Below, one piece after another: positions 1 to 64,000 of a stretch of 64,000 nt of DNA. Every line of letters begins with the position of its first letter. Position 1 is the stretch's first letter. A program made the translations under genes and the position numbers. This stretch comes from Haematobia irritans (Eukaryota > Arthropoda > Insecta > Diptera > Muscidae): NCBI RefSeq assembly GCF_050003625.1, contig NC_134400.1:50162066-50226065 (forward strand), written 5' to 3'. The notes beneath the pieces were generated by a model. The model was not told the DNA's origin. It did not search any database and was given only the letters and a program-made list of their open reading frames with translations.

Positions 1-823
1 GCTAAATATGCAAAAAGAAAATGCGACTCAGAAATTGGGAAACTAGTCTGGATACACGGAATACAAACAAATGATTAAAGTAGAAAATCAGACGGAGCCG
101 ACTACATCATAACCTAAACCACGCGGCCAGGCCAAACTTACGGTCAGTAGATTTCATATCATCACAACGACACAGCACAGCTTTTATTTAGTGCTGGTGT
201 TGTGAAAAATGCTCCATGGATTTACTTACCAGTTTTTCTATTGAACTAAAGTAGACTCATGACCATTATCGTATTTATAATTCGTAACTATTAACAGTTT
301 GTAATATATTATGCTCTAGGCGGAGGCAAAAAATTGTAATTTTAACTTTTAACCAACTTAACTTTCGGCTTTCATTGCATGACGCTAGAGTAGGCCTTCA
401 TCACATTTAAGTTCTATCCTTCCATTCCCTTTCCTGTTTCCTCCCATCCCCACCCTTTTTCCATTCCCTCACATTTTGCCATATGATACTTATTAAATAA
501 AAATTTACATAAAGGTCTTTTGGAATTCCGCCTAGGAGTTTTCCGTAAAGAAACCAACATAACCAATACGAAACTTACAAGTAGCATGTACTGAGTTGCC
601 AGATATTGACTGAAACAATTGGTTGTAAATATTTTTTTCATTTAAATTTATTATATCAATATTTGCCAAACACTACGATGAGAATATGTTTTACTAAGCA
701 ACATTTTAAAATATTGTGAAATTTGGACAAACAAATTGATTCACGTATATACAGCTGAAAGTTCGACCAGAAACACAATTTTTCCGTGTTTCCTTTCGGT
801 TGCAGCCATATCATAAGTATATA
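1..823. other. No gene or recognised repeat
   Basis: AT-rich sequence. Open frames here are short, overlap on opposite strands and show no domain. I see no gene, and no repeat shared with the rest of the window. Confidence 0.5.
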
Positions 824-1424
824 CAGTCGACTCCGCTTTAGCGCAATGCGCTTTACTGAAAAACCTCGGATAACTGAAATCGATCGCATTCCCCAGTTGT
901 TTTTTCTGTCCATTTCATTTAAATTACTCCGCTTTAGTGAAACTCCGCTTAACTGAAAAAATCGGATTACTGAAAAGTTTTTTGAGTTCAAATGAGTTTC
1001 GTCACATTAGTATGACTTCGCTTTACTGAAAATGCCACATTCTCGCTATTGAGAGAGAGTACATTTTCTTCTCCGTATTGAGAACGCTTTATTTCAAGTG
1101 AAGATGGCACTTTCAAAACAGTTTAAATCACTCTGTAAATAAAATCAACTGAAAGGTAAAATTGTAGATGGCACACACACGGAATCAAACACCTTGTTTT
1201 TATTATTTTATGTACATAGCATTGGTCATAAGTTCGGTTAACTGAAATTGAGTGGATTTTTTTCCAGTTATACGGAGTCCGCTTTACTGAAACTTTTTCA
1301 GTTATCCGAAGTTCGCATTACTGGAAGTTTTTTTCAGTTATCCGTAGTCCGCTTTAGCAAAAACTTCGGATAACTGAAATTAAATGGCTGCATTTTTAAC
1401 GTTTCAGTAAAGCGGAGTCGACTG
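824..1424. mobile_element. Pogo/Tigger-like MITE
   Basis: A 601-bp element bounded by terminal inverted repeats starting cagtcgactccgcttta and flanked on both sides by TA (822-823 and 1425-1426). The TA duplication and CAGT-type tip fit the pogo/Tigger branch of Tc1-mariner (family knowledge). The interior is built from scattered copies of two short motifs, ccgctttactgaaa and cggataactgaaat, in both orientations. No transposase is present, so it is non-autonomous. Open frames over it are low-complexity by-products of the repeats. Confidence 0.8.
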
Positions 1425-1519
1425 TAATAGTTATAATAATGGATCAAGAATGCTGCCTACAGGTATCCCTGAATATATTGGGTAGGGTTTTATAAATTCA
1501 ACGTCTATAAAAGCGGTTA

Positions 1520-3018
1520 ATGAGTTTCTATAGAAATAAAATTTGGACAAAAGTTTCTGTAAGAATAAAAAAATTCTATAGAAAAAAAATGTTGACAACA
1601 TTTTCTTTAGAAAAAAATGTTGACAAAATTTTCTATAGAAATAAAATTTTGACACAATTTTTTTAAAAATAAAGTTTTGACAACATTCCCTATAGAAACA
1701 ACATTTTGACAAAATTTTACATACAATTAAAATTTGGCACAATTTTTTATAGAAATAAAATTTTTACCAAATTTTCTTAAAAAATAAAATTTCGACAAAT
1801 TTTCCACTTGATAAAAACTTCTATAAAATAAAATGTTATAATATAATTTTATATAGAAAAAAAAAATTGGACAAAATTTTCTATAGAAATAAAATTTTGA
1901 TAAATTATTCTATAGAAATAAAATTTCGATTTTTTTCTATAGAAATAAAATTTTGACAAACTTTCCTAGAAAAATAAAATATTGGCAAAAATTTTCTATA
2001 GAAATATAGGCAAAATAAAATTTTGACAACATTTTCTATAGAAGTAAAATTTGGACAAAATTTTCTATAGAAATACGATTTTAACAAAATTTCCTATAGA
2101 AATATCATTTTGACAAAATTTTCAAAAGATTTAAAATTTTGACAACATTTTCTATAGAAATAAAATTTTGACAAAAGTTTCTATAGAAATAAAATATTGG
2201 CAAAATTAAATTTTGACATCATTTTCTATAGAAGTAAAATTTGGAAAAAAATTTCTATAGAAATACGATTTTAACAAAATTTCCTATAGAAATAACATTT
2301 TGACAAAATTTTCTATAGAAATAAAATTTTGCTAGATTATTTTTGGCTCGAGTGGCCATATACTTACACCACGTACCAAATTTCAACTGGATCGGATGAA
2401 TTTTGCTCCTCTAAGAGGCTCCGGAGGTGAAATCTGGGGATCGGCTTATATGGGGGCTATATATAATTATGGACCGATATGGACCACCTTTGGCATGATT
2501 GTTAGAGACAATATGCTAACACCACGTACCAAATTCCAATCGGATCGGATGAAAGTTGGTTCTCTTAGAGGCTCCGCAAACCAAATCGGGGGATCGGTTT
2601 ATATGGGGGCTATATGTAATTGTTGTTGTTAGTTGTTAGAGACCATATACCAACATCATGTACCAAATTTCAGCCGCATCGGATGAAAATTGCTTCTCTT
2701 AGAGCAATCGCAAGCCAAATTTGGGGGTCCGTTTATATGGGGGCTATACGTAAAAGTGGACCGATATGGCCCATTTTCAATACCATCCGACCTACATCAA
2801 TAACAAATACTTGTGCAGAGTTTCAAGTCGATAGCTTGTTTCGTTCGGAAGTTAGCGTGATTTCAACAGACGGACGGACGGACGGACATGCTCAGATCGA
2901 CTCAGAATTTCACCACGACCCAGAATATATATACTTTATGGGGTCTTAGAGCAATATTTCGATGTGTTACAAACGGAATGACAAAGTTAATATACCCCCA
3001 TCCTATGTTGGAGGGTAT
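1520..3018 (+). mobile_element. Family-A DINE/mini-me-like repeat, copy 1
   Basis: Starts with a degenerate ~27-bp array (1520-2335; core ttctatagaaataaaatttt then gacaaaa), followed by cgagtggc and about three ~165-bp units containing 'tatatgggggctatata...ggaccgatatggacc' and 'accaaatttcagccggatcggatgaa'. It then has a (GACG)n tract near 2868-2884 and ends in 'ggagggtataaaaa', which pairs with 'tatacccccatcc' as a terminal hairpin. (GTCY)n plus a terminal stem-loop is the hallmark of dipteran mini-me/DINE-1 (HINE) elements. The 5' head seen in copy 3 is missing. Long open frames here are repeat artefacts. Confidence 0.75.
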
Positions 3019-3020
3019 AA

Positions 3021-3396
3021 AAATTCTGTGATATTTTGTCAAATAAATAATTTTTAAAATTTTTTATAATTATTAATGGATTCTAACGCTTGTCGGAAAC
3101 GTTTGACCTCAAATATTTTCAAAAATTCACAATTTTTTCAGATTGGACTTAGCATTTTTTTCGACAAAATTTTGATGATTTGTACCAGTTTATGAAATCT
3201 TATTCAGTTGTTAACGTATTTGAAAGAAAAAAAGTTGAAATCACCCATTAAAAGTATGAAAAAACCAAGCTATTGTATGAAAAAACCAAGCATATTGAAT
3301 TAAAGGAAGTTCCTGAGTAGTTCCTGAGGAGGGCATCTTCTGAAAGTGTTTTTAAAGTTGCGCCTTTGGAAGAACTTCCAAAATTTTTGCTGGGTA
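3021..3396. repeat. Dispersed repeat ending in ccaaaatttttgctggg
   Basis: Closely matches 47796-48090; both copies directly follow a family-A terminus. The end 'cttccaaaatttttgctggg' resembles the inverted repeat of the element at 4034-5019. No coding potential. Probably a degenerate MITE. Confidence 0.5.
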
Positions 3397-3631
3397 TGTA
3401 AAGTATAAAGTCGGGCGGAGTCGACTATACTATACCCTTCACCACCATGTAGACCAACATTTGTGTTACCATCTCAACTACTTCAAATTTGCTGGGAGCT
3501 ATATAAAAAGGTTTGCATTTCAAGACTTTCAATACTTTTAATGGAGACAATTTTTTGTACTTCTACAAAAACTGTAGAATTAAAATTTAATCAGCTAACG
3601 CCCTGTGATGAAACACAATGTTAGTAAAAAC
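3394..3631 (+). repeat. Family-B repeat fragment
   Basis: Begins with the family-B head (aagtcgggcggagtcgactat then accc hairpin arm) and ends 'cacaatgttagtaaaaa', the point where heads are also cut at 22649. A head-only unit placed directly before the next copy. Confidence 0.6.
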
Positions 3632-3982
3632 AAGTAAGAAAGGTCTAAAGTCGGGTGGGGCCGACTATATTATACCCTGCACCACTTTGTAGATCTAATT
3701 TTTCGATTAGAAGTTTAGGAAAATTAAAGTAATTTTTACAACTTTTCGACTAAGCAGTGGCGATTTTACAAGGAAAATTTTGGTATTTTGACCATTTTTG
3801 TCGAAATCAGAAAAACATATATATGGGAGCTATATCTAAATCTGAACCGATTTCAACCAAATTTGGCACGCATAGCTACACTGCTAATTCTACTCCCTGT
3901 GCAAAATTTCAATTAAATCAGAGTTAAAAATTGGCCTCTGTGGTCATATGAGTGTAAATCGGGCGAAAGCTATATATGGAAG

Positions 3983-5522
3983 TAGGGATTCCAGACGTGC
4001 TCTTTTAAAGAGCACATGTGCTCTTTTTTACAACCCAGCAAAAACTGGATAACCACATCTCATTACAATCAACATTACCAGGAGTAAAGCTGCCATTACA
4101 CGTTGCATTACATTGCGGCGAGTTATAATGACTAACTTGTAATGACAAAAATAAATACTTCTGGGTAATTTTCGAATTGTTATTCTCAAATTTTATGCAG
4201 TTGTAGTTAACGAATTAATAAAATAGAATAAATGATGGTACCATTAGAATAAATGATGGTACCATTATTCACATAATCGAGCACTTACATAAAAAATCAA
4301 AAAGAATATGTAATGTAACGGTAATTCTGAAAAATTTTCCGTTAAGAAATTGTTATCACAAATATTTCATAATAATTGTGTTTAATGACATTGTCATATT
4401 ATGTTTTAAATAAATGCTTTCTTATACCTCATTCACATTACACTTCCAAAATGCGCTTAAACTTAAACTTTCAAATGCCATTTGCCTTATAAAAAAGAGA
4501 CTTAAAATCCACTTTTAGTAGATTTGGAACCTTATGTGAATTGGCTATTGGATATATTATAACGTAATTCACGAATCCAACTCCCTTAAACAACCTACAT
4601 TTATTTCTATTTTAAGTGTGAAATTAATTTGCATCTTATTTAGATTATTTATTAGATTTTTTGTTTATACAATATTCGTTTCTATTCAAGTAGTTCTTCT
4701 ATTACAGCATCACTCGCCATATTTTGATCCATTGTAATCGGCGATAGAAATCAATATTTTCGAGATTTGGTGCCTGAGACAATAAGTGGCTATTTTGCAA
4801 GGTTTGGTGTATCTACGAATAAGTCATTACATATTAGGTGATTATATGCTTTAAATGCACTACTTATTTTATGGCCGAAAGTATGACTGGGGAGAAGTAC
4901 TTTCCTTCTAGGACATGCGTATGTAAATGTAATCCGAAGCGATGCCAATTAATAAGTGGTTATTAATTTTTTAATAGGCTTACCTACAAGATTACCGGGT
5001 AATGAGAGTTTTTGCTGGGAAAATGTGCTCTTAAAACAAGACAGGCCAAAAGAGCACGCAAAAGTGCTCTTTTTTGCATCACAACAAATATTAATCAAGC
5101 GCGATTCAATAAATGGTAAAAGTAACTGTATTTTCAGTAAATGTCGCACTAATAGATTTTCCTAGCCGTTATTTTCTAATTAAATAGTGTTATTTTCTAA
5201 TTAAATAGTTACTTTATATATCAGAGTCGTAGAAGATGTTGCTTCTTCACTTTGTACTCTTTTCTAAATGTTAACAAACTTCTTCAACAACGTTTTTCAC
5301 AAAAACACCAAAAAATTACTTAAAAAGTATTGTAAGAAAATTAGCTTGAGTTGAAAGTGGGTTATTTTATGTTTATGGTATGAACCTTTTTGCTATGTTT
5401 AAATGAATTATATTTCAATAAATTGGAAATAAATGTTTTTCTTTTATTTGAAAAAGTGTGCTCTATTCTTTTCGTATGTGCTCTTTTTATAAGCTAAATG
5501 TGCTCTTTTTGCCTCTTCCCTA
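3983..5522. mobile_element. Non-autonomous hAT element with gtgctctttt repeats
   Basis: Flanked by an exact 8-bp target duplication tatggaag (3975-3982 and 5523-5530). Termini begin TAGGGA on both sides, fitting hAT. Both ends and a central block carry repeats of 'gtgctctttt' in direct and inverted forms (about 4000-4030, 5025-5075, 5455-5515), which may be subterminal transposase-binding sites. No transposase is seen. A second inverted-repeat element (4034-5019) lies inside. Confidence 0.85.
4034..5019. mobile_element. 986-bp inverted-repeat element in hAT
   Basis: Perfect 13-bp terminal inverted repeats cccagcaaaaact / agtttttgctggg. It separates two blocks of the host hAT's gtgctctttt repeats. 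Flanks are A-rich, so the target duplication is unclear (possibly AA). No credible ORF. The stretch 4430-4560 resembles part of the repeats at 18106-18645 and 47033-47460. Confidence 0.6.
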
Positions 5523-5848
5523 TATGGAAGATATATCTAAATCTGAACCGACTTCAACCAAATTTTGCACGCATAGCTACAATGCTAATTCTACTCCCTG
5601 TGCAAAATTTCAATTAAATCGGAGTAAATGATTGGCCACTGTGGTCATATGATCGTAAATCGGGCGAACGATATATATGGGAGATATATACGGACAGACG
5701 GACATGGCTATATCGACTGAGGAGCCCACCCTGAGCATTTTTGCCAAAGACACCATGTGTCTATCTCGTCTCCTTCTGGGTGTTGCAAACATATGCGCTA
5801 ACTTATACCCTGTTCCACAGTGTGGCGCAGGGTATAAAAAATATGGGA

Positions 5849-6975
5849 AATATGAAGCGAGAGAAATTTTAATGCAATTGTACCAAAGAACATTTATCAT
5901 TTATCAGGCGATACATATGTATTCGAGATAAAGGACAATTTTAGTAATATTTACAATTTTTGCTACTCATCAGTGGCGATTTTACAAGGATATTGGTTGG
6001 ATCTCGCCAAGATATGTGGTCAAGTGTGGGTTGTGATATATTATTTGGGCATGTCGGGCGAATTATTTAAAACCCAACCGTTCTGTGGAAATTCTGGCAT
6101 TACAGTGTGTTGGATATGACTAAGATATGGGGAAATCATCACAGAATTTTGTGTAAAGTGTGGGAATTTTGGTCGGAAGAACGAATATATGGAGGCTTTA
6201 TCTAAAACTGAACCAAATTAGAACAAAATTGACACACTTAAATATCATATTAAATATATTCTCTGTGGAAACTATCCAGTCAATTGGAGGAAAATCCCAT
6301 TGAAAATGGGTCTAAAATATGAAAGAGTCTACCATATTTCCCCAACTCTGGTGTAGGTATATATGGGATCTATATATAATCTTAACCGATTTTGACTAAA
6401 TTTGACATGCATAGTTAGAATAATAATTCTGCAATCTTTGCAAAATTTCACGTAAATGGGAGTATAACATTGGCCGCCGTGGTCATATGAGTATAAATCG
6501 GGCGAAAGATATATATGGGAGCTATATCTAAATCTGAACCAATTTCAACCAAATTTGTCACACTTACCGATACTATTAAACGTACTCCTTGTGCAAAATT
6601 TGAAGCAAGTTAGGGCAAAACTCTGGGTTTTGAGGCCATATAAGTCCAAATCGGACGAAAGATATATATGGGCGCTATATCTAAATCTGAACCGATTTTA
6701 ACCAAATTTGGCACACATAACGACACCGTTAAACGTACCTCTTCGATTTTTTTTTCCAAAATCAATAGCGATTATCTTTGCTCCAAAAAACGACCCTATG
6801 CCAAATTTGAGGGCGATCGGACTTAAACATCTTTGGGAGGAAATTTTTCGAAGTGCTTTTAATGTTATGCCTTTAGAAGAAATTCCAAATTTTTTTCCTG
6901 GGTACTTTATGGGGTCTGAGACCGATATTTTGATGTGTTATAAACAGAATGATACTTCTATAGACATGAAATTTT
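5849..6975 (+). repeat. Family-B repeat, copy 3 (partial)
   Basis: Begins after the previous terminal hairpin with 'aatatgggaaatatgaag' and continues through family-B units (5960-6700). It ends in a family-A-like tail (actttatggggtctgagacc, gatgtgttataaacagaatg). This looks like an A/B chimera. The 97-codon open frame at 6708-7001 is repeat sequence, not a gene. Confidence 0.55.
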
Positions 6976-7035
6976 ACAAATTAAATTCCTGTTCAACTTG
7001 ATACAGTTTGTGCAAATTTCGTATTTTATATTGTA

Positions 7036-7284
7036 CACTAATAGAAAAAGTTTCGTTATATTAACGAAATGTGCCGTTAAAAGTCAGCCAATGAAACAAA
7101 TTCGTTAATGGATTTTTTCGTTAAAATAATGGATTTTTTCGTTAAAATAACGAATTTTCTGCCAATCAACATAACGTTTCGTACTATTAATGAATATTTT
7201 CATTGTATTAATGAAAATGTTTCGTTATATCAATGAAAATTTTTCGTTGGCTGACTTTTAATGAAATTTTCTTTGTGTGTAGTG
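7036..7284. mobile_element. MITE built from aacgaaa palindromes
   Basis: 249-bp element: starts cactaatagaaaaagtttcg after TA and ends ctttgtgtgtagtg. The interior is a string of short palindromic motifs such as tttcgttatattaacgaaa. It matches 15453-15680 in inverse orientation; that copy has a clear TA target duplication, suggesting Tc1/mariner-type mobilisation. No ORF. Confidence 0.7.
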
Positions 7285-8158
7285 GTAGGGAAAATAAAGA
7301 TTGAGAAAAATTTTGCGTTTAACGAATTCGTAAACCAGAACAAGGGGATATGTACCAATGACAAATCTCAACAATCTGGCAACTCTGTAATATGTAAAAG
7401 CTCTCTATCTGTATCATAAGATGTTTACAAAATATCGTCGAAGTTTTCAATTATACCAACCTATGATAATACATGCTGGCGGTTAGTACGAGTATTCTGT
7501 GATATTTATGATGACATACAATGATAATCCATGCACAACGCACACATACAGAACAACCCACTGGGGAGTTCCTAAATTACACGTGTGTTAGGTGAGCGTG
7601 AAGGATTGAATGGGCAACACGACTTGGCTGCTTGGAATATTAAACGACATTATTTGCAAAGAACTAAATGTCACAAATATGGCCATCTAATTTACATGTG
7701 TTTCAAACATGTATTATAAAAAATAACAAAAACGAAATAATAATTTGATATTAATATCATTACAAAAAAAAACACAAAGGTAAATGTCACGGAACGATGA
7801 CTACACCCACATTAGTATTGAAATTAGAAAGACCGCCTAGTTCAGTGAAATTCATATCATTCAAAGCAAATTCAAAATATCATAGGTGGTCGCTAATTAA
7901 CATCAGAGTTTGTCAAAGTTACCACATTAGACCGAGAACAAAATTTTAACGAAATATGCCACCTTTAGTTTGTTTCCTATCATATATTTATTTATAATTA
8001 GTAAGCTTCCTTTATAATTATATCAACGGGCATGCTGTAGCTTCCATTGTCTAACAACACGTTTCAACACTATGAAATTAGTAGCGAATTAAAAAAAACG
8101 CTTATAATATTGGTTCTACATCCTTGCAAAGATCAAAGCTGCCTCGAGTTCCATACAC
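7285..8158. other. No gene or recognised repeat
   Basis: AT-rich and not shared with other parts of the window. No ORF above background. It ends at the target duplication ccatacac (8151-8158) of the following hAT insertion. Confidence 0.5.
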
Positions 8159-8180
8159 CAGTGCTGCCGCTAGTGAAAAA

Positions 8181-8205
8181 TTTTTATTTATTTATTTATT
8201 TGTAT
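8181..8205 (-). repeat. (AAAT)n LINE 3' tail
   Basis: On the minus strand this is an AAAT microsatellite placed at the junction between the LINE 3' UTR and hAT sequence. Such short simple tails mark target-primed insertion of CR1/I-type LINEs. Confidence 0.65.
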
Positions 8206-8493
8206 ATTTCTACACAGCAAGACAATGTCGTATAATTATAGTGCAGATTTCAATAGTTGAAATAATATCCATCTTAATTAGGGTTACAATAATTCATATT
8301 ATGGGAAATTTTATAAAAAGAAAAATGAGGAAAAAACATATCTTTTAAATATTAATAATTTATATAATAAATAATTTTTGAAAAATAATATGTTTTTAGT
8401 ATTTATAATAATATCGAAGAAAAATTTAACATTTAAATGCAAAGACGTGATAGTATGTAAATAGAAGTTTATGAAGGACAAGATAGATGTAAA

Positions 8494-9850
8494 TTAATTC
8501 CGATACAATTGTAGTATTCGCTTTTTAAAAATAAAGGGGTTGCTGATGCTTTGTATGTTGCTCGGTAATGTGTTCCAAAGACGTATTGTACTGATAAAGA
8601 AATGCCATTCGGAAACAAGACATCGACGCCTAAATGGTATTATTTTTCTTCCTCTGCTTGATCTTGCGAATCTCAATTTGTAATACAAGTTATCCGGTGT
8701 CCGTTTTACTATAAGTTTCTGCAAAAATATCAAAGCCTTTGAATTGAGGAGAGTCTGAAAACTGAATCCATACAGAGAATTCGCTAGATGTGCGGCCCGT
8801 TGTCGCCTATTCAGTCCATACACATAACGGATGATGCTATTGAAGGCAACATTTAACCTCCGTAGACTCCCCGAGTCACAATTAGCAAAAAGTTCACAGC
8901 CATAAATCAGTCCTGGTACTAGTAAAGTTTTCGCCAAGAGAATTCGTATGTTCAGTGGCGTATAGGAATGGCTAAACCACAGCGCTCTTAACCTAGCATA
9001 AGTCTGGCCCGCAGCAGAATTGACATGATCTATCCAACTAAGTGAACTATTGAAAATTACTCCTAAATTCTTCGCTCTGGTGACAACATGTACCTTCTGA
9101 CCATTTATAATAATATCCGGCGCATGTGGGTGGAAATGCTTGTTCCTGTGTATTATAAGGCATTTCGATTTAGTAGGGTTCAGCAATAATCCGTTAGCCT
9201 TCGCCCAATTAAATACACGGTTAAGATCATAGTTAAGCCTCTCTACAATGTCCCTGATACTGCCAACATTGCCGCTCAGGAAAACCTGGACGTCATCAGC
9301 ATACATGACAGTCTTGCAATGCTCTAATTGTAGGGGGAGATCGTTGGCATATAGTGAGAATAATAACGGACCTATAATGGACCCCTGTGGTACACCCCTA
9401 TATACAGGTAGAGGTCCCGATCTATCGCCTCCACTATAAACTGTTTGAATCCTGTCCTTAAGGTACGACGTAATCAGGTCCAATGCGGTTGATGAGAATT
9501 TAAAGAAACGTCTCAATTTCATGGCCAGATTTTGATGATCAACAGAATCAAACGCTTTTGAGTGGTCCAAAAGTACAAGAAATCCAACTTTGTTGTCATC
9601 AATATCTCCTCTCAACGATTCTGAAACCGCCAGGGCAGTGATGCAACTATGGTCCGGACTGCCTACCAGTCAACAGTGACTCCCGGTGAAGATATTCTGA
9701 CATCTGAGAGTGCAATATCTTCTCGAAAACCTTAGACAAGTAGCTGAGTATAGCTATGGGACGGAAATCCAAATTAGATTTAGGAACCGGAATGATTTTC
9801 GCATGTTTCCACATAGTGGGGTACATACTTGTTGTTAAAATCGTATTAAA
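8494..9850 (-). pseudogene. LINE ORF2, reverse transcriptase part
   Basis: Copies element RNA into DNA at a nicked target. The longest open part (9615-8494, 373 codons) shows RT blocks in order: DHSKAFDSVDH, GVPQGS and the catalytic YADD at residues 105-108, followed by thumb and C-terminal sequence to a natural stop. The same protein continues upstream to 9850 in another frame (blocks around MWKHAKIIPVPKS and FRPIAILSYLSKVFEK). A small deletion near 9650 breaks the frame. At 9850 the coding sequence is cut by the family-B insertion and resumes at 12038 in the compatible frame. Inactive as it stands. Confidence 0.85.
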
Positions 9851-12037
9851 ACAAGTAAGTAAAGTAGAAAGTCGGGCGGGGCCGACTATATGATACCCTA
9901 AACCACCATTACAGAATTAGTAATCATAAGCATTTGTGGGGTAACATATAGGTCTGGGAGATAAACCGCAGTTGCATATTTAAGAAAATTAAGGGGTACA
10001 TGTCTATGGGTGCTTTGTGTCAATCTGACTATAGCTCGTAGTCAATGTTCCCACGGAAAATGTTCGGTTTACCTTACAAGGACAAAAAAAGTTCCCTACT
10101 TTCCCATACATTTTCAAACAATTTTCCCTACTATATTTTTCTTTAAATTTAAAAAATTATACAAAACAAAAATGGTTCTAAGTACTTTATTATCTTAGAA
10201 CATAAATATGCAACGTATATAACCTAGAATATAAATTTGTATTACCACCACGGTTGCCACAGTTGGTAGAATTCTACCCAAATTAGTAATCTTTTTTGTT
10301 AAATCTCTATAAAAATAAAATTTTGGAAAAAGTTTCTATAAACAAATTTTTGCGAGAAATTTTTCTATAGAAATAAAATTTTGACAATAAATTCTATAGA
10401 AATACAATTTTGAGAAAAAATTCCACAGAAATAAAATTTTGAGAAAATTTTTAATAGTAATAATATTTTGAAAAAAAATTCTATAGAAGTACAATTTTGA
10501 CAAAATGTTCTATAGAAATAAAATGTTGACAAAATTCTCTACAGGAATAAAGTTTACCACACATTGTTAAAGATCAAGCCATGCCGGCTTCTAATTTCCT
10601 CCTCTAGAGCCACCAAAATGTAAAAATTATTACAAATTGTGTTGAGTGAAAATGTCCTACATTGTGGCCCTTTGTCCCTACAAGACGCTAAATATTAGAA
10701 AAACCCTACATATAGGGAATTTGCCCTATTTCTAGCAACACTGGCTGTGTTGATATTGAGCCCATTATTAAAAAAGAGAAAATCGTTAAATTAGTGTGGG
10801 TAATAAATACAAATTTTTAAAAATCGAGCAATATTCTTATGTAAGAGCTACAAGAACGTATAAGTACGATCGGCTAGTACATCAAAATTTGAGTAACATT
10901 GGTTAATAAATAAGAGTACTATGGCCAAATTTGGGAAAATCAAGCGATGCATATATATGGAAGCTATATCTAAATCTGAACCAATTTGCATAATATTTTA
11001 CGGGTTTGATTAATACCACAAAAGGTTACCTTGTGCAAGATTTGAGTAAGATCAGTTAAGAAATGAGGCCTGTATGGTCGAACATAAAGTTATTAGGGGC
11101 GAATTTTTCAAAATCGGGTGATACATATATGGGAGCTATATCTACATGTGAACCGATTTCGATGAAATTTTGCACATATAGTTAGTACTATAGAGGACTG
11201 GATCTAGCCAACTTTTAGTAAGATCGGTTAATAAATAAGGGTTCTATGGCCAAATTTTGGATAATCGGGCTATACATATATATGGGAGCTATATCTAAAT
11301 CTGAACCGATTTCGATGATTTTTTGCACATATAGTTAGTGCTATAGAAGACTACATTTAGCCAAATTTGGGTAAGATCGGTTGATAAATAAGGGTTTTAT
11401 GGCCAAATTTAGAAAAATCGGGCGGTACATATATATGGGAGCTATACCTAAATCTGAACCGATTTCGATGATTTTTTGTACATATAGTTAGTGCTATAGA
11501 AGATTATATTTAGCCAACTTTGAGTAAGATCGGTTGATAAATAAAGGTTTTGTGGCAAAATTTGGGAAAATCGGGCGATATATATATATGAGAGCTATAT
11601 CTAAATCTGAACCGATTTGGATGAAATTTTGCAGACTTGAAGGGCGATGGAAAATATTACCTTTTGCCAAATTTGGTGACGATCCGTTAGAAAAAAAGCG
11701 CAACGTGACCCCATTTGTTGAAATCGGGCGATACATATATATGGGAGCTATACCTAAATTTGATCCGATTTCTTCCGAATTCAATAGCGTTCGTCCTTGT
11801 GCCCAAAAAACTCCCTGTACCAAATTTCATCAAAATCGGTTAATAATTGCGACCGGAATCCTGTGAACAACAAATACATGGACAGACGGACGGACGGACA
11901 CCAAGCGCTAGATCGGAGGTGATTCTGAGTCGATCGGTATATATTTTATGGGGTCTAAAATCAATATTTCTGGTAGGCACATTTTTTGGCCGATCAAACT
12001 TATTATACCCTGACCACTATGTGGTTTAGGGTATAAA
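9851..12037 (+). mobile_element. Family-B repeat inserted in LINE RT
   Basis: Head acaagtaagtaaagtagaaa at 9851, terminal hairpin 'tataccctgaccactatgtggtttagggtata' near 12004-12035 and a (GACG)n at 11880-11900. Removing it rejoins the LINE codons within an A-run, the expected insertion site type (between T and T/A and A) for HINE elements. It contains ~125-bp units from 10940 to 11830. Between about 10040 and 10750 it holds foreign sequence with a 27-bp-type array (10280-10560) and an end resembling a hAT tip (tagcaacactg at ~10734); that insert's left limit is uncertain. Confidence 0.75.
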
Positions 12038-13487
12038 AATGGGTAACAAAAGGCAAAATCGTTGGAAGTATGATCCTAATAAATTTTGGATCAATACCAT
12101 CAAGACCGACGGCGTTAGACTTCTCTTTGGAGAAGCTAATAACCACCTCATCATATGAGACACATCGAAATTCAAAAGAGCCATAAATATCAGAATCGTC
12201 CGCTGTTCTATTACAATTACCATAAAAGGAAACATCAATTGGTATGGTCGGAACATTAACGAAGGCCTTGTTAAGTTCATCAAGATCTCCGCAGTGCTGA
12301 GAAAGATACCTGGACTTACCAACACTTATGTCCCGTATAACCCCCCATTTACTTCTCGAGTCTACTGCCCTATGAAATTTCCCGGCGTAATACTGAACCT
12401 CGGCCGCTTTAATGTAGCTATTGACCCTATTCCTTGACGAACGATATTCCTGAAGGAGCTCAGGTGTCCTAAATCTTTTCCATCTGGAATACGCAATATC
12501 CCTCTACCTAATACAAGACTTAATTGTGGAGTTAAACCAAGGTCTATGGTTAGACTTTGTTCTCCTATTCCTGATGGGGATGGTCTCATCATATATACGC
12601 ACAATATTACCCTGCAGGAATTCCAGTTGCTGATTCACAGTGCTAAAGGTGTAAATATTGTCCCAGCTGACCGAATTGATCCTATCTTGCAGGTCCGTGT
12701 AGTCAATACTCCGATAATCCCGATACGTATAATTGTAAGTTCCCACCTTTTCATGTTTAGGAAAATTGTAGTCGAGAAATATCAGGTCATGTTTCGAGAA
12801 GCATGAGGCTGAAATCTGATCATAATGCAGAATTTCACATGGGTTGTTCACAAGAAACAAATCCAAAAGTGTGCTGGAACCTGATGAAGAGAAGTGTGTG
12901 GGTTACACATTGTTAGTAGTAACGATACTCAAAGTCAGCATTTTATCTAACAAGGAAGAGTCTACAAGAATGTTCGAATTAAAATCGCCTGCCAATATAA
13001 CATCATTAAAACCCAGAGTTTCACTTTCGAGAACCTCTAAAAGGGGCTGTATATCAACCGTGTTGTTTGGTCGATATATGCAACCTATAAGAATTTTCCT
13101 AATCCCTGTGGTAATCTCCATAAAAACGTATTCTACCGAATCTCCAACCGCTGATCGCAACTTAAATCTCCCTTTCAAGTAATCCCTAGCAAATATGGCC
13201 ACACCACCACCGCGACTTTCCCTATCGGATCTAAAAACTGTATATCCATTGAGATTCACTAAACCATCAGGAATTGACGAGTAGAGCCAAGTTTCCGAAA
13301 TACAAATAATGTCCATGCCAGAGTCCTCAAATACGTATTTGAATTCATCAATCTTATTTAACAAGCTCTGTGAGTTAATATGACATATCTTTAATCCATT
13401 ATTTTGTTTGGTTAAAATTGTTATCAGGTTTTTAGTAACGTCCTTGGAATCAGTACCATAACTAGCCATTGTCGTTATCAGGTACAA
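12038..13487 (-). pseudogene. LINE ORF2, endonuclease and N-terminal RT part
   Basis: Apurinic-type endonuclease that nicks target DNA. From the start at 13487 the open part shows EN motifs in order: ICHINSQSL, CISETWL (catalytic Glu), GGGVAIFAR, IGCIYRPN, LAGDFNSN, and further on SKHDLIFLDY (catalytic His). An in-frame TAA at about 12903-12905 and an in-frame TAG near 12510 interrupt it. Otherwise the frame is open to 12038, ending with the start of the RT domain (NAVGLDGIDPKFI). It continues in 9850-8494 beyond the inserted repeat. The full ORF2 would be about 930 codons, normal for the group. Confidence 0.85.
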
Positions 13488-14403
13488 AATTAAATATTCT
13501 TAAAGCACCAGCAACACAAGAGATTAGAGTCAAAGAAAGATCATCTCCTTTTGTACGAAACTCTTCAATGACATTTTGGTGAAAGACGCATAACGGTTCA
13601 TTGCAATCCAAACGTTTGATATAAACCAGGCCACGAAAAGTATAAGCAGTCTTTATTTGGCCTTTTTTCTTTAACTGGAGTGCCTTTTGCAGGAAGTAGT
13701 AATTGGTGTTAGACAAATTTTCGTTGATATAAAATTGTGCGTCTGTCCTAAACCCTATAGATTTAAGGAGTAGGCAGTTATTGTTTTGCTTCTTATAGGC
13801 TGACACCGACTTCAGGAAAAAGTTTTTGTCGTACGGCGACATGAATTTAACTAGAATAACACCATCTGTTGAGTTATAATTTTTTGTGTTATTTCTATTT
13901 TGCAGGCGATGTATTCTTTTGAATCGGGGTGTTGATATATTCATGGAATCACAAATTTTGTTAAACAACTCGTTCAAGTTCTCTTCTTGTTGGTATGGTA
14001 TTCCATTAATGCGTATTTCTGTTTTGACATCACACAATCTTTTGTCGAACTCTTTAAGATCCGTAATGACGTCACACAGTCTTCTGTCGAGTTCATTTAA
14101 AATGCGGCTCTCGGTTTCTCTTAACATATTTTTAAATTGATCAATTAAACGGTCACTTAGTTTTGAAAAACGTTCATCAAGAATCTGCATAACTCGGAAA
14201 GGAGAATCTGATGATCTGGGTGTTTTGGAAAGATTACCGTAAGTACGTAATAAAAAACTTTCTCTATCACGTTTGGGTGCATTAGAGTTACGTATAACAT
14301 TATCATTATCTTCAGTGAGTGAAGTAGATTTTGGAAAAAAGTGGAGTAGATTGAATAAAATTGAAGTTGCATACATTTTTGAAAACAAACCAATAGAATT
14401 CAT
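13462..14403 (-). CDS. LINE ORF1 RNA-binding protein
   Basis: Intact 313-codon ORF1. The start is placed at the Met at 14403 (MNSIGLFSK); the open frame extends upstream to 14466, but those codons come from the neighbouring family-A repeat. The middle region (DERFSKLSDRLIDQFKNML onward, RILNELDRRLCDV) looks like a coiled coil. The C-terminal half (EIRINGIPYQQEENLNELF) matches the style of CR1/L2 ORF1 nucleic-acid-binding domains related to baculovirus FP proteins. No zinc knuckles. Its 3' end overlaps the ORF2 start. It binds element RNA (family role). It is intact although ORF2 is broken. Confidence 0.75.
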   Translation of the reverse strand: MNSIGLFSKMYATSILFNLLHFFPKSTSLTEDNDNVIRNSNAPKRDRESFLLRTYGNLSKTPRSSDSPFRVMQILDERFSKLSDRLIDQFKNMLRETESRILNELDRRLCDVITDLKEFDKRLCDVKTEIRINGIPYQQEENLNELFNKICDSMNISTPRFKRIHRLQNRNNTKNYNSTDGVILVKFMSPYDKNFFLKSVSAYKKQNNNCLLLKSIGFRTDAQFYINENLSNTNYYFLQKALQLKKKGQIKTAYTFRGLVYIKRLDCNEPLCVFHQNVIEEFRTKGDDLSLTLISCVAGALRIFNFVPDNDNG

Positions 14404-14407
14404 TTTA

Positions 14408-14935
14408 TTAAACCCTCCACCATAGGATGGGGGTATATTACCTTTGTTATTCCGTTTGTAACACATCGAAAAATTGCTCTAAGACCCCATAAAGTATATA
14501 TATTCTGGGTCGTGGTGAAATTCTGAGTCGATCTGAGCATGTCCGTCTGTCCGACCGTCTGTTGAAATCACGCTAAATTCCGAACGAAAGAAGCTATCGA
14601 CTTGAAACTTGGCACAAGTAGTTGTTATTGATGTAGGTCGGATGGTATTGCAAATGGGCCATATCGGTCCACTTTTACGTATAGCCCCCATATAAACGGA
14701 CCCCCAAATTTGGCTTGCGGGGACTCTAAGAGAAGCAAATTTCATCCGATCCAGCCGAAATTTGGTACATGGTTTCAGCATATGATCTCTAACAACCATG
14801 CAAAATATATAGCCCCCATATAAACTGATGCCCCGATTTGGCTTGCGGAGCCTCTAAGAGAACCAATTTTCATCCGCTCCGGCTGAAATTTGGTACATGG
14901 TGTAAGTATATGGTGTCTAACAACTATGCAAAAAT
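14408..14935 (-). repeat. Family-A repeat, copy 2 (inverse, truncated)
   Basis: Inverse of the family-A tail: terminal hairpin side 'accctccaccataggatggg', (GTCY)n near 14540-14565 and two to three ~165-bp units. It adjoins the LINE 5' end at 14407 and the hAT right end. The 5' head and the 27-bp array are absent. Confidence 0.7.
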
Positions 14936-15148
14936 TGATTCACATCGGTTAATAATTCAATGATTAAAACCGCTATGTTCATCGTAATTAAAGGAATAGG
15001 ACAAACAATTGGTAATATGGGGAAAATTTTAAAAATTTGAAGCAGAACAAAAAGTGAAGCAGATTTTTGGAAGAAGGAGTGACGAAGTAAATTTTGTGAA
15101 AATGAAGCAAAATACTTCGATTTAAGTAGTAGCGGCAGCACTGCCATA

Positions 15149-15300
15149 CACTGGTAGAAAAATGCTTCGTACTATTAACGATCGTTAATACAATGAAATC
15201 AATCGTTAAAAGACAATTTTGTGTTTTGGTTTTTCGTTATAACATATTAATGAAATACGATTCGTTAATATTACGAATATCAACTTTGTAATTTTTCGAG
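15149..15300. repeat. Partial aacgaaa-type MITE
   Basis: Starts TA|cactggtagaaaaatgcttcg and has the same string of short cgttaa/ttaacg motifs as the MITEs at 7036 and 15453. Its left edge overlaps the target duplication of the large hAT, so the hAT landed at the tip of this MITE. The right end is unclear. Confidence 0.55.
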
Positions 15301-15398
15301 AATTAGAATAAAAAATTTAGAAAGATGGAATTATTACAATCATTTGCACATAGAGAGTAACTTTTGTAAATTTTAGCCCTTAAAACAAAGTCCTTTTA

Positions 15399-15430
15399 CA
15401 CCCAGAAAAAAGTGCCTTCGGAACTAAAGG
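15399..15430. repeat. Fragment of the CACCCAGAAAAAAGTG element
   Basis: The sequence cacccagaaaaaagtgcctt then cggaactaaagga matches the inverse of the right end of the 33054-34420 element. Only one tip is left here, after TA. Confidence 0.55.
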
Positions 15431-15452
15431 ATACAAGTATATACGGCCGTTA

Positions 15453-15680
15453 CACACAGAGAAAATTTCATTAAAATTGAGCCAACGAAAATTTTTCATT
15501 GATATAACGAAACATTTTCATTAAGATAATGAAAATATTCGTTAATAGTACGAAACGTTACGTTGATTTATAGAAAATTCGTTATAATAACGAAACATTT
15601 CGTTGTATTAACGAATTTGTTTCATTGGCTCACTTTCAATGACACATTTCGTTAATATAACGAAACTTTTTCTACTAGTG
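15453..15680. mobile_element. aacgaaa-palindrome MITE with TA duplication
   Basis: 228-bp element bounded by cacacagagaaaatttc and ttctactagtg, flanked by TA (15451-15452, 15681-15682). The same host repeat without insertion is seen inversely at 21535-21570 (cggccgtaagttcggcc), which confirms a 2-bp TA duplication. The interior is palindromic cgttaatataacgaa-type motifs. Confidence 0.8.
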
Positions 15681-16264
15681 TAGTTTGGCCAGGCCGAAGC
15701 TTATGTACCCTCCGCCATGGATTGCGTAGAAAATTCTACTGAAGACTGTCATCCACATTCGAATTACTTGCCGATGGCAAGGTATCTTAAAACTTCCTAA
15801 CACCGTCTTCTAAATTGCAAGGTAGCCCATACGTGGTATATATTAAACTAAAAAAGGCCGATTAAATACGTATATAATTAAGTTTGACAAAAATTTTTAT
15901 AGAAATAAAATTTTGACAACATTTTCTATAGAAGTAAAATTTGGACAACATTTTCTATAGAAATAAAATGTTGACAAAATTTTCTATACAAATAAAATTT
16001 TGACAAAATTTTTTATAGAAATAAAATTTTGACAAAATTTTCTATAGAAATAAAATTTTGACAAAATTTTCTATAGAACAAAATTTTTGACAAAATATCT
16101 ATAGAAATAAAATTTTGAAAAAATTTTCTATAGTAATAAAATTTTGAAAAAATTTTCTATAGTAATAAAATTTTGGTAGATTATTTTTTCCTCGAGTGGC
16201 AACCATGATTATGAACCGATATGGACCAATTTTTGTGTGATTGGGGATCGGCTATATATAACTA

Positions 16265-17196
16265 AAGGGTGATTTGTTAAGAGCTTGATAACTTTTTTTT
16301 AAAAAAAACGCATAAAATTTGCAAAATCTCATCGGTTCTTTATTTGAAACGTTAGATTGGTCCATGACATTTACTTTTTGAAGATAATTTCATTTAAATG
16401 TTGACTGCGGCTGCGTCTTAGGTGGTCCATTCGGAAAGTCCAATTTTGGGCAACTTTTTCGAGCATTTCGGCCGGAATAGCCCGAATTTCTTCGGAAATG
16501 TTGTCTTCCAAAGCTGGAATAGTTGCTGGCTTATTTCTGTAGACTTTAGACTTGACGTAGCCCCACAAAAAATAGTCTAAAGGCGTCAAATCGCATGATC
16601 TTGGTGGCCAACTTACCGGTCCATTTCTTGAGATGAATTGTTCTCCGAAGTTTTCCCTCAAAATGGCCATAGAATCGCGAGCTGTGTGGCATGTAGCGCC
16701 ATCTTGTTGAAACCACATGTCAACCAAGTTCAGTTCTTCCATTTTTGGCAACAAAAAGTTTGTTAGCATCGAACGATAGCGATCGCCATTCACCGTAACG
16801 TTGCGTCCAACAGCATCTTTGAAAAAATACGGTCCAATGATTCCACCAGCGTACAAACCACACCAAACAGTGCATTTTTCGGGATGCATGGGCAGTTCTT
16901 GAACGGCTTCTGGTTGCTCTTCACTCCAAATGCGGCAATTTTGCTTATTTACGTAGCCATTCAACCAGAAATGAGCCTCATCGCTGAACAAAATTTGTCG
17001 ATAAAAAAGCGGATTTTCTGCCACTGATTTTGGTAATAAAATTCAATGATTTGCAAGCGTTGCTCGTTAGTAAGTCTATTCATGATGAAATGTCAAAGCA
17101 TACTGAGCATCTTTCTCTTTGACACCATGTCTGAAATCCCACGTGATCTGTCAAATACTAATGCATGAAAATCCTAACCTCAAAAGAATCACCCTT
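16265..17196 (-). mobile_element. rosa-type (DD41D) mariner, internally deleted
   Basis: Flanked by TA (16263-16264, 17197-17198). Termini start aagggtgatt on both strands with weaker similarity further in. Length 932 bp against about 1.3 kb expected for a complete mariner. It is inserted in a ~165-bp unit of a family-A repeat. Confidence 0.85.
16371..17083 (-). pseudogene. rosa (DD41D) mariner transposase, N-terminal deletion
   Basis: Cut-and-paste transposase. A remnant N-terminus (MNRLTNEQRLQIIEFYYQ) is read from 17083; an internal deletion near 17023 then joins it, out of frame, to the catalytic domain, open for 217 codons from 17024. Catalytic residues are visible: first Asp in LFSDEAHF, second in FQQDGATCHT, third in CDLTPLDYFLWG, with 41 residues between the second and third. 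That spacing is the rosa signature. Most helix-turn-helix DNA-binding sequence is missing, so it cannot act alone. Confidence 0.85.
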
Positions 17197-17929
17197 TATA
17201 TACCGATATGGACCAATTTTGGCATGGTTGTTAGAGGCCATATACTAACACCATGTACCAAATTTCAGCCGGATCGGATGAATGTTGCTCCTCCAAAAGG
17301 CACCGGAGGACAAATCTGGGCATCGGGTTACATGAGGGCTATATGTAATTATGGACCGATGTGGACCAATTTTTGCATGGTTGTTAGAGACCATATACTA
17401 ACACCATGTACCAAATTTCAGCCGGATCGGATGAAATTTGCTTCTCTTAGAGGACTCGCAAGCCAAATCGGGGGATCGGTTTATATGGGGGCTATATATA
17501 ATTATAGACCGGTGTGAACAAATTTTTGCATGGTTGTTAGAGACTATATACCAACTCCATGTACCAAATTTCAGCTGGATCGGATGGAATATGATTCTCT
17601 TAGAGGCTCAGCGAGCCAAATCTGACGGTCCGTTTATATGGGGGCTATACGTAAAAGTGGACCGATATGGCCCATTTTCAATACCATCCGACCAACATCA
17701 ATAACAACTACTTGTGCCAAGTTTCAAGTCGATAGCTTGTTTCGTTCGGAAGTTAGCATGATTTCAACAGACGGACGGACGGACGGACATGCTCAGATCG
17801 ACTCAGAATTTCACCACGGCCCAGAATATATATACTTTATGGGGTCTTAGAGCAATATTTCGATGTGTTAAAACAGAATGACAAAGTTAATATACCCCCC
17901 ATATTATGGTGGAGGGTATAAAAAAATAC

Positions 17930-18105
17930 GGACCAGAAAAAAATAAGTAAGGATGTATTTGGGACAAACCTTTATATATAGCCCCCAACGCATTTGACGG
18001 ATGTGATATGGTATCGAAAATTTAGATCTACAAAGTGGTGCAGGGTATAATATAGTCGGCCCCGCCCTACTTTAGACTTTCCTTACTTGCTTGTGTATAA
18101 TAGAG
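17930..18105 (-). repeat. Family-B head fragment (inverse)
   Basis: Inverse family-B head: 'cctttatatatagcccccaa', 'gtggtgcagggtataatata' and 'ccccgccctactttagactt'. About 170 bp only. Confidence 0.65.
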
Positions 18106-18645
18106 GGTTTTATATGGCAAATGACAGTTGAAATCTAGTTAATGCTATGTTCCCACTGACTCGTTTTCCTGATTCGTTTTTCCAAAACATTTCACCGTTC
18201 ACACCGAGTTGAGATGTGCTAGTTTGACAGTTACCATGGAAACTAGAAATTCATATTTACTCGAAATTCACATATATGCAAGGTATGTTCAAATAATTAC
18301 CGCGAGCGCAAAGGGGTTCTAATCCAGAATCCAACGGGCCCCTAATTGTTAAAAAGAAGTTTGCACTTCCTAATTTATGATTGTCTGTAAACCGACATTC
18401 CGATAGACTGGAGGACTGAGTAATCGTTTAAATCCAAAGGGACATTTTACCTTATGTAACCCACGTTGACAATTGCATAATTTCAAAATTTCATAATTAT
18501 TGCAAGGATGTTTTTTTATGAAATAAGGAAATTCTAACCTTTTTAAGATAGTTACTTTAATTTCAGATTTATACCTTATACACATTAGGCTAGAAATCTA
18601 TTAAAATTGGAGTTTAAAGCCCTTATTTATATGGCATACGACATC
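18106..18645 (-). repeat. Dispersed repeat C, copy 1
   Basis: Matches 47033-47460 in inverse orientation over several hundred bases (shared blocks: aactctattaaaattgg-like end, gtaactatcttaaaa, ggttctaatccagaatcc). A weak RNA polymerase III B-box-like string (gggttctaatcc) occurs in both, which suggests a tRNA-derived SINE, but no convincing A box or tail is seen. Confidence 0.5.
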
Positions 18646-19252
18646 TACTTAAAGTGGATTTTGTAAGTGTAATGTGAATGTCGTATTACATGGTAACATG
18701 GTAATGTTCACTTTTGGGAATATTGACTGAACATGTGCATTTATTGACCCCGTTTAACGATGGTGGAATCGAAATAAGTTTCTTTCATTTCCAAACAGTT
18801 TTTTAGTGTTAAGAAAAATCCCACTATATTAATAGTGTTCTTCCGAAAACTATACCGAAAACTATAGCCACTATCCAAATGTTTTGTATTACAAAATATT
18901 TCATATTTTAGCATGATTTATGGCTGATGTAAGAGAACAACATAATATATATTGTTAGTTGTCCAGAGAGCGCCTTATAACCGTAGCTTTAGGCGATTTC
19001 TAATTTATTTAAATGTCTAAATGTATTCCACATCAAAACAGGTTTCTCTTTGACTGGGATCCCGGGAAATTCGAAAAAATTCCCGCTTTCCCGGGAATGC
19101 AAAAAGTCCGGGAAAAAGAAAACTCTACTTCCCCCACTTTTCAAGTAAATCTGAAAAGTTTAATTGTTTCTCTAAACATACACAGGGTCGGGCAAAAAGA
19201 AGGTCATCTTCCTCAAAAAATATCATAGAATAAAGCAACGGGTCTTTGTCTA
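18646..19252. other. Unassigned; CCCGGG-rich hAT-like tip inside
   Basis: No gene. At 19044-19105 a palindromic stretch with gggatcccgggaaattc and ctttcccgggaatgc resembles 47462-47576, where it ends in a TAGGG-type tip. The 71-codon frame over it is repeat. Confidence 0.4.
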
Positions 19253-21870
19253 CACACAACAATTTTTTTTGATTTCAATCACGAAAATCGCGGATTCAAT
19301 CATTTTTATACCCTACATCATAGGATGGGGGTATATTAACTTTGTCATTCCGTTTGTAACACATCGAAATATTACTCTAAGACCCCATAAAGTATATATA
19401 TTCTGGGTCGTGGTGAAATTCTGAGTCGATCAGAGCATGTCCGTCCGTCCGTCCGTCCGTCCGTCCGTCCGTCTGTTGAAATCACGCTAACTTCCGAACG
19501 AAACAAGCTATCGACTTGAAACATGGCACAAGTAGTTGTTATCGATGTAGGTCGGATGGTATTGAAAATGGGCCATATCTGTCCACTTTTACGTATAGCC
19601 CCCATATAAAGGGACCCTCAGATTTGGCTTGTAGAGCCTCTAACAGAAGCATATTTCATCCGATCCTGCTGAAATTTGGTATATGGTGTTGGTATATGGT
19701 CTCTAACAACCATGCAAAATTGGTCCACATCGGTCCTTAATTATATATAACCCCCATATAAACCGATCCCCAGATTTGGCTTGCGGAGCCTAAAAGAGAA
19801 GCAAATTTCATTCGATCCGGCTGAAATTTGGTACATGATGTTGGTCTCTAACAACCGTGCAAAAATTGGTGCACATCGGTCCATAATTATATATAGCCTC
19901 CATATAAACCGATCCCCAGATTTGGCTTGCCGAGCCTCAAAGAGAAGAAAATTTCATCCGATCCGGCTGAAATTTGGTACATGATGTTGGTATATGGTCT
20001 CTAACAACCATGCAAAAATTGGTCCATATCGGTCCTTAATTATATATAGCCCCCATATAAACCGATCCCCAGATTTGGCTTGTGGAGCCTCCAAGAGAAG
20101 CATATTTCATCCGATCCGGCTGAAATTTGGTACATGGTGTTGGTATATGGTCTCTAACAATCATGCAAAAATTGGTCCACATCGGTCCATAATCATATAT
20201 AGCCCCCATATAAACCGATCCCCAGATTTGGCTTGCGGAGCCTCAAAGTGAAGCAAATTTCATCCGATCCGGCTGAAATTTGGTACATGATGTTGGTATA
20301 TGGTATCTAACAACCGTGCAAAAATTGGTGCACATCGGTCCATAATTATATATAGCCTCCATATAAACCGATCCCCAGATTTGGCTTGCCGAGCCTCAAA
20401 GAGAAGAAAATTTCATTTCATTTCATAGCTTGCGGAGCCTCAAAGAGAAGCAAATTTCATCCGATCCGGCTGAAATTTGGTACATGATGTTGGTATATGT
20501 TCTCTAACAACCGTGCAACAATTGGTCCACATCGGTCCATAATTATGTATAGCGCCCATATAAACCATATAAACCGATTTGGGTTGCGGAGCCTCAAAGA
20601 TAAGCAAATTTCATCCGATCCGCCTGAAATTTGGTACATGATATTGGTATATGGTATCTAACAACCATGCAAAAATTGTCCACATCGGTTCATAATTATA
20701 TATAGCCCCCATATAAACCGATCCCCAGATTTGGCTTCCGAAGTCTCCAAGAGAAGCAAATTTCATCCAATCCGGTTGTAATTTGGAACATGGTGTTAGT
20801 ATATAATCTTTAACAACCGTGCCAGAATTGGTCCATATCGGTCCATAATTATATATAGCCCCCATATAAAACGTTCTCCAGATTTGACCTCCGGAGCCTC
20901 TTGGAGGAGCAAAATTCATCCGATCCGGTTCAAATTAGGAACGTGGTGTTAGTATATGGTCGCTAACAACCATACCAAAATTGGTCCAATCACACAAAAA
21001 GTGGTCCATATCGGTTCATAATCATGGTTGCCACTACAGTCAAAAATAATCTACCAAAATTTTATATCTATAGAAAATTTTGTCAAAATTTTATTTCTAT
21101 AGAAAATTTTGTCAAAATTTTATTTCTAGAGAAAATTTTGTTAACATTTTATTCGGTTCATAATAAAATGTTCATCATTGTCAAAATTTTATTTCTATAG
21201 AATATTTTGTTAAAATTTTATTTCTGTAGAAATGTTTGTCAACATTTTCTTTCTATAGAAAATTTTGTCAACATTTTTATTTCTATAGAAAATTTTGTGA
21301 AAATTTTATTTCTGTAGAAAATTTTGTCAAAATTTTATATCTACTTGAATTATATACGTATCGGATCGATCTTTTTTGATTTAATATATACCACGTATGG
21401 ACTTACATACAATTTAGAAGATTAGGAGGTTTAAGGATACCTTGCCATCGGCAAGCGTTACCGCAAGTTAAGTAATTCGATTGTGGATGGCAGTGTTTAG
21501 AAGAAGTTTCTACGCAATCCATGATGGAGGGTACATAAGCTTCGGCCTGGCCGAACTTACGGCCGTATATACTTGTTTTAATTGAAATGTCTTCAATCAC
21601 GAAAATGATAGTATCAATCACCCATTTTGATTGAAAACCAACACGATTTTTAACTAAAAGTGTAATTGACTTTTGTCACGGAATCAATTAATTGTGTGAT
21701 TGAATCAATTAAAAACGTGATTGATTTTTAACATAAAATTCAATCACAGTTTTAATTGAATCAATTAAAAATTTAATTAATTTCGCGACAAAAATCAATC
21801 AACTATTTGATTCATTCAATTAAATAATTAATTGAAATAGGCTATAAATTTCAATCAAAAAATTTATATA
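19253..21870. mobile_element. caattaatt-type MITE split by family-A copy
   Basis: Left part 19253-19305 starts after TA with cacacaacaatttttttt; right part 21576-~21870 is a dense run of short palindromic motifs (ttgattgaatcaattaa). The two parts are continuous once the family-A copy at 19306-21575 is removed. Same family as 27645-27931. No ORF. Confidence 0.6.
19306..21575 (-). mobile_element. Family-A repeat, copy 4 (inverse, full)
   Basis: Complete inverse family-A element: terminal hairpin near 19306-19335, (GTCC)n at 19440-19472, about eight ~165-bp units (19500-20990), a ~27-bp array (21045-21345) and the head ending 'ggccgtatatacttgtttta' at 21575. The strand-wise order equals copy 3, so array and units are a fixed part of this family. 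Several open frames of 60-110 codons run through the units on both strands; they differ only by the repeat and are not genes. Confidence 0.8.
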
Positions 21871-22402
21871 TATCGACCCCAAAATCGTATTTAGTTTTAT
21901 TTGAAATAAAAGAAAATATGTGTTTCTTATAAAAAATATTTAATATATTATTCTTGTCATTTGTGTTTTTTTCTAACATAACTTACAAATACAATTTTTA
22001 TCAATAACAACTATAGGGTGAAAAAATAAATTATATCAATCAGTATCTTCCTTATAATAATAACCATGTCAGCATGTTCCTTCTAATATGTAGATGCGCC
22101 TAGATTTCCAATAAATCAGCAGCCTGTAAGCTAAATTAGTTTTTCTGAAAGTAAACAGAATAATTCGAATTTAATTTTGTTCAATTAAAAGTTAATTTTG
22201 TTAAACATCACCTGCATAGAATATCAAGTTCAATTCTTAGTTCCAGGTTGCAGATTTATAATCTTCTTTTGCAGTTGTAGTCTTTTAGCATAAAAAGGTG
22301 TATTAAGGAGCTCGGTAATTTAATTTTAGTAACAATTCCTTTCCAAAATGTCCACACATTGAAATCGTCTATTAAAATTTGAATCAATCAAAGACAAAAA
22401 CC
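21871..22402. other. No gene or recognised repeat
   Basis: AT-rich unique-looking sequence with no ORF above background, between a MITE and the family-B array. Confidence 0.45.
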
Positions 22403-24489
22403 AGTAAGGAAAGTCTAAAGTCGGGCGGGGCCGACTATATTATACCCTGCACCACTTTGTAGATCTAAATTTTCGATACCATATCACATCCGTCAAATGT
22501 GTTTGGGGCTATATATAAAGGTTTGTCCCAAATACATACATTTAAATATCACTCGATCTGGAAGAATTTGATAGACTTCTACAAAATCTATAGACTCAAA
22601 ATTTAAGTCGGCTAATGCACTAGGGTGGAACACAATGTTAGTAAAAAACCAGTAAGGAAAGACTAAAGTCGGGTGGGGCCGACTATATTATACCCTGCAC
22701 CACTTTGTAGATCTAAATTTTCGATACCATATCACATCGGTCAAATGTGTTGGGGGCTATTTATAAAGGTTTGTCCCAAATACATACATTTACATATCAC
22801 TTGATCTGGAAGAATTTGATAGACTTCTACAAAATCTATAGACTCAAAATATAAGTCGGCTAATGCACTAGGGTGGAACACAATGTTAGTAAAAAAATAT
22901 GTGAAACATTTAAATCTGAAGCAATTTTAAGGAAACTTCGAAAAAGTTTATTTATGATTTATCGCTCGATATATATGTATTAGAAGTTTAGGAAAATTAG
23001 AGTCATTTTTACAACTTTTCGACTAAGCAGTGGCGATTTTACAAGGAAAATGTTGGTATTTTGACCATTTTTGTCGAAATCAGAAAAACATATATATGGG
23101 AGCTATATCTAAATCTGAACCGATTTCAACCAAATTTGGCACGCATAGCTACAATGCTAATTCTACTCCCTATGCAAAATTTCAAATAAATCGGAGTTAA
23201 AAATTGGCCTCTGTTGTCATATGAGTGTAAATCGGGCGAAAGCTTTATATGGGAGATATATCCAAATCTGAACCGATTTCAAGCAAATTTGGCACGCATA
23301 GTTACAATGCTAATTCTACTCCCTATGCAAAATTTCAACTAAATCGGAGCAAAAAATTGGCCTCTGTGGGCAAATGAGTGTAAATCGGGCGAAAGCTATA
23401 TATGGGAGCTATATCTAAATCTGAACCGATTTGGCTGATATTTTGCAAGTTTTTCGAGACTCATAAAATATTCGGATGTACGGAATTTGAGGAAGATAGG
23501 TTGATATACACGCCAATTATGACCAGATCGGTGAAAAATATATATGGCAGCTATATCCAAATCTGAACCGATTTTTTCCAAAATCAATAGGGATCGCCTT
23601 TTAGCCGAAACAGGTCCCTATACTAAATTTTAGGACAATCGGGCTAAAACTGCGAGCTGTACTTTGCACACAAAAATACATCAACAGACAGACAGACAGA
23701 CGGACAGACAGACGGACATCGCTCAATCGACTCAGAATTTAATTCTAAGCCGATCCGTATACCAAAAAGTTGGTCTATGATTACTCTTTCTTGGCGTTAC
23801 ATACAAATGCACAAACTTATTATACCCTGTACCACAGTAGTGGTGAAGGGTATAAATATGGGAAACGTTTAAATCTGAAGCAATTTTAAGGAAACTTCGA
23901 AAAAGTTTATTTATGATTTATCGCTCGATATATATGTATTAGAAGTTTAGGAAAATTAGAGTCATTTTTACAACTTTTCGACTAAGCAGTGGCGATTTTA
24001 CAAGGAAAATGTTGGTATTTTGACCATTTTTGTCGAAATCAGAAAAACATATATATGGGAGCTATATCTAAATCTGTACCGATTTCAACCAAATTTTGCA
24101 CGCATAGCTACAATGCTAATTCTACTCCCTATGCAAAATTTCAACTAAATCGGAGCAAAAAATTGGCCTCTGTGGGCAAATGAGTGTAAATCGGGCGAAA
24201 GTTATATATGGGAGCTATATCTAAATCTGAACCGATTTGGCTGATATTTTGCCAGTTTTGCGAGACTCATAAAATATTCGGATGTACGGAATTTGAGGAA
24301 GATAGATTGATATACACGCCAATTATGACCAGATCGGTGAAAAATATATATGGCAGCTATATCCAAATCTGAACCGATTTTTTCCAAAATCAATAGGGAT
24401 CGTCTTTGAGCCGAAACAGGACCCTATACCAAATTTTAGGACAATCGGGCTAAAACTGCGAGCTGTACTTTGCACACAAAAATACATCA

Positions 24490-24535
<46 letters not shown>

Positions 24536-26836
24536 GGACAGACAGACGGACAGACAGACGGACAGACAGACGGACAGACAGACAGACGGACATCGCTCAA
24601 TCGACTCAGAATTTAATTCTAAGCCGATCCGTATACTAAAGGGTTGGTCTATGATTAGTTTATTTATGATTTATCGCTCGATATATATGTATTAGAAGTT
24701 TAGGAAAATTAGGGTCATTTTTACAACTTTGCGACTAAGCAGTGGCGATTTTACAAGAAAATTGTTGGTATTTTGACCATTTTTGTCGAAATCAGAAAAA
24801 CATATATATGGGAGCTATATCTAAATCTGAACCGATTTCAACCAAATTTGGCACGCATAGCAACAATGCTAATTATACTCTCTGTGCAAAATTTCAACTA
24901 AATCGGAGTTAAAAATTGGCCTCTGTGGTCATATGAGTGTAAATCGGGCGAAAGCTATATATGGGAGATATATCTAAATCTGAACCGATTTCAACCAAAT
25001 TTGGCACGCATAGCTACAATGCTAATTCTACTCCCTGTGCAAAATTTCAACTAAATCGGAGCAAAAAATTGGCCTCTGTGGTCATATGAGTGTAAATCGG
25101 GCGAAAGCTATATATGGAAGATATATCCAAACCTGAACCGATTTCAACCAAATTTGGCACGGATAGTTTCAATGCTAATTCTACTCCCTGTGCAAAATTT
25201 CAACTAAATCGGAGTTAAAAATTGGCCTCTGTGGTCATATGAGTGTAAATCGGGCGAAAGCTATATATGGGAGATATATCCAAATCTGAACCGATGTCAA
25301 CCAAATTTGGCACGCATAGTTACAATGCTAATTCTACTCCTTGTGCAAAATTGCAACCAAATCGGAGTTAAAAATTGGCTTCTTTGGGCAAATGAGTGTA
25401 AATCGGGCGAAAGCTATATATGAGAGCTATATCTAAATCTGAACCGATTTGGCTGGTATTTTGCAAGTTTTTCGAGACCCATCAAATATTCGGATGTACG
25501 GAATTTGAGGAAGATCGGTTGATATACACGCCAATTATGACCAGATCGGCGAAAAATATATATGGCAGCTATATCTAAATCTGAACCGATTTTTTCCAAA
25601 ATTAATAGGGATCGTCTTTGAGCCGAAACAGGACCCTATACCAAATTTTAGGAAATCGGACTAAAACTGCGAGCTGTACTTTGCACACAAAAATACATCA
25701 ACAGACAGACAGACAGACAGACGGACAGACAGACGGACAGACAGACAGACGGACATCGCTAAATCGACTCAGAATTTAATTCTAAGCCGATCCGTATACT
25801 AAAAGGTTGATCTATGATTACTCCTTCTTGGCGTTACATACAAATGCACAAACTTATTATACCCTGTACCACAGTAGTGGTGAAGGGTACAAATATGCGA
25901 AACATTTAAATCTGAAGCAATTTTAAGGAAACTTCGCAAAAGTTTATTTATGATTTATCGCTCGATATATATGTATTAGAAGTTTAGGAAAATTAGAGTC
26001 ATATTTACAACTTTTCGACTAAGCAGTGGCGAGTTTACAAGGAAAATGTTGGTATTTTGACCATTTATGTCGAAATCAAATATCTAAATCTGAACCGATT
26101 TCACCCAAATTTGGCACGCATAGCTACAATGCTAATTCTACTCCCTGTGCAAAATTTCAACTAAATCGGAGTTAAAAATTGGCCTCTGTGGTCATATGAG
26201 TGTAAATGGGGCGAAAGCTTTATATGGGATATTTATCCAAATCTGAACCGATTTCAAGCAAATTTGGCACGCATAGTTACAACGCTAATTCTACTCCCTA
26301 TTCAAAATTTCAACTAAATCGGAGCGAAAAATTGGCCTCTGTGGGCAAATGAGTGTAAATCGGGCGAAAGCTATATATGGGAGCCATATCTAAATCTGAA
26401 CCGATTTTGCTGATATTTTGCAAGTTTTTCGAGACTCATAAAATATTCGGATGTACGGAATTTGAGGAAGATCGGTTGATATACACGCCAATTATGACCA
26501 GATCGGTGAAAAATATATATGGCAGCTATATCTAAATCTGAACCGATTTTTTCCAAAATCAATAGGGATCGTCTTTGAGCCGAAACAGGACCCTATACCA
26601 AATTTTAGGACAATCGGACTAAAACTGCGAGCTGTACTTTGCACACAAAAATACATCAACAGACAGACAGACAGACAGACAGACAGACGGACATCCCTAA
26701 ATCGACTCAGAATTTAATTCTAAGCCGATCCGTATACTAAAAGGTTGGTCTATGATTACTCCTTCTTGGCGTTACATACAAATGCACAAACTTATTATAC
26801 CCTGTACACAGTAGCGGTGAAGGGTATAATAATGGG
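22403..26836 (+). mobile_element. Tandem array of family-B repeats
   Basis: Two heads in tandem (22403-22649 and from 22650), then four head-to-tail bodies, each starting 'gtttatttatgatttatcgc' and running to the terminal hairpin 'ataccctgtaccacagtagt...ggtgaagggtat': about 22895-23856, 23857-24655, 24656-25889 and 25890-26836. Body 2 lacks its hairpin and fuses straight into body 3 at ~24655. Each body has (GACR)n near its end; in body 2 it has grown to ~100 bp (24489-24591). Frames such as 23396-23587, 24202-24393, 25414-25599 and 26371-26562 are the same repeat translated four times. Confidence 0.75.
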
Positions 26837-27644
26837 AAAGCAATGTAATATTTGGTATTGATGATACTTTGCAAATTCTGGAAATAGAAAAAAATATAAA
26901 TGGAAAAATACATATTTTTAAATCCAGAAGAAAGAACTTTTTTACCATTGCATAATTCAGCTCATTAGTTTATATACCAGATATACTGCTCTCTACTTGG
27001 GTTCAAACTGAAAAAGGCAGGTAAAACAAAAATGCAATTTAATGCCAACGCTACTTCGCAACTTCAAGGTGAATCTTCCAACAAACCCATACCGCTCTTG
27101 GTTTTAAGAAAACTAGGAGTGAAAAAAATTTATAATTTTAAAAGATCAATATGGTACCCACTTTTTATTGCAAACATATTATTATATATTTGATAAAATG
27201 ATGGAGTTGATGGGATTGATTGGTCAATTTCACGAAATAAAATGGAAAACGGTATTCACATTTCACAATTTCTTAAATACCTTCAAAAAACGTAGATTGT
27301 TTTCCATTTTTACAATATCACAAAACACAAACACAGGTAATTTCAAATGCGTTCTGTCATATATTTTTTTTCAAACCTTTACCACGTGGACGTTTGTTGT
27401 TGCACACTTTATTTATTTCAACCCTTTGCTATGATTTGTTGTTGCGTTCAAAATATTTATGCACACATTTTGAATGCAGCAGACAGAATGTCGCCAATCA
27501 TGTTTTTCAATTTACGCGAAAAACAAAAACCCAACCATTCGTTACGAGTTACTTCCACAGACTGATCTCTCCATCATACATTGTTGAATAAATACCCATT
27601 CTCTTGTTCTCTTTTCGCTCTTTCCATTGCTCAAAATTATTCAG
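26837..27644. other. No gene or recognised repeat
   Basis: Unique-looking AT-rich sequence. Overlapping frames at 27168-27591 have no domain, no conserved start context and no partner elsewhere. Confidence 0.45.
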
Positions 27645-27931
27645 TTTCAATCACAAAGGTGATTGGATCAATCACATGTGTAATTGGAAACGGAAAAAAT
27701 TTCAATCACGTTTGTAATTGAAAATTATTTCGGAATTGATTAACAAATTGATTGAATCAATTAATATTTTAATTGGAAACGTAACAAATATCAATCATTG
27801 TTTTAATTGGTTTTTATTCGGATTTGATTAAATAATTAATTGAATCAATTAACATATTAATTGAATCCGTTTCCAAATTCAATTACGTGTTTAATTGAAA
27901 AAATTTTGGTGATAATTTTTTGTGTGTAGTG
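27645..27931. mobile_element. caattaatt-type MITE, copy 2
   Basis: About 290 bp of short palindromic motifs (aatcacaaaggtgatt, ttgattgaatcaattaa, aattaattgaatcaatt) ending 'ttttttgtgtgtagtg', the inverse of the 19253 start. No ORF. Confidence 0.65.
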
Positions 27932-28760
27932 ACTACCCCAAATCTTCCCTTAAAATTTCAAGACAATCGGAGAACTTAACTCCAATTTTCAAAAAGTCGG
28001 TCATGGGTAAGGTCTGCTCTTCGAGAGATGTGGATGTCCCCCTCTCCGACCAAATATCGGAAAATAAAGTATAGGATCACCACAAAAGCAAATTAAATTA
28101 AAATTAAAGCAAATTAGAGAACTTAATCCCTATTTTCAAAAGGTAAAGCAGCGGGGAGGTAAAAAAAATCAACTACCCCACACTGTAACCTCCCCTAAAA
28201 TTCTCATTGAATTCCAAGTAAAACGGGACAGGTTAAAGTGTTCAATTTACTTTAAAAAATCGTGCAAAGGCGCGACGCCCAATACAATAAGCTTGCCGGC
28301 AAAAATTTCCTTTTTTTCTTGTGCTTTTTATTATCAATATAGCATGATTTTTCAATATTAAACATTGAAGTGTAATAAAAAAACATGTAATATCTTGTTA
28401 TTTGATGAGTTTTTTGAAGATAAGCGATGACAACACTATACCATTTTCCAAGGAATTAGAATACATTTTAATTTTTCGGCACGCCGCTAGCCGTCCCGGA
28501 TTTTGGCCTACCAAAACGATGGGTTTTTCGCTAGTTTTGCTAAAACGTTTTTGTTTACATGAATTTTTTTTGCATATTTTTTTTTTTTAATTGTCACTAG
28601 CAAACGTGAATTTAGTAACCACCTTAATGTAAAAATCCATGTAATTAACTTCGTAGAAACTAATTTATTTCAATAGCTTCATAACAATCGCCCAGCTTTA
28701 TTATCGTATACACGAGTAAACGCTTTATTGAATTATTTGGTGGTACTGTGTTGGAATAAT
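27932..28760. other. No gene; degenerate repeat-like stretch
   Basis: Between 27940 and 28290 two imperfectly similar segments (agagaacttaa-ccctattttcaaaa) suggest an old repeat. No coding potential. Confidence 0.35.
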
Positions 28761-29383
28761 TTGGCAACACTATTTTGTCACCAAAATGCTTATCTCTCTA
28801 TTCACATAGAGAGTATTGTGAACAGCGAGAGTAATATACAAGAGAGCATAATGCCAAAGAAATCCATGGGTTAAACGGTGGTGACACAAAACAACCCAAC
28901 ATCATACCAAACTCAAACACATTACCCTCGTTATACACCAACTGATACGAATGAAAGCAAAACATAAGATACAAACATTACTTGTCGTAACACTGGGATT
29001 TGGTGTAAGTGTACCTTATTCTAAGAACAACAAAACCCTATGTCGAAAAATCCGAGCAAACCTCACAACACACACACGTACAAAGAAAAAAATCCAACGC
29101 CGTTGCAGATGCGAATATTTCCATCGAAACGTATTCGCCGCAGTTTTTCTGTATACCTGTGGCCAGTGCGTTTTTAAGAGACTTTACCCGCTCTGGCGAA
29201 TATGGTGGTTGTTAATTCGCAGTGTTGGCGATTTTGAAGAGAAAATATTCGTCGTCGCGTTTCAGTTCGTTCGCAGAAGCCGTCGTTATTGTTTCTATCC
29301 GTGGTGTTTGTGCGCTCGATTGTTAAGTGTTTGTTTGACAATTCGGTTTTTTCCTACCCAAGTGAAATCGCTTTGTGAGCGCA
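28761..29383 (+). promoter_or_regulatory. Upstream region of MADF gene A (duplicated)
   Basis: Parts match the upstream region of gene B (35560-36129), for example 'ccaaactcaaacacattacc' near 28909 and 35672, and the last ~150 bp before each ATG. An arthropod initiator-like TCAGTT at 29262-29267 lies ~117 bp before the ATG and is a candidate transcription start. Gene B has TTAGTT at the equivalent place. No TATA box is evident. Confidence 0.5.
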
Positions 29384-29516
29384 ATGGAAAAAGCTAAATT
29401 CATTGACGTGGTTAAGAAATATCCAATTCTATATGACCCTAATCATGAAGACTATAGGAACATACCCAAAAAAGAAAAAATATGGAGAAATATTGGTCGA
29501 CAATTTTACACAAGTG
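29384..29516 (+). CDS. MADF-BESS gene A, first coding exon
   Basis: 44 codons plus one base (MEKAKFIDVVKKYPILYDPN... to QFYTS), then a donor site gtgagt at 29517. It encodes the first half of a MADF domain, the Myb/SANT-like DNA-binding domain of Adf-1-type insect transcription factors. The aligned exon of gene B (36130-36262) has exactly the same length and phase. The exon is incomplete without a phase-matched second exon; candidates are 48498-49165 and 37906-38588. The protein should act in the nucleus (family knowledge). Sequence immediately downstream is not coding. Confidence 0.85.
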
Positions 29517-30391
29517 GTGAGTAGTAAAGAATTTGATTTTGATTCCTAATAAAATGCAATCGCCAAACTGAGCGTTCAACTTAGAGGGCTTGCAAAAAAG
29601 CAAATGTTCTTGTATACCAACAAAGAGTGTTGTGCATTTTGTTTGTATATATACATGTAGATGTGTATATGCAGCATTGTTGTGTGTCATCTCTTCGCTG
29701 AAAGCTCGAAAGTCTACGTATGTCAGTTCAAAAATGTATTGAATCAGAAAATAACAACAAAAACAACACTACGTGTAATGAGCGAATTATTTCAATGGCA
29801 GTTGGGGTAGCACAGTGGTGCATAGCAGCGACTATATTAATGTATACATTTGTAGTTCTTTGTAATAAAACGTTGTAATCATATGATGATAAATGATTGC
29901 AAAAAAAACACAATGAGAGAGGAATACATTCTAGAGCTGTCGAGGCTGTTTGATAATCTACAGCAACCCTAATGGTATTAAGGATGTTAATCAGCTGAGT
30001 TGATATGTATTTTCTAAGAAGAGACAATGAATGTACTCAACATAAATAATTAATTGGCAGATAATTGACTACCTTACCTCATTAAATTTTACCTGATACG
30101 CTGATGTTTGGCAATAATGAAAAATATCCTGTGAATATAATTAGTATTTTTATTTAAATATATTTAGAAGATTCCGGTAAAGAAGGAATGAAAATATGGA
30201 ATAATCCTGGGATTTACCGTTCCGAAAAATCCCCTACACTCAAAAAGAGTAGGTATACACTTAGCAACAGAAATGTAGGCTAATTTTAGAAATTTTAACT
30301 AAATTGTATTATGAACGCAAAAATCGACAAATGCATTAACATTTATTACACATAATTATTTTAAAGAAAATTTCGTAGTTTGAAGGAAAAA
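29517..30391 (+). other. Intron of MADF gene A, unique part
   Basis: Begins with the donor gtgagt. No ORF with a domain; frames at 29439-30027 on the minus strand have no support. Confidence 0.5.
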
Positions 30392-32012
<1,621 letters not shown>

Positions 32013-33053
32013 ATAGTTCGAAATTACACAAATAAGAAATTCTGGACTATTTTGTTGGAAACACGATTTTGGTAAATCTTTATGATTAATTTGTGTAAAA
32101 AAAAGTTTACTAGGATCCAAAGACTTGGACCTTCCTTTAAGGATTTTGAACCCGAGCCAAAGATTTAATGTACTCTGTAATTTATTGACTCTGTGAAATA
32201 CATTGCACGTATGCTTTGTTTATAACTAAATTTTGCAAGTTTTTACTGGGCTTTTTGGAGTAAACGGACGACTTCCAATAAAAATTCGTGATAATTATCA
32301 AAAATTATTGGGTACTCGAACGGATCTAGTGGTTGAAATGGTGTGCAATAAAACAACGACTTAGCAATGTATTCCCATTTACAAAAATTGCTTCAAATTT
32401 AAACACTTCTCTATTGTGAGACTTTAGTCGCATGCGTGCTACTAAAGTCGCACAAAAAGTCGCATGACATCAGAAAGGTTGCAAAATGCGACTAAAGTCA
32501 CACAACGGTAACACTGCTTGGATGCGCACGTGAGTGAAATTTCACTCAAGCTCCGGCACATTCGCGAAGAAATATTTGTACTCACGCATGCCATGTGGGT
32601 AGGAATTCACGCCCACGCAAATTCACGAAATGAAAAGTCATACGCGCACAAGCTCACGCACGATTCACAACAATTTTCGTAATTCACGACAAATTTTGTG
32701 ATTCACGAATATTTTCGGAACACGAAAAATTTTGGTGGATCAATAAAATTCTCGTAATTCACGAAATTTCTCTCGACTCACGACAATATTCTTCATTCAC
32801 GAAAATGTACAACAATTACCATTCACCATTTTTTTGTTTCTCTGTTTTATCGTGAGTGTGAATTTTATAGTGAACGTGAATTTTATCGTGAACGTGATTT
32901 CGGCGAAATTTTACTCACTCAGAATAACGAACACAATTTGATTTTTACTCACGCACGTCACATTTTTGTTTAGACCCGTTCACGCACATTCACGAGATTT
33001 GGTTTAAATTGAATTCACCGCTTCGAGTGAATCACGAAAACGTTTTTTTTTAA
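32013..33053. other. Unassigned, with TCACG-rich stretch
   Basis: No gene. 32420-32515 has repeated gcgactaaagtcgcac motifs and a hAT-like tip ggtaacactg (~32508-32517). 32520-33045 is crowded with tcacgaa/cacgcac motifs and resembles the interior of the hAT MITE at 52485-53001; I cannot place its ends. Confidence 0.45.
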
Positions 33054-34420
33054 CACCCAGAAAAAAGTGACCCCTTCTTTAAGATAAAATGAACTCATTG
33101 TGAAGAAAGTTGAACTTCGTATAGCGCCAAAGGCATTTTTATTTTTTTTAACGATGTGTTTTTCGTTGAAATTAGGTAGAATGCATTCAATATATTAGTT
33201 AACATTTTCCTATATTTATGTACCCTTATACTATAGAATGAAAAATTTAACTGAATTGAATTCATATATGGAATGATTTTATTGCACTTTTTTCATTCAT
33301 TGGGACAAATCTTACATATTTGTGGTAAACATTTTTACTTCAAACTTAGAACTGCTTACCTTCGTTTTTAAATACAATTTTATTATTTATATAGGCAATT
33401 TTTGTTTTTTCAAAAAATACACGTTTTATTTATATATTAAATATATTTATTAAGAATCAACAGCACCGACTTGTCTTGAAATATTAGTTTATTATTCCAC
33501 TATTTCCAATTTCCATGTAATGTCATCAACTGTAAAACGCATTTTTTCTTCTTCTTGTACCTTTCACTTTTAATAAGTTGCTGCGTAACGATTTTGTCCT
33601 CCTTTTACCATTTCAATACCTACAAATATAAAAAATCATAAACCAATTTTTTCCCAAAAGTTTAGCGTCACTGAATGTTACCTGTTAATTGAATATTCCA
33701 AAATGAAGACGAATGAAAGGGTTGTTATTCCGTTTTTTTTTCTTCATCATCACGAACATAATTTTTTCTCACTAATTTAAAATAACAAAATAAATAAAAT
33801 AATTTTATATATTTTATTTTTTATTTATTATATTATTTTACTATATTATTATTTAACAATCCCTCCGTATACCATAACAACGTGATTCACACTAAAAAAA
33901 CCCACGCGCAAACATATCGATTACATCGATGACAGGTATAGATTACAGGTAGATAAAAGAAATATAGGAAAATTTCCTATATTCTAACAAGTGTGTCTCC
34001 TTAAGTTTTAAAAGGATTGAATACTTTTTAGTACGAATGAACTAAAATATTTTTCTATGCCAAGTGTTATTCGTATTTATGATAAGCTTTCTATAATATA
34101 AGGAAGTCAGAGTTATCATTTTATAAGAAATTTTACTAAATTTGAGCAAACTTGGTTTTAGTTCATATTTTGTTTATTTTTACGAATGATTTGTTATCAG
34201 CGAATAAAATTTTCTTTTTCAGTAGTAAATTCTTATACCGAGCGATGAAACAGTATTAGTAAAATTCCATGCCTTATTCTAGTTAATGAACTATTCCTAA
34301 CTGCTTTCAGTTTAGGATTTTTTTTACTGAATCAAGTAAATTTTATTAAGGGAAATAAATTGGCTAGACTAGCTGATGAACATTTTTTCCTTTAGTTCCG
34401 CAGGCACTTTTTTCTGGGTG
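33054..34420. mobile_element. 1.37-kb element with 16-bp inverted termini
   Basis: Perfect terminal inverted repeats cacccagaaaaaagtg (33054-33069) and cacttttttctgggtg (34405-34420). A tip of the same family lies at 15399-15430 after TA. AT-rich interior, no transposase frame. The target duplication here is unclear (A-rich, AA). Confidence 0.75.
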
Positions 34421-34539
34421 AACCGATGGCATTTTAACTGGCGGTCTTAAAAACCAAAGTATAATAAAGCGCCAATATTCGTACTAATCCACCAGCATGT
34501 TACAATGAAGACCGATATCTATGGCTTCCTCCCTTTTTA

Positions 34540-34835
34540 CACTGAAAAAAAGCATGCACGGTTCCAAAGAGTTTGTCTTTAAAAATGTTGGTATTGATTC
34601 CGAGCCAAAGAAGCGGAGAATACAAGTGAGGATACTTTTAAGACACAATTCTCTTTTGAATTTGGGTTTTGTGTACTTGCTTCTAGAAAGCAAATTTAAA
34701 TTTTTCGCTTTTTCAGCTTTTTTTTCTTCATATGCTACCAAAGTCCTTTAAAAACGAGTTAACGACAACTTTATTTTCCAAAGTAAGACTCGACTTCCAG
34801 TATAAATTATGCCATGTTTCAAGTAATAGAGTGTC
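34540..34835 (+). repeat. CACTG-type element, truncated copy
   Basis: Starts TA|cactgaaaaaaagcatgc and matches the inverse of 50491-50230 through 'gattccgagccaaagaagcg' and 'gtcctttaaaaacg', then diverges. The opposing 75-85-codon frames are by-products. Confidence 0.65.
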
Positions 34836-35559
34836 CACTATTTCAACAGTCAATTTTTGTATTTTTTGTATATTATATATTATTTTTGTATATTTAGTGC
34901 TTTGGATGTGAATTAAAAAATTTTGTAATATTTTACCAAATAAATCATTTTTATAATATTTTTAAGATGCTCGTACATTCTAACACAACTTTTCTAGAAT
35001 GGACTCGCACTTTTATTCGACAAAAATTTAATATTTTATTAATAAAAATTTATTAATTAAAAATTTACTTTAAATGTTTTTCTGCAATTGACACAAATTG
35101 CCTAATCGAGTTTTAACGACGTCGACTAATAGACCTGTAACAAATACAAATTGGAGTTAAAATTTCTTTCAATGTTCTTATCGTTATTCAAAGTTCAAGA
35201 CGGACAGAAATGAGGTAAAATTTAGTTATTTTAGAAATTCATGAAATAAGTTTGTATTTATTTTATGGTGTTGCGTTCATTTTGTTTAGCCAAAAATAAT
35301 TAAAATCACTTTCTCACATTTGGAGAAATTTAACAAATTTTTATGAGCTACAATAATGCTAAATAATTTGTTTGAAGATAGCCTTTAGCTTAATTTCCAA
35401 AATGTTGATTGGACTTGTTTGATCAAGAAATCAAATCAAATACATATTTTTTTATAATTTAATATTTGAACAATATATTTCTCAAAACACATACAACAAG
35501 TGCATAACATTTTGGCAATTTCGCTGAAATTCCATTCATATGTATGGCAACACTTTTCT
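34836..35559. other. No gene or clear repeat
   Basis: AT-rich. 34920-35060 is weakly similar to 3040-3170 and 47810-47900. Confidence 0.35.
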
Positions 35560-36129
35560 TGCTAGCAATTTGTTTTTCTCCCTTTTCATACAAGGAAGGT
35601 CTACAGACATTGAGAGTAAGGCAAACAAGAGCGCATATCAAACTCATATAGTGGAGAGACAAAAAAGCCATACCAAACTCAAACACATTACCCTCGTTAT
35701 ATGGGGGCAACTGGTTTGGAAAAGAAAACAACAGAATTCTATGGACAAGAATTTCCTGCTCGCAACGCAGGGATTTTTTCAAATCAACAAATCCTAAGTC
35801 GGCTTGCTCGACTGACACACACACAACGAAAGCGAAAATACAAATGTCGTTTCAGCTGCGAATACTTCCATTGAAACGAATTCGCCGCATTTATTTCTGT
35901 ATACCTGGGAATCTTTTTCGACACGACGCCGCTCTGAATTACATGGTGGTTGCTAATTCGCAATGTTAGCGTTTTTAAGAGCAAATATTCGTTGTGGCGT
36001 TTTAGTTAGTTCGCAGACGCCGTTGTTATTGTTTCCGTTTGTGGCATTTGTTCGCTCAATTGTGAAGTGTGTAGGTTTGTTTGGCATATCGGTGTTTTAA
36101 TTTCTTAGTGAAATAGCATTGTTCGCGCC
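35560..36129 (+). promoter_or_regulatory. Upstream region of MADF gene B (duplicated)
   Basis: Related to 28761-29383 in several blocks, showing that duplication covered the promoter and first exon. The last part (from ~35990, gcgttttagttagttcgcag) corresponds to the initiator region of gene A but with TTAGTT instead of TCAGTT. The overlapping minus-strand frame 35459-35824 has no support. Confidence 0.45.
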
Positions 36130-36262
36130 ATGGAAAAAGCTGTATTCATTGCAATGGTTAAGAAACACCAAATGTTGTATGATCCAGGTCACGAAGAATT
36201 CAGAAACGTATCTAAAAAAGAACAAATATGGGAAAGTATTGGTCAACATTTTGATTTAAGTG
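36130..36262 (+). CDS. MADF-BESS gene B, first coding exon
   Basis: 44 codons plus one base (MEKAVFIAMVKKHQMLYDPG... to FDLS), then donor gtaagt at 36263. It encodes the N-terminal half of a MADF domain (helix starts FIAMVKKH, then EQIWESIGQHF). Joined to 37906-38588 over a 1643-bp intron it gives 271 residues. The exon has the same length and phase as the one at 29384-29516. Start context gcgccATGG is good. Role inferred from the family: sequence-specific nuclear DNA-binding factor. Confidence 0.85.
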
Positions 36263-36966
36263 GTAAGTATTGTACATTTTTGTTATGATACACAAAAGCA
36301 TTTTTTATTAGAGGGTTGAAGGTAGAAGGCTTGTATAGAGAGCGTCGGTTTTCCTAATTCCGCACCAAATCTCCCCAGTGGCGGAAAATGCTACTTAGGA
36401 GGCCTGTTTAGAGTGCTGATTTAGCGGTTCGAGTATGAAATTAACACGGTAAATGGTTTGATCTCCTCAGTAGCCAATTTCCTATCTTCCTAGAGTTTAT
36501 TGTCTTTGATTTTAACCACTCGCGATAGAAATCATCGTACCTGATGTAGATCTGATAAAAAAAAAATAAATAGAATGACTAAATAACGTATGTACATTAG
36601 TATGACACTCTCGTTGTAATAAATTAAAATCTCCTAGATATCTCGTAAAATATGCCAAATATGTATACTGTATACTAGATTTCTTGCTTCCAAAAAAAGT
36701 AGTTCCTTATGTGAGGCACTACTTTTCATTACTATAGACAACTAACACGAGAACTAACCAGAATTCCAGAATTCCCCACTGGGTTCTGTGCATGCAAGAA
36801 TGAATATGGTTGTATTTGTATTATGTATGACCGTTCAAAATCAGAAAACACATACTGAGTACGCTTATATACTTTTCCAGTAAACATTTAGACAAGAGTA
36901 AGTGTAGAATATTTTCTCTGAATAACAGAAAAAGTACGCGAACGAAAGAATTGAAAACAAGTACGG

Positions 36967-37058
36967 CCAGGATAAAATTTGTTCCTCTGGAGGTTCTAAA
37001 AGTCAAACCTGGGGATCGCTTAATATTGGGGCTATATATAACTGTGGATCTCGTTTTA
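36967..37058 (+). repeat. Family-A fragment
   Basis: Short decayed unit: 'ttgttcctctggaggttcta' ... 'ggggctatatataactgtgg'. Confidence 0.55.
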
Positions 37059-37179
37059 TAGTTTTAAAATATATTACAATGAAGTATTAACAAAATAAAA
37101 TTTAATAATTACGTTCTACTTTAAGGAAATTAAAAGAAAAAAGTTGACAAATATTAATTCTTTTACAGAATGTGCATAG

Positions 37180-37400
37180 GGTTTTTTTTTTTATTTTCAG
37201 CCTAATTGCATTTTTTCACTTCCACGAAATTTATTTAGTTCTTAGCACATTTTTCTATAATACAAACAATGTAGAAGAAATTATTCGATTATAATTTTGT
37301 TTTGTTTTGTTTTTTTTTTTTTTTTTTTAATTTTACCCTTTGCTCGGAGCGAGAATCGGTCAGTGGACCATACACTGGTCTACGTAGCTGTTATTGTTAT
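37180..37400 (-). repeat. tRNA-like repeat, deleted copy
   Basis: The inverse strand matches 39928-40090: ctacgtagaccagtg (A-box-like), then a ~25-base gap relative to the other copy, then accgattctcgctccg (B-box-like), then ggtaaaatt, and further 'aataatttcttctacattgt'. The existence of two copies suggests a SINE-like family. Confidence 0.5.
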
Positions 37401-37684
37401 CAGACAGAGAAGTATCGCTACAGCCATTTACGCGAAAACAACGCATACAGTGAAGCAGTTATATTTATAAAGCACAGTTTTGGGCGCCCACAAGCCGATG
37501 TAAAGAATTTTTATTTAAGAGAAACATACCCGTTAGTGGTTCTTTTCTTACATACAAAATACACAATACAATAATAATGCCATTTTACACATGTTACAAA
37601 AAAGTTTCAAAGCTTTCAAATGTTCGGCATTACATAGTACAATAACAGATTTTTACTACAAAACCCCAAATTGTTGTAAAGGCA

Positions 37685-37734
37685 CTTTGTTAAAGCGCAT
37701 TTTCATTTAATAATGAAAATGCGCTTTAACAAAG
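37685..37734. repeat. Perfect 23-bp inverted repeat with 4-base loop
   Basis: The arm begins ctttgttaaagcgcatttt and is mirrored exactly, with loop taat. It lies 171 bp upstream of the exon-2 acceptor of MADF gene B. Origin unknown: MITE remnant or structural element. Confidence 0.85.
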
Positions 37735-37905
37735 ATTACATGCTGGGTTAGTGGAGAGCGGAAAAAGCTTTTTAGCGCCGCCTCGCCCAAACCCTACATA
37801 ATTACTATGTCTATCTAGTTTTCGTACATTGTTTTCGATTCCATATTGTCTCGGTGCTTTAGTTGATATTTTTCTATTGTAAAACTATTTATTCTACTCT
37901 TCCAG

Positions 37906-38588
37906 CTGCCGAATTGAAGAGACGGTGGAAGGCCCTAAGAGATACTTATTCAAAATATGTAAAACGTCTTAGTACAGAATCAGCACCAAAAGAATGGATA
38001 TGGGCACGACACATGAAGTTCTACAGACCTTTTCTATTCCATACTCTCAAGGAAAAAAGTTATTCAAATTATCCTGCAAGTGATGAATATGAAGATCAGA
38101 ATTCCACTTTCAATACCAATTTGCCCATTTCAATTGCACGGAATGACGAATATGTAACATCAGAGAATGATTTCATTGATGATGATGATGAGGTTTTATT
38201 TGTCGAAGACCCAACTGAGCCAACAGAATCGCCAGAAAGGCCAGATGCATATGCGCAAATGGAGGATTCATCTGTGCACATGGAAGATTCCTCATTATTC
38301 AACATAACAGAGCCTAGAACTGTGAAGCGAATGTGTGATTCAGTCCTGGACTCCACTTCACCCGACTATCAAGAGAATAAGAAACTAAAATTTGATTTTA
38401 ATGAAATCGAATGTCTTCTATTGGCTCATGCTAAAACTATTAGTAAATTTTCGGCGAAACGCCAAGCCATTACCAAATATAAAATTGCTCAAGTGATACT
38501 GGAACAGGAATTGCTGCATCTTCAAGAATGTTCGAACGATTTAGTAGAACCAAAGAAGGAACGAGACGAAAATGGATGTACTGATTAA
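37906..38588 (+). CDS. MADF-BESS gene B, second coding exon
   Basis: Completes the MADF domain (AAELKRRWKALRDTYSKYV, then WIWARHMKFYRPF), followed by an acidic, Ser/Glu-rich linker (DFIDDDDEVLFVEDPTEP) and a C-terminal BESS domain (LLLAHAKTISKFSAKRQAI, KIAQVILEQELLHLQ), a protein-interaction motif of MADF factors. Ends at TAA 38586-38588. The acceptor tccag at 37901-37905 leaves phase 1, exactly matching the donors at 36262 and 29516. An unspliced frame opens at 37863 but its first codons are intronic. Attattaaa-like poly(A) signals lie near 38720. Confidence 0.9.
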
Positions 38589-38869
38589 TATCGCTGCCAA
38601 TAATTCCCATTCCTACATTCATTACATTACACTCAGGAAAATAACCTTGTACATTGAACTAGTTTTGTTGATTTTTTTTCAAGATTCAATACATAATTGA
38701 AAAATAAGACTCTTATAAAAATTTATCTTTATTAAACAAAAACTTGATTTTTATTTAATTGTTGAGAAATTTAACAAATTTGGTAAGTTTTGAGAATGGA
38801 ACGAAGTTTCGAAACATCGATTTCCGACATCAACATCCGACTAACCGATGTTGATGAAATTTGGTATAT
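38589..38869. other. 3' flank of MADF gene B
   Basis: Contains ttattaaa near 38735 as a possible poly(A) signal; nothing else recognised. Confidence 0.4.
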
Positions 38870-39742
38870 ACACTGTTAGAAAAATATGTTTTTCATATGT
38901 TCCGATATAAACAAAATGTGTTTCGGGCACAATTTTAAAACACAATATATTTAAGTGCCAACATGTAATGTTCCTAAACTAACACTAAATGTATGGGACA
39001 CATATGTTAATATGTTAAAATATATTATGTTTGGGGCATGAATGTTTCGTAAAAATAATATGTATGAATGTAAACATATATAAATTTAAAAATTTCGAGT
39101 AAACATATGTATGTTTACAATTTCTGTGAAACGGTTGTATGTTTCGGAAAACTGCTTTATGATAACGCCAAAAATTTGATATGCTTAAGTCTAAATATTA
39201 TTTAATTTGAATATTAGAATGAGTATTCGGAGTAAAGAGAATAGACATTCGGAACCAAGAGCATAGAGATTTAAAAAAAAACAGCCTGTGTATTCGCCTT
39301 GAGAGGAGAATTCTATGTATGTGTGGACAAGTGTTTTGTTTATCATTATGGCATTATGGACACACATTTTTTAACGGCCTTAAAGGTAAAAATGAAATTA
39401 AGTACACAACACGATAAGTTTTAAAGGCATTTAAAATTGTATTAAATGCTAGTAAAAAGCGGTCCACGCCTAAATAAATTTATGTGTACATTATAAAATT
39501 ATTTATGTATGTTTATACACTTCTTTTGTTAGAGTTTTTGATTTTCTTCCAAAATTTCAAACTTTTATACCAAAAACAAAATTGTTATTTTTGCAAAAAA
39601 AAAAAAATAATAATATTTTAGTCAAAAGCCATTTCGTTTATATCACTGTTTCTGACTGTAAATCTTTAATAACCACATTTCATAGTTTCATTATAAACAT
39701 TTAATATAGTATAAATGTCTAAATTACAAAAAAAAATGGTTT

Positions 39743-39814
39743 GGTCGGAGCAGGAATTGAACCCACGACCCTTTGCATACAAGGCAGGCATACTAACCAC
39801 TGCTCTACGTGGCC
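39743..39814 (-). ncRNA. tRNA-Thr-like sequence, degenerate
   Basis: Minus-strand A-box-like tagagcagtgg, anticodon-loop-like cttgtat (TGT) and B-box ggttcaattcc at tRNA spacing. T-stem pairing is acceptable, but acceptor and anticodon stems have several mismatches, so not a functional tRNA. More likely a tRNA-derived repeat head. Confidence 0.5.
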
Positions 39815-39927
39815 AACAAATGTATGTTTCTTTTAAATAATGTTATGTTTGCATGGGCTCGTGGGCGCTGCAAACTATGCTATATAAATGTAACTTATAA
39901 CGATAATTGTCTACTGGTGACTATAAC

Positions 39928-40000
39928 TGCTACGTAGCCCAGTGGATTGTGTGTTGGCTTACAAACTGTATGGTCCTCGGTTCGATTCTCCGTCCAGACG
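39928..40000 (+). ncRNA. tRNA-like sequence (possible TAC anticodon)
   Basis: A-box tagcccagtgg (39935-39945), loop cttacaa and B-box ggttcgattc (39979-39988). Stems pair poorly. It is followed by aggtaaaatttgaaaaattt, also present in the copy at 37180-37400. Polymerase III promoter elements look intact, which fits a SINE head. Confidence 0.5.
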
Positions 40001-40196
40001 AAAGGTAAAATTTGAAAAATTTAGAAAATTGAATAATTTCTTCAACATTATTTGTATTACAGAAAAAGGTACCAAGAACTAAAAATGAGCACAATCTTCT
40101 TTGGGGAAAAATCTTGCAAGCATATAATATTTTTGGGCTCAAAATGCGTCCAAACAAAATATGTGTGGAACATATGTTAGAGAAGCGAATTTTTAG

Positions 40197-40980
<784 letters not shown>

Positions 40981-41317
40981 CTATAGAATGTGGTATAAAA
41001 ATTTTAGGTTACGATTTTTTTTTTAATTTAGCACACGAACTTTTGAAATTTGCGTCCCTCTGTTAAAGTCGCAAAATTCTCTTAAACTATAAAAATTTAT
41101 AGAAATAATCGTTAAATTTACTGATATTTGGAATCTTTGAATTAAAAAAAAAAAAACTTCAAAAATAGCTTTGGGTTTTAAATTGACAGTTACTTGCACA
41201 TTAATACCTTTGTTGATATATCACAAGGAGAGAAATTCGATGAATGAGAACTGTATCCTAATTTTAAATTTATAGACCTTAGATTTAAAGGCAGAAAGTT
41301 CCCTAAAAAATCAATTA
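40981..41317. other. No gene or recognised repeat
   Basis: AT-rich sequence without ORF. Confidence 0.4.
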
Positions 41318-41919
41318 ATCAAGCCTCAAAGAGAAGCAAGTTTTATACCATCCGGCTGAAATTTGGTACATGGTCTCAAAGCCCATGCAAAAATTGGTCC
41401 ATATCGGTCCATAATTATATATAGCTTCCATATAAACCGGTCTCCTCGATTTGACCTGCGGAGCCTCTTGTACGAGCAAAATTCATCCGATCCGGTGGAA
41501 ATTTGGTACATGGTCTCTAACAGGGCTGTGGAGTCGGAGTCGGAGTCTTGGAGTCGGAGTCTGAAGATTTTGCTGGAGTCGGAGTCGGAGTCGTAAAAAT
41601 TTTGCTCGACTCCGACTCCGGCTAAACCAAATTTTTTAAATACTTCACATTTTTGTAACTAAGCAAGTTTTTACGCAAATTAGTTTCCATTGCGTTATTC
41701 ATTCGATCAATGTACAGCATGATTGTAAATGAAAATCAACTTCCAATTACGACTATCTTTTTATGTTTCTTGGAATGCTAGACTAGCAGATAGGCTGGAT
41801 CGATCCATTTTAATATCAATATCAATTTATTTGAAATATTTCGAACATTCGAAATTATTTTGTTTAATTTTATCTTAAGGCCATATATAAAAAACAAATT
41901 TTTTCAAAGTTGTTTTTTA

Positions 41920-42900
41920 TAGAAAAATTGTCAAAATGTTATTTCTATAAAAAGTTTTGTCAAAATTTTATTTCTATAGCAAATTTTGTCAAAATTTTAT
42001 TTCTATAAAAAATTTATTCAAAATTTTATTACTATAGAAATATTTTTTTCTATGGGAAAATTAGTCAAAATTTTATTGAATTTATTTAAATTGAGTCAAA
42101 ATTTTGTTTCTATAGAAAATTTTGCAAAATTTAGTTTGTTACACATTTTTTTTTCAAAATTTTATTTCTATTGATAAGTTTATTTCTATAAAAATTTAAA
42201 TCAAAATTTTATTTCTATAGAAAATTTTGCCAATATTTTATAGTAATAGATTTTTTTATTAGAACATTTGGTTAAAATGTTATTTCAATAGAAAATTTAT
42301 TCAAAATTTTATTTCTATAGAAAATTTTGTCAAAATTTTGTTTCTGTAGGAAATTTAGTCAAAATTTTGTTTCTGTAGAATATTTTGCAGAATTTTATTT
42401 TCTACACAAAATTTTTTCTTAAATCATTTTTTTATTGAACATTTTATCAAAATTTTATTTCTATAAGAAAAAATTGTCAAATTTTATTTCTATAGCAAAT
42501 TTTCTCAAATTTGTTTTCTTACTGATGCTCACTGAAACTCACTGCTATAAAAAATGTATTCAAAATTTTATTACTATAGAAATATTTTTTTCTATATAAA
42601 ATTTAGTCAAAATTTTATTTCTATATAAAATTTAGTCAAAATTTTGTTTCTATAGAATATTTTGCAAAATTTTATTTCTATAGAAAATTTTGTAAAATTA
42701 ATACACATTTTTTTTTAATTGTATTTCTATTAATAATTTTTTCAAACTTTTATTTCTATAAAAAATTTAACCAAATTTTATTCTAAATTTTATTTCTATA
42801 TATTTGGTCAAAATTGGATTTCTATAGAAAATTTTGCCAAAATTTTATTTCTATAGAAAATTTAGTCAAAATTTTATTTACTAGACAAAAATTTTTCCAA
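41920..42900 (-). repeat. ~27-bp satellite array inside hAT
   Basis: Degenerate copies of caaaattttatttctatag followed by aaaattt. The same unit is part of family-A elements at 1520, 15885 and 21045, and is present at 10280. Open frames here are Phe/Lys-rich artefacts. Confidence 0.8.
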
Positions 42901-43039
42901 AATTGTATGCTTACTGATACTCACTGCTAAGTCGAAAACTTGTAGAAATGACTCAAATTTTCAAATTTTTCAATGAATGAATCATAAATGCATTTTTGCG
43001 AAATTGTTTAAACAATTATAAATATTTCCCAAATATTGC

Positions 43040-43160
43040 CCGAGATTTTGTAGAAGTCTGATTTGAGATTTTATCAAAATGTAGATCTAAATACAAAGTT
43101 GTGCAGAGTATATTATAATCGGCCCGCCCGACTTTAGACTTTCCTTGCATTTTTATTTTT
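43040..43160 (-). repeat. Family-B head fragment
   Basis: 'ttgtgcagagtatattataa' then cggcccgcccgactttagac: a decayed inverse head. Confidence 0.55.
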
Positions 43161-44385
43161 TGTTAAAATTGTGTTACGTCCCATAACGTTAGTTTTAAAT
43201 TTTAAGTACATAGATTTTGTAGAAGTATATACAATTTTGCCTAAATAGATTCAGATTCAAATTCATGCATATAGTTCGCAACAAATTTAAAGGATTTGAG
43301 ATAGTATCAATAATTTTGGTCCACAAATACATATACTGTTGGTATCTTCTCATATTATGATGGGTATTTATATCATTATTTTATTTATTAAACATTGCCC
43401 TAAATTTTAAATATAGAGTTCAATTGGCGTCTAAAGTGAAATTAAGACCTTTTTTTGCACACATAAATAAATACGATACTTTATATCGATCCACTTACGG
43501 CACCCCCACAATAGAACTACAAATTTGTGGTATTAAAATGAGATTTAGTTATATTACCCGGAGTCGACTCCGGAGTCGGAGTCGAGCTGATGAAAAATGC
43601 TGGAGTCGGAGTCGGAGTCGAGCAAAATTGGCTCGACTCCACAGCCCTGGTCTCTAACAACCATGGCAGAATTGGTCCATATCGGCCTATAATTATATAT
43701 ATATAGCCCCCATATAAACCGATCCCCAGATTTGACCTCCGGAGCCTCTTGGGGGAGCAAAATTCATCCGATCCGGTTGAAATTTGGTACGTGGTTTTGG
43801 TATATGGTCTCTAATAACCATGCAAAAATTGGTCCATATCGGTCCATAATTATATATAGCCCCCATATAAACCAATCCGCAGATTTGAGCTCCGGAGCAT
43901 CTTGAAGGAGCAAAATTAATCCGTTCCGGTTGAAATCTGGTATATTGAGCTATGTGTATGTGGCCGATAACAACCATGCCAAAATTGGTCCGTATCGATC
44001 TATAGTTGTACCACCGTAAAAAAAATTTTATGTGCAACGTGTAAATTTACGTTCTAGTACTATAAAGAAATTTTATTGAAAACTTTTTTTTCTTATTTTA
44101 TTTACACTTTTGTACGTTACATAAACTATATCTTTACTTAACGTTTGGTTTGACAGAAAATGCATACTTAAATTTTTAGTCATAGAAAATATTTATATGT
44201 GCAAAATTATATTTAAGCTATATTTGATAGATAGTTTGATTAACTAATACGATATAGTATTGCCCTTGTTTATTAGAACTTGCTGTAATCGGTGAGGCAT
44301 AGAACATACCAAGTTTTTCAGAGTTGCCATATCGATTTTTCCCCCATTCTGCCGTAATTGCAGTCTTCAGTTCTTTGGGTTTGTA

Positions 44386-44877
44386 CACGGACGAAAAATA
44401 CTGTTTTTCATATGTTTGGGTGAAAAATTGTTTGTTTGGAACTCAAATTTTTTAACACAATATTTTTAAGTGCAAGCATATAATGTTCATAAACTAGCAT
44501 AACATGTTTGGGACATATATATTAATATGTTAGAACATATTATGTTTGGGACATAAAATGTTTGTATGCTTAGATGCATGATTAGATGCAAACATATATT
44601 AATTTGGAAATAGCCTATAAACATATATGTATTTAGAAAGAGAGATCTAGAGAGTATGTTGCAAGTAAAATAATGGAAGTAAGCAATTGGTGCCTTAAAA
44701 ATATATCCACACAAAGAAAATTTCATTAAAATTTTTTACTACCAGTGTATGTCCTAAGGTGAAACATAATATGTTTGAACAATACAAACAATATTTGGTC
44801 CTGAAATCCTGAAAATATTTGCTTGAAGCAAAATGTGTTTGGGGTATATGTTACAGAAGCGAATTTTTTTGAGGGTG
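44386..44877. mobile_element. Element E, TA-flanked, in Tc1
   Basis: 492 bp, ends cacggacgaaaaatactg and gaatttttttgagggtg, flanked by TA (44384-44385, 44878-44879). It interrupts the Tc1 frame just after FAKSKPY. Rich in acatat/atatgt motifs. It contains a 40-bp solo pair of aacgaaa-MITE ends at 44708-44747. Confidence 0.7.
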
Positions 44878-45183
44878 TATATGGCTTGGACTTCGCAAAT
44901 ACCTTAGCAGATAATATGCCCCAGAGATCTTCTATAGGAGTTAGATCGGGACTTAGCGCTGGCCAGTCCAGTAAAGGTATATCACGAGACTTAAAAAAGC
45001 TTTTTTGTGAGGCGTTCAACATGGATGGGAGGATTATCTTGTTGGAAAGTCCAAACTTCACCATACAACTCATCTGCAAAATCTATGAGATTGTTTTTAA
45101 TAAATCGACATATATCTCTGCGATCATTTTAGTGGGGACAAAACATATTTTATATTTTCCTCGAGCTCCAAAAGCTGCCCATG

Positions 45184-45698
45184 CACTCAAAAAAAGTGAA
45201 TTCACTATTTCACTAAAGCCAATTTAACTTTATTTTAGTTCATGAAATTATTCTATTTGCAGAAAGTTTCATTTACTCTAATATTTTTTTGCGTACGTTA
45301 GTTAAATGAACTAAAAGACTGGAAAAAATTATACACAAATTAAGTATAGAGATTTACTAAATTCGTATTTCGTATAAAATAGTTCATTATTTCTTCAAAT
45401 TTGTAAATTTTACTACAAAAGCGTCCATAAAAACGTCGTATGCCACTAAAGACATTCTTGCAATTTTGGACTACAATTTTTTCCTTCAAACTACAAAAAT
45501 TTCTTTAACAAGTGAAAAAATTTTATTTATGTCTAACAAATTTTCTTGAATTTGTCGAAAACCGTTTACTTATTTTTGTGATTTCGGCGTGATGCCAGCG
45601 TTTGTATTACTGTTTAGTTAAAAATTTCTAAAAATATTAAAAATTATCTAAAATTAATCAAAAGTTTTCTTCCTGATGGGTTCACTGTTTTTTTAGTG
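45184..45698 (-). mobile_element. TA-specific MITE (cactgaaaaatcagtgaac), copy 2
   Basis: 515 bp, inverse of 40449-40964 along its whole length. Right flank TA, left flank TG (probably mutated TA). It splits the Tc1 transposase between GSLMV and WAAFG. Confidence 0.75.
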
Positions 45699-45734
45699 TA
45701 CCATAAGAGATCCAACCCCGTGGGTGCGTTTATA

Positions 45735-47030
45735 AAGGGTGCTACGGTCAAAATTTGGTCAAGGAAAGCGCGTGTAAATCGGTGAAATCGTTTATTTAAA
45801 AAATCAAATTAAATTTCTTTTTCAAGTTCAATTAGTATAAAATTCAGGAAAAATATTCAGTTAGGCTTTCGCTTTTCCAAATCCGAATTGCCGGGCCTCA
45901 CGCTTGACATCTGCCATCAGATTTTGTACAGCCACCTTGTCCACCTTCTTCGCCACAGAAAGTCAGTTTGCCTTGAACTGCTGCTCGTCCTTAGCAGTTT
46001 TTTTGGCTTCTTTAGGTTCCGCTTGTCAATAGCCCAGTATTTCTCAATTGGGCGGAGCTCTGGCGTGTTGGGAGGGTTCTTGTCCTTGGGAACCACCTGC
46101 ACGTTGTTGGCGGCGTACCACTCCATGGCCTTTTTACCGTAATGGCAAGATGCCAAATCCGGCCAAAACAGTACGGAACAACCGTGTTTCTTCAGGAAAG
46201 GCAGCAGACGTTTATTCAAACACTCATTCACGTAAATTTCTTGGTTGACAGTCGCGGAAGCTATGAAAATGCTGCTTTTCAAGCCACAGGTACAGATGGC
46301 TTGCCAAACCAGATATTTCTTTGCGAAGTTTGACAGTTTTATGTGCTTGAAAATATCTGCTACCTTTCCCCTTCCTTTTGCCGTATAAAACTCCTGTCCC
46401 GGAAGCTGCTTATAGTCGGCTTTGACGTAGGTTTCGTCGTCCATTACCACGCAGTCAAACTTCGTCAGCATCGTCGTGTACAGCCTCCGGGATCCGCTTT
46501 GGCCGTCGTATTTTGTTTATCATCGCGATTTGGAGTCACTACCTTCTTGAAAGTCGATAGTCCGGCTCGTTTTTTGGCTCGATGCACGGTTGTAGACGAT
46601 ACACCCAGCTTATTTGCGGCATCTCGGAGAGAGAGGTTAGGGTTTCGCTTGAAACTACCGGCCACTCTCTTTGTCGTCTTAGCGGCTTCCGGTTTTCGAT
46701 TTTCCCCGATCCAGACTTCATGGCTGTCGACAAACGTTCCCCAAACACTTTAATTACATTTGTAACGGTTGATTTGGTAACTTTTAGCGATTTTGGCAGC
46801 TTTTCGTGCGAGTTGCTCGGATTTTTGCGATGCGCGAGCAAAATTTTGATACGCTGCTCTTCTTGCTTGGACGGCATTTTGACAACTGAAGAGTGAATTC
46901 CAAAATCAAAATAGGAGCAACATTCTACACACACACACCTTCAAAATGAGGGGTGTTCAGGTGTTTTAAATGCAAAATTGAAAGAAATACGTCAAGTTTA
47001 TATTGACCAAATTTTGACCGTATCACCCTT
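45735..47030 (-). mobile_element. ITmD37E-type mariner, near full length
   Basis: 1296 bp flanked by TA (45733-45734, 47031-47032). Terminal inverted repeats of about 29 bp, aagggtgctacggtcaaaat then ttggtcaa, with one mismatch. Element length and terminal style suit the ITmD37E family of Diptera. Confidence 0.9.
45862..46877 (-). pseudogene. ITmD37E transposase with frameshifts
   Basis: Start Met at 46877 (MPSKQEEQRIKILLAHRK) with helix-turn-helix sequence (KVTKSTVTNVIKVF), then a frameshift near 46690 to NPNLSLRDAANKLGVSSTTV. A second shift near 46480 leads to the catalytic domain: first Asp in VVMDDETYV, second in FWPDLASCH, Glu in LRPIEKYWA with 37 residues between. A third shift near 45995 and an in-frame TGA follow before the natural end GFGKAKA. 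About 335 codons if intact, normal for the family. Inactive. Confidence 0.85.
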
Positions 47031-47032
47031 TA

Positions 47033-47460
47033 AGGGCTTTAATCCCCAATTTTAATAGATTTCTGGTCTAATGTGTAACAGGTATAAATTTAAAATTAAA
47101 GTAACTATCTTAAAAAAGGTTGGAATTTTCTTATTTTTTAAAAAACATTCTTGCAATAATTATGAAATTTTGAAATTATGTAATTGCCAATGTGGGTTAC
47201 ATAAGGTAAAATGTCCCGTTGTTTTTAACGGTTTACTCAGTCCACCAGTTTACAGAAATATGACAATCATAAACTAGGAAGTGCAAACTTCTTTTTAACA
47301 ATTGGGAGTCCGTTGGAGTCTGGATTAGAACCCACGACTATGTATGTTCCACAAGGTAACTACTACGACTTGGTACCATAGTTATTTACATTACACTTCC
47401 GAAATCCACTTTAACTAGATTTCAACTATCATTTGCCATACAAAACCCTCTATTATACAT
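47033..47460 (+). repeat. Dispersed repeat C, copy 2
   Basis: Homologous to 18106-18645 in the other orientation, beginning 'agggctttaatccccaattt' directly at the ITmD37E flank and ending 'tacaaaaccctctattatac'. The inverse strand contains gtcgtgggttctaatcc, a B-box-like string. Confidence 0.55.
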
Positions 47461-47461
47461 A

Positions 47462-47576
47462 AAATATTGTAAAGAAAATTTCCCGGGAATTCCCGCACTT
47501 CATTCCCGGGAAAGCGGGAGCGAAAATTTGCAATTTCCCGGGAATTCCCGGGATCCCTCTCCCGGGAAAAACCCTA
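47462..47576. repeat. CCCGGG-palindrome repeat tip
   Basis: Multiple cccgggaattcccggg motifs ending cccgggaaaaaccct, i.e. a TAGGG-type tip on the inverse strand. Similar to 19044-19105. Probably the end of a hAT-like MITE. Confidence 0.45.
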
Positions 47577-47795
47577 GATAAGGCCCATCTGACCTACATC
47601 AATAACAACTATTTGTGCCAAGTTTCAAGTCGATAGCTTGTTTCGTTCGGAAGTTAGCGTGATTTCCACAGACGGACGGACATAGCTAGATCTACTCAGA
47701 ATTTCACCACGACTCAGAATATATATACTTTATGAGGTCTTAAACCAATATTTCGATGTGTTATATTTCGATCCTATGGTGGAGGTTATAAAAAT
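47577..47795 (+). repeat. Family-A tail, copy 7
   Basis: Only the terminal part is left: 'gataaggcccatctgaccta', a short GACG tract, 'gaatatatatactttatgag' and a decayed hairpin. Confidence 0.6.
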
Positions 47796-48090
47796 TAGTG
47801 ATATTTTGGCAAATACAAAATTTTTTATGATTTTCAATACAATCTCACGCTTATAACAAAACGTTTGACCTGAAATATTTTCAAATGTGTTAGAATGGAT
47901 TTAGCATTTTGAAACAAAAAATCTTAAAATTGCTCATTAAAAATATAAAAAAAACTAGTTAAAAAATTGAATTACGATAAAAGATATTCCTGTGTAGTTA
48001 ATATAAAGAACATCTTAGGGAGGATAGTTTTTGAAGTGCTTTTAAAATTATGGCTTTAGAAAAACTTCCAATTATTTTGCTGGGATATTA
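47796..48090. repeat. Dispersed repeat matching 3021-3396
   Basis: Same order as at 3021: directly after a family-A end, containing 'aaaacgtttgacctgaaata' and ending 'cttccaattattttgctggg'. Confidence 0.5.
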
Positions 48091-48497
48091 GTCACCTTTT
48101 ATATTTACCCTAAAGTATGTCAGTCTTTGACGTTGTAGTAGCGGAGTCTCTGGCTAGCATTCAATGCCATAATCCTTCGGGGGAAGGTCAACGAAAAAAT
48201 TTATTTAATTTTTTTTTTTTTTGAGTGAGATTTTAAATTTTTGCTTTAACAACAATTTATTGTGTTTACAATTATTTTCTGTATAAATTAATTTTAAATT
48301 TTATGTTTCGTTTCGCCGGTTTTATTTGTTTTGATTTCACAATGCTTTTCACATTTATTTCGGCAAGTTTTGTTAACAAAAAAAAAAAAAAATAAAACAC
48401 TTACAAAAAATTAATTAATATATTTATAAAGTTTTTGATGGCGCTTTGTTGTCACCATGTGTTCTGATGTGTTACAATTGTTGTTCTACTTTTCCAG
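48091..48497. other. Intronic/upstream sequence of second MADF exon A
   Basis: AT-rich with poly-T runs, ending in the acceptor ttgttctacttttccag at 48497. Confidence 0.5.
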
Positions 48498-49165
48498 CTG
48501 ACAATCTCAAGAGAAAATGGAAAAGTCTAAGAGACACATATACAAAGTACATGAAGCGTGTCAATGCAGAAGGTGTATCCAAAGAATGGATATGGGCAGA
48601 GCATATGCAATTTTTCTGGCCGTTTTTGTATTTCAATAATACGAATAATGCAGCAAGCAAAGACAATAACTATGTCAACAAGTACACTACGTACGATGAA
48701 TATGAAAATCAAAATTCGGACTCAAGTACGGCCTTGCCGGTTCAAGATAATGAATATATCGTCTCCGAAGGTGATTACATGGATGATGATAATCAGATAA
48801 TGTTTTTGGAGGGACCCCCGAATACACCACCCATACCAGAAGTGGAAATCAAAAAAGAAGACCCTTCATCCTACGATGACAAACACGGTGTTCCATTGAA
48901 AAGAAAATGCGATTCGGCCCAAGATATTACATCTTCCGAATATCCTAAGGAGAAAAGCATTGAGCCCATGTTTGATGAAGTCGATTATATTCTATTGGCT
49001 CATGCAAAAACCGTCAAAAGATTTTCGGCTAAGCGACAAGCGATTACCAAATATAAAATTGCTCAGATAATTTTGGAACAAGAATTGCTGCATCTTCAGG
49101 AATGTCCCGCCGACAATTTACCACCAAAACGACAACGTTATCAAAGTGGTGAATCAAGTGACTGA
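48498..49165 (+). CDS. MADF-BESS gene A, second coding exon
   Basis: Begins ADNLKRKWKSLRDTYTKYM and WIWAEHMQFFWPF (second half of the MADF domain), then an acidic linker (GDYMDDDNQIMFLEGPPNTP), and a BESS domain (YILLAHAKTVKRFSAKRQA, KIAQIILEQELLHLQE). Stop TGA 49163-49165. The acceptor phase matches the donors at 29516 and 36262. Joined to 29384-29516 it gives 266 residues over an intron of about 19 kb that contains all of gene B. No closer first exon is visible between 38589 and 48497. The protein is clearly paralogous to 37906-38588. Confidence 0.85.
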
Positions 49166-49460
49166 GCCAGCAATTAGCAGATAGTGTAATTGTAATTATA
49201 TTTTTATTTTTTTTTGTTTTTGTTTTATTCTCAGGCAGATATCTGTTTAAATTTTAGTTATTAATTTATTTACTTTAGTTAGTTTATATTGAAATGTAAG
49301 TTCAAATCTTTACTAAAAAGAAACGGCTTATTGAAGCTGCAACTTAATTTCGAAAATTTTTTAATTTATAAAGGTAAGTGGTTTGCAAAATATTTCAGGA
49401 AGATTGTGTAATAAAATTAAAATTTCTTAGGGCGATTTATTTTCTGCGAAAAGATGTTGT
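49166..49460. other. 3' flank of MADF gene A exon 2
   Basis: An aataaaa-type poly(A) signal lies near 49410. No other feature seen. Confidence 0.4.
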
Positions 49461-49667
49461 CCCTGAACAAAATATTGTTGTGAGGTCAAAAAGTTCATGT
49501 CCTTAAAATACCAATGCGAATTTTGTTTATCATAGCTGACGCATTTCTTTGATATAAAGTTTTTACCTTGTCTAACAGTAGATAAACTTTTCAAAGAATT
49601 CGTTTTATCCTTATAATTAAGTGATTTGACTTAAAAATGTGTATCTTTTTCAATAATCGTATAAATA
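49461..49667 (+). repeat. CACTG-type element, truncated by mariner
   Basis: Starts ccctgaacaaaatattg (from cactgaaaaaaatattg) and follows 49837-50040 closely (gtgaggtc, gacgcatttct, gtgatttgacttaaaaatg) until the rosa mariner begins at 49668. Confidence 0.65.
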
Positions 49668-49836
49668 AAGGGTGGTTAAAATTTCAAGGGCCGATGTTGA
49701 TTTTGAATAAAACACAAAATATTTAGGAAATTATTGTAATTTTATTCTATTATGATATATTGGTATTACTCAATTATGTATGGAACAAAATATCGGCCAA
49801 ATAGGCGCCCCGACCTCGGTGGCACACCTTCATCCG

Positions 49837-50491
49837 CACTGAAAAAAATATTGTCGTGAGGTCAAAGATTTCATGTCTTTAAAATACGAATGCAAATTTT
49901 TGCTTAGCATATAAGACGCATTTCTCTAATATAAAGTTTTTTTTCCTTGTCCAAAAGTCAATAAACTTTTCAATGAATAGGTATTGTCCTCATAATTAAG
50001 TGATTTGACTTAAAAATGGGTATCATAACATGAAAGAAAAAAATTTTGAGCTAAGGTCAACTTGACTTTAATAATTCAGACAAATTCTTTAAAATTAATG
50101 AAATTGTCTTTAAATTTGTTGTCTTTTTGCATCTTGACTACAAAGCAAAAATCGTTCAAATATAGGACACGTTTTTCAACACTTTATTTTAAAGGTGTTT
50201 TTTACTTGAAACATAGCACAATTTCTACTGAAAATCGAATCTGAATTTGGAAAATAAAGTCGTCGTTAACCCGTTTTTAAAGGACTTTAATAGCATATGA
50301 AGAAAACAAGCTAAAAAAACGAAAAATTAAAATTTGCTTACTAGTCAAATACAAAAAAAAAAAACCTAAATTTAAAAGAGAATTGTGTCTTAAAAGTATC
50401 CTTATATGTATTCTCCGCTTCTTTGGCTCGGAATCAATACCAAAATTGTTAAAGACAAAATCTTTGAAACCGAGCATGCTTTTTTTCAGTG
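49837..50491. mobile_element. CACTG-type inverted-repeat element
   Basis: Ends cactgaaaaaaa and tttttttcagtg, 655 bp, inserted between catccg and cgatgg of the mariner; the empty site (catccgatgg type) is seen at 53860-53875. The duplication is CG, or none if the C/G belongs to the tips. No credible ORF. Confidence 0.75.
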
Positions 50492-51131
50492 CGATGGTCC
50501 AAATTTTCGACGACGCTGAGGCATAATGGAGGTTCTATGCCGTTAATGTGCCGAATTATCTCATCCTTTAGCTCTTGAATTGTTTCTGGCTTATCGACGT
50601 ACTTTCTTTCAAATAACCCCAAAGAAAAAAGTCCAACGGTGTTAAATCACATGATCTTGGCGGCCAATCACATGATCATCGCCATTACGTGAGATAACAC
50701 GGCCATTGAATTTGTTGCGCAAAAGAGCCATTGTTTCGTTAGCTGTGTGGCAAGTGGCACCGTCCTGCTGAAACAACATATCGTCCACATCCATATCTTC
50801 CAATTCGGGACATAAAAACTTCGTTATCATCTCACGATAGCGAACACCATTCACAGTAACTGCCTGACCGGCCTCATTTTGGAAAAAAATACGGCCCGAT
50901 GATGCCGCCAGCCCATAAACCGCACCAAACAGTCACTCTTTGTGGGTGCATTGGTTTTTCGACAATCACTCTTGGATTCTCATTCGCCCAAATGCGGCAA
51001 TTCTGTTTATTGACGAATCCACTGAGGTGAGAATGTGCCTCATCACTGAAGATGATTTTCTTCGAAAATTGATTACCCACTGTTGCCATTTCTTGGATCC
51101 ATTCTGCCCATTCACGACGTCCATGGTTCAA
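50492..51131 (-). pseudogene. rosa (DD41D) transposase fragments
   Basis: From 51131: KKIIFSDEAHSHLSGFVNKQ (first Asp), WCGLWAGGIIGPYFF, a frame change near 50870, then MLFQQDGATCHT (second Asp), and a decayed third-Asp region with a duplicated 'atcacatgatc' insertion near 50645-50675. The C-terminus continues beyond the CACTG insertion to ~49800. Very similar to 53804-54492. Inactive. Confidence 0.75.
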
Positions 51132-51236
51132 ATTGAGTAAGTCTGAAATAGAGAAATTTCAAATAAAATTCGGAAAAAACTTGGCGTTTAGGTGTGGTTC
51201 ACATTCAACATCGGCTCTTACAATTTAACCATCTTT

Positions 51237-53245
51237 TAGATTTACCACTACTGTGGTACAGGGTATAATAAGTTTGTGCATTTCCATACGCCAAGACCGA
51301 AAAGTCTGAGACCTATCGTTTAGTATACCGATCGTCTTAGAATTACATTCTGTGTCGATTTAGCGATGTCCGTCTGTCTGCCTGTTCATGTATTTTTGTG
51401 CGCAGAGTATAGGTCGAAGTTTAAGTCCGATCGTCCTCAAATTTGGCATAGGGTCGTTTTTTGGAACAAAGACAATCGCTAGTGATTTTGATCGGTTCAG
51501 ATTTAGATATAGCTGTCATATATATTTATCCACGATCTAGTCATAATTGCCTTGTTTATCAACCGATGTTCTTCAAATTCGGTACATCCGAATATTTTAT
51601 GAGTCTCTTGCAAAATATCAGCCAAATCTGTTCAGATTTAGATATAGCTCCCATATATCTTTCATCCGATTTATGGCAACAGAGGCCAAGGTTTACTACC
51701 GATTTTCTTGAAATTTTGCACAGAGAATAGAATTGGTATTATACCAACGCTTGGTAAATTTGATTAAAATCGGTTCAGATTTAGATATAGCTTTCATATA
51801 TATCTTTCGCCCGATTTACACTCATATGACCACGGGGGCAAAAGTTATACTCCCATTTACGTGAAATTTGTGCAAAGATTGCAGAATTATTATTCTAACT
51901 ATGCATGTCAAATTTAGTCAAAATCGGTTCAGATTATATATAGCTCCTATATATACGTACACCAGAGTTGGGGAAATATGGTAGACTGTTTAATATTTTA
52001 GACCCATTTTCAATGGAATTTTCCTCCAATTGACTGAATAATTTCCACAGAGAGTATATTTACGGTCATTTTCTTGTATCCCCGTTAGGCTTTAACTCCC
52101 AGTTAACAGAAAGTAAAATCGAAATATCTTCTCTCCGGTTAACTTTAACTGAAAAATTTGTATCAGTTAAGTTCCTAACTGGCATATGGAATATATAGAC
52201 AAGATGACAGACATGTCCATAGTACGTTTTAAAAGTTCGTTAGCTAACGTAGCACTAAGGGAGCTTCCTGAAAATGGGGGTTAATATGATATTTAAGTGT
52301 GTCAAGTTTGATCTAATGTGGTGCAGATTTAGATAAAGCCTCCATATATTCATTTTTCCGGTCTATACAAATATGGCCAAAATTTCCAAACTTTACACAA
52401 AATTCTGTGATGATTTCCCCATATCTTAGTCATATCCTAAAAACTGTAATGCCAGAATTTCAACAGAACGGTTGAGTTTTAGATTAGAGGTGTGCACGCG
52501 AGTAATATTTTGCTCACGCTCACGCAAACTGACGACGCAGAAATCTTATCCACGCACGATATTTTTTGGTAGGACTAACGCTCACGAAAAGAAAATTTGT
52601 ACTCACGCACGAAAATCTTTTAAATGTCGTGACTCACGAAAAATATCGTGGCTCACGAAAAATGTCGTGACTCACGAAAAACTTCGTGACTCACGAATAA
52701 TTTTATGAGTGATTTACCTTTAGAACTTGACTGAAAACATTAGTATGGTTAAAATCGAGTGCGTTATAAAACTCTTACCACCTATGTTAGGATGTCACTA
52801 AAATTATAAATAAATTCAATGTTCGTCAGCAGGATGTTCGAAATTCGTTACTCACGCACACTTAGGAAGATATTATTTTCGTGACTCACGCTCACGCACG
52901 ACATTTTGTTGGTTAATCACGCACACTCACGCCGTTGCCGTCAGCGTGACTTACGACTCATGCGTGAGTCACAGCAATTTCGAGTCACGTGCACACCTCC
53001 ATTTTAGTTAAGGCTACAAGTCGCCCAACTTGATCAAATAATATATCACAACATACACTTGACCACATATCTTGGCGAGATCCAACCAATATCCTTGTAA
53101 AATCGCCACTGATGATTAGCAAAATTGTAAATATTACTAAAATTGTCCTATATCTTGAATACATATGTATCGCCTGATAAATCATAAATGCTCTTTTGTA
53201 CAATTGCATCAAAATTGCTCTAGCTTTATATTTCCCATATTTATA
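51237..53245 (-). mobile_element. Family-B repeat (inverse) with hAT MITE
   Basis: Terminal hairpin at ~51241-51270 (accactactgtggtacagggt), GTCY tract 51368-51390, inverse units to 52480, interrupted by the MITE 52485-53001, then head-proximal sequence ending 'tatttcccatatttataccc'. Confidence 0.65.
52485..53001. mobile_element. hAT-like MITE made of TCACG motifs
   Basis: Ends tagaggtgtgcacg and cgtgcacacctcca, with an 8-bp flanking duplication ttttagat / ttttagtt (7 of 8). The interior is dense tcacgaaaa/cacgctcacgcac motifs. No coding content. Confidence 0.8.
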
Positions 53246-53701
53246 CCCTTCACCACTACTGTGGCACAGGGTATAATAAATTTGTGCATTTGTATGTAAC
53301 GCCAGGAAGGAAAAGTCTGAGACCAATCGTTTAGTATAGCGATCGGCTTAGAATCAAATTCTGATTCGATTTAGCGATGTCCGTCTGTCTGTCTGTCTGT
53401 CCGTCCGTCTGTCTGTATATGTAATTTTGTGTGTAAAGTACAGCTCGCGGTTGAAGTCCGATCGTCCTGAAATTTAGCACAGAGTTTTACATTGGCTCAA
53501 AGACAGTCGCTATTAATTTTGAAAAAAAATCGGTTCGGATTTAGATATAGCTGCCATAGGTATTTATCACCGATCTGGTCATAATTGACGTATTTATCAA
53601 CGTATTTTCTCAAAATTTCGGGCAGACAAATATTTGGGGCTTTCGTAAGATATGCAAAATTTCATCCAAATCGGTTCAGATTTAGATATAGCTCCCATAT
53701 A

Positions 53702-54626
53702 AAGGGTGGTTTGGTTATTGCCGATGTTGATTTTGAATAAAACACAAACTATTTAGGAAATTATTGTAATTTTATTTTATTATGATATATTGGTATTATT
53801 CAATTATATATGGAACAAAATATCGGCCAAATGGGCGCCGAGACCTCGGTGGCACACCTTTATCCGATGGTCCAAATTTTCGATGACGCTGAGACATAAT
53901 GGAGGTTCTATGCCGTTAATGTGCTGAATTATCTCATCCTTTAGCTCTTGAATTGTTGCTGGCTTATCGACGTACACCTTTTCTTTCAAATAACCCCAAA
54001 GAAAAAAGTCCAACGGTGTCAAATCACATGATCTTGGCGGCCAATTGACATCGCCATTACGTGAGATAACACGGCCATTGAATTTGTTGGGCAAAAGAGC
54101 CATTGTTTCGTTAGCTGTGTGGCAAGTGGCACCGTCCTGCTGAAACCACATATCGTCCACATCCATATCTTCCAATTCGGGCCATAAAAACTTCGTTATC
54201 ATCTCACGATGGCGACCACCATTCACAGTAACTGCCTGACCGGCCTCATTTTGGAAAAAATTGTTGGGTACGACGACGAGTTGAGGTGGACGGCTCTTCA
54301 GCCACACTATCGCGAAACAGCAGCAATATTTTCTGCAGTACGAGCTGTACGAGCATGCACTGGTTTTCTCACATCTTCTACAGACCCGGTTTGCTCGAAT
54401 TTTTCCACGATTTTGCGATTATACGCACATTTGAACGAGGAATTGACCAAAAAAATCACGAAGTGCATTTTGATTTGAACTCCCATTTTCATAGTAAGTC
54501 TGGATCTCTCCATGGTTCAAATTGAGTAAGTCTGAAATAAAGAAATGTCAAATAAAATTCGGAAAAAAACTTGGCGTTTAGGTGTGGTTCACATTCAACA
54601 TCGGTCCTTACAATTTAACCACCCTT
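53702..54626 (-). mobile_element. rosa-type mariner, internally deleted
   Basis: 925 bp flanked by TA (53700-53701, 54627-54628); ends aagggtggtttgg and ccaaattta-variant, with ccgatgttga shared inside both termini. Inserted in the tatatat part of a family-B unit (ctcccataTA...TAtctttcg). Confidence 0.85.
53804..54492 (-). pseudogene. rosa (DD41D) transposase, central deletion
   Basis: The N-terminus from 54492 (MKMGVQIKMHFVIFLVNSSF, then RKIVEKFEQTGSVEDVRKP) holds helix-turn-helix sequence. About one third of the protein, including the first catalytic Asp, is deleted near 54270. The rest has WFQQDGATCHT, CDLTPLDFFLWG (41 residues between Asp residues) and the C-terminus HLADILFHI. One more frameshift lies near 54307. 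Inactive. Confidence 0.8.
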
Positions 54627-55660
54627 TATATCTTTCGTCCGATTTAAACTTATATGGCTAAAAAAGCCAGAGTTTTGTCCTGATTTGCTTCGAATTTTGC
54701 ACAAGGAGTACGTTTCGTAGTATTGTTAATTCTGCTAAATTTGGCTGAAATCGGTTCACATTTAAATGTAGCTCCCATGTATATCTTTCCGATTTCGACT
54801 AATATGGCCTCAAAAGCCAGAGTTTTGCCCTGATTTGCTCAAATTTTGCACAAAGAGTACGTTTAAGAGTATCATTCAGTGTGCTAAATTTGGTTAAAAT
54901 CAGTTCAGATTTAGATATAGCTCCCATATATATCTTTCGTCCGATTTGCACTTATATGGCTTCAAAAGCCAGAGTTTTGCCCTGAGTTGCTTCAAATTTT
55001 GCATAAGGGTACGTTTAATAGTATCGTTAAGTGTTGGTTCAAATCGGTTCAGATTTAGATATAGCTCCCATATATATCTTTCGCCCGATTTACACCCATA
55101 TTACCACGGTGGCCAAAATTATTCTCCAATTTACGTTTTTTGCTGAGATAGCAGGATTATTATTCTATCTATGTATGACGAATTTGGCCAAATCGGTTCA
55201 TATTTAGATATAGCTCCCATATATATGTACGCCAGAGTAGGGGAAATATGGTAGAATGGTTCATATTTCAGACCCATTTTCAATGAGAGTTTCCTCCAAT
55301 TGACTCGATAGTTTCCACAGAGAATACATTTATATGCTTTTTAAATGTGTCATCTTGATCTAATATGGCCAAAATACCCACATTTTACACACAATTCTGT
55401 GATGATTTCCCCATATCGTAGACATATCCTACACACTGTAATGCCAAACTTTCCACAGAATGGTCGAAATTTAAATAAAGCTTCCACTTGTGGAAATATC
55501 GCCCGAATTGGCCAAATAATATATCACAGCCCACAATTGACCACATATCTTGGCGAAATTTAACCAATATCCTTGTAAAATCGCCACTGCTGAGTATCAA
55601 AAATTTTAAATGTTTCTCATACTTTTTTTTACTAACATTGTGCTTCATCCCAGGGTGTTA

Positions 55661-55665
55661 GCCGG
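55661..55665. repeat. BEL target duplication, left (gccgg)
   Basis: gccgg directly before the left LTR; identical gccgg at 62935-62939 after the right LTR. A 5-bp duplication is usual for BEL/Pao. Confidence 0.9.
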
Positions 55666-56142
55666 TGTTTGGGTATAACAGAGTACGGTTGGAGTCAGCG
55701 GGGATGAGCGGGGATTACCTTTACCTGTGTGAGATGAACCGAGTGATCATGGATCTCTCATGAGCCGAAGATAAACCAAAAGCTTTATGACAAATCAATT
55801 GGTTTATCGCTCCCAGAAAAGATGACCAAAGATGACGATAAAACCATGGATAAAAATAAATGAAACAGCAATTAGGGAATGGACTGTATTTAAAGATTGT
55901 GTTTTATTTTCTTTGGTCGACTTCTTACCAGTAGGTGTTCGTAGTTACAGCGATGAAAAGCAAGTGACTTATAAAGGAAATACTATTTTCAAAATGGCTT
56001 AGTGATTTTATGGATAAAACTTAATTTAATTATCTGATTACTCATCTACCAATGCGACACTGTAGACAGAAATTCATTTGGGGATTTTTATACTAATCTA
56101 GGAATTCATGTATTAATTAGGGGTTTCGTTTCAACGTAAACA
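55666..56142 (-). repeat. BEL LTR (3' LTR in element orientation)
   Basis: 477 bp, starts tgtttgggtataac and ends gtaaaca. Differs from the other LTR at about two positions (near 55969 and 56121). Confidence 0.95.
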
Positions 56143-56160
56143 TTCTGCCCACCTTGCAGT
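56143..56160 (-). other. Putative polypurine tract
   Basis: On the minus strand the bases just before the LTR read aaggtgggcagaa, a purine-rich stretch at the expected plus-strand priming place. Confidence 0.6.
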
Positions 56161-56353
56161 ACTACTAAAATAAAATAGGAGAAAATGAATTGTTGATACA
56201 AATTCGTGTTGTACTCTTCTTCGGTTAGTACTGCTTATTTTCTATTAAATGATACTTAAATCTAAGATAATTTTTTGTTGTTAATTCAATTTTAGGTTCA
56301 GAATAAGATTTGATACAAATGATATATAAATGTGTATATTCAATTTTTGTCCA

Positions 56354-57229
56354 TTAGATAGAAAAGTTTCCATATAAAATAATTCCAAAGCTGGTATTCT
56401 GTGCTGTTGGTAGACCTGTACGAACAAAAATTCCATCCCGGACTACTCGTGAAAAAACGTCGACTCCCAATATGATGTCAATTGTGGACGCTTTATAGAA
56501 ATGTTTATCAGCCAGTTTCAGGTTGTTAAAGTTGGTGAGGATGGATTCTGGAAGTGATTTCTTGGGTGTTATGGTACCGATTCGGTTGTTTACTCGCAAA
56601 ATAGTTTCAATTTGAAAATTAGAGTCGACATATGACCAGAGAGTGATTGGACATATTATTTCATTATCTAGCTCTAAAGTAGTCAACCCTAATTTATCCA
56701 CAAATTGTTTGGAGATGCAGCTCATTTTTGAAGCTGTGTCAAACAAGCACCTGGCACTATGTTTGCCGTCCTTTGAACTTATTTTTACCAAAGCTGTAGG
56801 TAGAAGAGTGGCAGCATTTTGTTTGAGAATTGCGGTGAGGGATGTTGTGGTGGGTACTGTGTCAGTGACTGAAGATTGTTTTGTTTTTAAAGAACTGGTG
56901 GAGGATGATGGTTTTTGTTCTTTCGCCGATGATTGCTGCTTTAACATATTGGATTTGTTGGATTCTAGCAAACTGGTATGTATGTGCAGCAATGAGTGAT
57001 GGTGTTTATGGCAATACCCGCAACCTGTCTTGGTAAAACATGACCCATCCGAGTGCGAGTGTGCCAAACAATTGACACAGTATCCAAATTTTTCTACAGC
57101 TTTCATTCGTTCTGTAGAATTCATTCTTCTAAATTTCCAGCAAGATTTTAAGGCATGAACTTTCCGACAAACTCTACAAATAAATGGACCTTTGTTCTTG
57201 ATAAGCTGAGTTTTTGTGGTCGAATGCAT
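56354..57229 (-). CDS. Zinc-knuckle and aspartyl-protease-like ORF downstream of BEL pol
   Basis: 291-residue intact ORF. Residues ~19-80 carry three Cys/His clusters (CRVCRKVHALKSC, CVNCLAHSHSDGSC, CGYCHKHHHSLLH) like the gag zinc knuckles of the core ORF. After a Ser/Thr/Lys-rich linker, residues ~140-285 match the DUF1758 retropepsin region (CLFDTASKMSCIS, then STIDIILGVDVF, ending near SFGIILYG). The active-site triplet is DTA instead of the DTG in the core ORF, so activity is doubtful. The ATG lies four bases after a splice-acceptor-like ttcttctattttacag. It sits between the pol end (57322) and the LTR, the position of env in other elements. No signal peptide or membrane segment, so it is not an envelope protein. 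Function unknown. Confidence 0.7.
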   Translation of the reverse strand: MHSTTKTQLIKNKGPFICRVCRKVHALKSCWKFRRMNSTERMKAVEKFGYCVNCLAHSHSDGSCFTKTGCGYCHKHHHSLLHIHTSLLESNKSNMLKQQSSAKEQKPSSSTSSLKTKQSSVTDTVPTTTSLTAILKQNAATLLPTALVKISSKDGKHSARCLFDTASKMSCISKQFVDKLGLTTLELDNEIICPITLWSYVDSNFQIETILRVNNRIGTITPKKSLPESILTNFNNLKLADKHFYKASTIDIILGVDVFSRVVRDGIFVRTGLPTAQNTSFGIILYGNFSI

Positions 57230-57245
57230 TTTTCTGTAAAATAGA
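57230..57245 (-). promoter_or_regulatory. Candidate splice acceptor before the 3' ORF
   Basis: Minus-strand pyrimidine-rich ttcttctattttacag, four bases before the ATG at 57229. It could allow a spliced subgenomic RNA, as used for env in some LTR elements. Confidence 0.5.
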
Positions 57246-57321
57246 AGAAATTATATTTTGGATTGTGAGAAAAAATAAACGAGAAATTAGGGTAGGTGAA
57301 GTCATCGAAAATTTTAAAGGA

Positions 57322-57660
57322 TTATACACTTTCGTGGGGCAGAACAACGAGTTTTGTTATTGTCCTTGTTATCGTGCCTCGTTCTGTTCTTACGTTGGCC
57401 ACCCGAACTCTTCCGTCGCTTCCCATGTAGATTCGAGAGATTCTTCCCAGTCGCCAACTATTAGGAGGCAAATTTTCTTCCTTTACGACGACTAACATGT
57501 CCTCTTGGAGATTGGAGTCGGGTGTTTTCCACTTATGTCGTTTTTGAAGCTCCTTTAAGTATTCGTTCTTCCAACGGGTGCAAAAGTGCTGGTAAAGTGC
57601 TTTGATTTTTTGCCATCGGGTTTGAATAGATATTGGAGATTGATTGGATTCAGGTTCCAG
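57322..57660 (-). pseudogene. BEL pol C-terminal domain (DUF5641), detached
   Basis: Minus-strand reading gives the conserved end of BEL/Pao integrase polyproteins: TRWQKIKALYQHFCTRW, then PPNSWRLGRISRIYMGSDG and RTITKLVVLPHE, stop at 57322. It is in frame with the short gag piece upstream (57661-57717) but separated from its integrase, which lies inverted at 61400-62235. It shows that the native orientation of the element is minus. Confidence 0.85.
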
Positions 57661-57662
57661 CT

Positions 57663-57787
57663 TTTCGACTGGACTTAATTTGGAATTATGAAGACATAAG
57701 GCGATTACAAGTCCTGACCAACATTTCGGGACATGTTTACCGCTTTATGTCTTCATAATTCCAAATTAAGTCCAGTCGAAAAGCTTT
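57663..57787. repeat. Inverted-repeat junction at gag end of BEL core
   Basis: Left arm ~57663-57702 (agcttttcgactggacttaa...) and right arm ~57748-57787 are inverse copies of the same gag segment (SKLSPVEKL), with a ~45-bp non-matching loop. This marks the left edge of the inverted core. Confidence 0.85.
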
Positions 57788-60700
57788 TTTATTTATCTCA
57801 AAAGACCAAGGGCGAGCCTCACCATATCGTGTCCAAGAGCCCGCTGACAAATGAAGGGTTCACGTCAGCTTGGTCCAACTTGTGTTCTCGGTATGAGAAC
57901 AAACGAATTCTTATTAATGCTCAACTTAAAACTTTGTTTAATCTTTCGGCTATTTATGCTGAGTCTTCCACTGCTTTGAAGAAGTTACAGGGTGACATAA
58001 ACTCCTGTATAGACACATTGAAACTCTACAAAATCGATATTAATAGTTGGAATCCTATTTTTATTTACCTCTGTTCGAATTGTCTCCCCGAGACGACCCT
58101 CACTCTATGGGAGCAAACGTTAAGTGACAAAACGACTATTCCAGAGTGGTCTGAGCTAAATGCGTTTCTAACAAATAGACATAGGACCCTTGAATCGGTT
58201 ACTGCACTGAAGTGTTTAAGCGAAGCGAAGCCGACTAATGTGAAACAGAGAGGTAATGTGAACCCAAAGCATTCTTCTAGTAAAGTTCACGCCTTCCAAA
58301 CCGGGATCAATAAGATTAAATGTCGGCTATGTCCTAAGGAATTTCACATTATTAGAAAGTGTCCCCGATTTATTGCGATGGATTACGATCAAAGGCTAAC
58401 TGAGATAAAGAGCAGCAGTTTATGTTTAAACTGTTTTTCGGGCTCTCACTCAGTTAAATGTTGTAGGAGTAAACACGTCTGCGCCAAATGTAAGGGAAAA
58501 CATAATACTATGCTGCATAGAGAATCGGGGTCTGTGAAGCGAGTCTCGGACGATACCCGTTTAGATAATCCTGTCCCGACCTCAAGGCCGGAAAATGCAT
58601 CCATCTTGTCCTACCAACCATCCACATCCAAGGGTCAGCCTAATAACTCTTCCAGTGAAGTTATACAGACCTGTTTTGCTTCCAGTTCTAGTGGGATTTT
58701 ATTAGGGACAGCGATGGTACATCGTTTACATCAAGGGGAAGTATATAAAGTTCGGGCGTTGTTGGATACAGGCTCCGAAGGTTCTTTCATATCGGAGAAT
58801 CTTGCTAACTTATTGAAACTTCCAGTCCGTCGAACTTCCGCCATTATTTCCGGTTTGAATAGTTCGGTTTCTGCTTCCGTACACAAGGAATGTTCTTTTA
58901 TGTTGGTTTCGGACGTGGTGCCCGATTTCGAACTAACAGTGTCGGCTTTAATAGTACCACACCTCCCCAATAATCTACCGTCCAAAACTATTCATGTTGA
59001 ATCATTCTCGAATTTGCCTCGACTAGATTTGGCCGATCCCAGATTTTATGAGAGTGCCAAAATTGATATTCTCTTAGGCGCTGATGTTCTTCCTTCAATC
59101 CTGTTGCCCAGGAACCTTCATCAGATTTGTGGCACTCTAATGGCCCAAGAAACTGTCTTTGGATGGATTCTTACGGGACCTATTGCTCATCGAAATTCCT
59201 CCTGTTTCAATACTTGTGTTTCATACTTTTGTGATATCTCTTTGGATCAGAAGATTTCCCGGTTCTGGGAAGTGGAGAACATACCACGAAAACGATTTCC
59301 CTCACGGGATGATACATACTGCGAGGATTTGTATAGGAAAACGACAAGACGGAATCCCGAGGGCAGATATGTTGTTGTTCTCCCATTCAAAGAATCCAAT
59401 CCAGACAAATCATGCCTCGGAGTTTCACGAAAGAGTGCAATGGCGCAGTTTCTCCGTAATGAAACGCGTCTTCTTAAGGATGCTTATTTGAAATCCGAAT
59501 ATGATAAGGCTCTTGATGAATATCGTATATTGGGACATATGTTCCCAGTGACTTCTCCGAATGCATTAACGGCTGAGCCCAACTATTACTTACCCCATCA
59601 TGCAGTGGTCAAGCCTGAAAGGGCAACGACTAAGATTCGAGTCGTCTTCAATGCATCATGTCCAACGTCAACTGGGGTAAGCCTAAATGACGTTCTTCAC
59701 ACGGGTCCAGTACTTCAGAACGACCTGACCATTTTAATCTTACGATGGCGTTTCTATCGATTTGTTTTGAATGGTGACATACAGCAAATGTACCGACAAA
59801 TCCTGGTAGATTCGTCCGATACTCCCTTTCAACGAATTTTATTTCGTAAATCACAGGATGATCCAATCCAGGACTTTGAATTGAAGACTGTGACGTTTGG
59901 CTTGAATTGTGCTCCTTATTTAGCCATTCGTACCATGATTCAGTTGGCGAATGATGTTCAGGATAAGTATCCCTTAGCTAGTCATATTTTAAAATCGTGC
60001 ATGTATGTGGATGATGCGTTAATTGGCGCTCATTCCATTCCAATAGCCATTGCTACTAGGGATCAACTCATTCAGGCTTTGAATTCTGCAGGATTTTCAA
60101 TACGCAAATGGATTTCGAATCGAAAAACCATTCTTCACGGGCTTTCTGAAGATAGCCTTTTGTACAGCGATTTTTTGGAATTCGAAGATCGCAGTTCAGC
60201 AAAGACCTTAGGAATCCGTTGGAACGCTCTATCTGACGAATTCTACTTCACAGCTATACCACTTCCGGAACATCTGCCTTACACGAAACGAGAAGTATTA
60301 TCTCAAATATCCAAACTATTTGATCCTGCAGTATGGTTATCTCCTATAGTTATCACGGCAAAAATAATAATGCAGAAAATCTGGATGGAAAGAACAGACT
60401 GGGATTCCTTAATTTCCACAGAGACCCAAACAATGTGGAAAAATTTTCAGGGTGACTACCCACTTATAGAAAAGATTAGAATTCCGAGATGGGTGAGCTT
60501 TTCACCCGAGGCAGACATCGAATTCCACGGTTTTTCGGATGCCTCAGAGAAGGCATATTCTGCTGCAATTTACATAAGCATGACTTATCCCAATGCAATA
60601 TCCACACGTTTAATATCATCCAAGACCAAGGTTGCTCCATTAAAGACTTTGTCAATTCCTCGATTGGAGCTATGCGGAGCCTCACTTTTGGCGGAAATGA

Positions 60701-62250
60701 TCGATAAACTAATTCCACACTTTGATATCCAAAAATATACAATATACTGTTGGACAGACTCTACGATTGTACTGTCATGGTTGGCAAAACCACCTTGTGT
60801 TTGGACAACTTTCGTGGCAAATCGAGTCTCGAAAATAACGCACGTAGTGGATCCATCACGATGGTTTCATGTTAACTCGGAAGAAAATCCAGCTGATATA
60901 GCCAGTCGAGGCACTAGCCCCCAAGAGCTTTCGAGATGTAAGCTTTGGTGGGAAGGGCCAACTTGGCTTTCTGAATCTTCAAGAACATGGCCAAAAATCC
61001 CGAAGGAAGTTGTCGGCGATACAGATTGTGAAAGGAAATCTGTGCAAGTTCATTTTTCATATTTTAAGGATTTTCTCGACATACTACATCGTTTTTCTTC
61101 ATTTCCAAGAGCTATGAGAGTAATTTCTTACGTCTACAGATTCTATCTGGGTACCCATCCAAAATATCGATCAAATTATAAAAGAGATTCAGCATCCATT
61201 ACTGCTGCCGAAATTCTTTTTGAATTTCGTAAGAAACTTATTATCGTGACCCAAAAAGCCTATTATGCAAACGAATACCTGACTCTTTCTAGCAAAAAAT
61301 CCATATCGTCTTCTAGTCCCATACTATGTTTGAATCCTTTCATGGATTCAGAAGGCATAATGCGCATTTGTGGGAGACTGGAATCATCAACAACCCTGTC
61401 GTACCAAGAACGTCATCCGATTATTCTGCCGTACAATTGTCAGTATTCTAGGTTGCTTGTACATTTCACCCATCAAATTAGTTTACATGGTGGTAATCAA
61501 CTAGTACTTAGACTTGTCCGTACGCAATACTGGATTCCAAAAGTGCAGAACCTAATCAAGGCTATTATCCATAATTGCAAGCCATGTATTTTATATAAGA
61601 AAAGATGTCAGAAACAGTTAATGGCCGCTTTACCTCCTGAGAGATGTGAAATTTCACGTCCATTTGCTCATACCGGAATCGATTTTGCTGGTCCCTTTGA
61701 GCTGAAAAGCTTTGCGGGAAGATGCTGCCGTATTTCAAAGGGCTATGTGTGTGTGTTCATTTGTTTTTCAACTCGGGCGATACACCTCGAAGCTACAACT
61801 GATTTGTCATCGTCCGCTTTTCTTGCTGCATTTAGCCGATTTGTATCACGGCGAGGATGTCCACTTCATATACATTCCGACAACGGAACCACTTTGATTG
61901 GTGCTTCCAAGGTTTTGGCTAAAGAGTTTATCCAAACATCACGACAAGCAGTGACCTCAAATTACGCTCACCAGAATGTTACTTGCCACTTCATAGCCCC
62001 CGGTGCCCCACTTATGGGTGGTCTATGGGAGGCCGGTGTGAAAAGTTTCAAGTTACATTTCAGAAAGGTGGCGGGTGTCCATAAATATACATTCGAGGAA
62101 TTCCAAACTTTATTATCCAAGATAGAAGCATGTTTAAACTCTAGACCAATATCTCCAAGTTCCCAAGAACCTTCCGATCTTGCAGCTCTAACTCCAGGTC
62201 ACTTCTTAATTGGATGTCCTATTTTGGTTCCGCTGTCGGAATGTATATGA
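57733..62250 (+). CDS. BEL/Pao gag-pol polyprotein, truncated at both ends, inverted
   Basis: Open for 1505 codons. Order: gag capsid-like DUF1759 part (1-~160, N-terminus missing), zinc knuckles (~197-262: CRLCPKEFHIIRKC, CLNCFSGSHSVKCC, CAKCKGKHNTMLH), protease (LLDTGSEGSF, Asp ~345), reverse transcriptase (YVDD ~758-761), RNase H (GFSDAS, Asp ~936), integrase zinc region (~1240-1300) and integrase core (Asp ~1317 in GIDFAGPF, Asp ~1383 in HSDNGT, Glu ~1433 in GGLWEAG). The last codons (ECI and stop) come from the inverted integrase copy; the true C-terminal domain is at 57660-57322 on the other strand. The Met at 57733 is an internal gag codon, not a natural start. Antisense to its own LTR promoter, so it cannot be expressed normally although the frame is intact. 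Confidence 0.9.
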   Translation: MFTALCLHNSKLSPVEKLFYLSQKTKGEPHHIVSKSPLTNEGFTSAWSNLCSRYENKRILINAQLKTLFNLSAIYAESSTALKKLQGDINSCIDTLKLYKIDINSWNPIFIYLCSNCLPETTLTLWEQTLSDKTTIPEWSELNAFLTNRHRTLESVTALKCLSEAKPTNVKQRGNVNPKHSSSKVHAFQTGINKIKCRLCPKEFHIIRKCPRFIAMDYDQRLTEIKSSSLCLNCFSGSHSVKCCRSKHVCAKCKGKHNTMLHRESGSVKRVSDDTRLDNPVPTSRPENASILSYQPSTSKGQPNNSSSEVIQTCFASSSSGILLGTAMVHRLHQGEVYKVRALLDTGSEGSFISENLANLLKLPVRRTSAIISGLNSSVSASVHKECSFMLVSDVVPDFELTVSALIVPHLPNNLPSKTIHVESFSNLPRLDLADPRFYESAKIDILLGADVLPSILLPRNLHQICGTLMAQETVFGWILTGPIAHRNSSCFNTCVSYFCDISLDQKISRFWEVENIPRKRFPSRDDTYCEDLYRKTTRRNPEGRYVVVLPFKESNPDKSCLGVSRKSAMAQFLRNETRLLKDAYLKSEYDKALDEYRILGHMFPVTSPNALTAEPNYYLPHHAVVKPERATTKIRVVFNASCPTSTGVSLNDVLHTGPVLQNDLTILILRWRFYRFVLNGDIQQMYRQILVDSSDTPFQRILFRKSQDDPIQDFELKTVTFGLNCAPYLAIRTMIQLANDVQDKYPLASHILKSCMYVDDALIGAHSIPIAIATRDQLIQALNSAGFSIRKWISNRKTILHGLSEDSLLYSDFLEFEDRSSAKTLGIRWNALSDEFYFTAIPLPEHLPYTKREVLSQISKLFDPAVWLSPIVITAKIIMQKIWMERTDWDSLISTETQTMWKNFQGDYPLIEKIRIPRWVSFSPEADIEFHGFSDASEKAYSAAIYISMTYPNAISTRLISSKTKVAPLKTLSIPRLELCGASLLAEMIDKLIPHFDIQKYTIYCWTDSTIVLSWLAKPPCVWTTFVANRVSKITHVVDPSRWFHVNSEENPADIASRGTSPQELSRCKLWWEGPTWLSESSRTWPKIPKEVVGDTDCERKSVQVHFSYFKDFLDILHRFSSFPRAMRVISYVYRFYLGTHPKYRSNYKRDSASITAAEILFEFRKKLIIVTQKAYYANEYLTLSSKKSISSSSPILCLNPFMDSEGIMRICGRLESSTTLSYQERHPIILPYNCQYSRLLVHFTHQISLHGGNQLVLRLVRTQYWIPKVQNLIKAIIHNCKPCILYKKRCQKQLMAALPPERCEISRPFAHTGIDFAGPFELKSFAGRCCRISKGYVCVFICFSTRAIHLEATTDLSSSAFLAAFSRFVSRRGCPLHIHSDNGTTLIGASKVLAKEFIQTSRQAVTSNYAHQNVTCHFIAPGAPLMGGLWEAGVKSFKLHFRKVAGVHKYTFEEFQTLLSKIEACLNSRPISPSSQEPSDLAALTPGHFLIGCPILVPLSECI

Positions 62251-62450
62251 AGTGGACATCCTCGCCGTGATACAAATCGGCTAAATGCAGCAAGAAAAGC
62301 GGACGATGACAAATCAGTTGTAGCTTCGAGGTGTATCGCCCGAGTTGAAAAACAAATGAACACACACACATAGCCCTTTGAAATACGGCAGCATCTTCCC
62401 GCAAAGCTTTTCAGGTCAAAGGGACCAGCAAAATCGAATCCGGTTCGAAG
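61673..62450. repeat. Integrase inverted repeat at the right BEL junction
   Basis: 61673-61891 (integrase core) recurs inverted at 62228-62450 with only a few substitutions. The inverted copy joins the pol end at the shared string ggttccg-tgtc and the PBS region at the shared string accgga. Confidence 0.9.
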
Positions 62451-62457
62451 GACCAAA
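62440..62457 (-). other. Putative primer binding site of BEL element
   Basis: Minus strand: two bases after the LTR end, tggtccttcgaaccgg, starting with TGG as expected for tRNA priming. It runs directly into integrase sequence instead of leader and gag. Confidence 0.65.
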
Positions 62458-62934
62458 TGTTTGGGTATAACAGAGTACGGTTGGAGTCAGCGGGGATGAG
62501 CGGGGATTACCTTTACCTGTGTGAGATGAACCGAGTGATCATGGATCTCTCATGAGCCGAAGATAAACCAAAAGCTTTATGACAAATCAATTGGTTTATC
62601 GCTCCCAGAAAAGATGACCAAAGATGACGATAAAACCATGGATAAAAATAAATGAAACAGCAATTAGGGAATGGACTGTATTTAAAGATTGTGTTTTATT
62701 TTCTTTGGTCGACTTCTTACCAGTAGGTGTTCGTAGTTACAGCGATGAAAAGCAAGTGGCTTATAAAGGAAATACTATTTTCAAAATGGCTTAGTGATTT
62801 TATGGATAAAACTTAATTTAATTATCTGATTACTCATCTACCAATGCGACACTGTAGACAGAAATTCATTTGGGGATTTTTATACTAATCTAGGAATTCA
62901 TGTATTAATTAGGGTTTTCGTTTCAACGTAAACA
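62458..62934 (-). repeat. BEL LTR (5' LTR in element orientation)
   Basis: 477 bp, tgtttgggtat...cgtaaaca, nearly identical to 55666-56142. Followed by the duplicated gccgg (62935-62939). Confidence 0.95.
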
Positions 62935-63148
62935 GCCGGTTTAATTTTGTAATTTTGTAGAAGTACAAAAAAATTGTCTCCAAATTGTTTCAGATATAAA
63001 TATTTGTATATGGGAATATAAACCTTGATAATAACTCCCAACAAATTTGAAGGAGTTGCGATTGTAACACAAATTTTGGTCTACATAATAGTGAAGGGTA
63101 TAATATAGTCGGCCCCGCCCGACTTTAGACTTTACTAACTTGTTTAAT

Positions 63149-63311
63149 TGTAGTTTTGTTTAGATAAAATAAACTGTGAAATGAAATAATTTAATTAAAA
63201 ATTTTCAATTACTTTGGAAATTGCATTCTGCTATTTGAATATGGTACCCAGTAGTACTAGTTGCTTTGTCCGACATATATAGTTGTGGATTCCAGCGCAG
63301 GTTCTAATGGC
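63149..63311. other. No gene or recognised repeat
   Basis: Short AT-rich flank between the family-B head and the last hAT element. Confidence 0.4.
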
Positions 63312-63995
63312 CAGTGTTGCCAACTCCCCAAGGCCAAAAAGCACCAAAAAATATTATAAATTCTAACATACCACATTCCACCACAAAATCGAAAATTAAA
63401 TGCTCTACTCAAAAAAAAAAAAAAAACTTCCGAAGATGTATTATAGAACTTTGGTGAGTTGAATTTTAAGAAGTTAAGGTGGGTATTAAGATCGAGTTTA
63501 GCCGCTAAAATAGTCATTTTTCACAATTACTTTTCTTTACTAAATCATTTTAAGGAATACAAACTTTGTGAAAATTTTGGCTATTCCCCATCAAGTTATA
63601 ATAAAATTTGCAGCAAATATGCATAATTTTATGCCCATTTTTACTGATATAGTTTTCACTTTAGCGGCAAAACTCAAACTTAGTACTCACCATTATGAAC
63701 CGCTATTCAAGTATACACCTTGATCAGTTTTGATGCTTTCGTCTAATTCATTTTGATCAGTGATGTTTTCAACTTTCAAAATATTAATATATGGAAGGAG
63801 TCTATTGCTTATTTCAGTTGTGCGTGCTTTTGTGAATTTAATACAAAACGTTTTTAATGACATCTTTACCAAATTCAAAAATTCGACAATCATCGCTCGA
63901 CTTTCCTACAAAAGGCACCAAAAAGGCAATTTGGTGCTTTTTAGAAATCAAAAAGCACTAAATTTGGTGCTAAAAGCACCAAATTGGCAACACTG
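63312..63995. mobile_element. hAT element with aaaagcacc repeats
   Basis: 684 bp, ends cagtgttgccaact and ttggcaacactg. Left flank ctaatggc and right flank ctaat (window ends) agree with an 8-bp duplication. Both ends carry repeated aaaagcaccaaa motifs. Internal AT-rich DNA with opposing frames (63693-63893) lacking a domain. Non-autonomous. Confidence 0.85.
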
Positions 63996-64000
63996 CTAAT

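Follow-up and report, generated by a model that had tools for sequence, protein, structure and literature searches.

The 64,000-nucleotide stretch of DNA analysed here (the window; C4:50162066-50226065 of the 1.17-Gb assembly that was searched) holds a BEL/Pao element of Haematobia irritans that spans 7.27 kb (55666..62934). Read on the minus strand, it presents in order the 5' LTR (62934-62458), the PBS (62455-62438), a rearranged part, the pol end with DUF5641, a 291-aa ORF, the polypurine tract (PPT) and the 3' LTR (55666..56142). The two LTRs are 477 bp long and agree at 475 of 477 positions, and the target-site duplication (TSD) GCCGG is exact on the left (55661..55665) and on the right (62935..62939), as the first-pass annotation of this DNA had reported (LTRs ~99.6% identical and an exact target duplication). 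Both the LTRs and the whole element fall within the sizes given for BEL/Pao (0.2-1.2 kb and 4.2-10 kb, respectively). The 18-nt PBS is by sequence and ARAGORN the exact complement (18/18) of the 3' end of a tRNA-Tyr isodecoder plus CCA, and the PPT, expected at ~10 nt, reads GGTGGGCAGAA in minus-strand letters (56143..56153), adjoins the LTR and is the identical string in all five relatives described below. Pfam searches of the core frame, split in three, recovered DUF1759, aspartyl protease, RVT_1, Peptidase_A17, integrase zinc-binding (H2C2) and rve, the last below its curated cut-off, and the Pol domains follow the Pao-type order PR-RT-RH-IN when read along the inverted core; no separate Pfam match to RNase H was found in these three pieces. 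Rfam and ARAGORN, run over the window, returned no matches. LTR size, Pol order, an 18-nt PBS and a PPT are the features held in common with the Belpaoviridae (PMC8742986), in whose profile tRNA-Arg or tRNA-Gly is named; the present element differs in a PBS that fits tRNA-Tyr instead and in its inverted core. It is a dead copy, and no function is expected of it.

Between the PBS and the DUF5641 end lies a block of ~4.5 kb that reads from gag to integrase on the plus strand. This inverted core (57700..62235) contains partial gag, protease, RT, RNase H and integrase, is 98.9-99.0% identical over 4536 columns to the relatives L041 and L042, and carries a 1505-codon open frame (57733..62250, plus strand). 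The pol C-terminal end with DUF5641 (57325..57661, minus strand; domain 57340-57621, PF18701, E=5.1e-33) keeps its original orientation and is colinear with the relatives. Inverted copies of element sequence are found at both ends of the core. On the integrase side, a 220-nt copy (62225..62444, minus strand), whose ends overlap the junction microhomologies, is placed between the core and the PBS and matches the core stretch 61672..61891 (plus strand) at 217/220 positions (blastn E 1.8e-108, far above chance). On the gag side, a 45-nt copy (57659..57703, minus strand) is placed between the core and DUF5641, to which it is joined through a shared GCT, and matches 57741..57785 (plus strand) at 44/45 positions across a loop of 37 nt (57704..57740, plus strand); the whole 127-base gag palindrome is likewise far above chance (blastn E 1.0e-35). 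The first-pass annotation had recognized the opposite strands of the PBS, PPT and DUF5641 on the one hand and the 1505-codon frame on the other, the inverted duplicates at both junctions, and the short shared strings accgga and ggttccg-tgtc, all of which are present. Its statement that the whole gag-pol core is inverted was too strong, since the frame terminates within the integrase copy and DUF5641 is not inverted; it stands for 57700-62235. L041 and L042 are the two relatives in which the gag stretch at the break is retained, and against them ~2.9 kb are missing between the PBS and 57700, made up of a ~2.5-kb leader and the beginning of gag, at most 142 codons when counted from the first in-frame ATG as far as that at 57733.

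The 291-aa ORF in the env position (56354..57229, minus strand) is, according to homology search and alignment, a paralogue of the Gag zinc-knuckle and protease-like region, with 79/292 positions identical to the element's own Gag zinc-knuckle and protease stretch. At E<=1e-3 the search gave 43 homologues, all but one of which reach 1e-54 or better, and the 10 named ones belong to Haematobia, Stomoxys and Musca. The active-site motif varies among 22 aligned sequences (DTAS, DSAS, DSAA, DSGS, DSGA and DTGS, with DPGS in the most distant). The ORF is full length in four of the five relatives; in the fifth (L043, 6337-7398) ~930 nt over it are absent, with a 5-nt overlap at the join.

A search of the genome for other copies of the junctions and for intact parents, suggested in the first pass, recovered neither rearrangement junction elsewhere among the scored matches and revealed five colinear relatives at ~99% identity. 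The PBS-junction query gave 40 matches (40 of 42 candidates scored), and only the window's own locus covers it entirely; its integrase part occurs at 97-98% in five other places, and all other matches outside the window are either at 70-81% or correspond to the LTR-PBS end in one of these relatives. The gag-junction query gave 27 matches (24 of 24 candidates scored), with a full match at the window's own locus only. In all five relatives the integrase runs directly into DUF5641, through the exact string TTCCGCTGGAACC in four of them and a slightly different one in L045. Four relatives have two full LTRs (spans of 8.75-9.94 kb), with 0, 1, 0 and 0 substitutions between the LTRs. The fifth, L044, has a shortened 5' LTR, only the first 60 bp of which are present (4010-4069), joined directly to the equivalent of 58537 in the gag-pol frame, and its TSD (GAGGG) is kept despite the cut. 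In L045, the gag upstream of the equivalent of 58324 (before 4139) has no blastn match to the window (E<=1e-3), which suggests that this region was replaced or recombined. Elsewhere in the genome, three related integrase copies (L016-L018; C4:63958205, 63963616 and 63969037) are spaced ~5.4 kb apart in one orientation, like a tandem array. At C1:98803412-98808564 (L030/L031) another BEL-type gag, ~70% identical to that of L041, is found in a 2.04-kb inverted duplication (99.9% identical); this duplication at C1:98.80 Mb surrounds a LINE-like fragment and a TA run, and its structure differs from that of the window's element.

Inverted repeats such as those at both junctions are typical trouble spots for assembly, and the inversion could be artificial, the product of an assembly or haplotype misjoin at a locus that is colinear in the fly. 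We regard this as improbable. The pol region has 25 substitutions that are absent from all five relatives, indicating that the core is a distinct copy rather than a collapsed version of one of those loci, and the junction letters can be interpreted to the single base. The right flank (62940-63160) is a high-copy repeat; of 4,454 candidates 40 were scored, 39 of them other places at 86-96% identity, and only its own locus matched at full length. The integrase copy, moreover, has a private base in common with the core. The integrase stretch shows six variable columns among copy, core and relatives: at column 12 the copy has the same T as the core, which none of the five relatives carries; column 30 differs in the copy alone, columns 23 and 87 differ in L045 alone, and columns 7 and 212 are bases of the junctions. 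The presence of the core-private T in the copy implies that its template belonged to the element's own lineage.

After the duplication the integrase pair diverged by 1 substitution in ~410 sites (junction sites excluded), and the LTRs by 2 in 954 sites, one per LTR, as polarised against 16 other LTRs chosen from 43 LTR matches. The two rates agree, but they rest on three substitutions, too few to separate models. The element copy is young, though not the youngest among the copies of the family. Of the private pol substitutions, 9 are synonymous and the other 16 are not (expectation in the absence of selection, 28% synonymous), a count that is uninformative on timing; a 3-nt insertion (61223-61225) is also absent from all five relatives.

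Three of the four junctions can be read closely. The core 3' end, GGTTCCGCTG, is followed by TCGGAATG of the integrase copy, where the source of that copy has GGTTCCGTTGTCGG on the corresponding strand; the core's C is kept at the mismatch, which suggests that synthesis proceeded from the core into the copy. A scan of the whole core (4.5 kb) with the complement of its last 10-mer gave one 9/10 match, the site used, followed by 7/10 at 9 sites, when ~0.13 matches of at least 9/10 would be expected from simple arithmetic. Placed on the relatives, the end of the core and the beginning of the DUF5641 part have four bases in common in four of them and three in L045, so a single parental point was cut to give both sides of the rearrangement. 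This shared integrase/DUF5641 point would have no explanation in a plain chain of template switches with no break, which was set aside for that reason. The point is located inside GGTTCC-GCT-GGAACC, a 6-bp hairpin (-6.7 kcal/mol), and comparable hairpins number 9 in the 8,644 bases of L041; the hairpin, noticed after the fact, carries little weight, whereas the shared break point carries much. The gag fold-back is less clear: the pairing at its loop is weak (4/8 positions by eye) and one base fits neither direction without a substitution.

These junctions also bear on two other explanations. The first pass had named two merged elements as what would contradict its reading, and two orientations within one LTR pair could indeed come from elements merged or nested in opposite orientation. 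Internal LTRs are absent and the TSD is single, the end of the core and the beginning of DUF5641 go back to the same parental point, and the integrase copy is of the core's lineage; the idea is contradicted on each of these counts and was rejected as exceedingly improbable. Autointegration and staggered-break inversion both invert internal segments. The former joins LTR ends to internal sites, and no LTR end joined to an internal site is seen in the element; the latter separates the copies of each duplication, one to either end of the inverted segment, and here each duplicate pair sits at one junction. With this layout, either process has hardly any probability left, and both were rejected.

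A closer inspection of the PBS/integrase junction showed where the LTR side stops. The letters are TTCGAACCGGATTCGATTTTG in the window, TTCGAGCCGGATTATCAG after the LTR in L045 and ACCGGAATCGATTTTG in the core integrase. Nucleotide 18 of the PBS is T in the window and A in the integrase, and the T that follows is common to both; the switch therefore took place after PBS nucleotide 18 or 19 (18|19 or 19|20). The base that marks the isodecoder, A12 (U65), also agrees with the integrase, so that only T18 is diagnostic. Plus-strand strong-stop DNA copies the tRNA as far as the modified base m1A58 and stops before it, and a junction at nucleotide 18/19 is thus the natural end of that reverse transcription intermediate; a random break within the lost 2.9 kb would hit this position in ~2 of 2,900 cases by simple arithmetic. 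The junction shares the short string ACCGGA, and one ACCGGA in 4.5 kb is about the chance expectation.

The PBS complement ATCCGGTTCGAAGGACCA was searched genome-wide as the pattern TCAAATCCGGNTCGAAGGA, which gave 61 hits, 53 of C-type and 8 of T-type; the window's 18 nt match the tRNA-Tyr genes with U65 (T-type). ARAGORN was applied to all 8 T-type places and to 2 of the 53 C-type ones. It called intron-bearing tRNA-Tyr(GTA) genes at four of the T-type places and none at the other four, and of the two C-type places one had no gene and the other was called tRNA-Asn with an intron, although by its sequence it looks like the same Tyr family. The PBS of L045 fits a C-type tRNA-Tyr, and L076, L077 and L078 (5' ends of the L041-L043 copies) read TGGTCCCAATCGAGCCGGATT at the PBS position; such differences within one family suggest primer changes between copies. 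The region C3:118.5-122.4 Mb holds 47 of the 61 tRNA-Tyr-like 3' ends, and since one hit from this cluster (L082) has no ARAGORN gene, a tRNA-derived repeat is possible there.

From the sequence we read the structure, the junction letters, the colinear relatives, the tRNA match and the signs of a single integration. The TSD and the near-identical LTRs point to one integration, although one insertion that was rearranged only later would show a single TSD and matching outer LTRs as well. The element is probably a single recent BEL/Pao cDNA insertion that was rearranged during reverse transcription. In the most economical account, and the one we prefer, a single break and two snap-backs would be combined with a second strand transfer to the wrong site before ordinary integration, in the order given here. 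The molecule that broke would be the genomic RNA or its cDNA, in the loop of the small hairpin at the integrase/DUF5641 boundary. The new 3' end of the upstream part would snap back, GGTTCCGCTG pairing with CAACGGAACC around a loop of ~335 nt, and the fold-back would be extended, presumably by the element's own reverse transcriptase, across ~200 nt of integrase. Plus-strand strong-stop DNA (the LTR and 18 nt from tRNA-Tyr) would transfer to the lone ACCGGA in that integrase stretch and not to the PBS complement, and synthesis would proceed through the fold-back and then along the core, leaving the core antisense to the LTRs. A second turn-back in gag (37-nt loop, 45-nt copy) would be joined to the DUF5641 side through GCT, the leader and the start of gag would never be copied, and the cDNA would integrate normally with a 5-bp TSD. 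With no additional steps, such a route would account for the missing leader and beginning of gag, for a junction that falls where the PBS ends, for the common break point, for the core base retained at the integrase fold-back and for the single TSD. Its more specific form, in which broken retrotransposon RNA was self-primed by folding its new 3' end on the integrase and strong-stop DNA landed on the self-primed product, is proposed tentatively, as a possible rather than a probable course.

The shared break point would be equally natural for a double-strand break in integrated DNA. Breaks near the PBS, in gag and at integrase/DUF5641 could have been followed by fold-back synthesis at the ends (polymerase-theta-like repair) and by backward rejoining of the middle, with 2.9 kb lost. 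Shared break points, snap-back templated copies and short microhomologies are typical of break repair, and templated copies and microhomologies of this kind are present here. For this post-integration course, however, the DNA would have to be broken or trimmed precisely where the PBS ends, and the number of breaks would exceed that of the cDNA route. The templated copy of ~200 nt is long for polymerase-theta-like repair, and the integrase pair shows roughly the divergence of the LTRs and is not clearly younger, although the counts are tiny; we consider this course unlikely. Rearrangement during reverse transcription with one integration, as the first-pass annotation had proposed, is favoured over a later inversion by the PBS-end junction, the own-lineage copy and junctions that are unique among the scored places, though it is unproven, and the fold-backs at both core ends depart from plain template switching. 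The shared integrase/DUF5641 break point, the 2.9-kb loss and the snap-back at both core ends had been overlooked. The young age, the colinear relatives and the tRNA isodecoder tag make the junctions legible. If the self-priming route recurs, internally inverted proviruses would be a signature of cut genomic RNA (e.g. by small-RNA defence), and their junctions would record the RNA cut site and the tRNA that primed the cDNA. Two testable claims are implied, that plus-strand strong-stop DNA is able to prime at sites other than the PBS and that self-primed fold-backs can be bridged into integrable cDNA.

LINE-1 elements have no LTRs. According to the passages available, inversion by LINE-1 twin priming likewise arises during reverse transcription, which is target-primed there, unlike in the present LTR element (PMC2837659). 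Abnormal template switching has been proposed as the source of complex LTR elements in Triticeae (Sabot and Schulman 2007, PMC1950507), by the same argument that a flanking TSD and matching outer LTRs denote one cDNA; those complexes carry a third, internal LTR, none of which was found between the two LTRs here, and no inversion is described for them. In the model for asymmetric-LTR HIV-1, as far as the passages available describe it, a switch of strong-stop DNA to another template is invoked, as here, with transfer to a PBS and not, as in the present element, to integrase (PMC9278108). The available part of PMC3118150 contains nothing on inversion or the PBS, and a limited search of the literature on rearranged retroelements and proviruses, mainly of titles and abstract openings, found no description of the present architecture. 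Internal inversions are, in the passages available, a recognised defect class in HIV-1 proviruses (PMC9278108, PMC11014653), one survey counting inversions in 1.3% (n=1) and inversions together with deletions in another 1.3% (n=1) (PMC9278108). The surveys count such proviruses, and their available passages give neither a formation route nor the junction structure. As in those proviruses, an internal segment is inverted here between like-oriented LTRs of one insertion; the present case differs in being a germ-line BEL/Pao element of a fly, in which one junction falls where the PBS ends and either end of the core has a fold-back copy. The internally inverted provirus is already known, and the well-marked combination found here is a variant of it.
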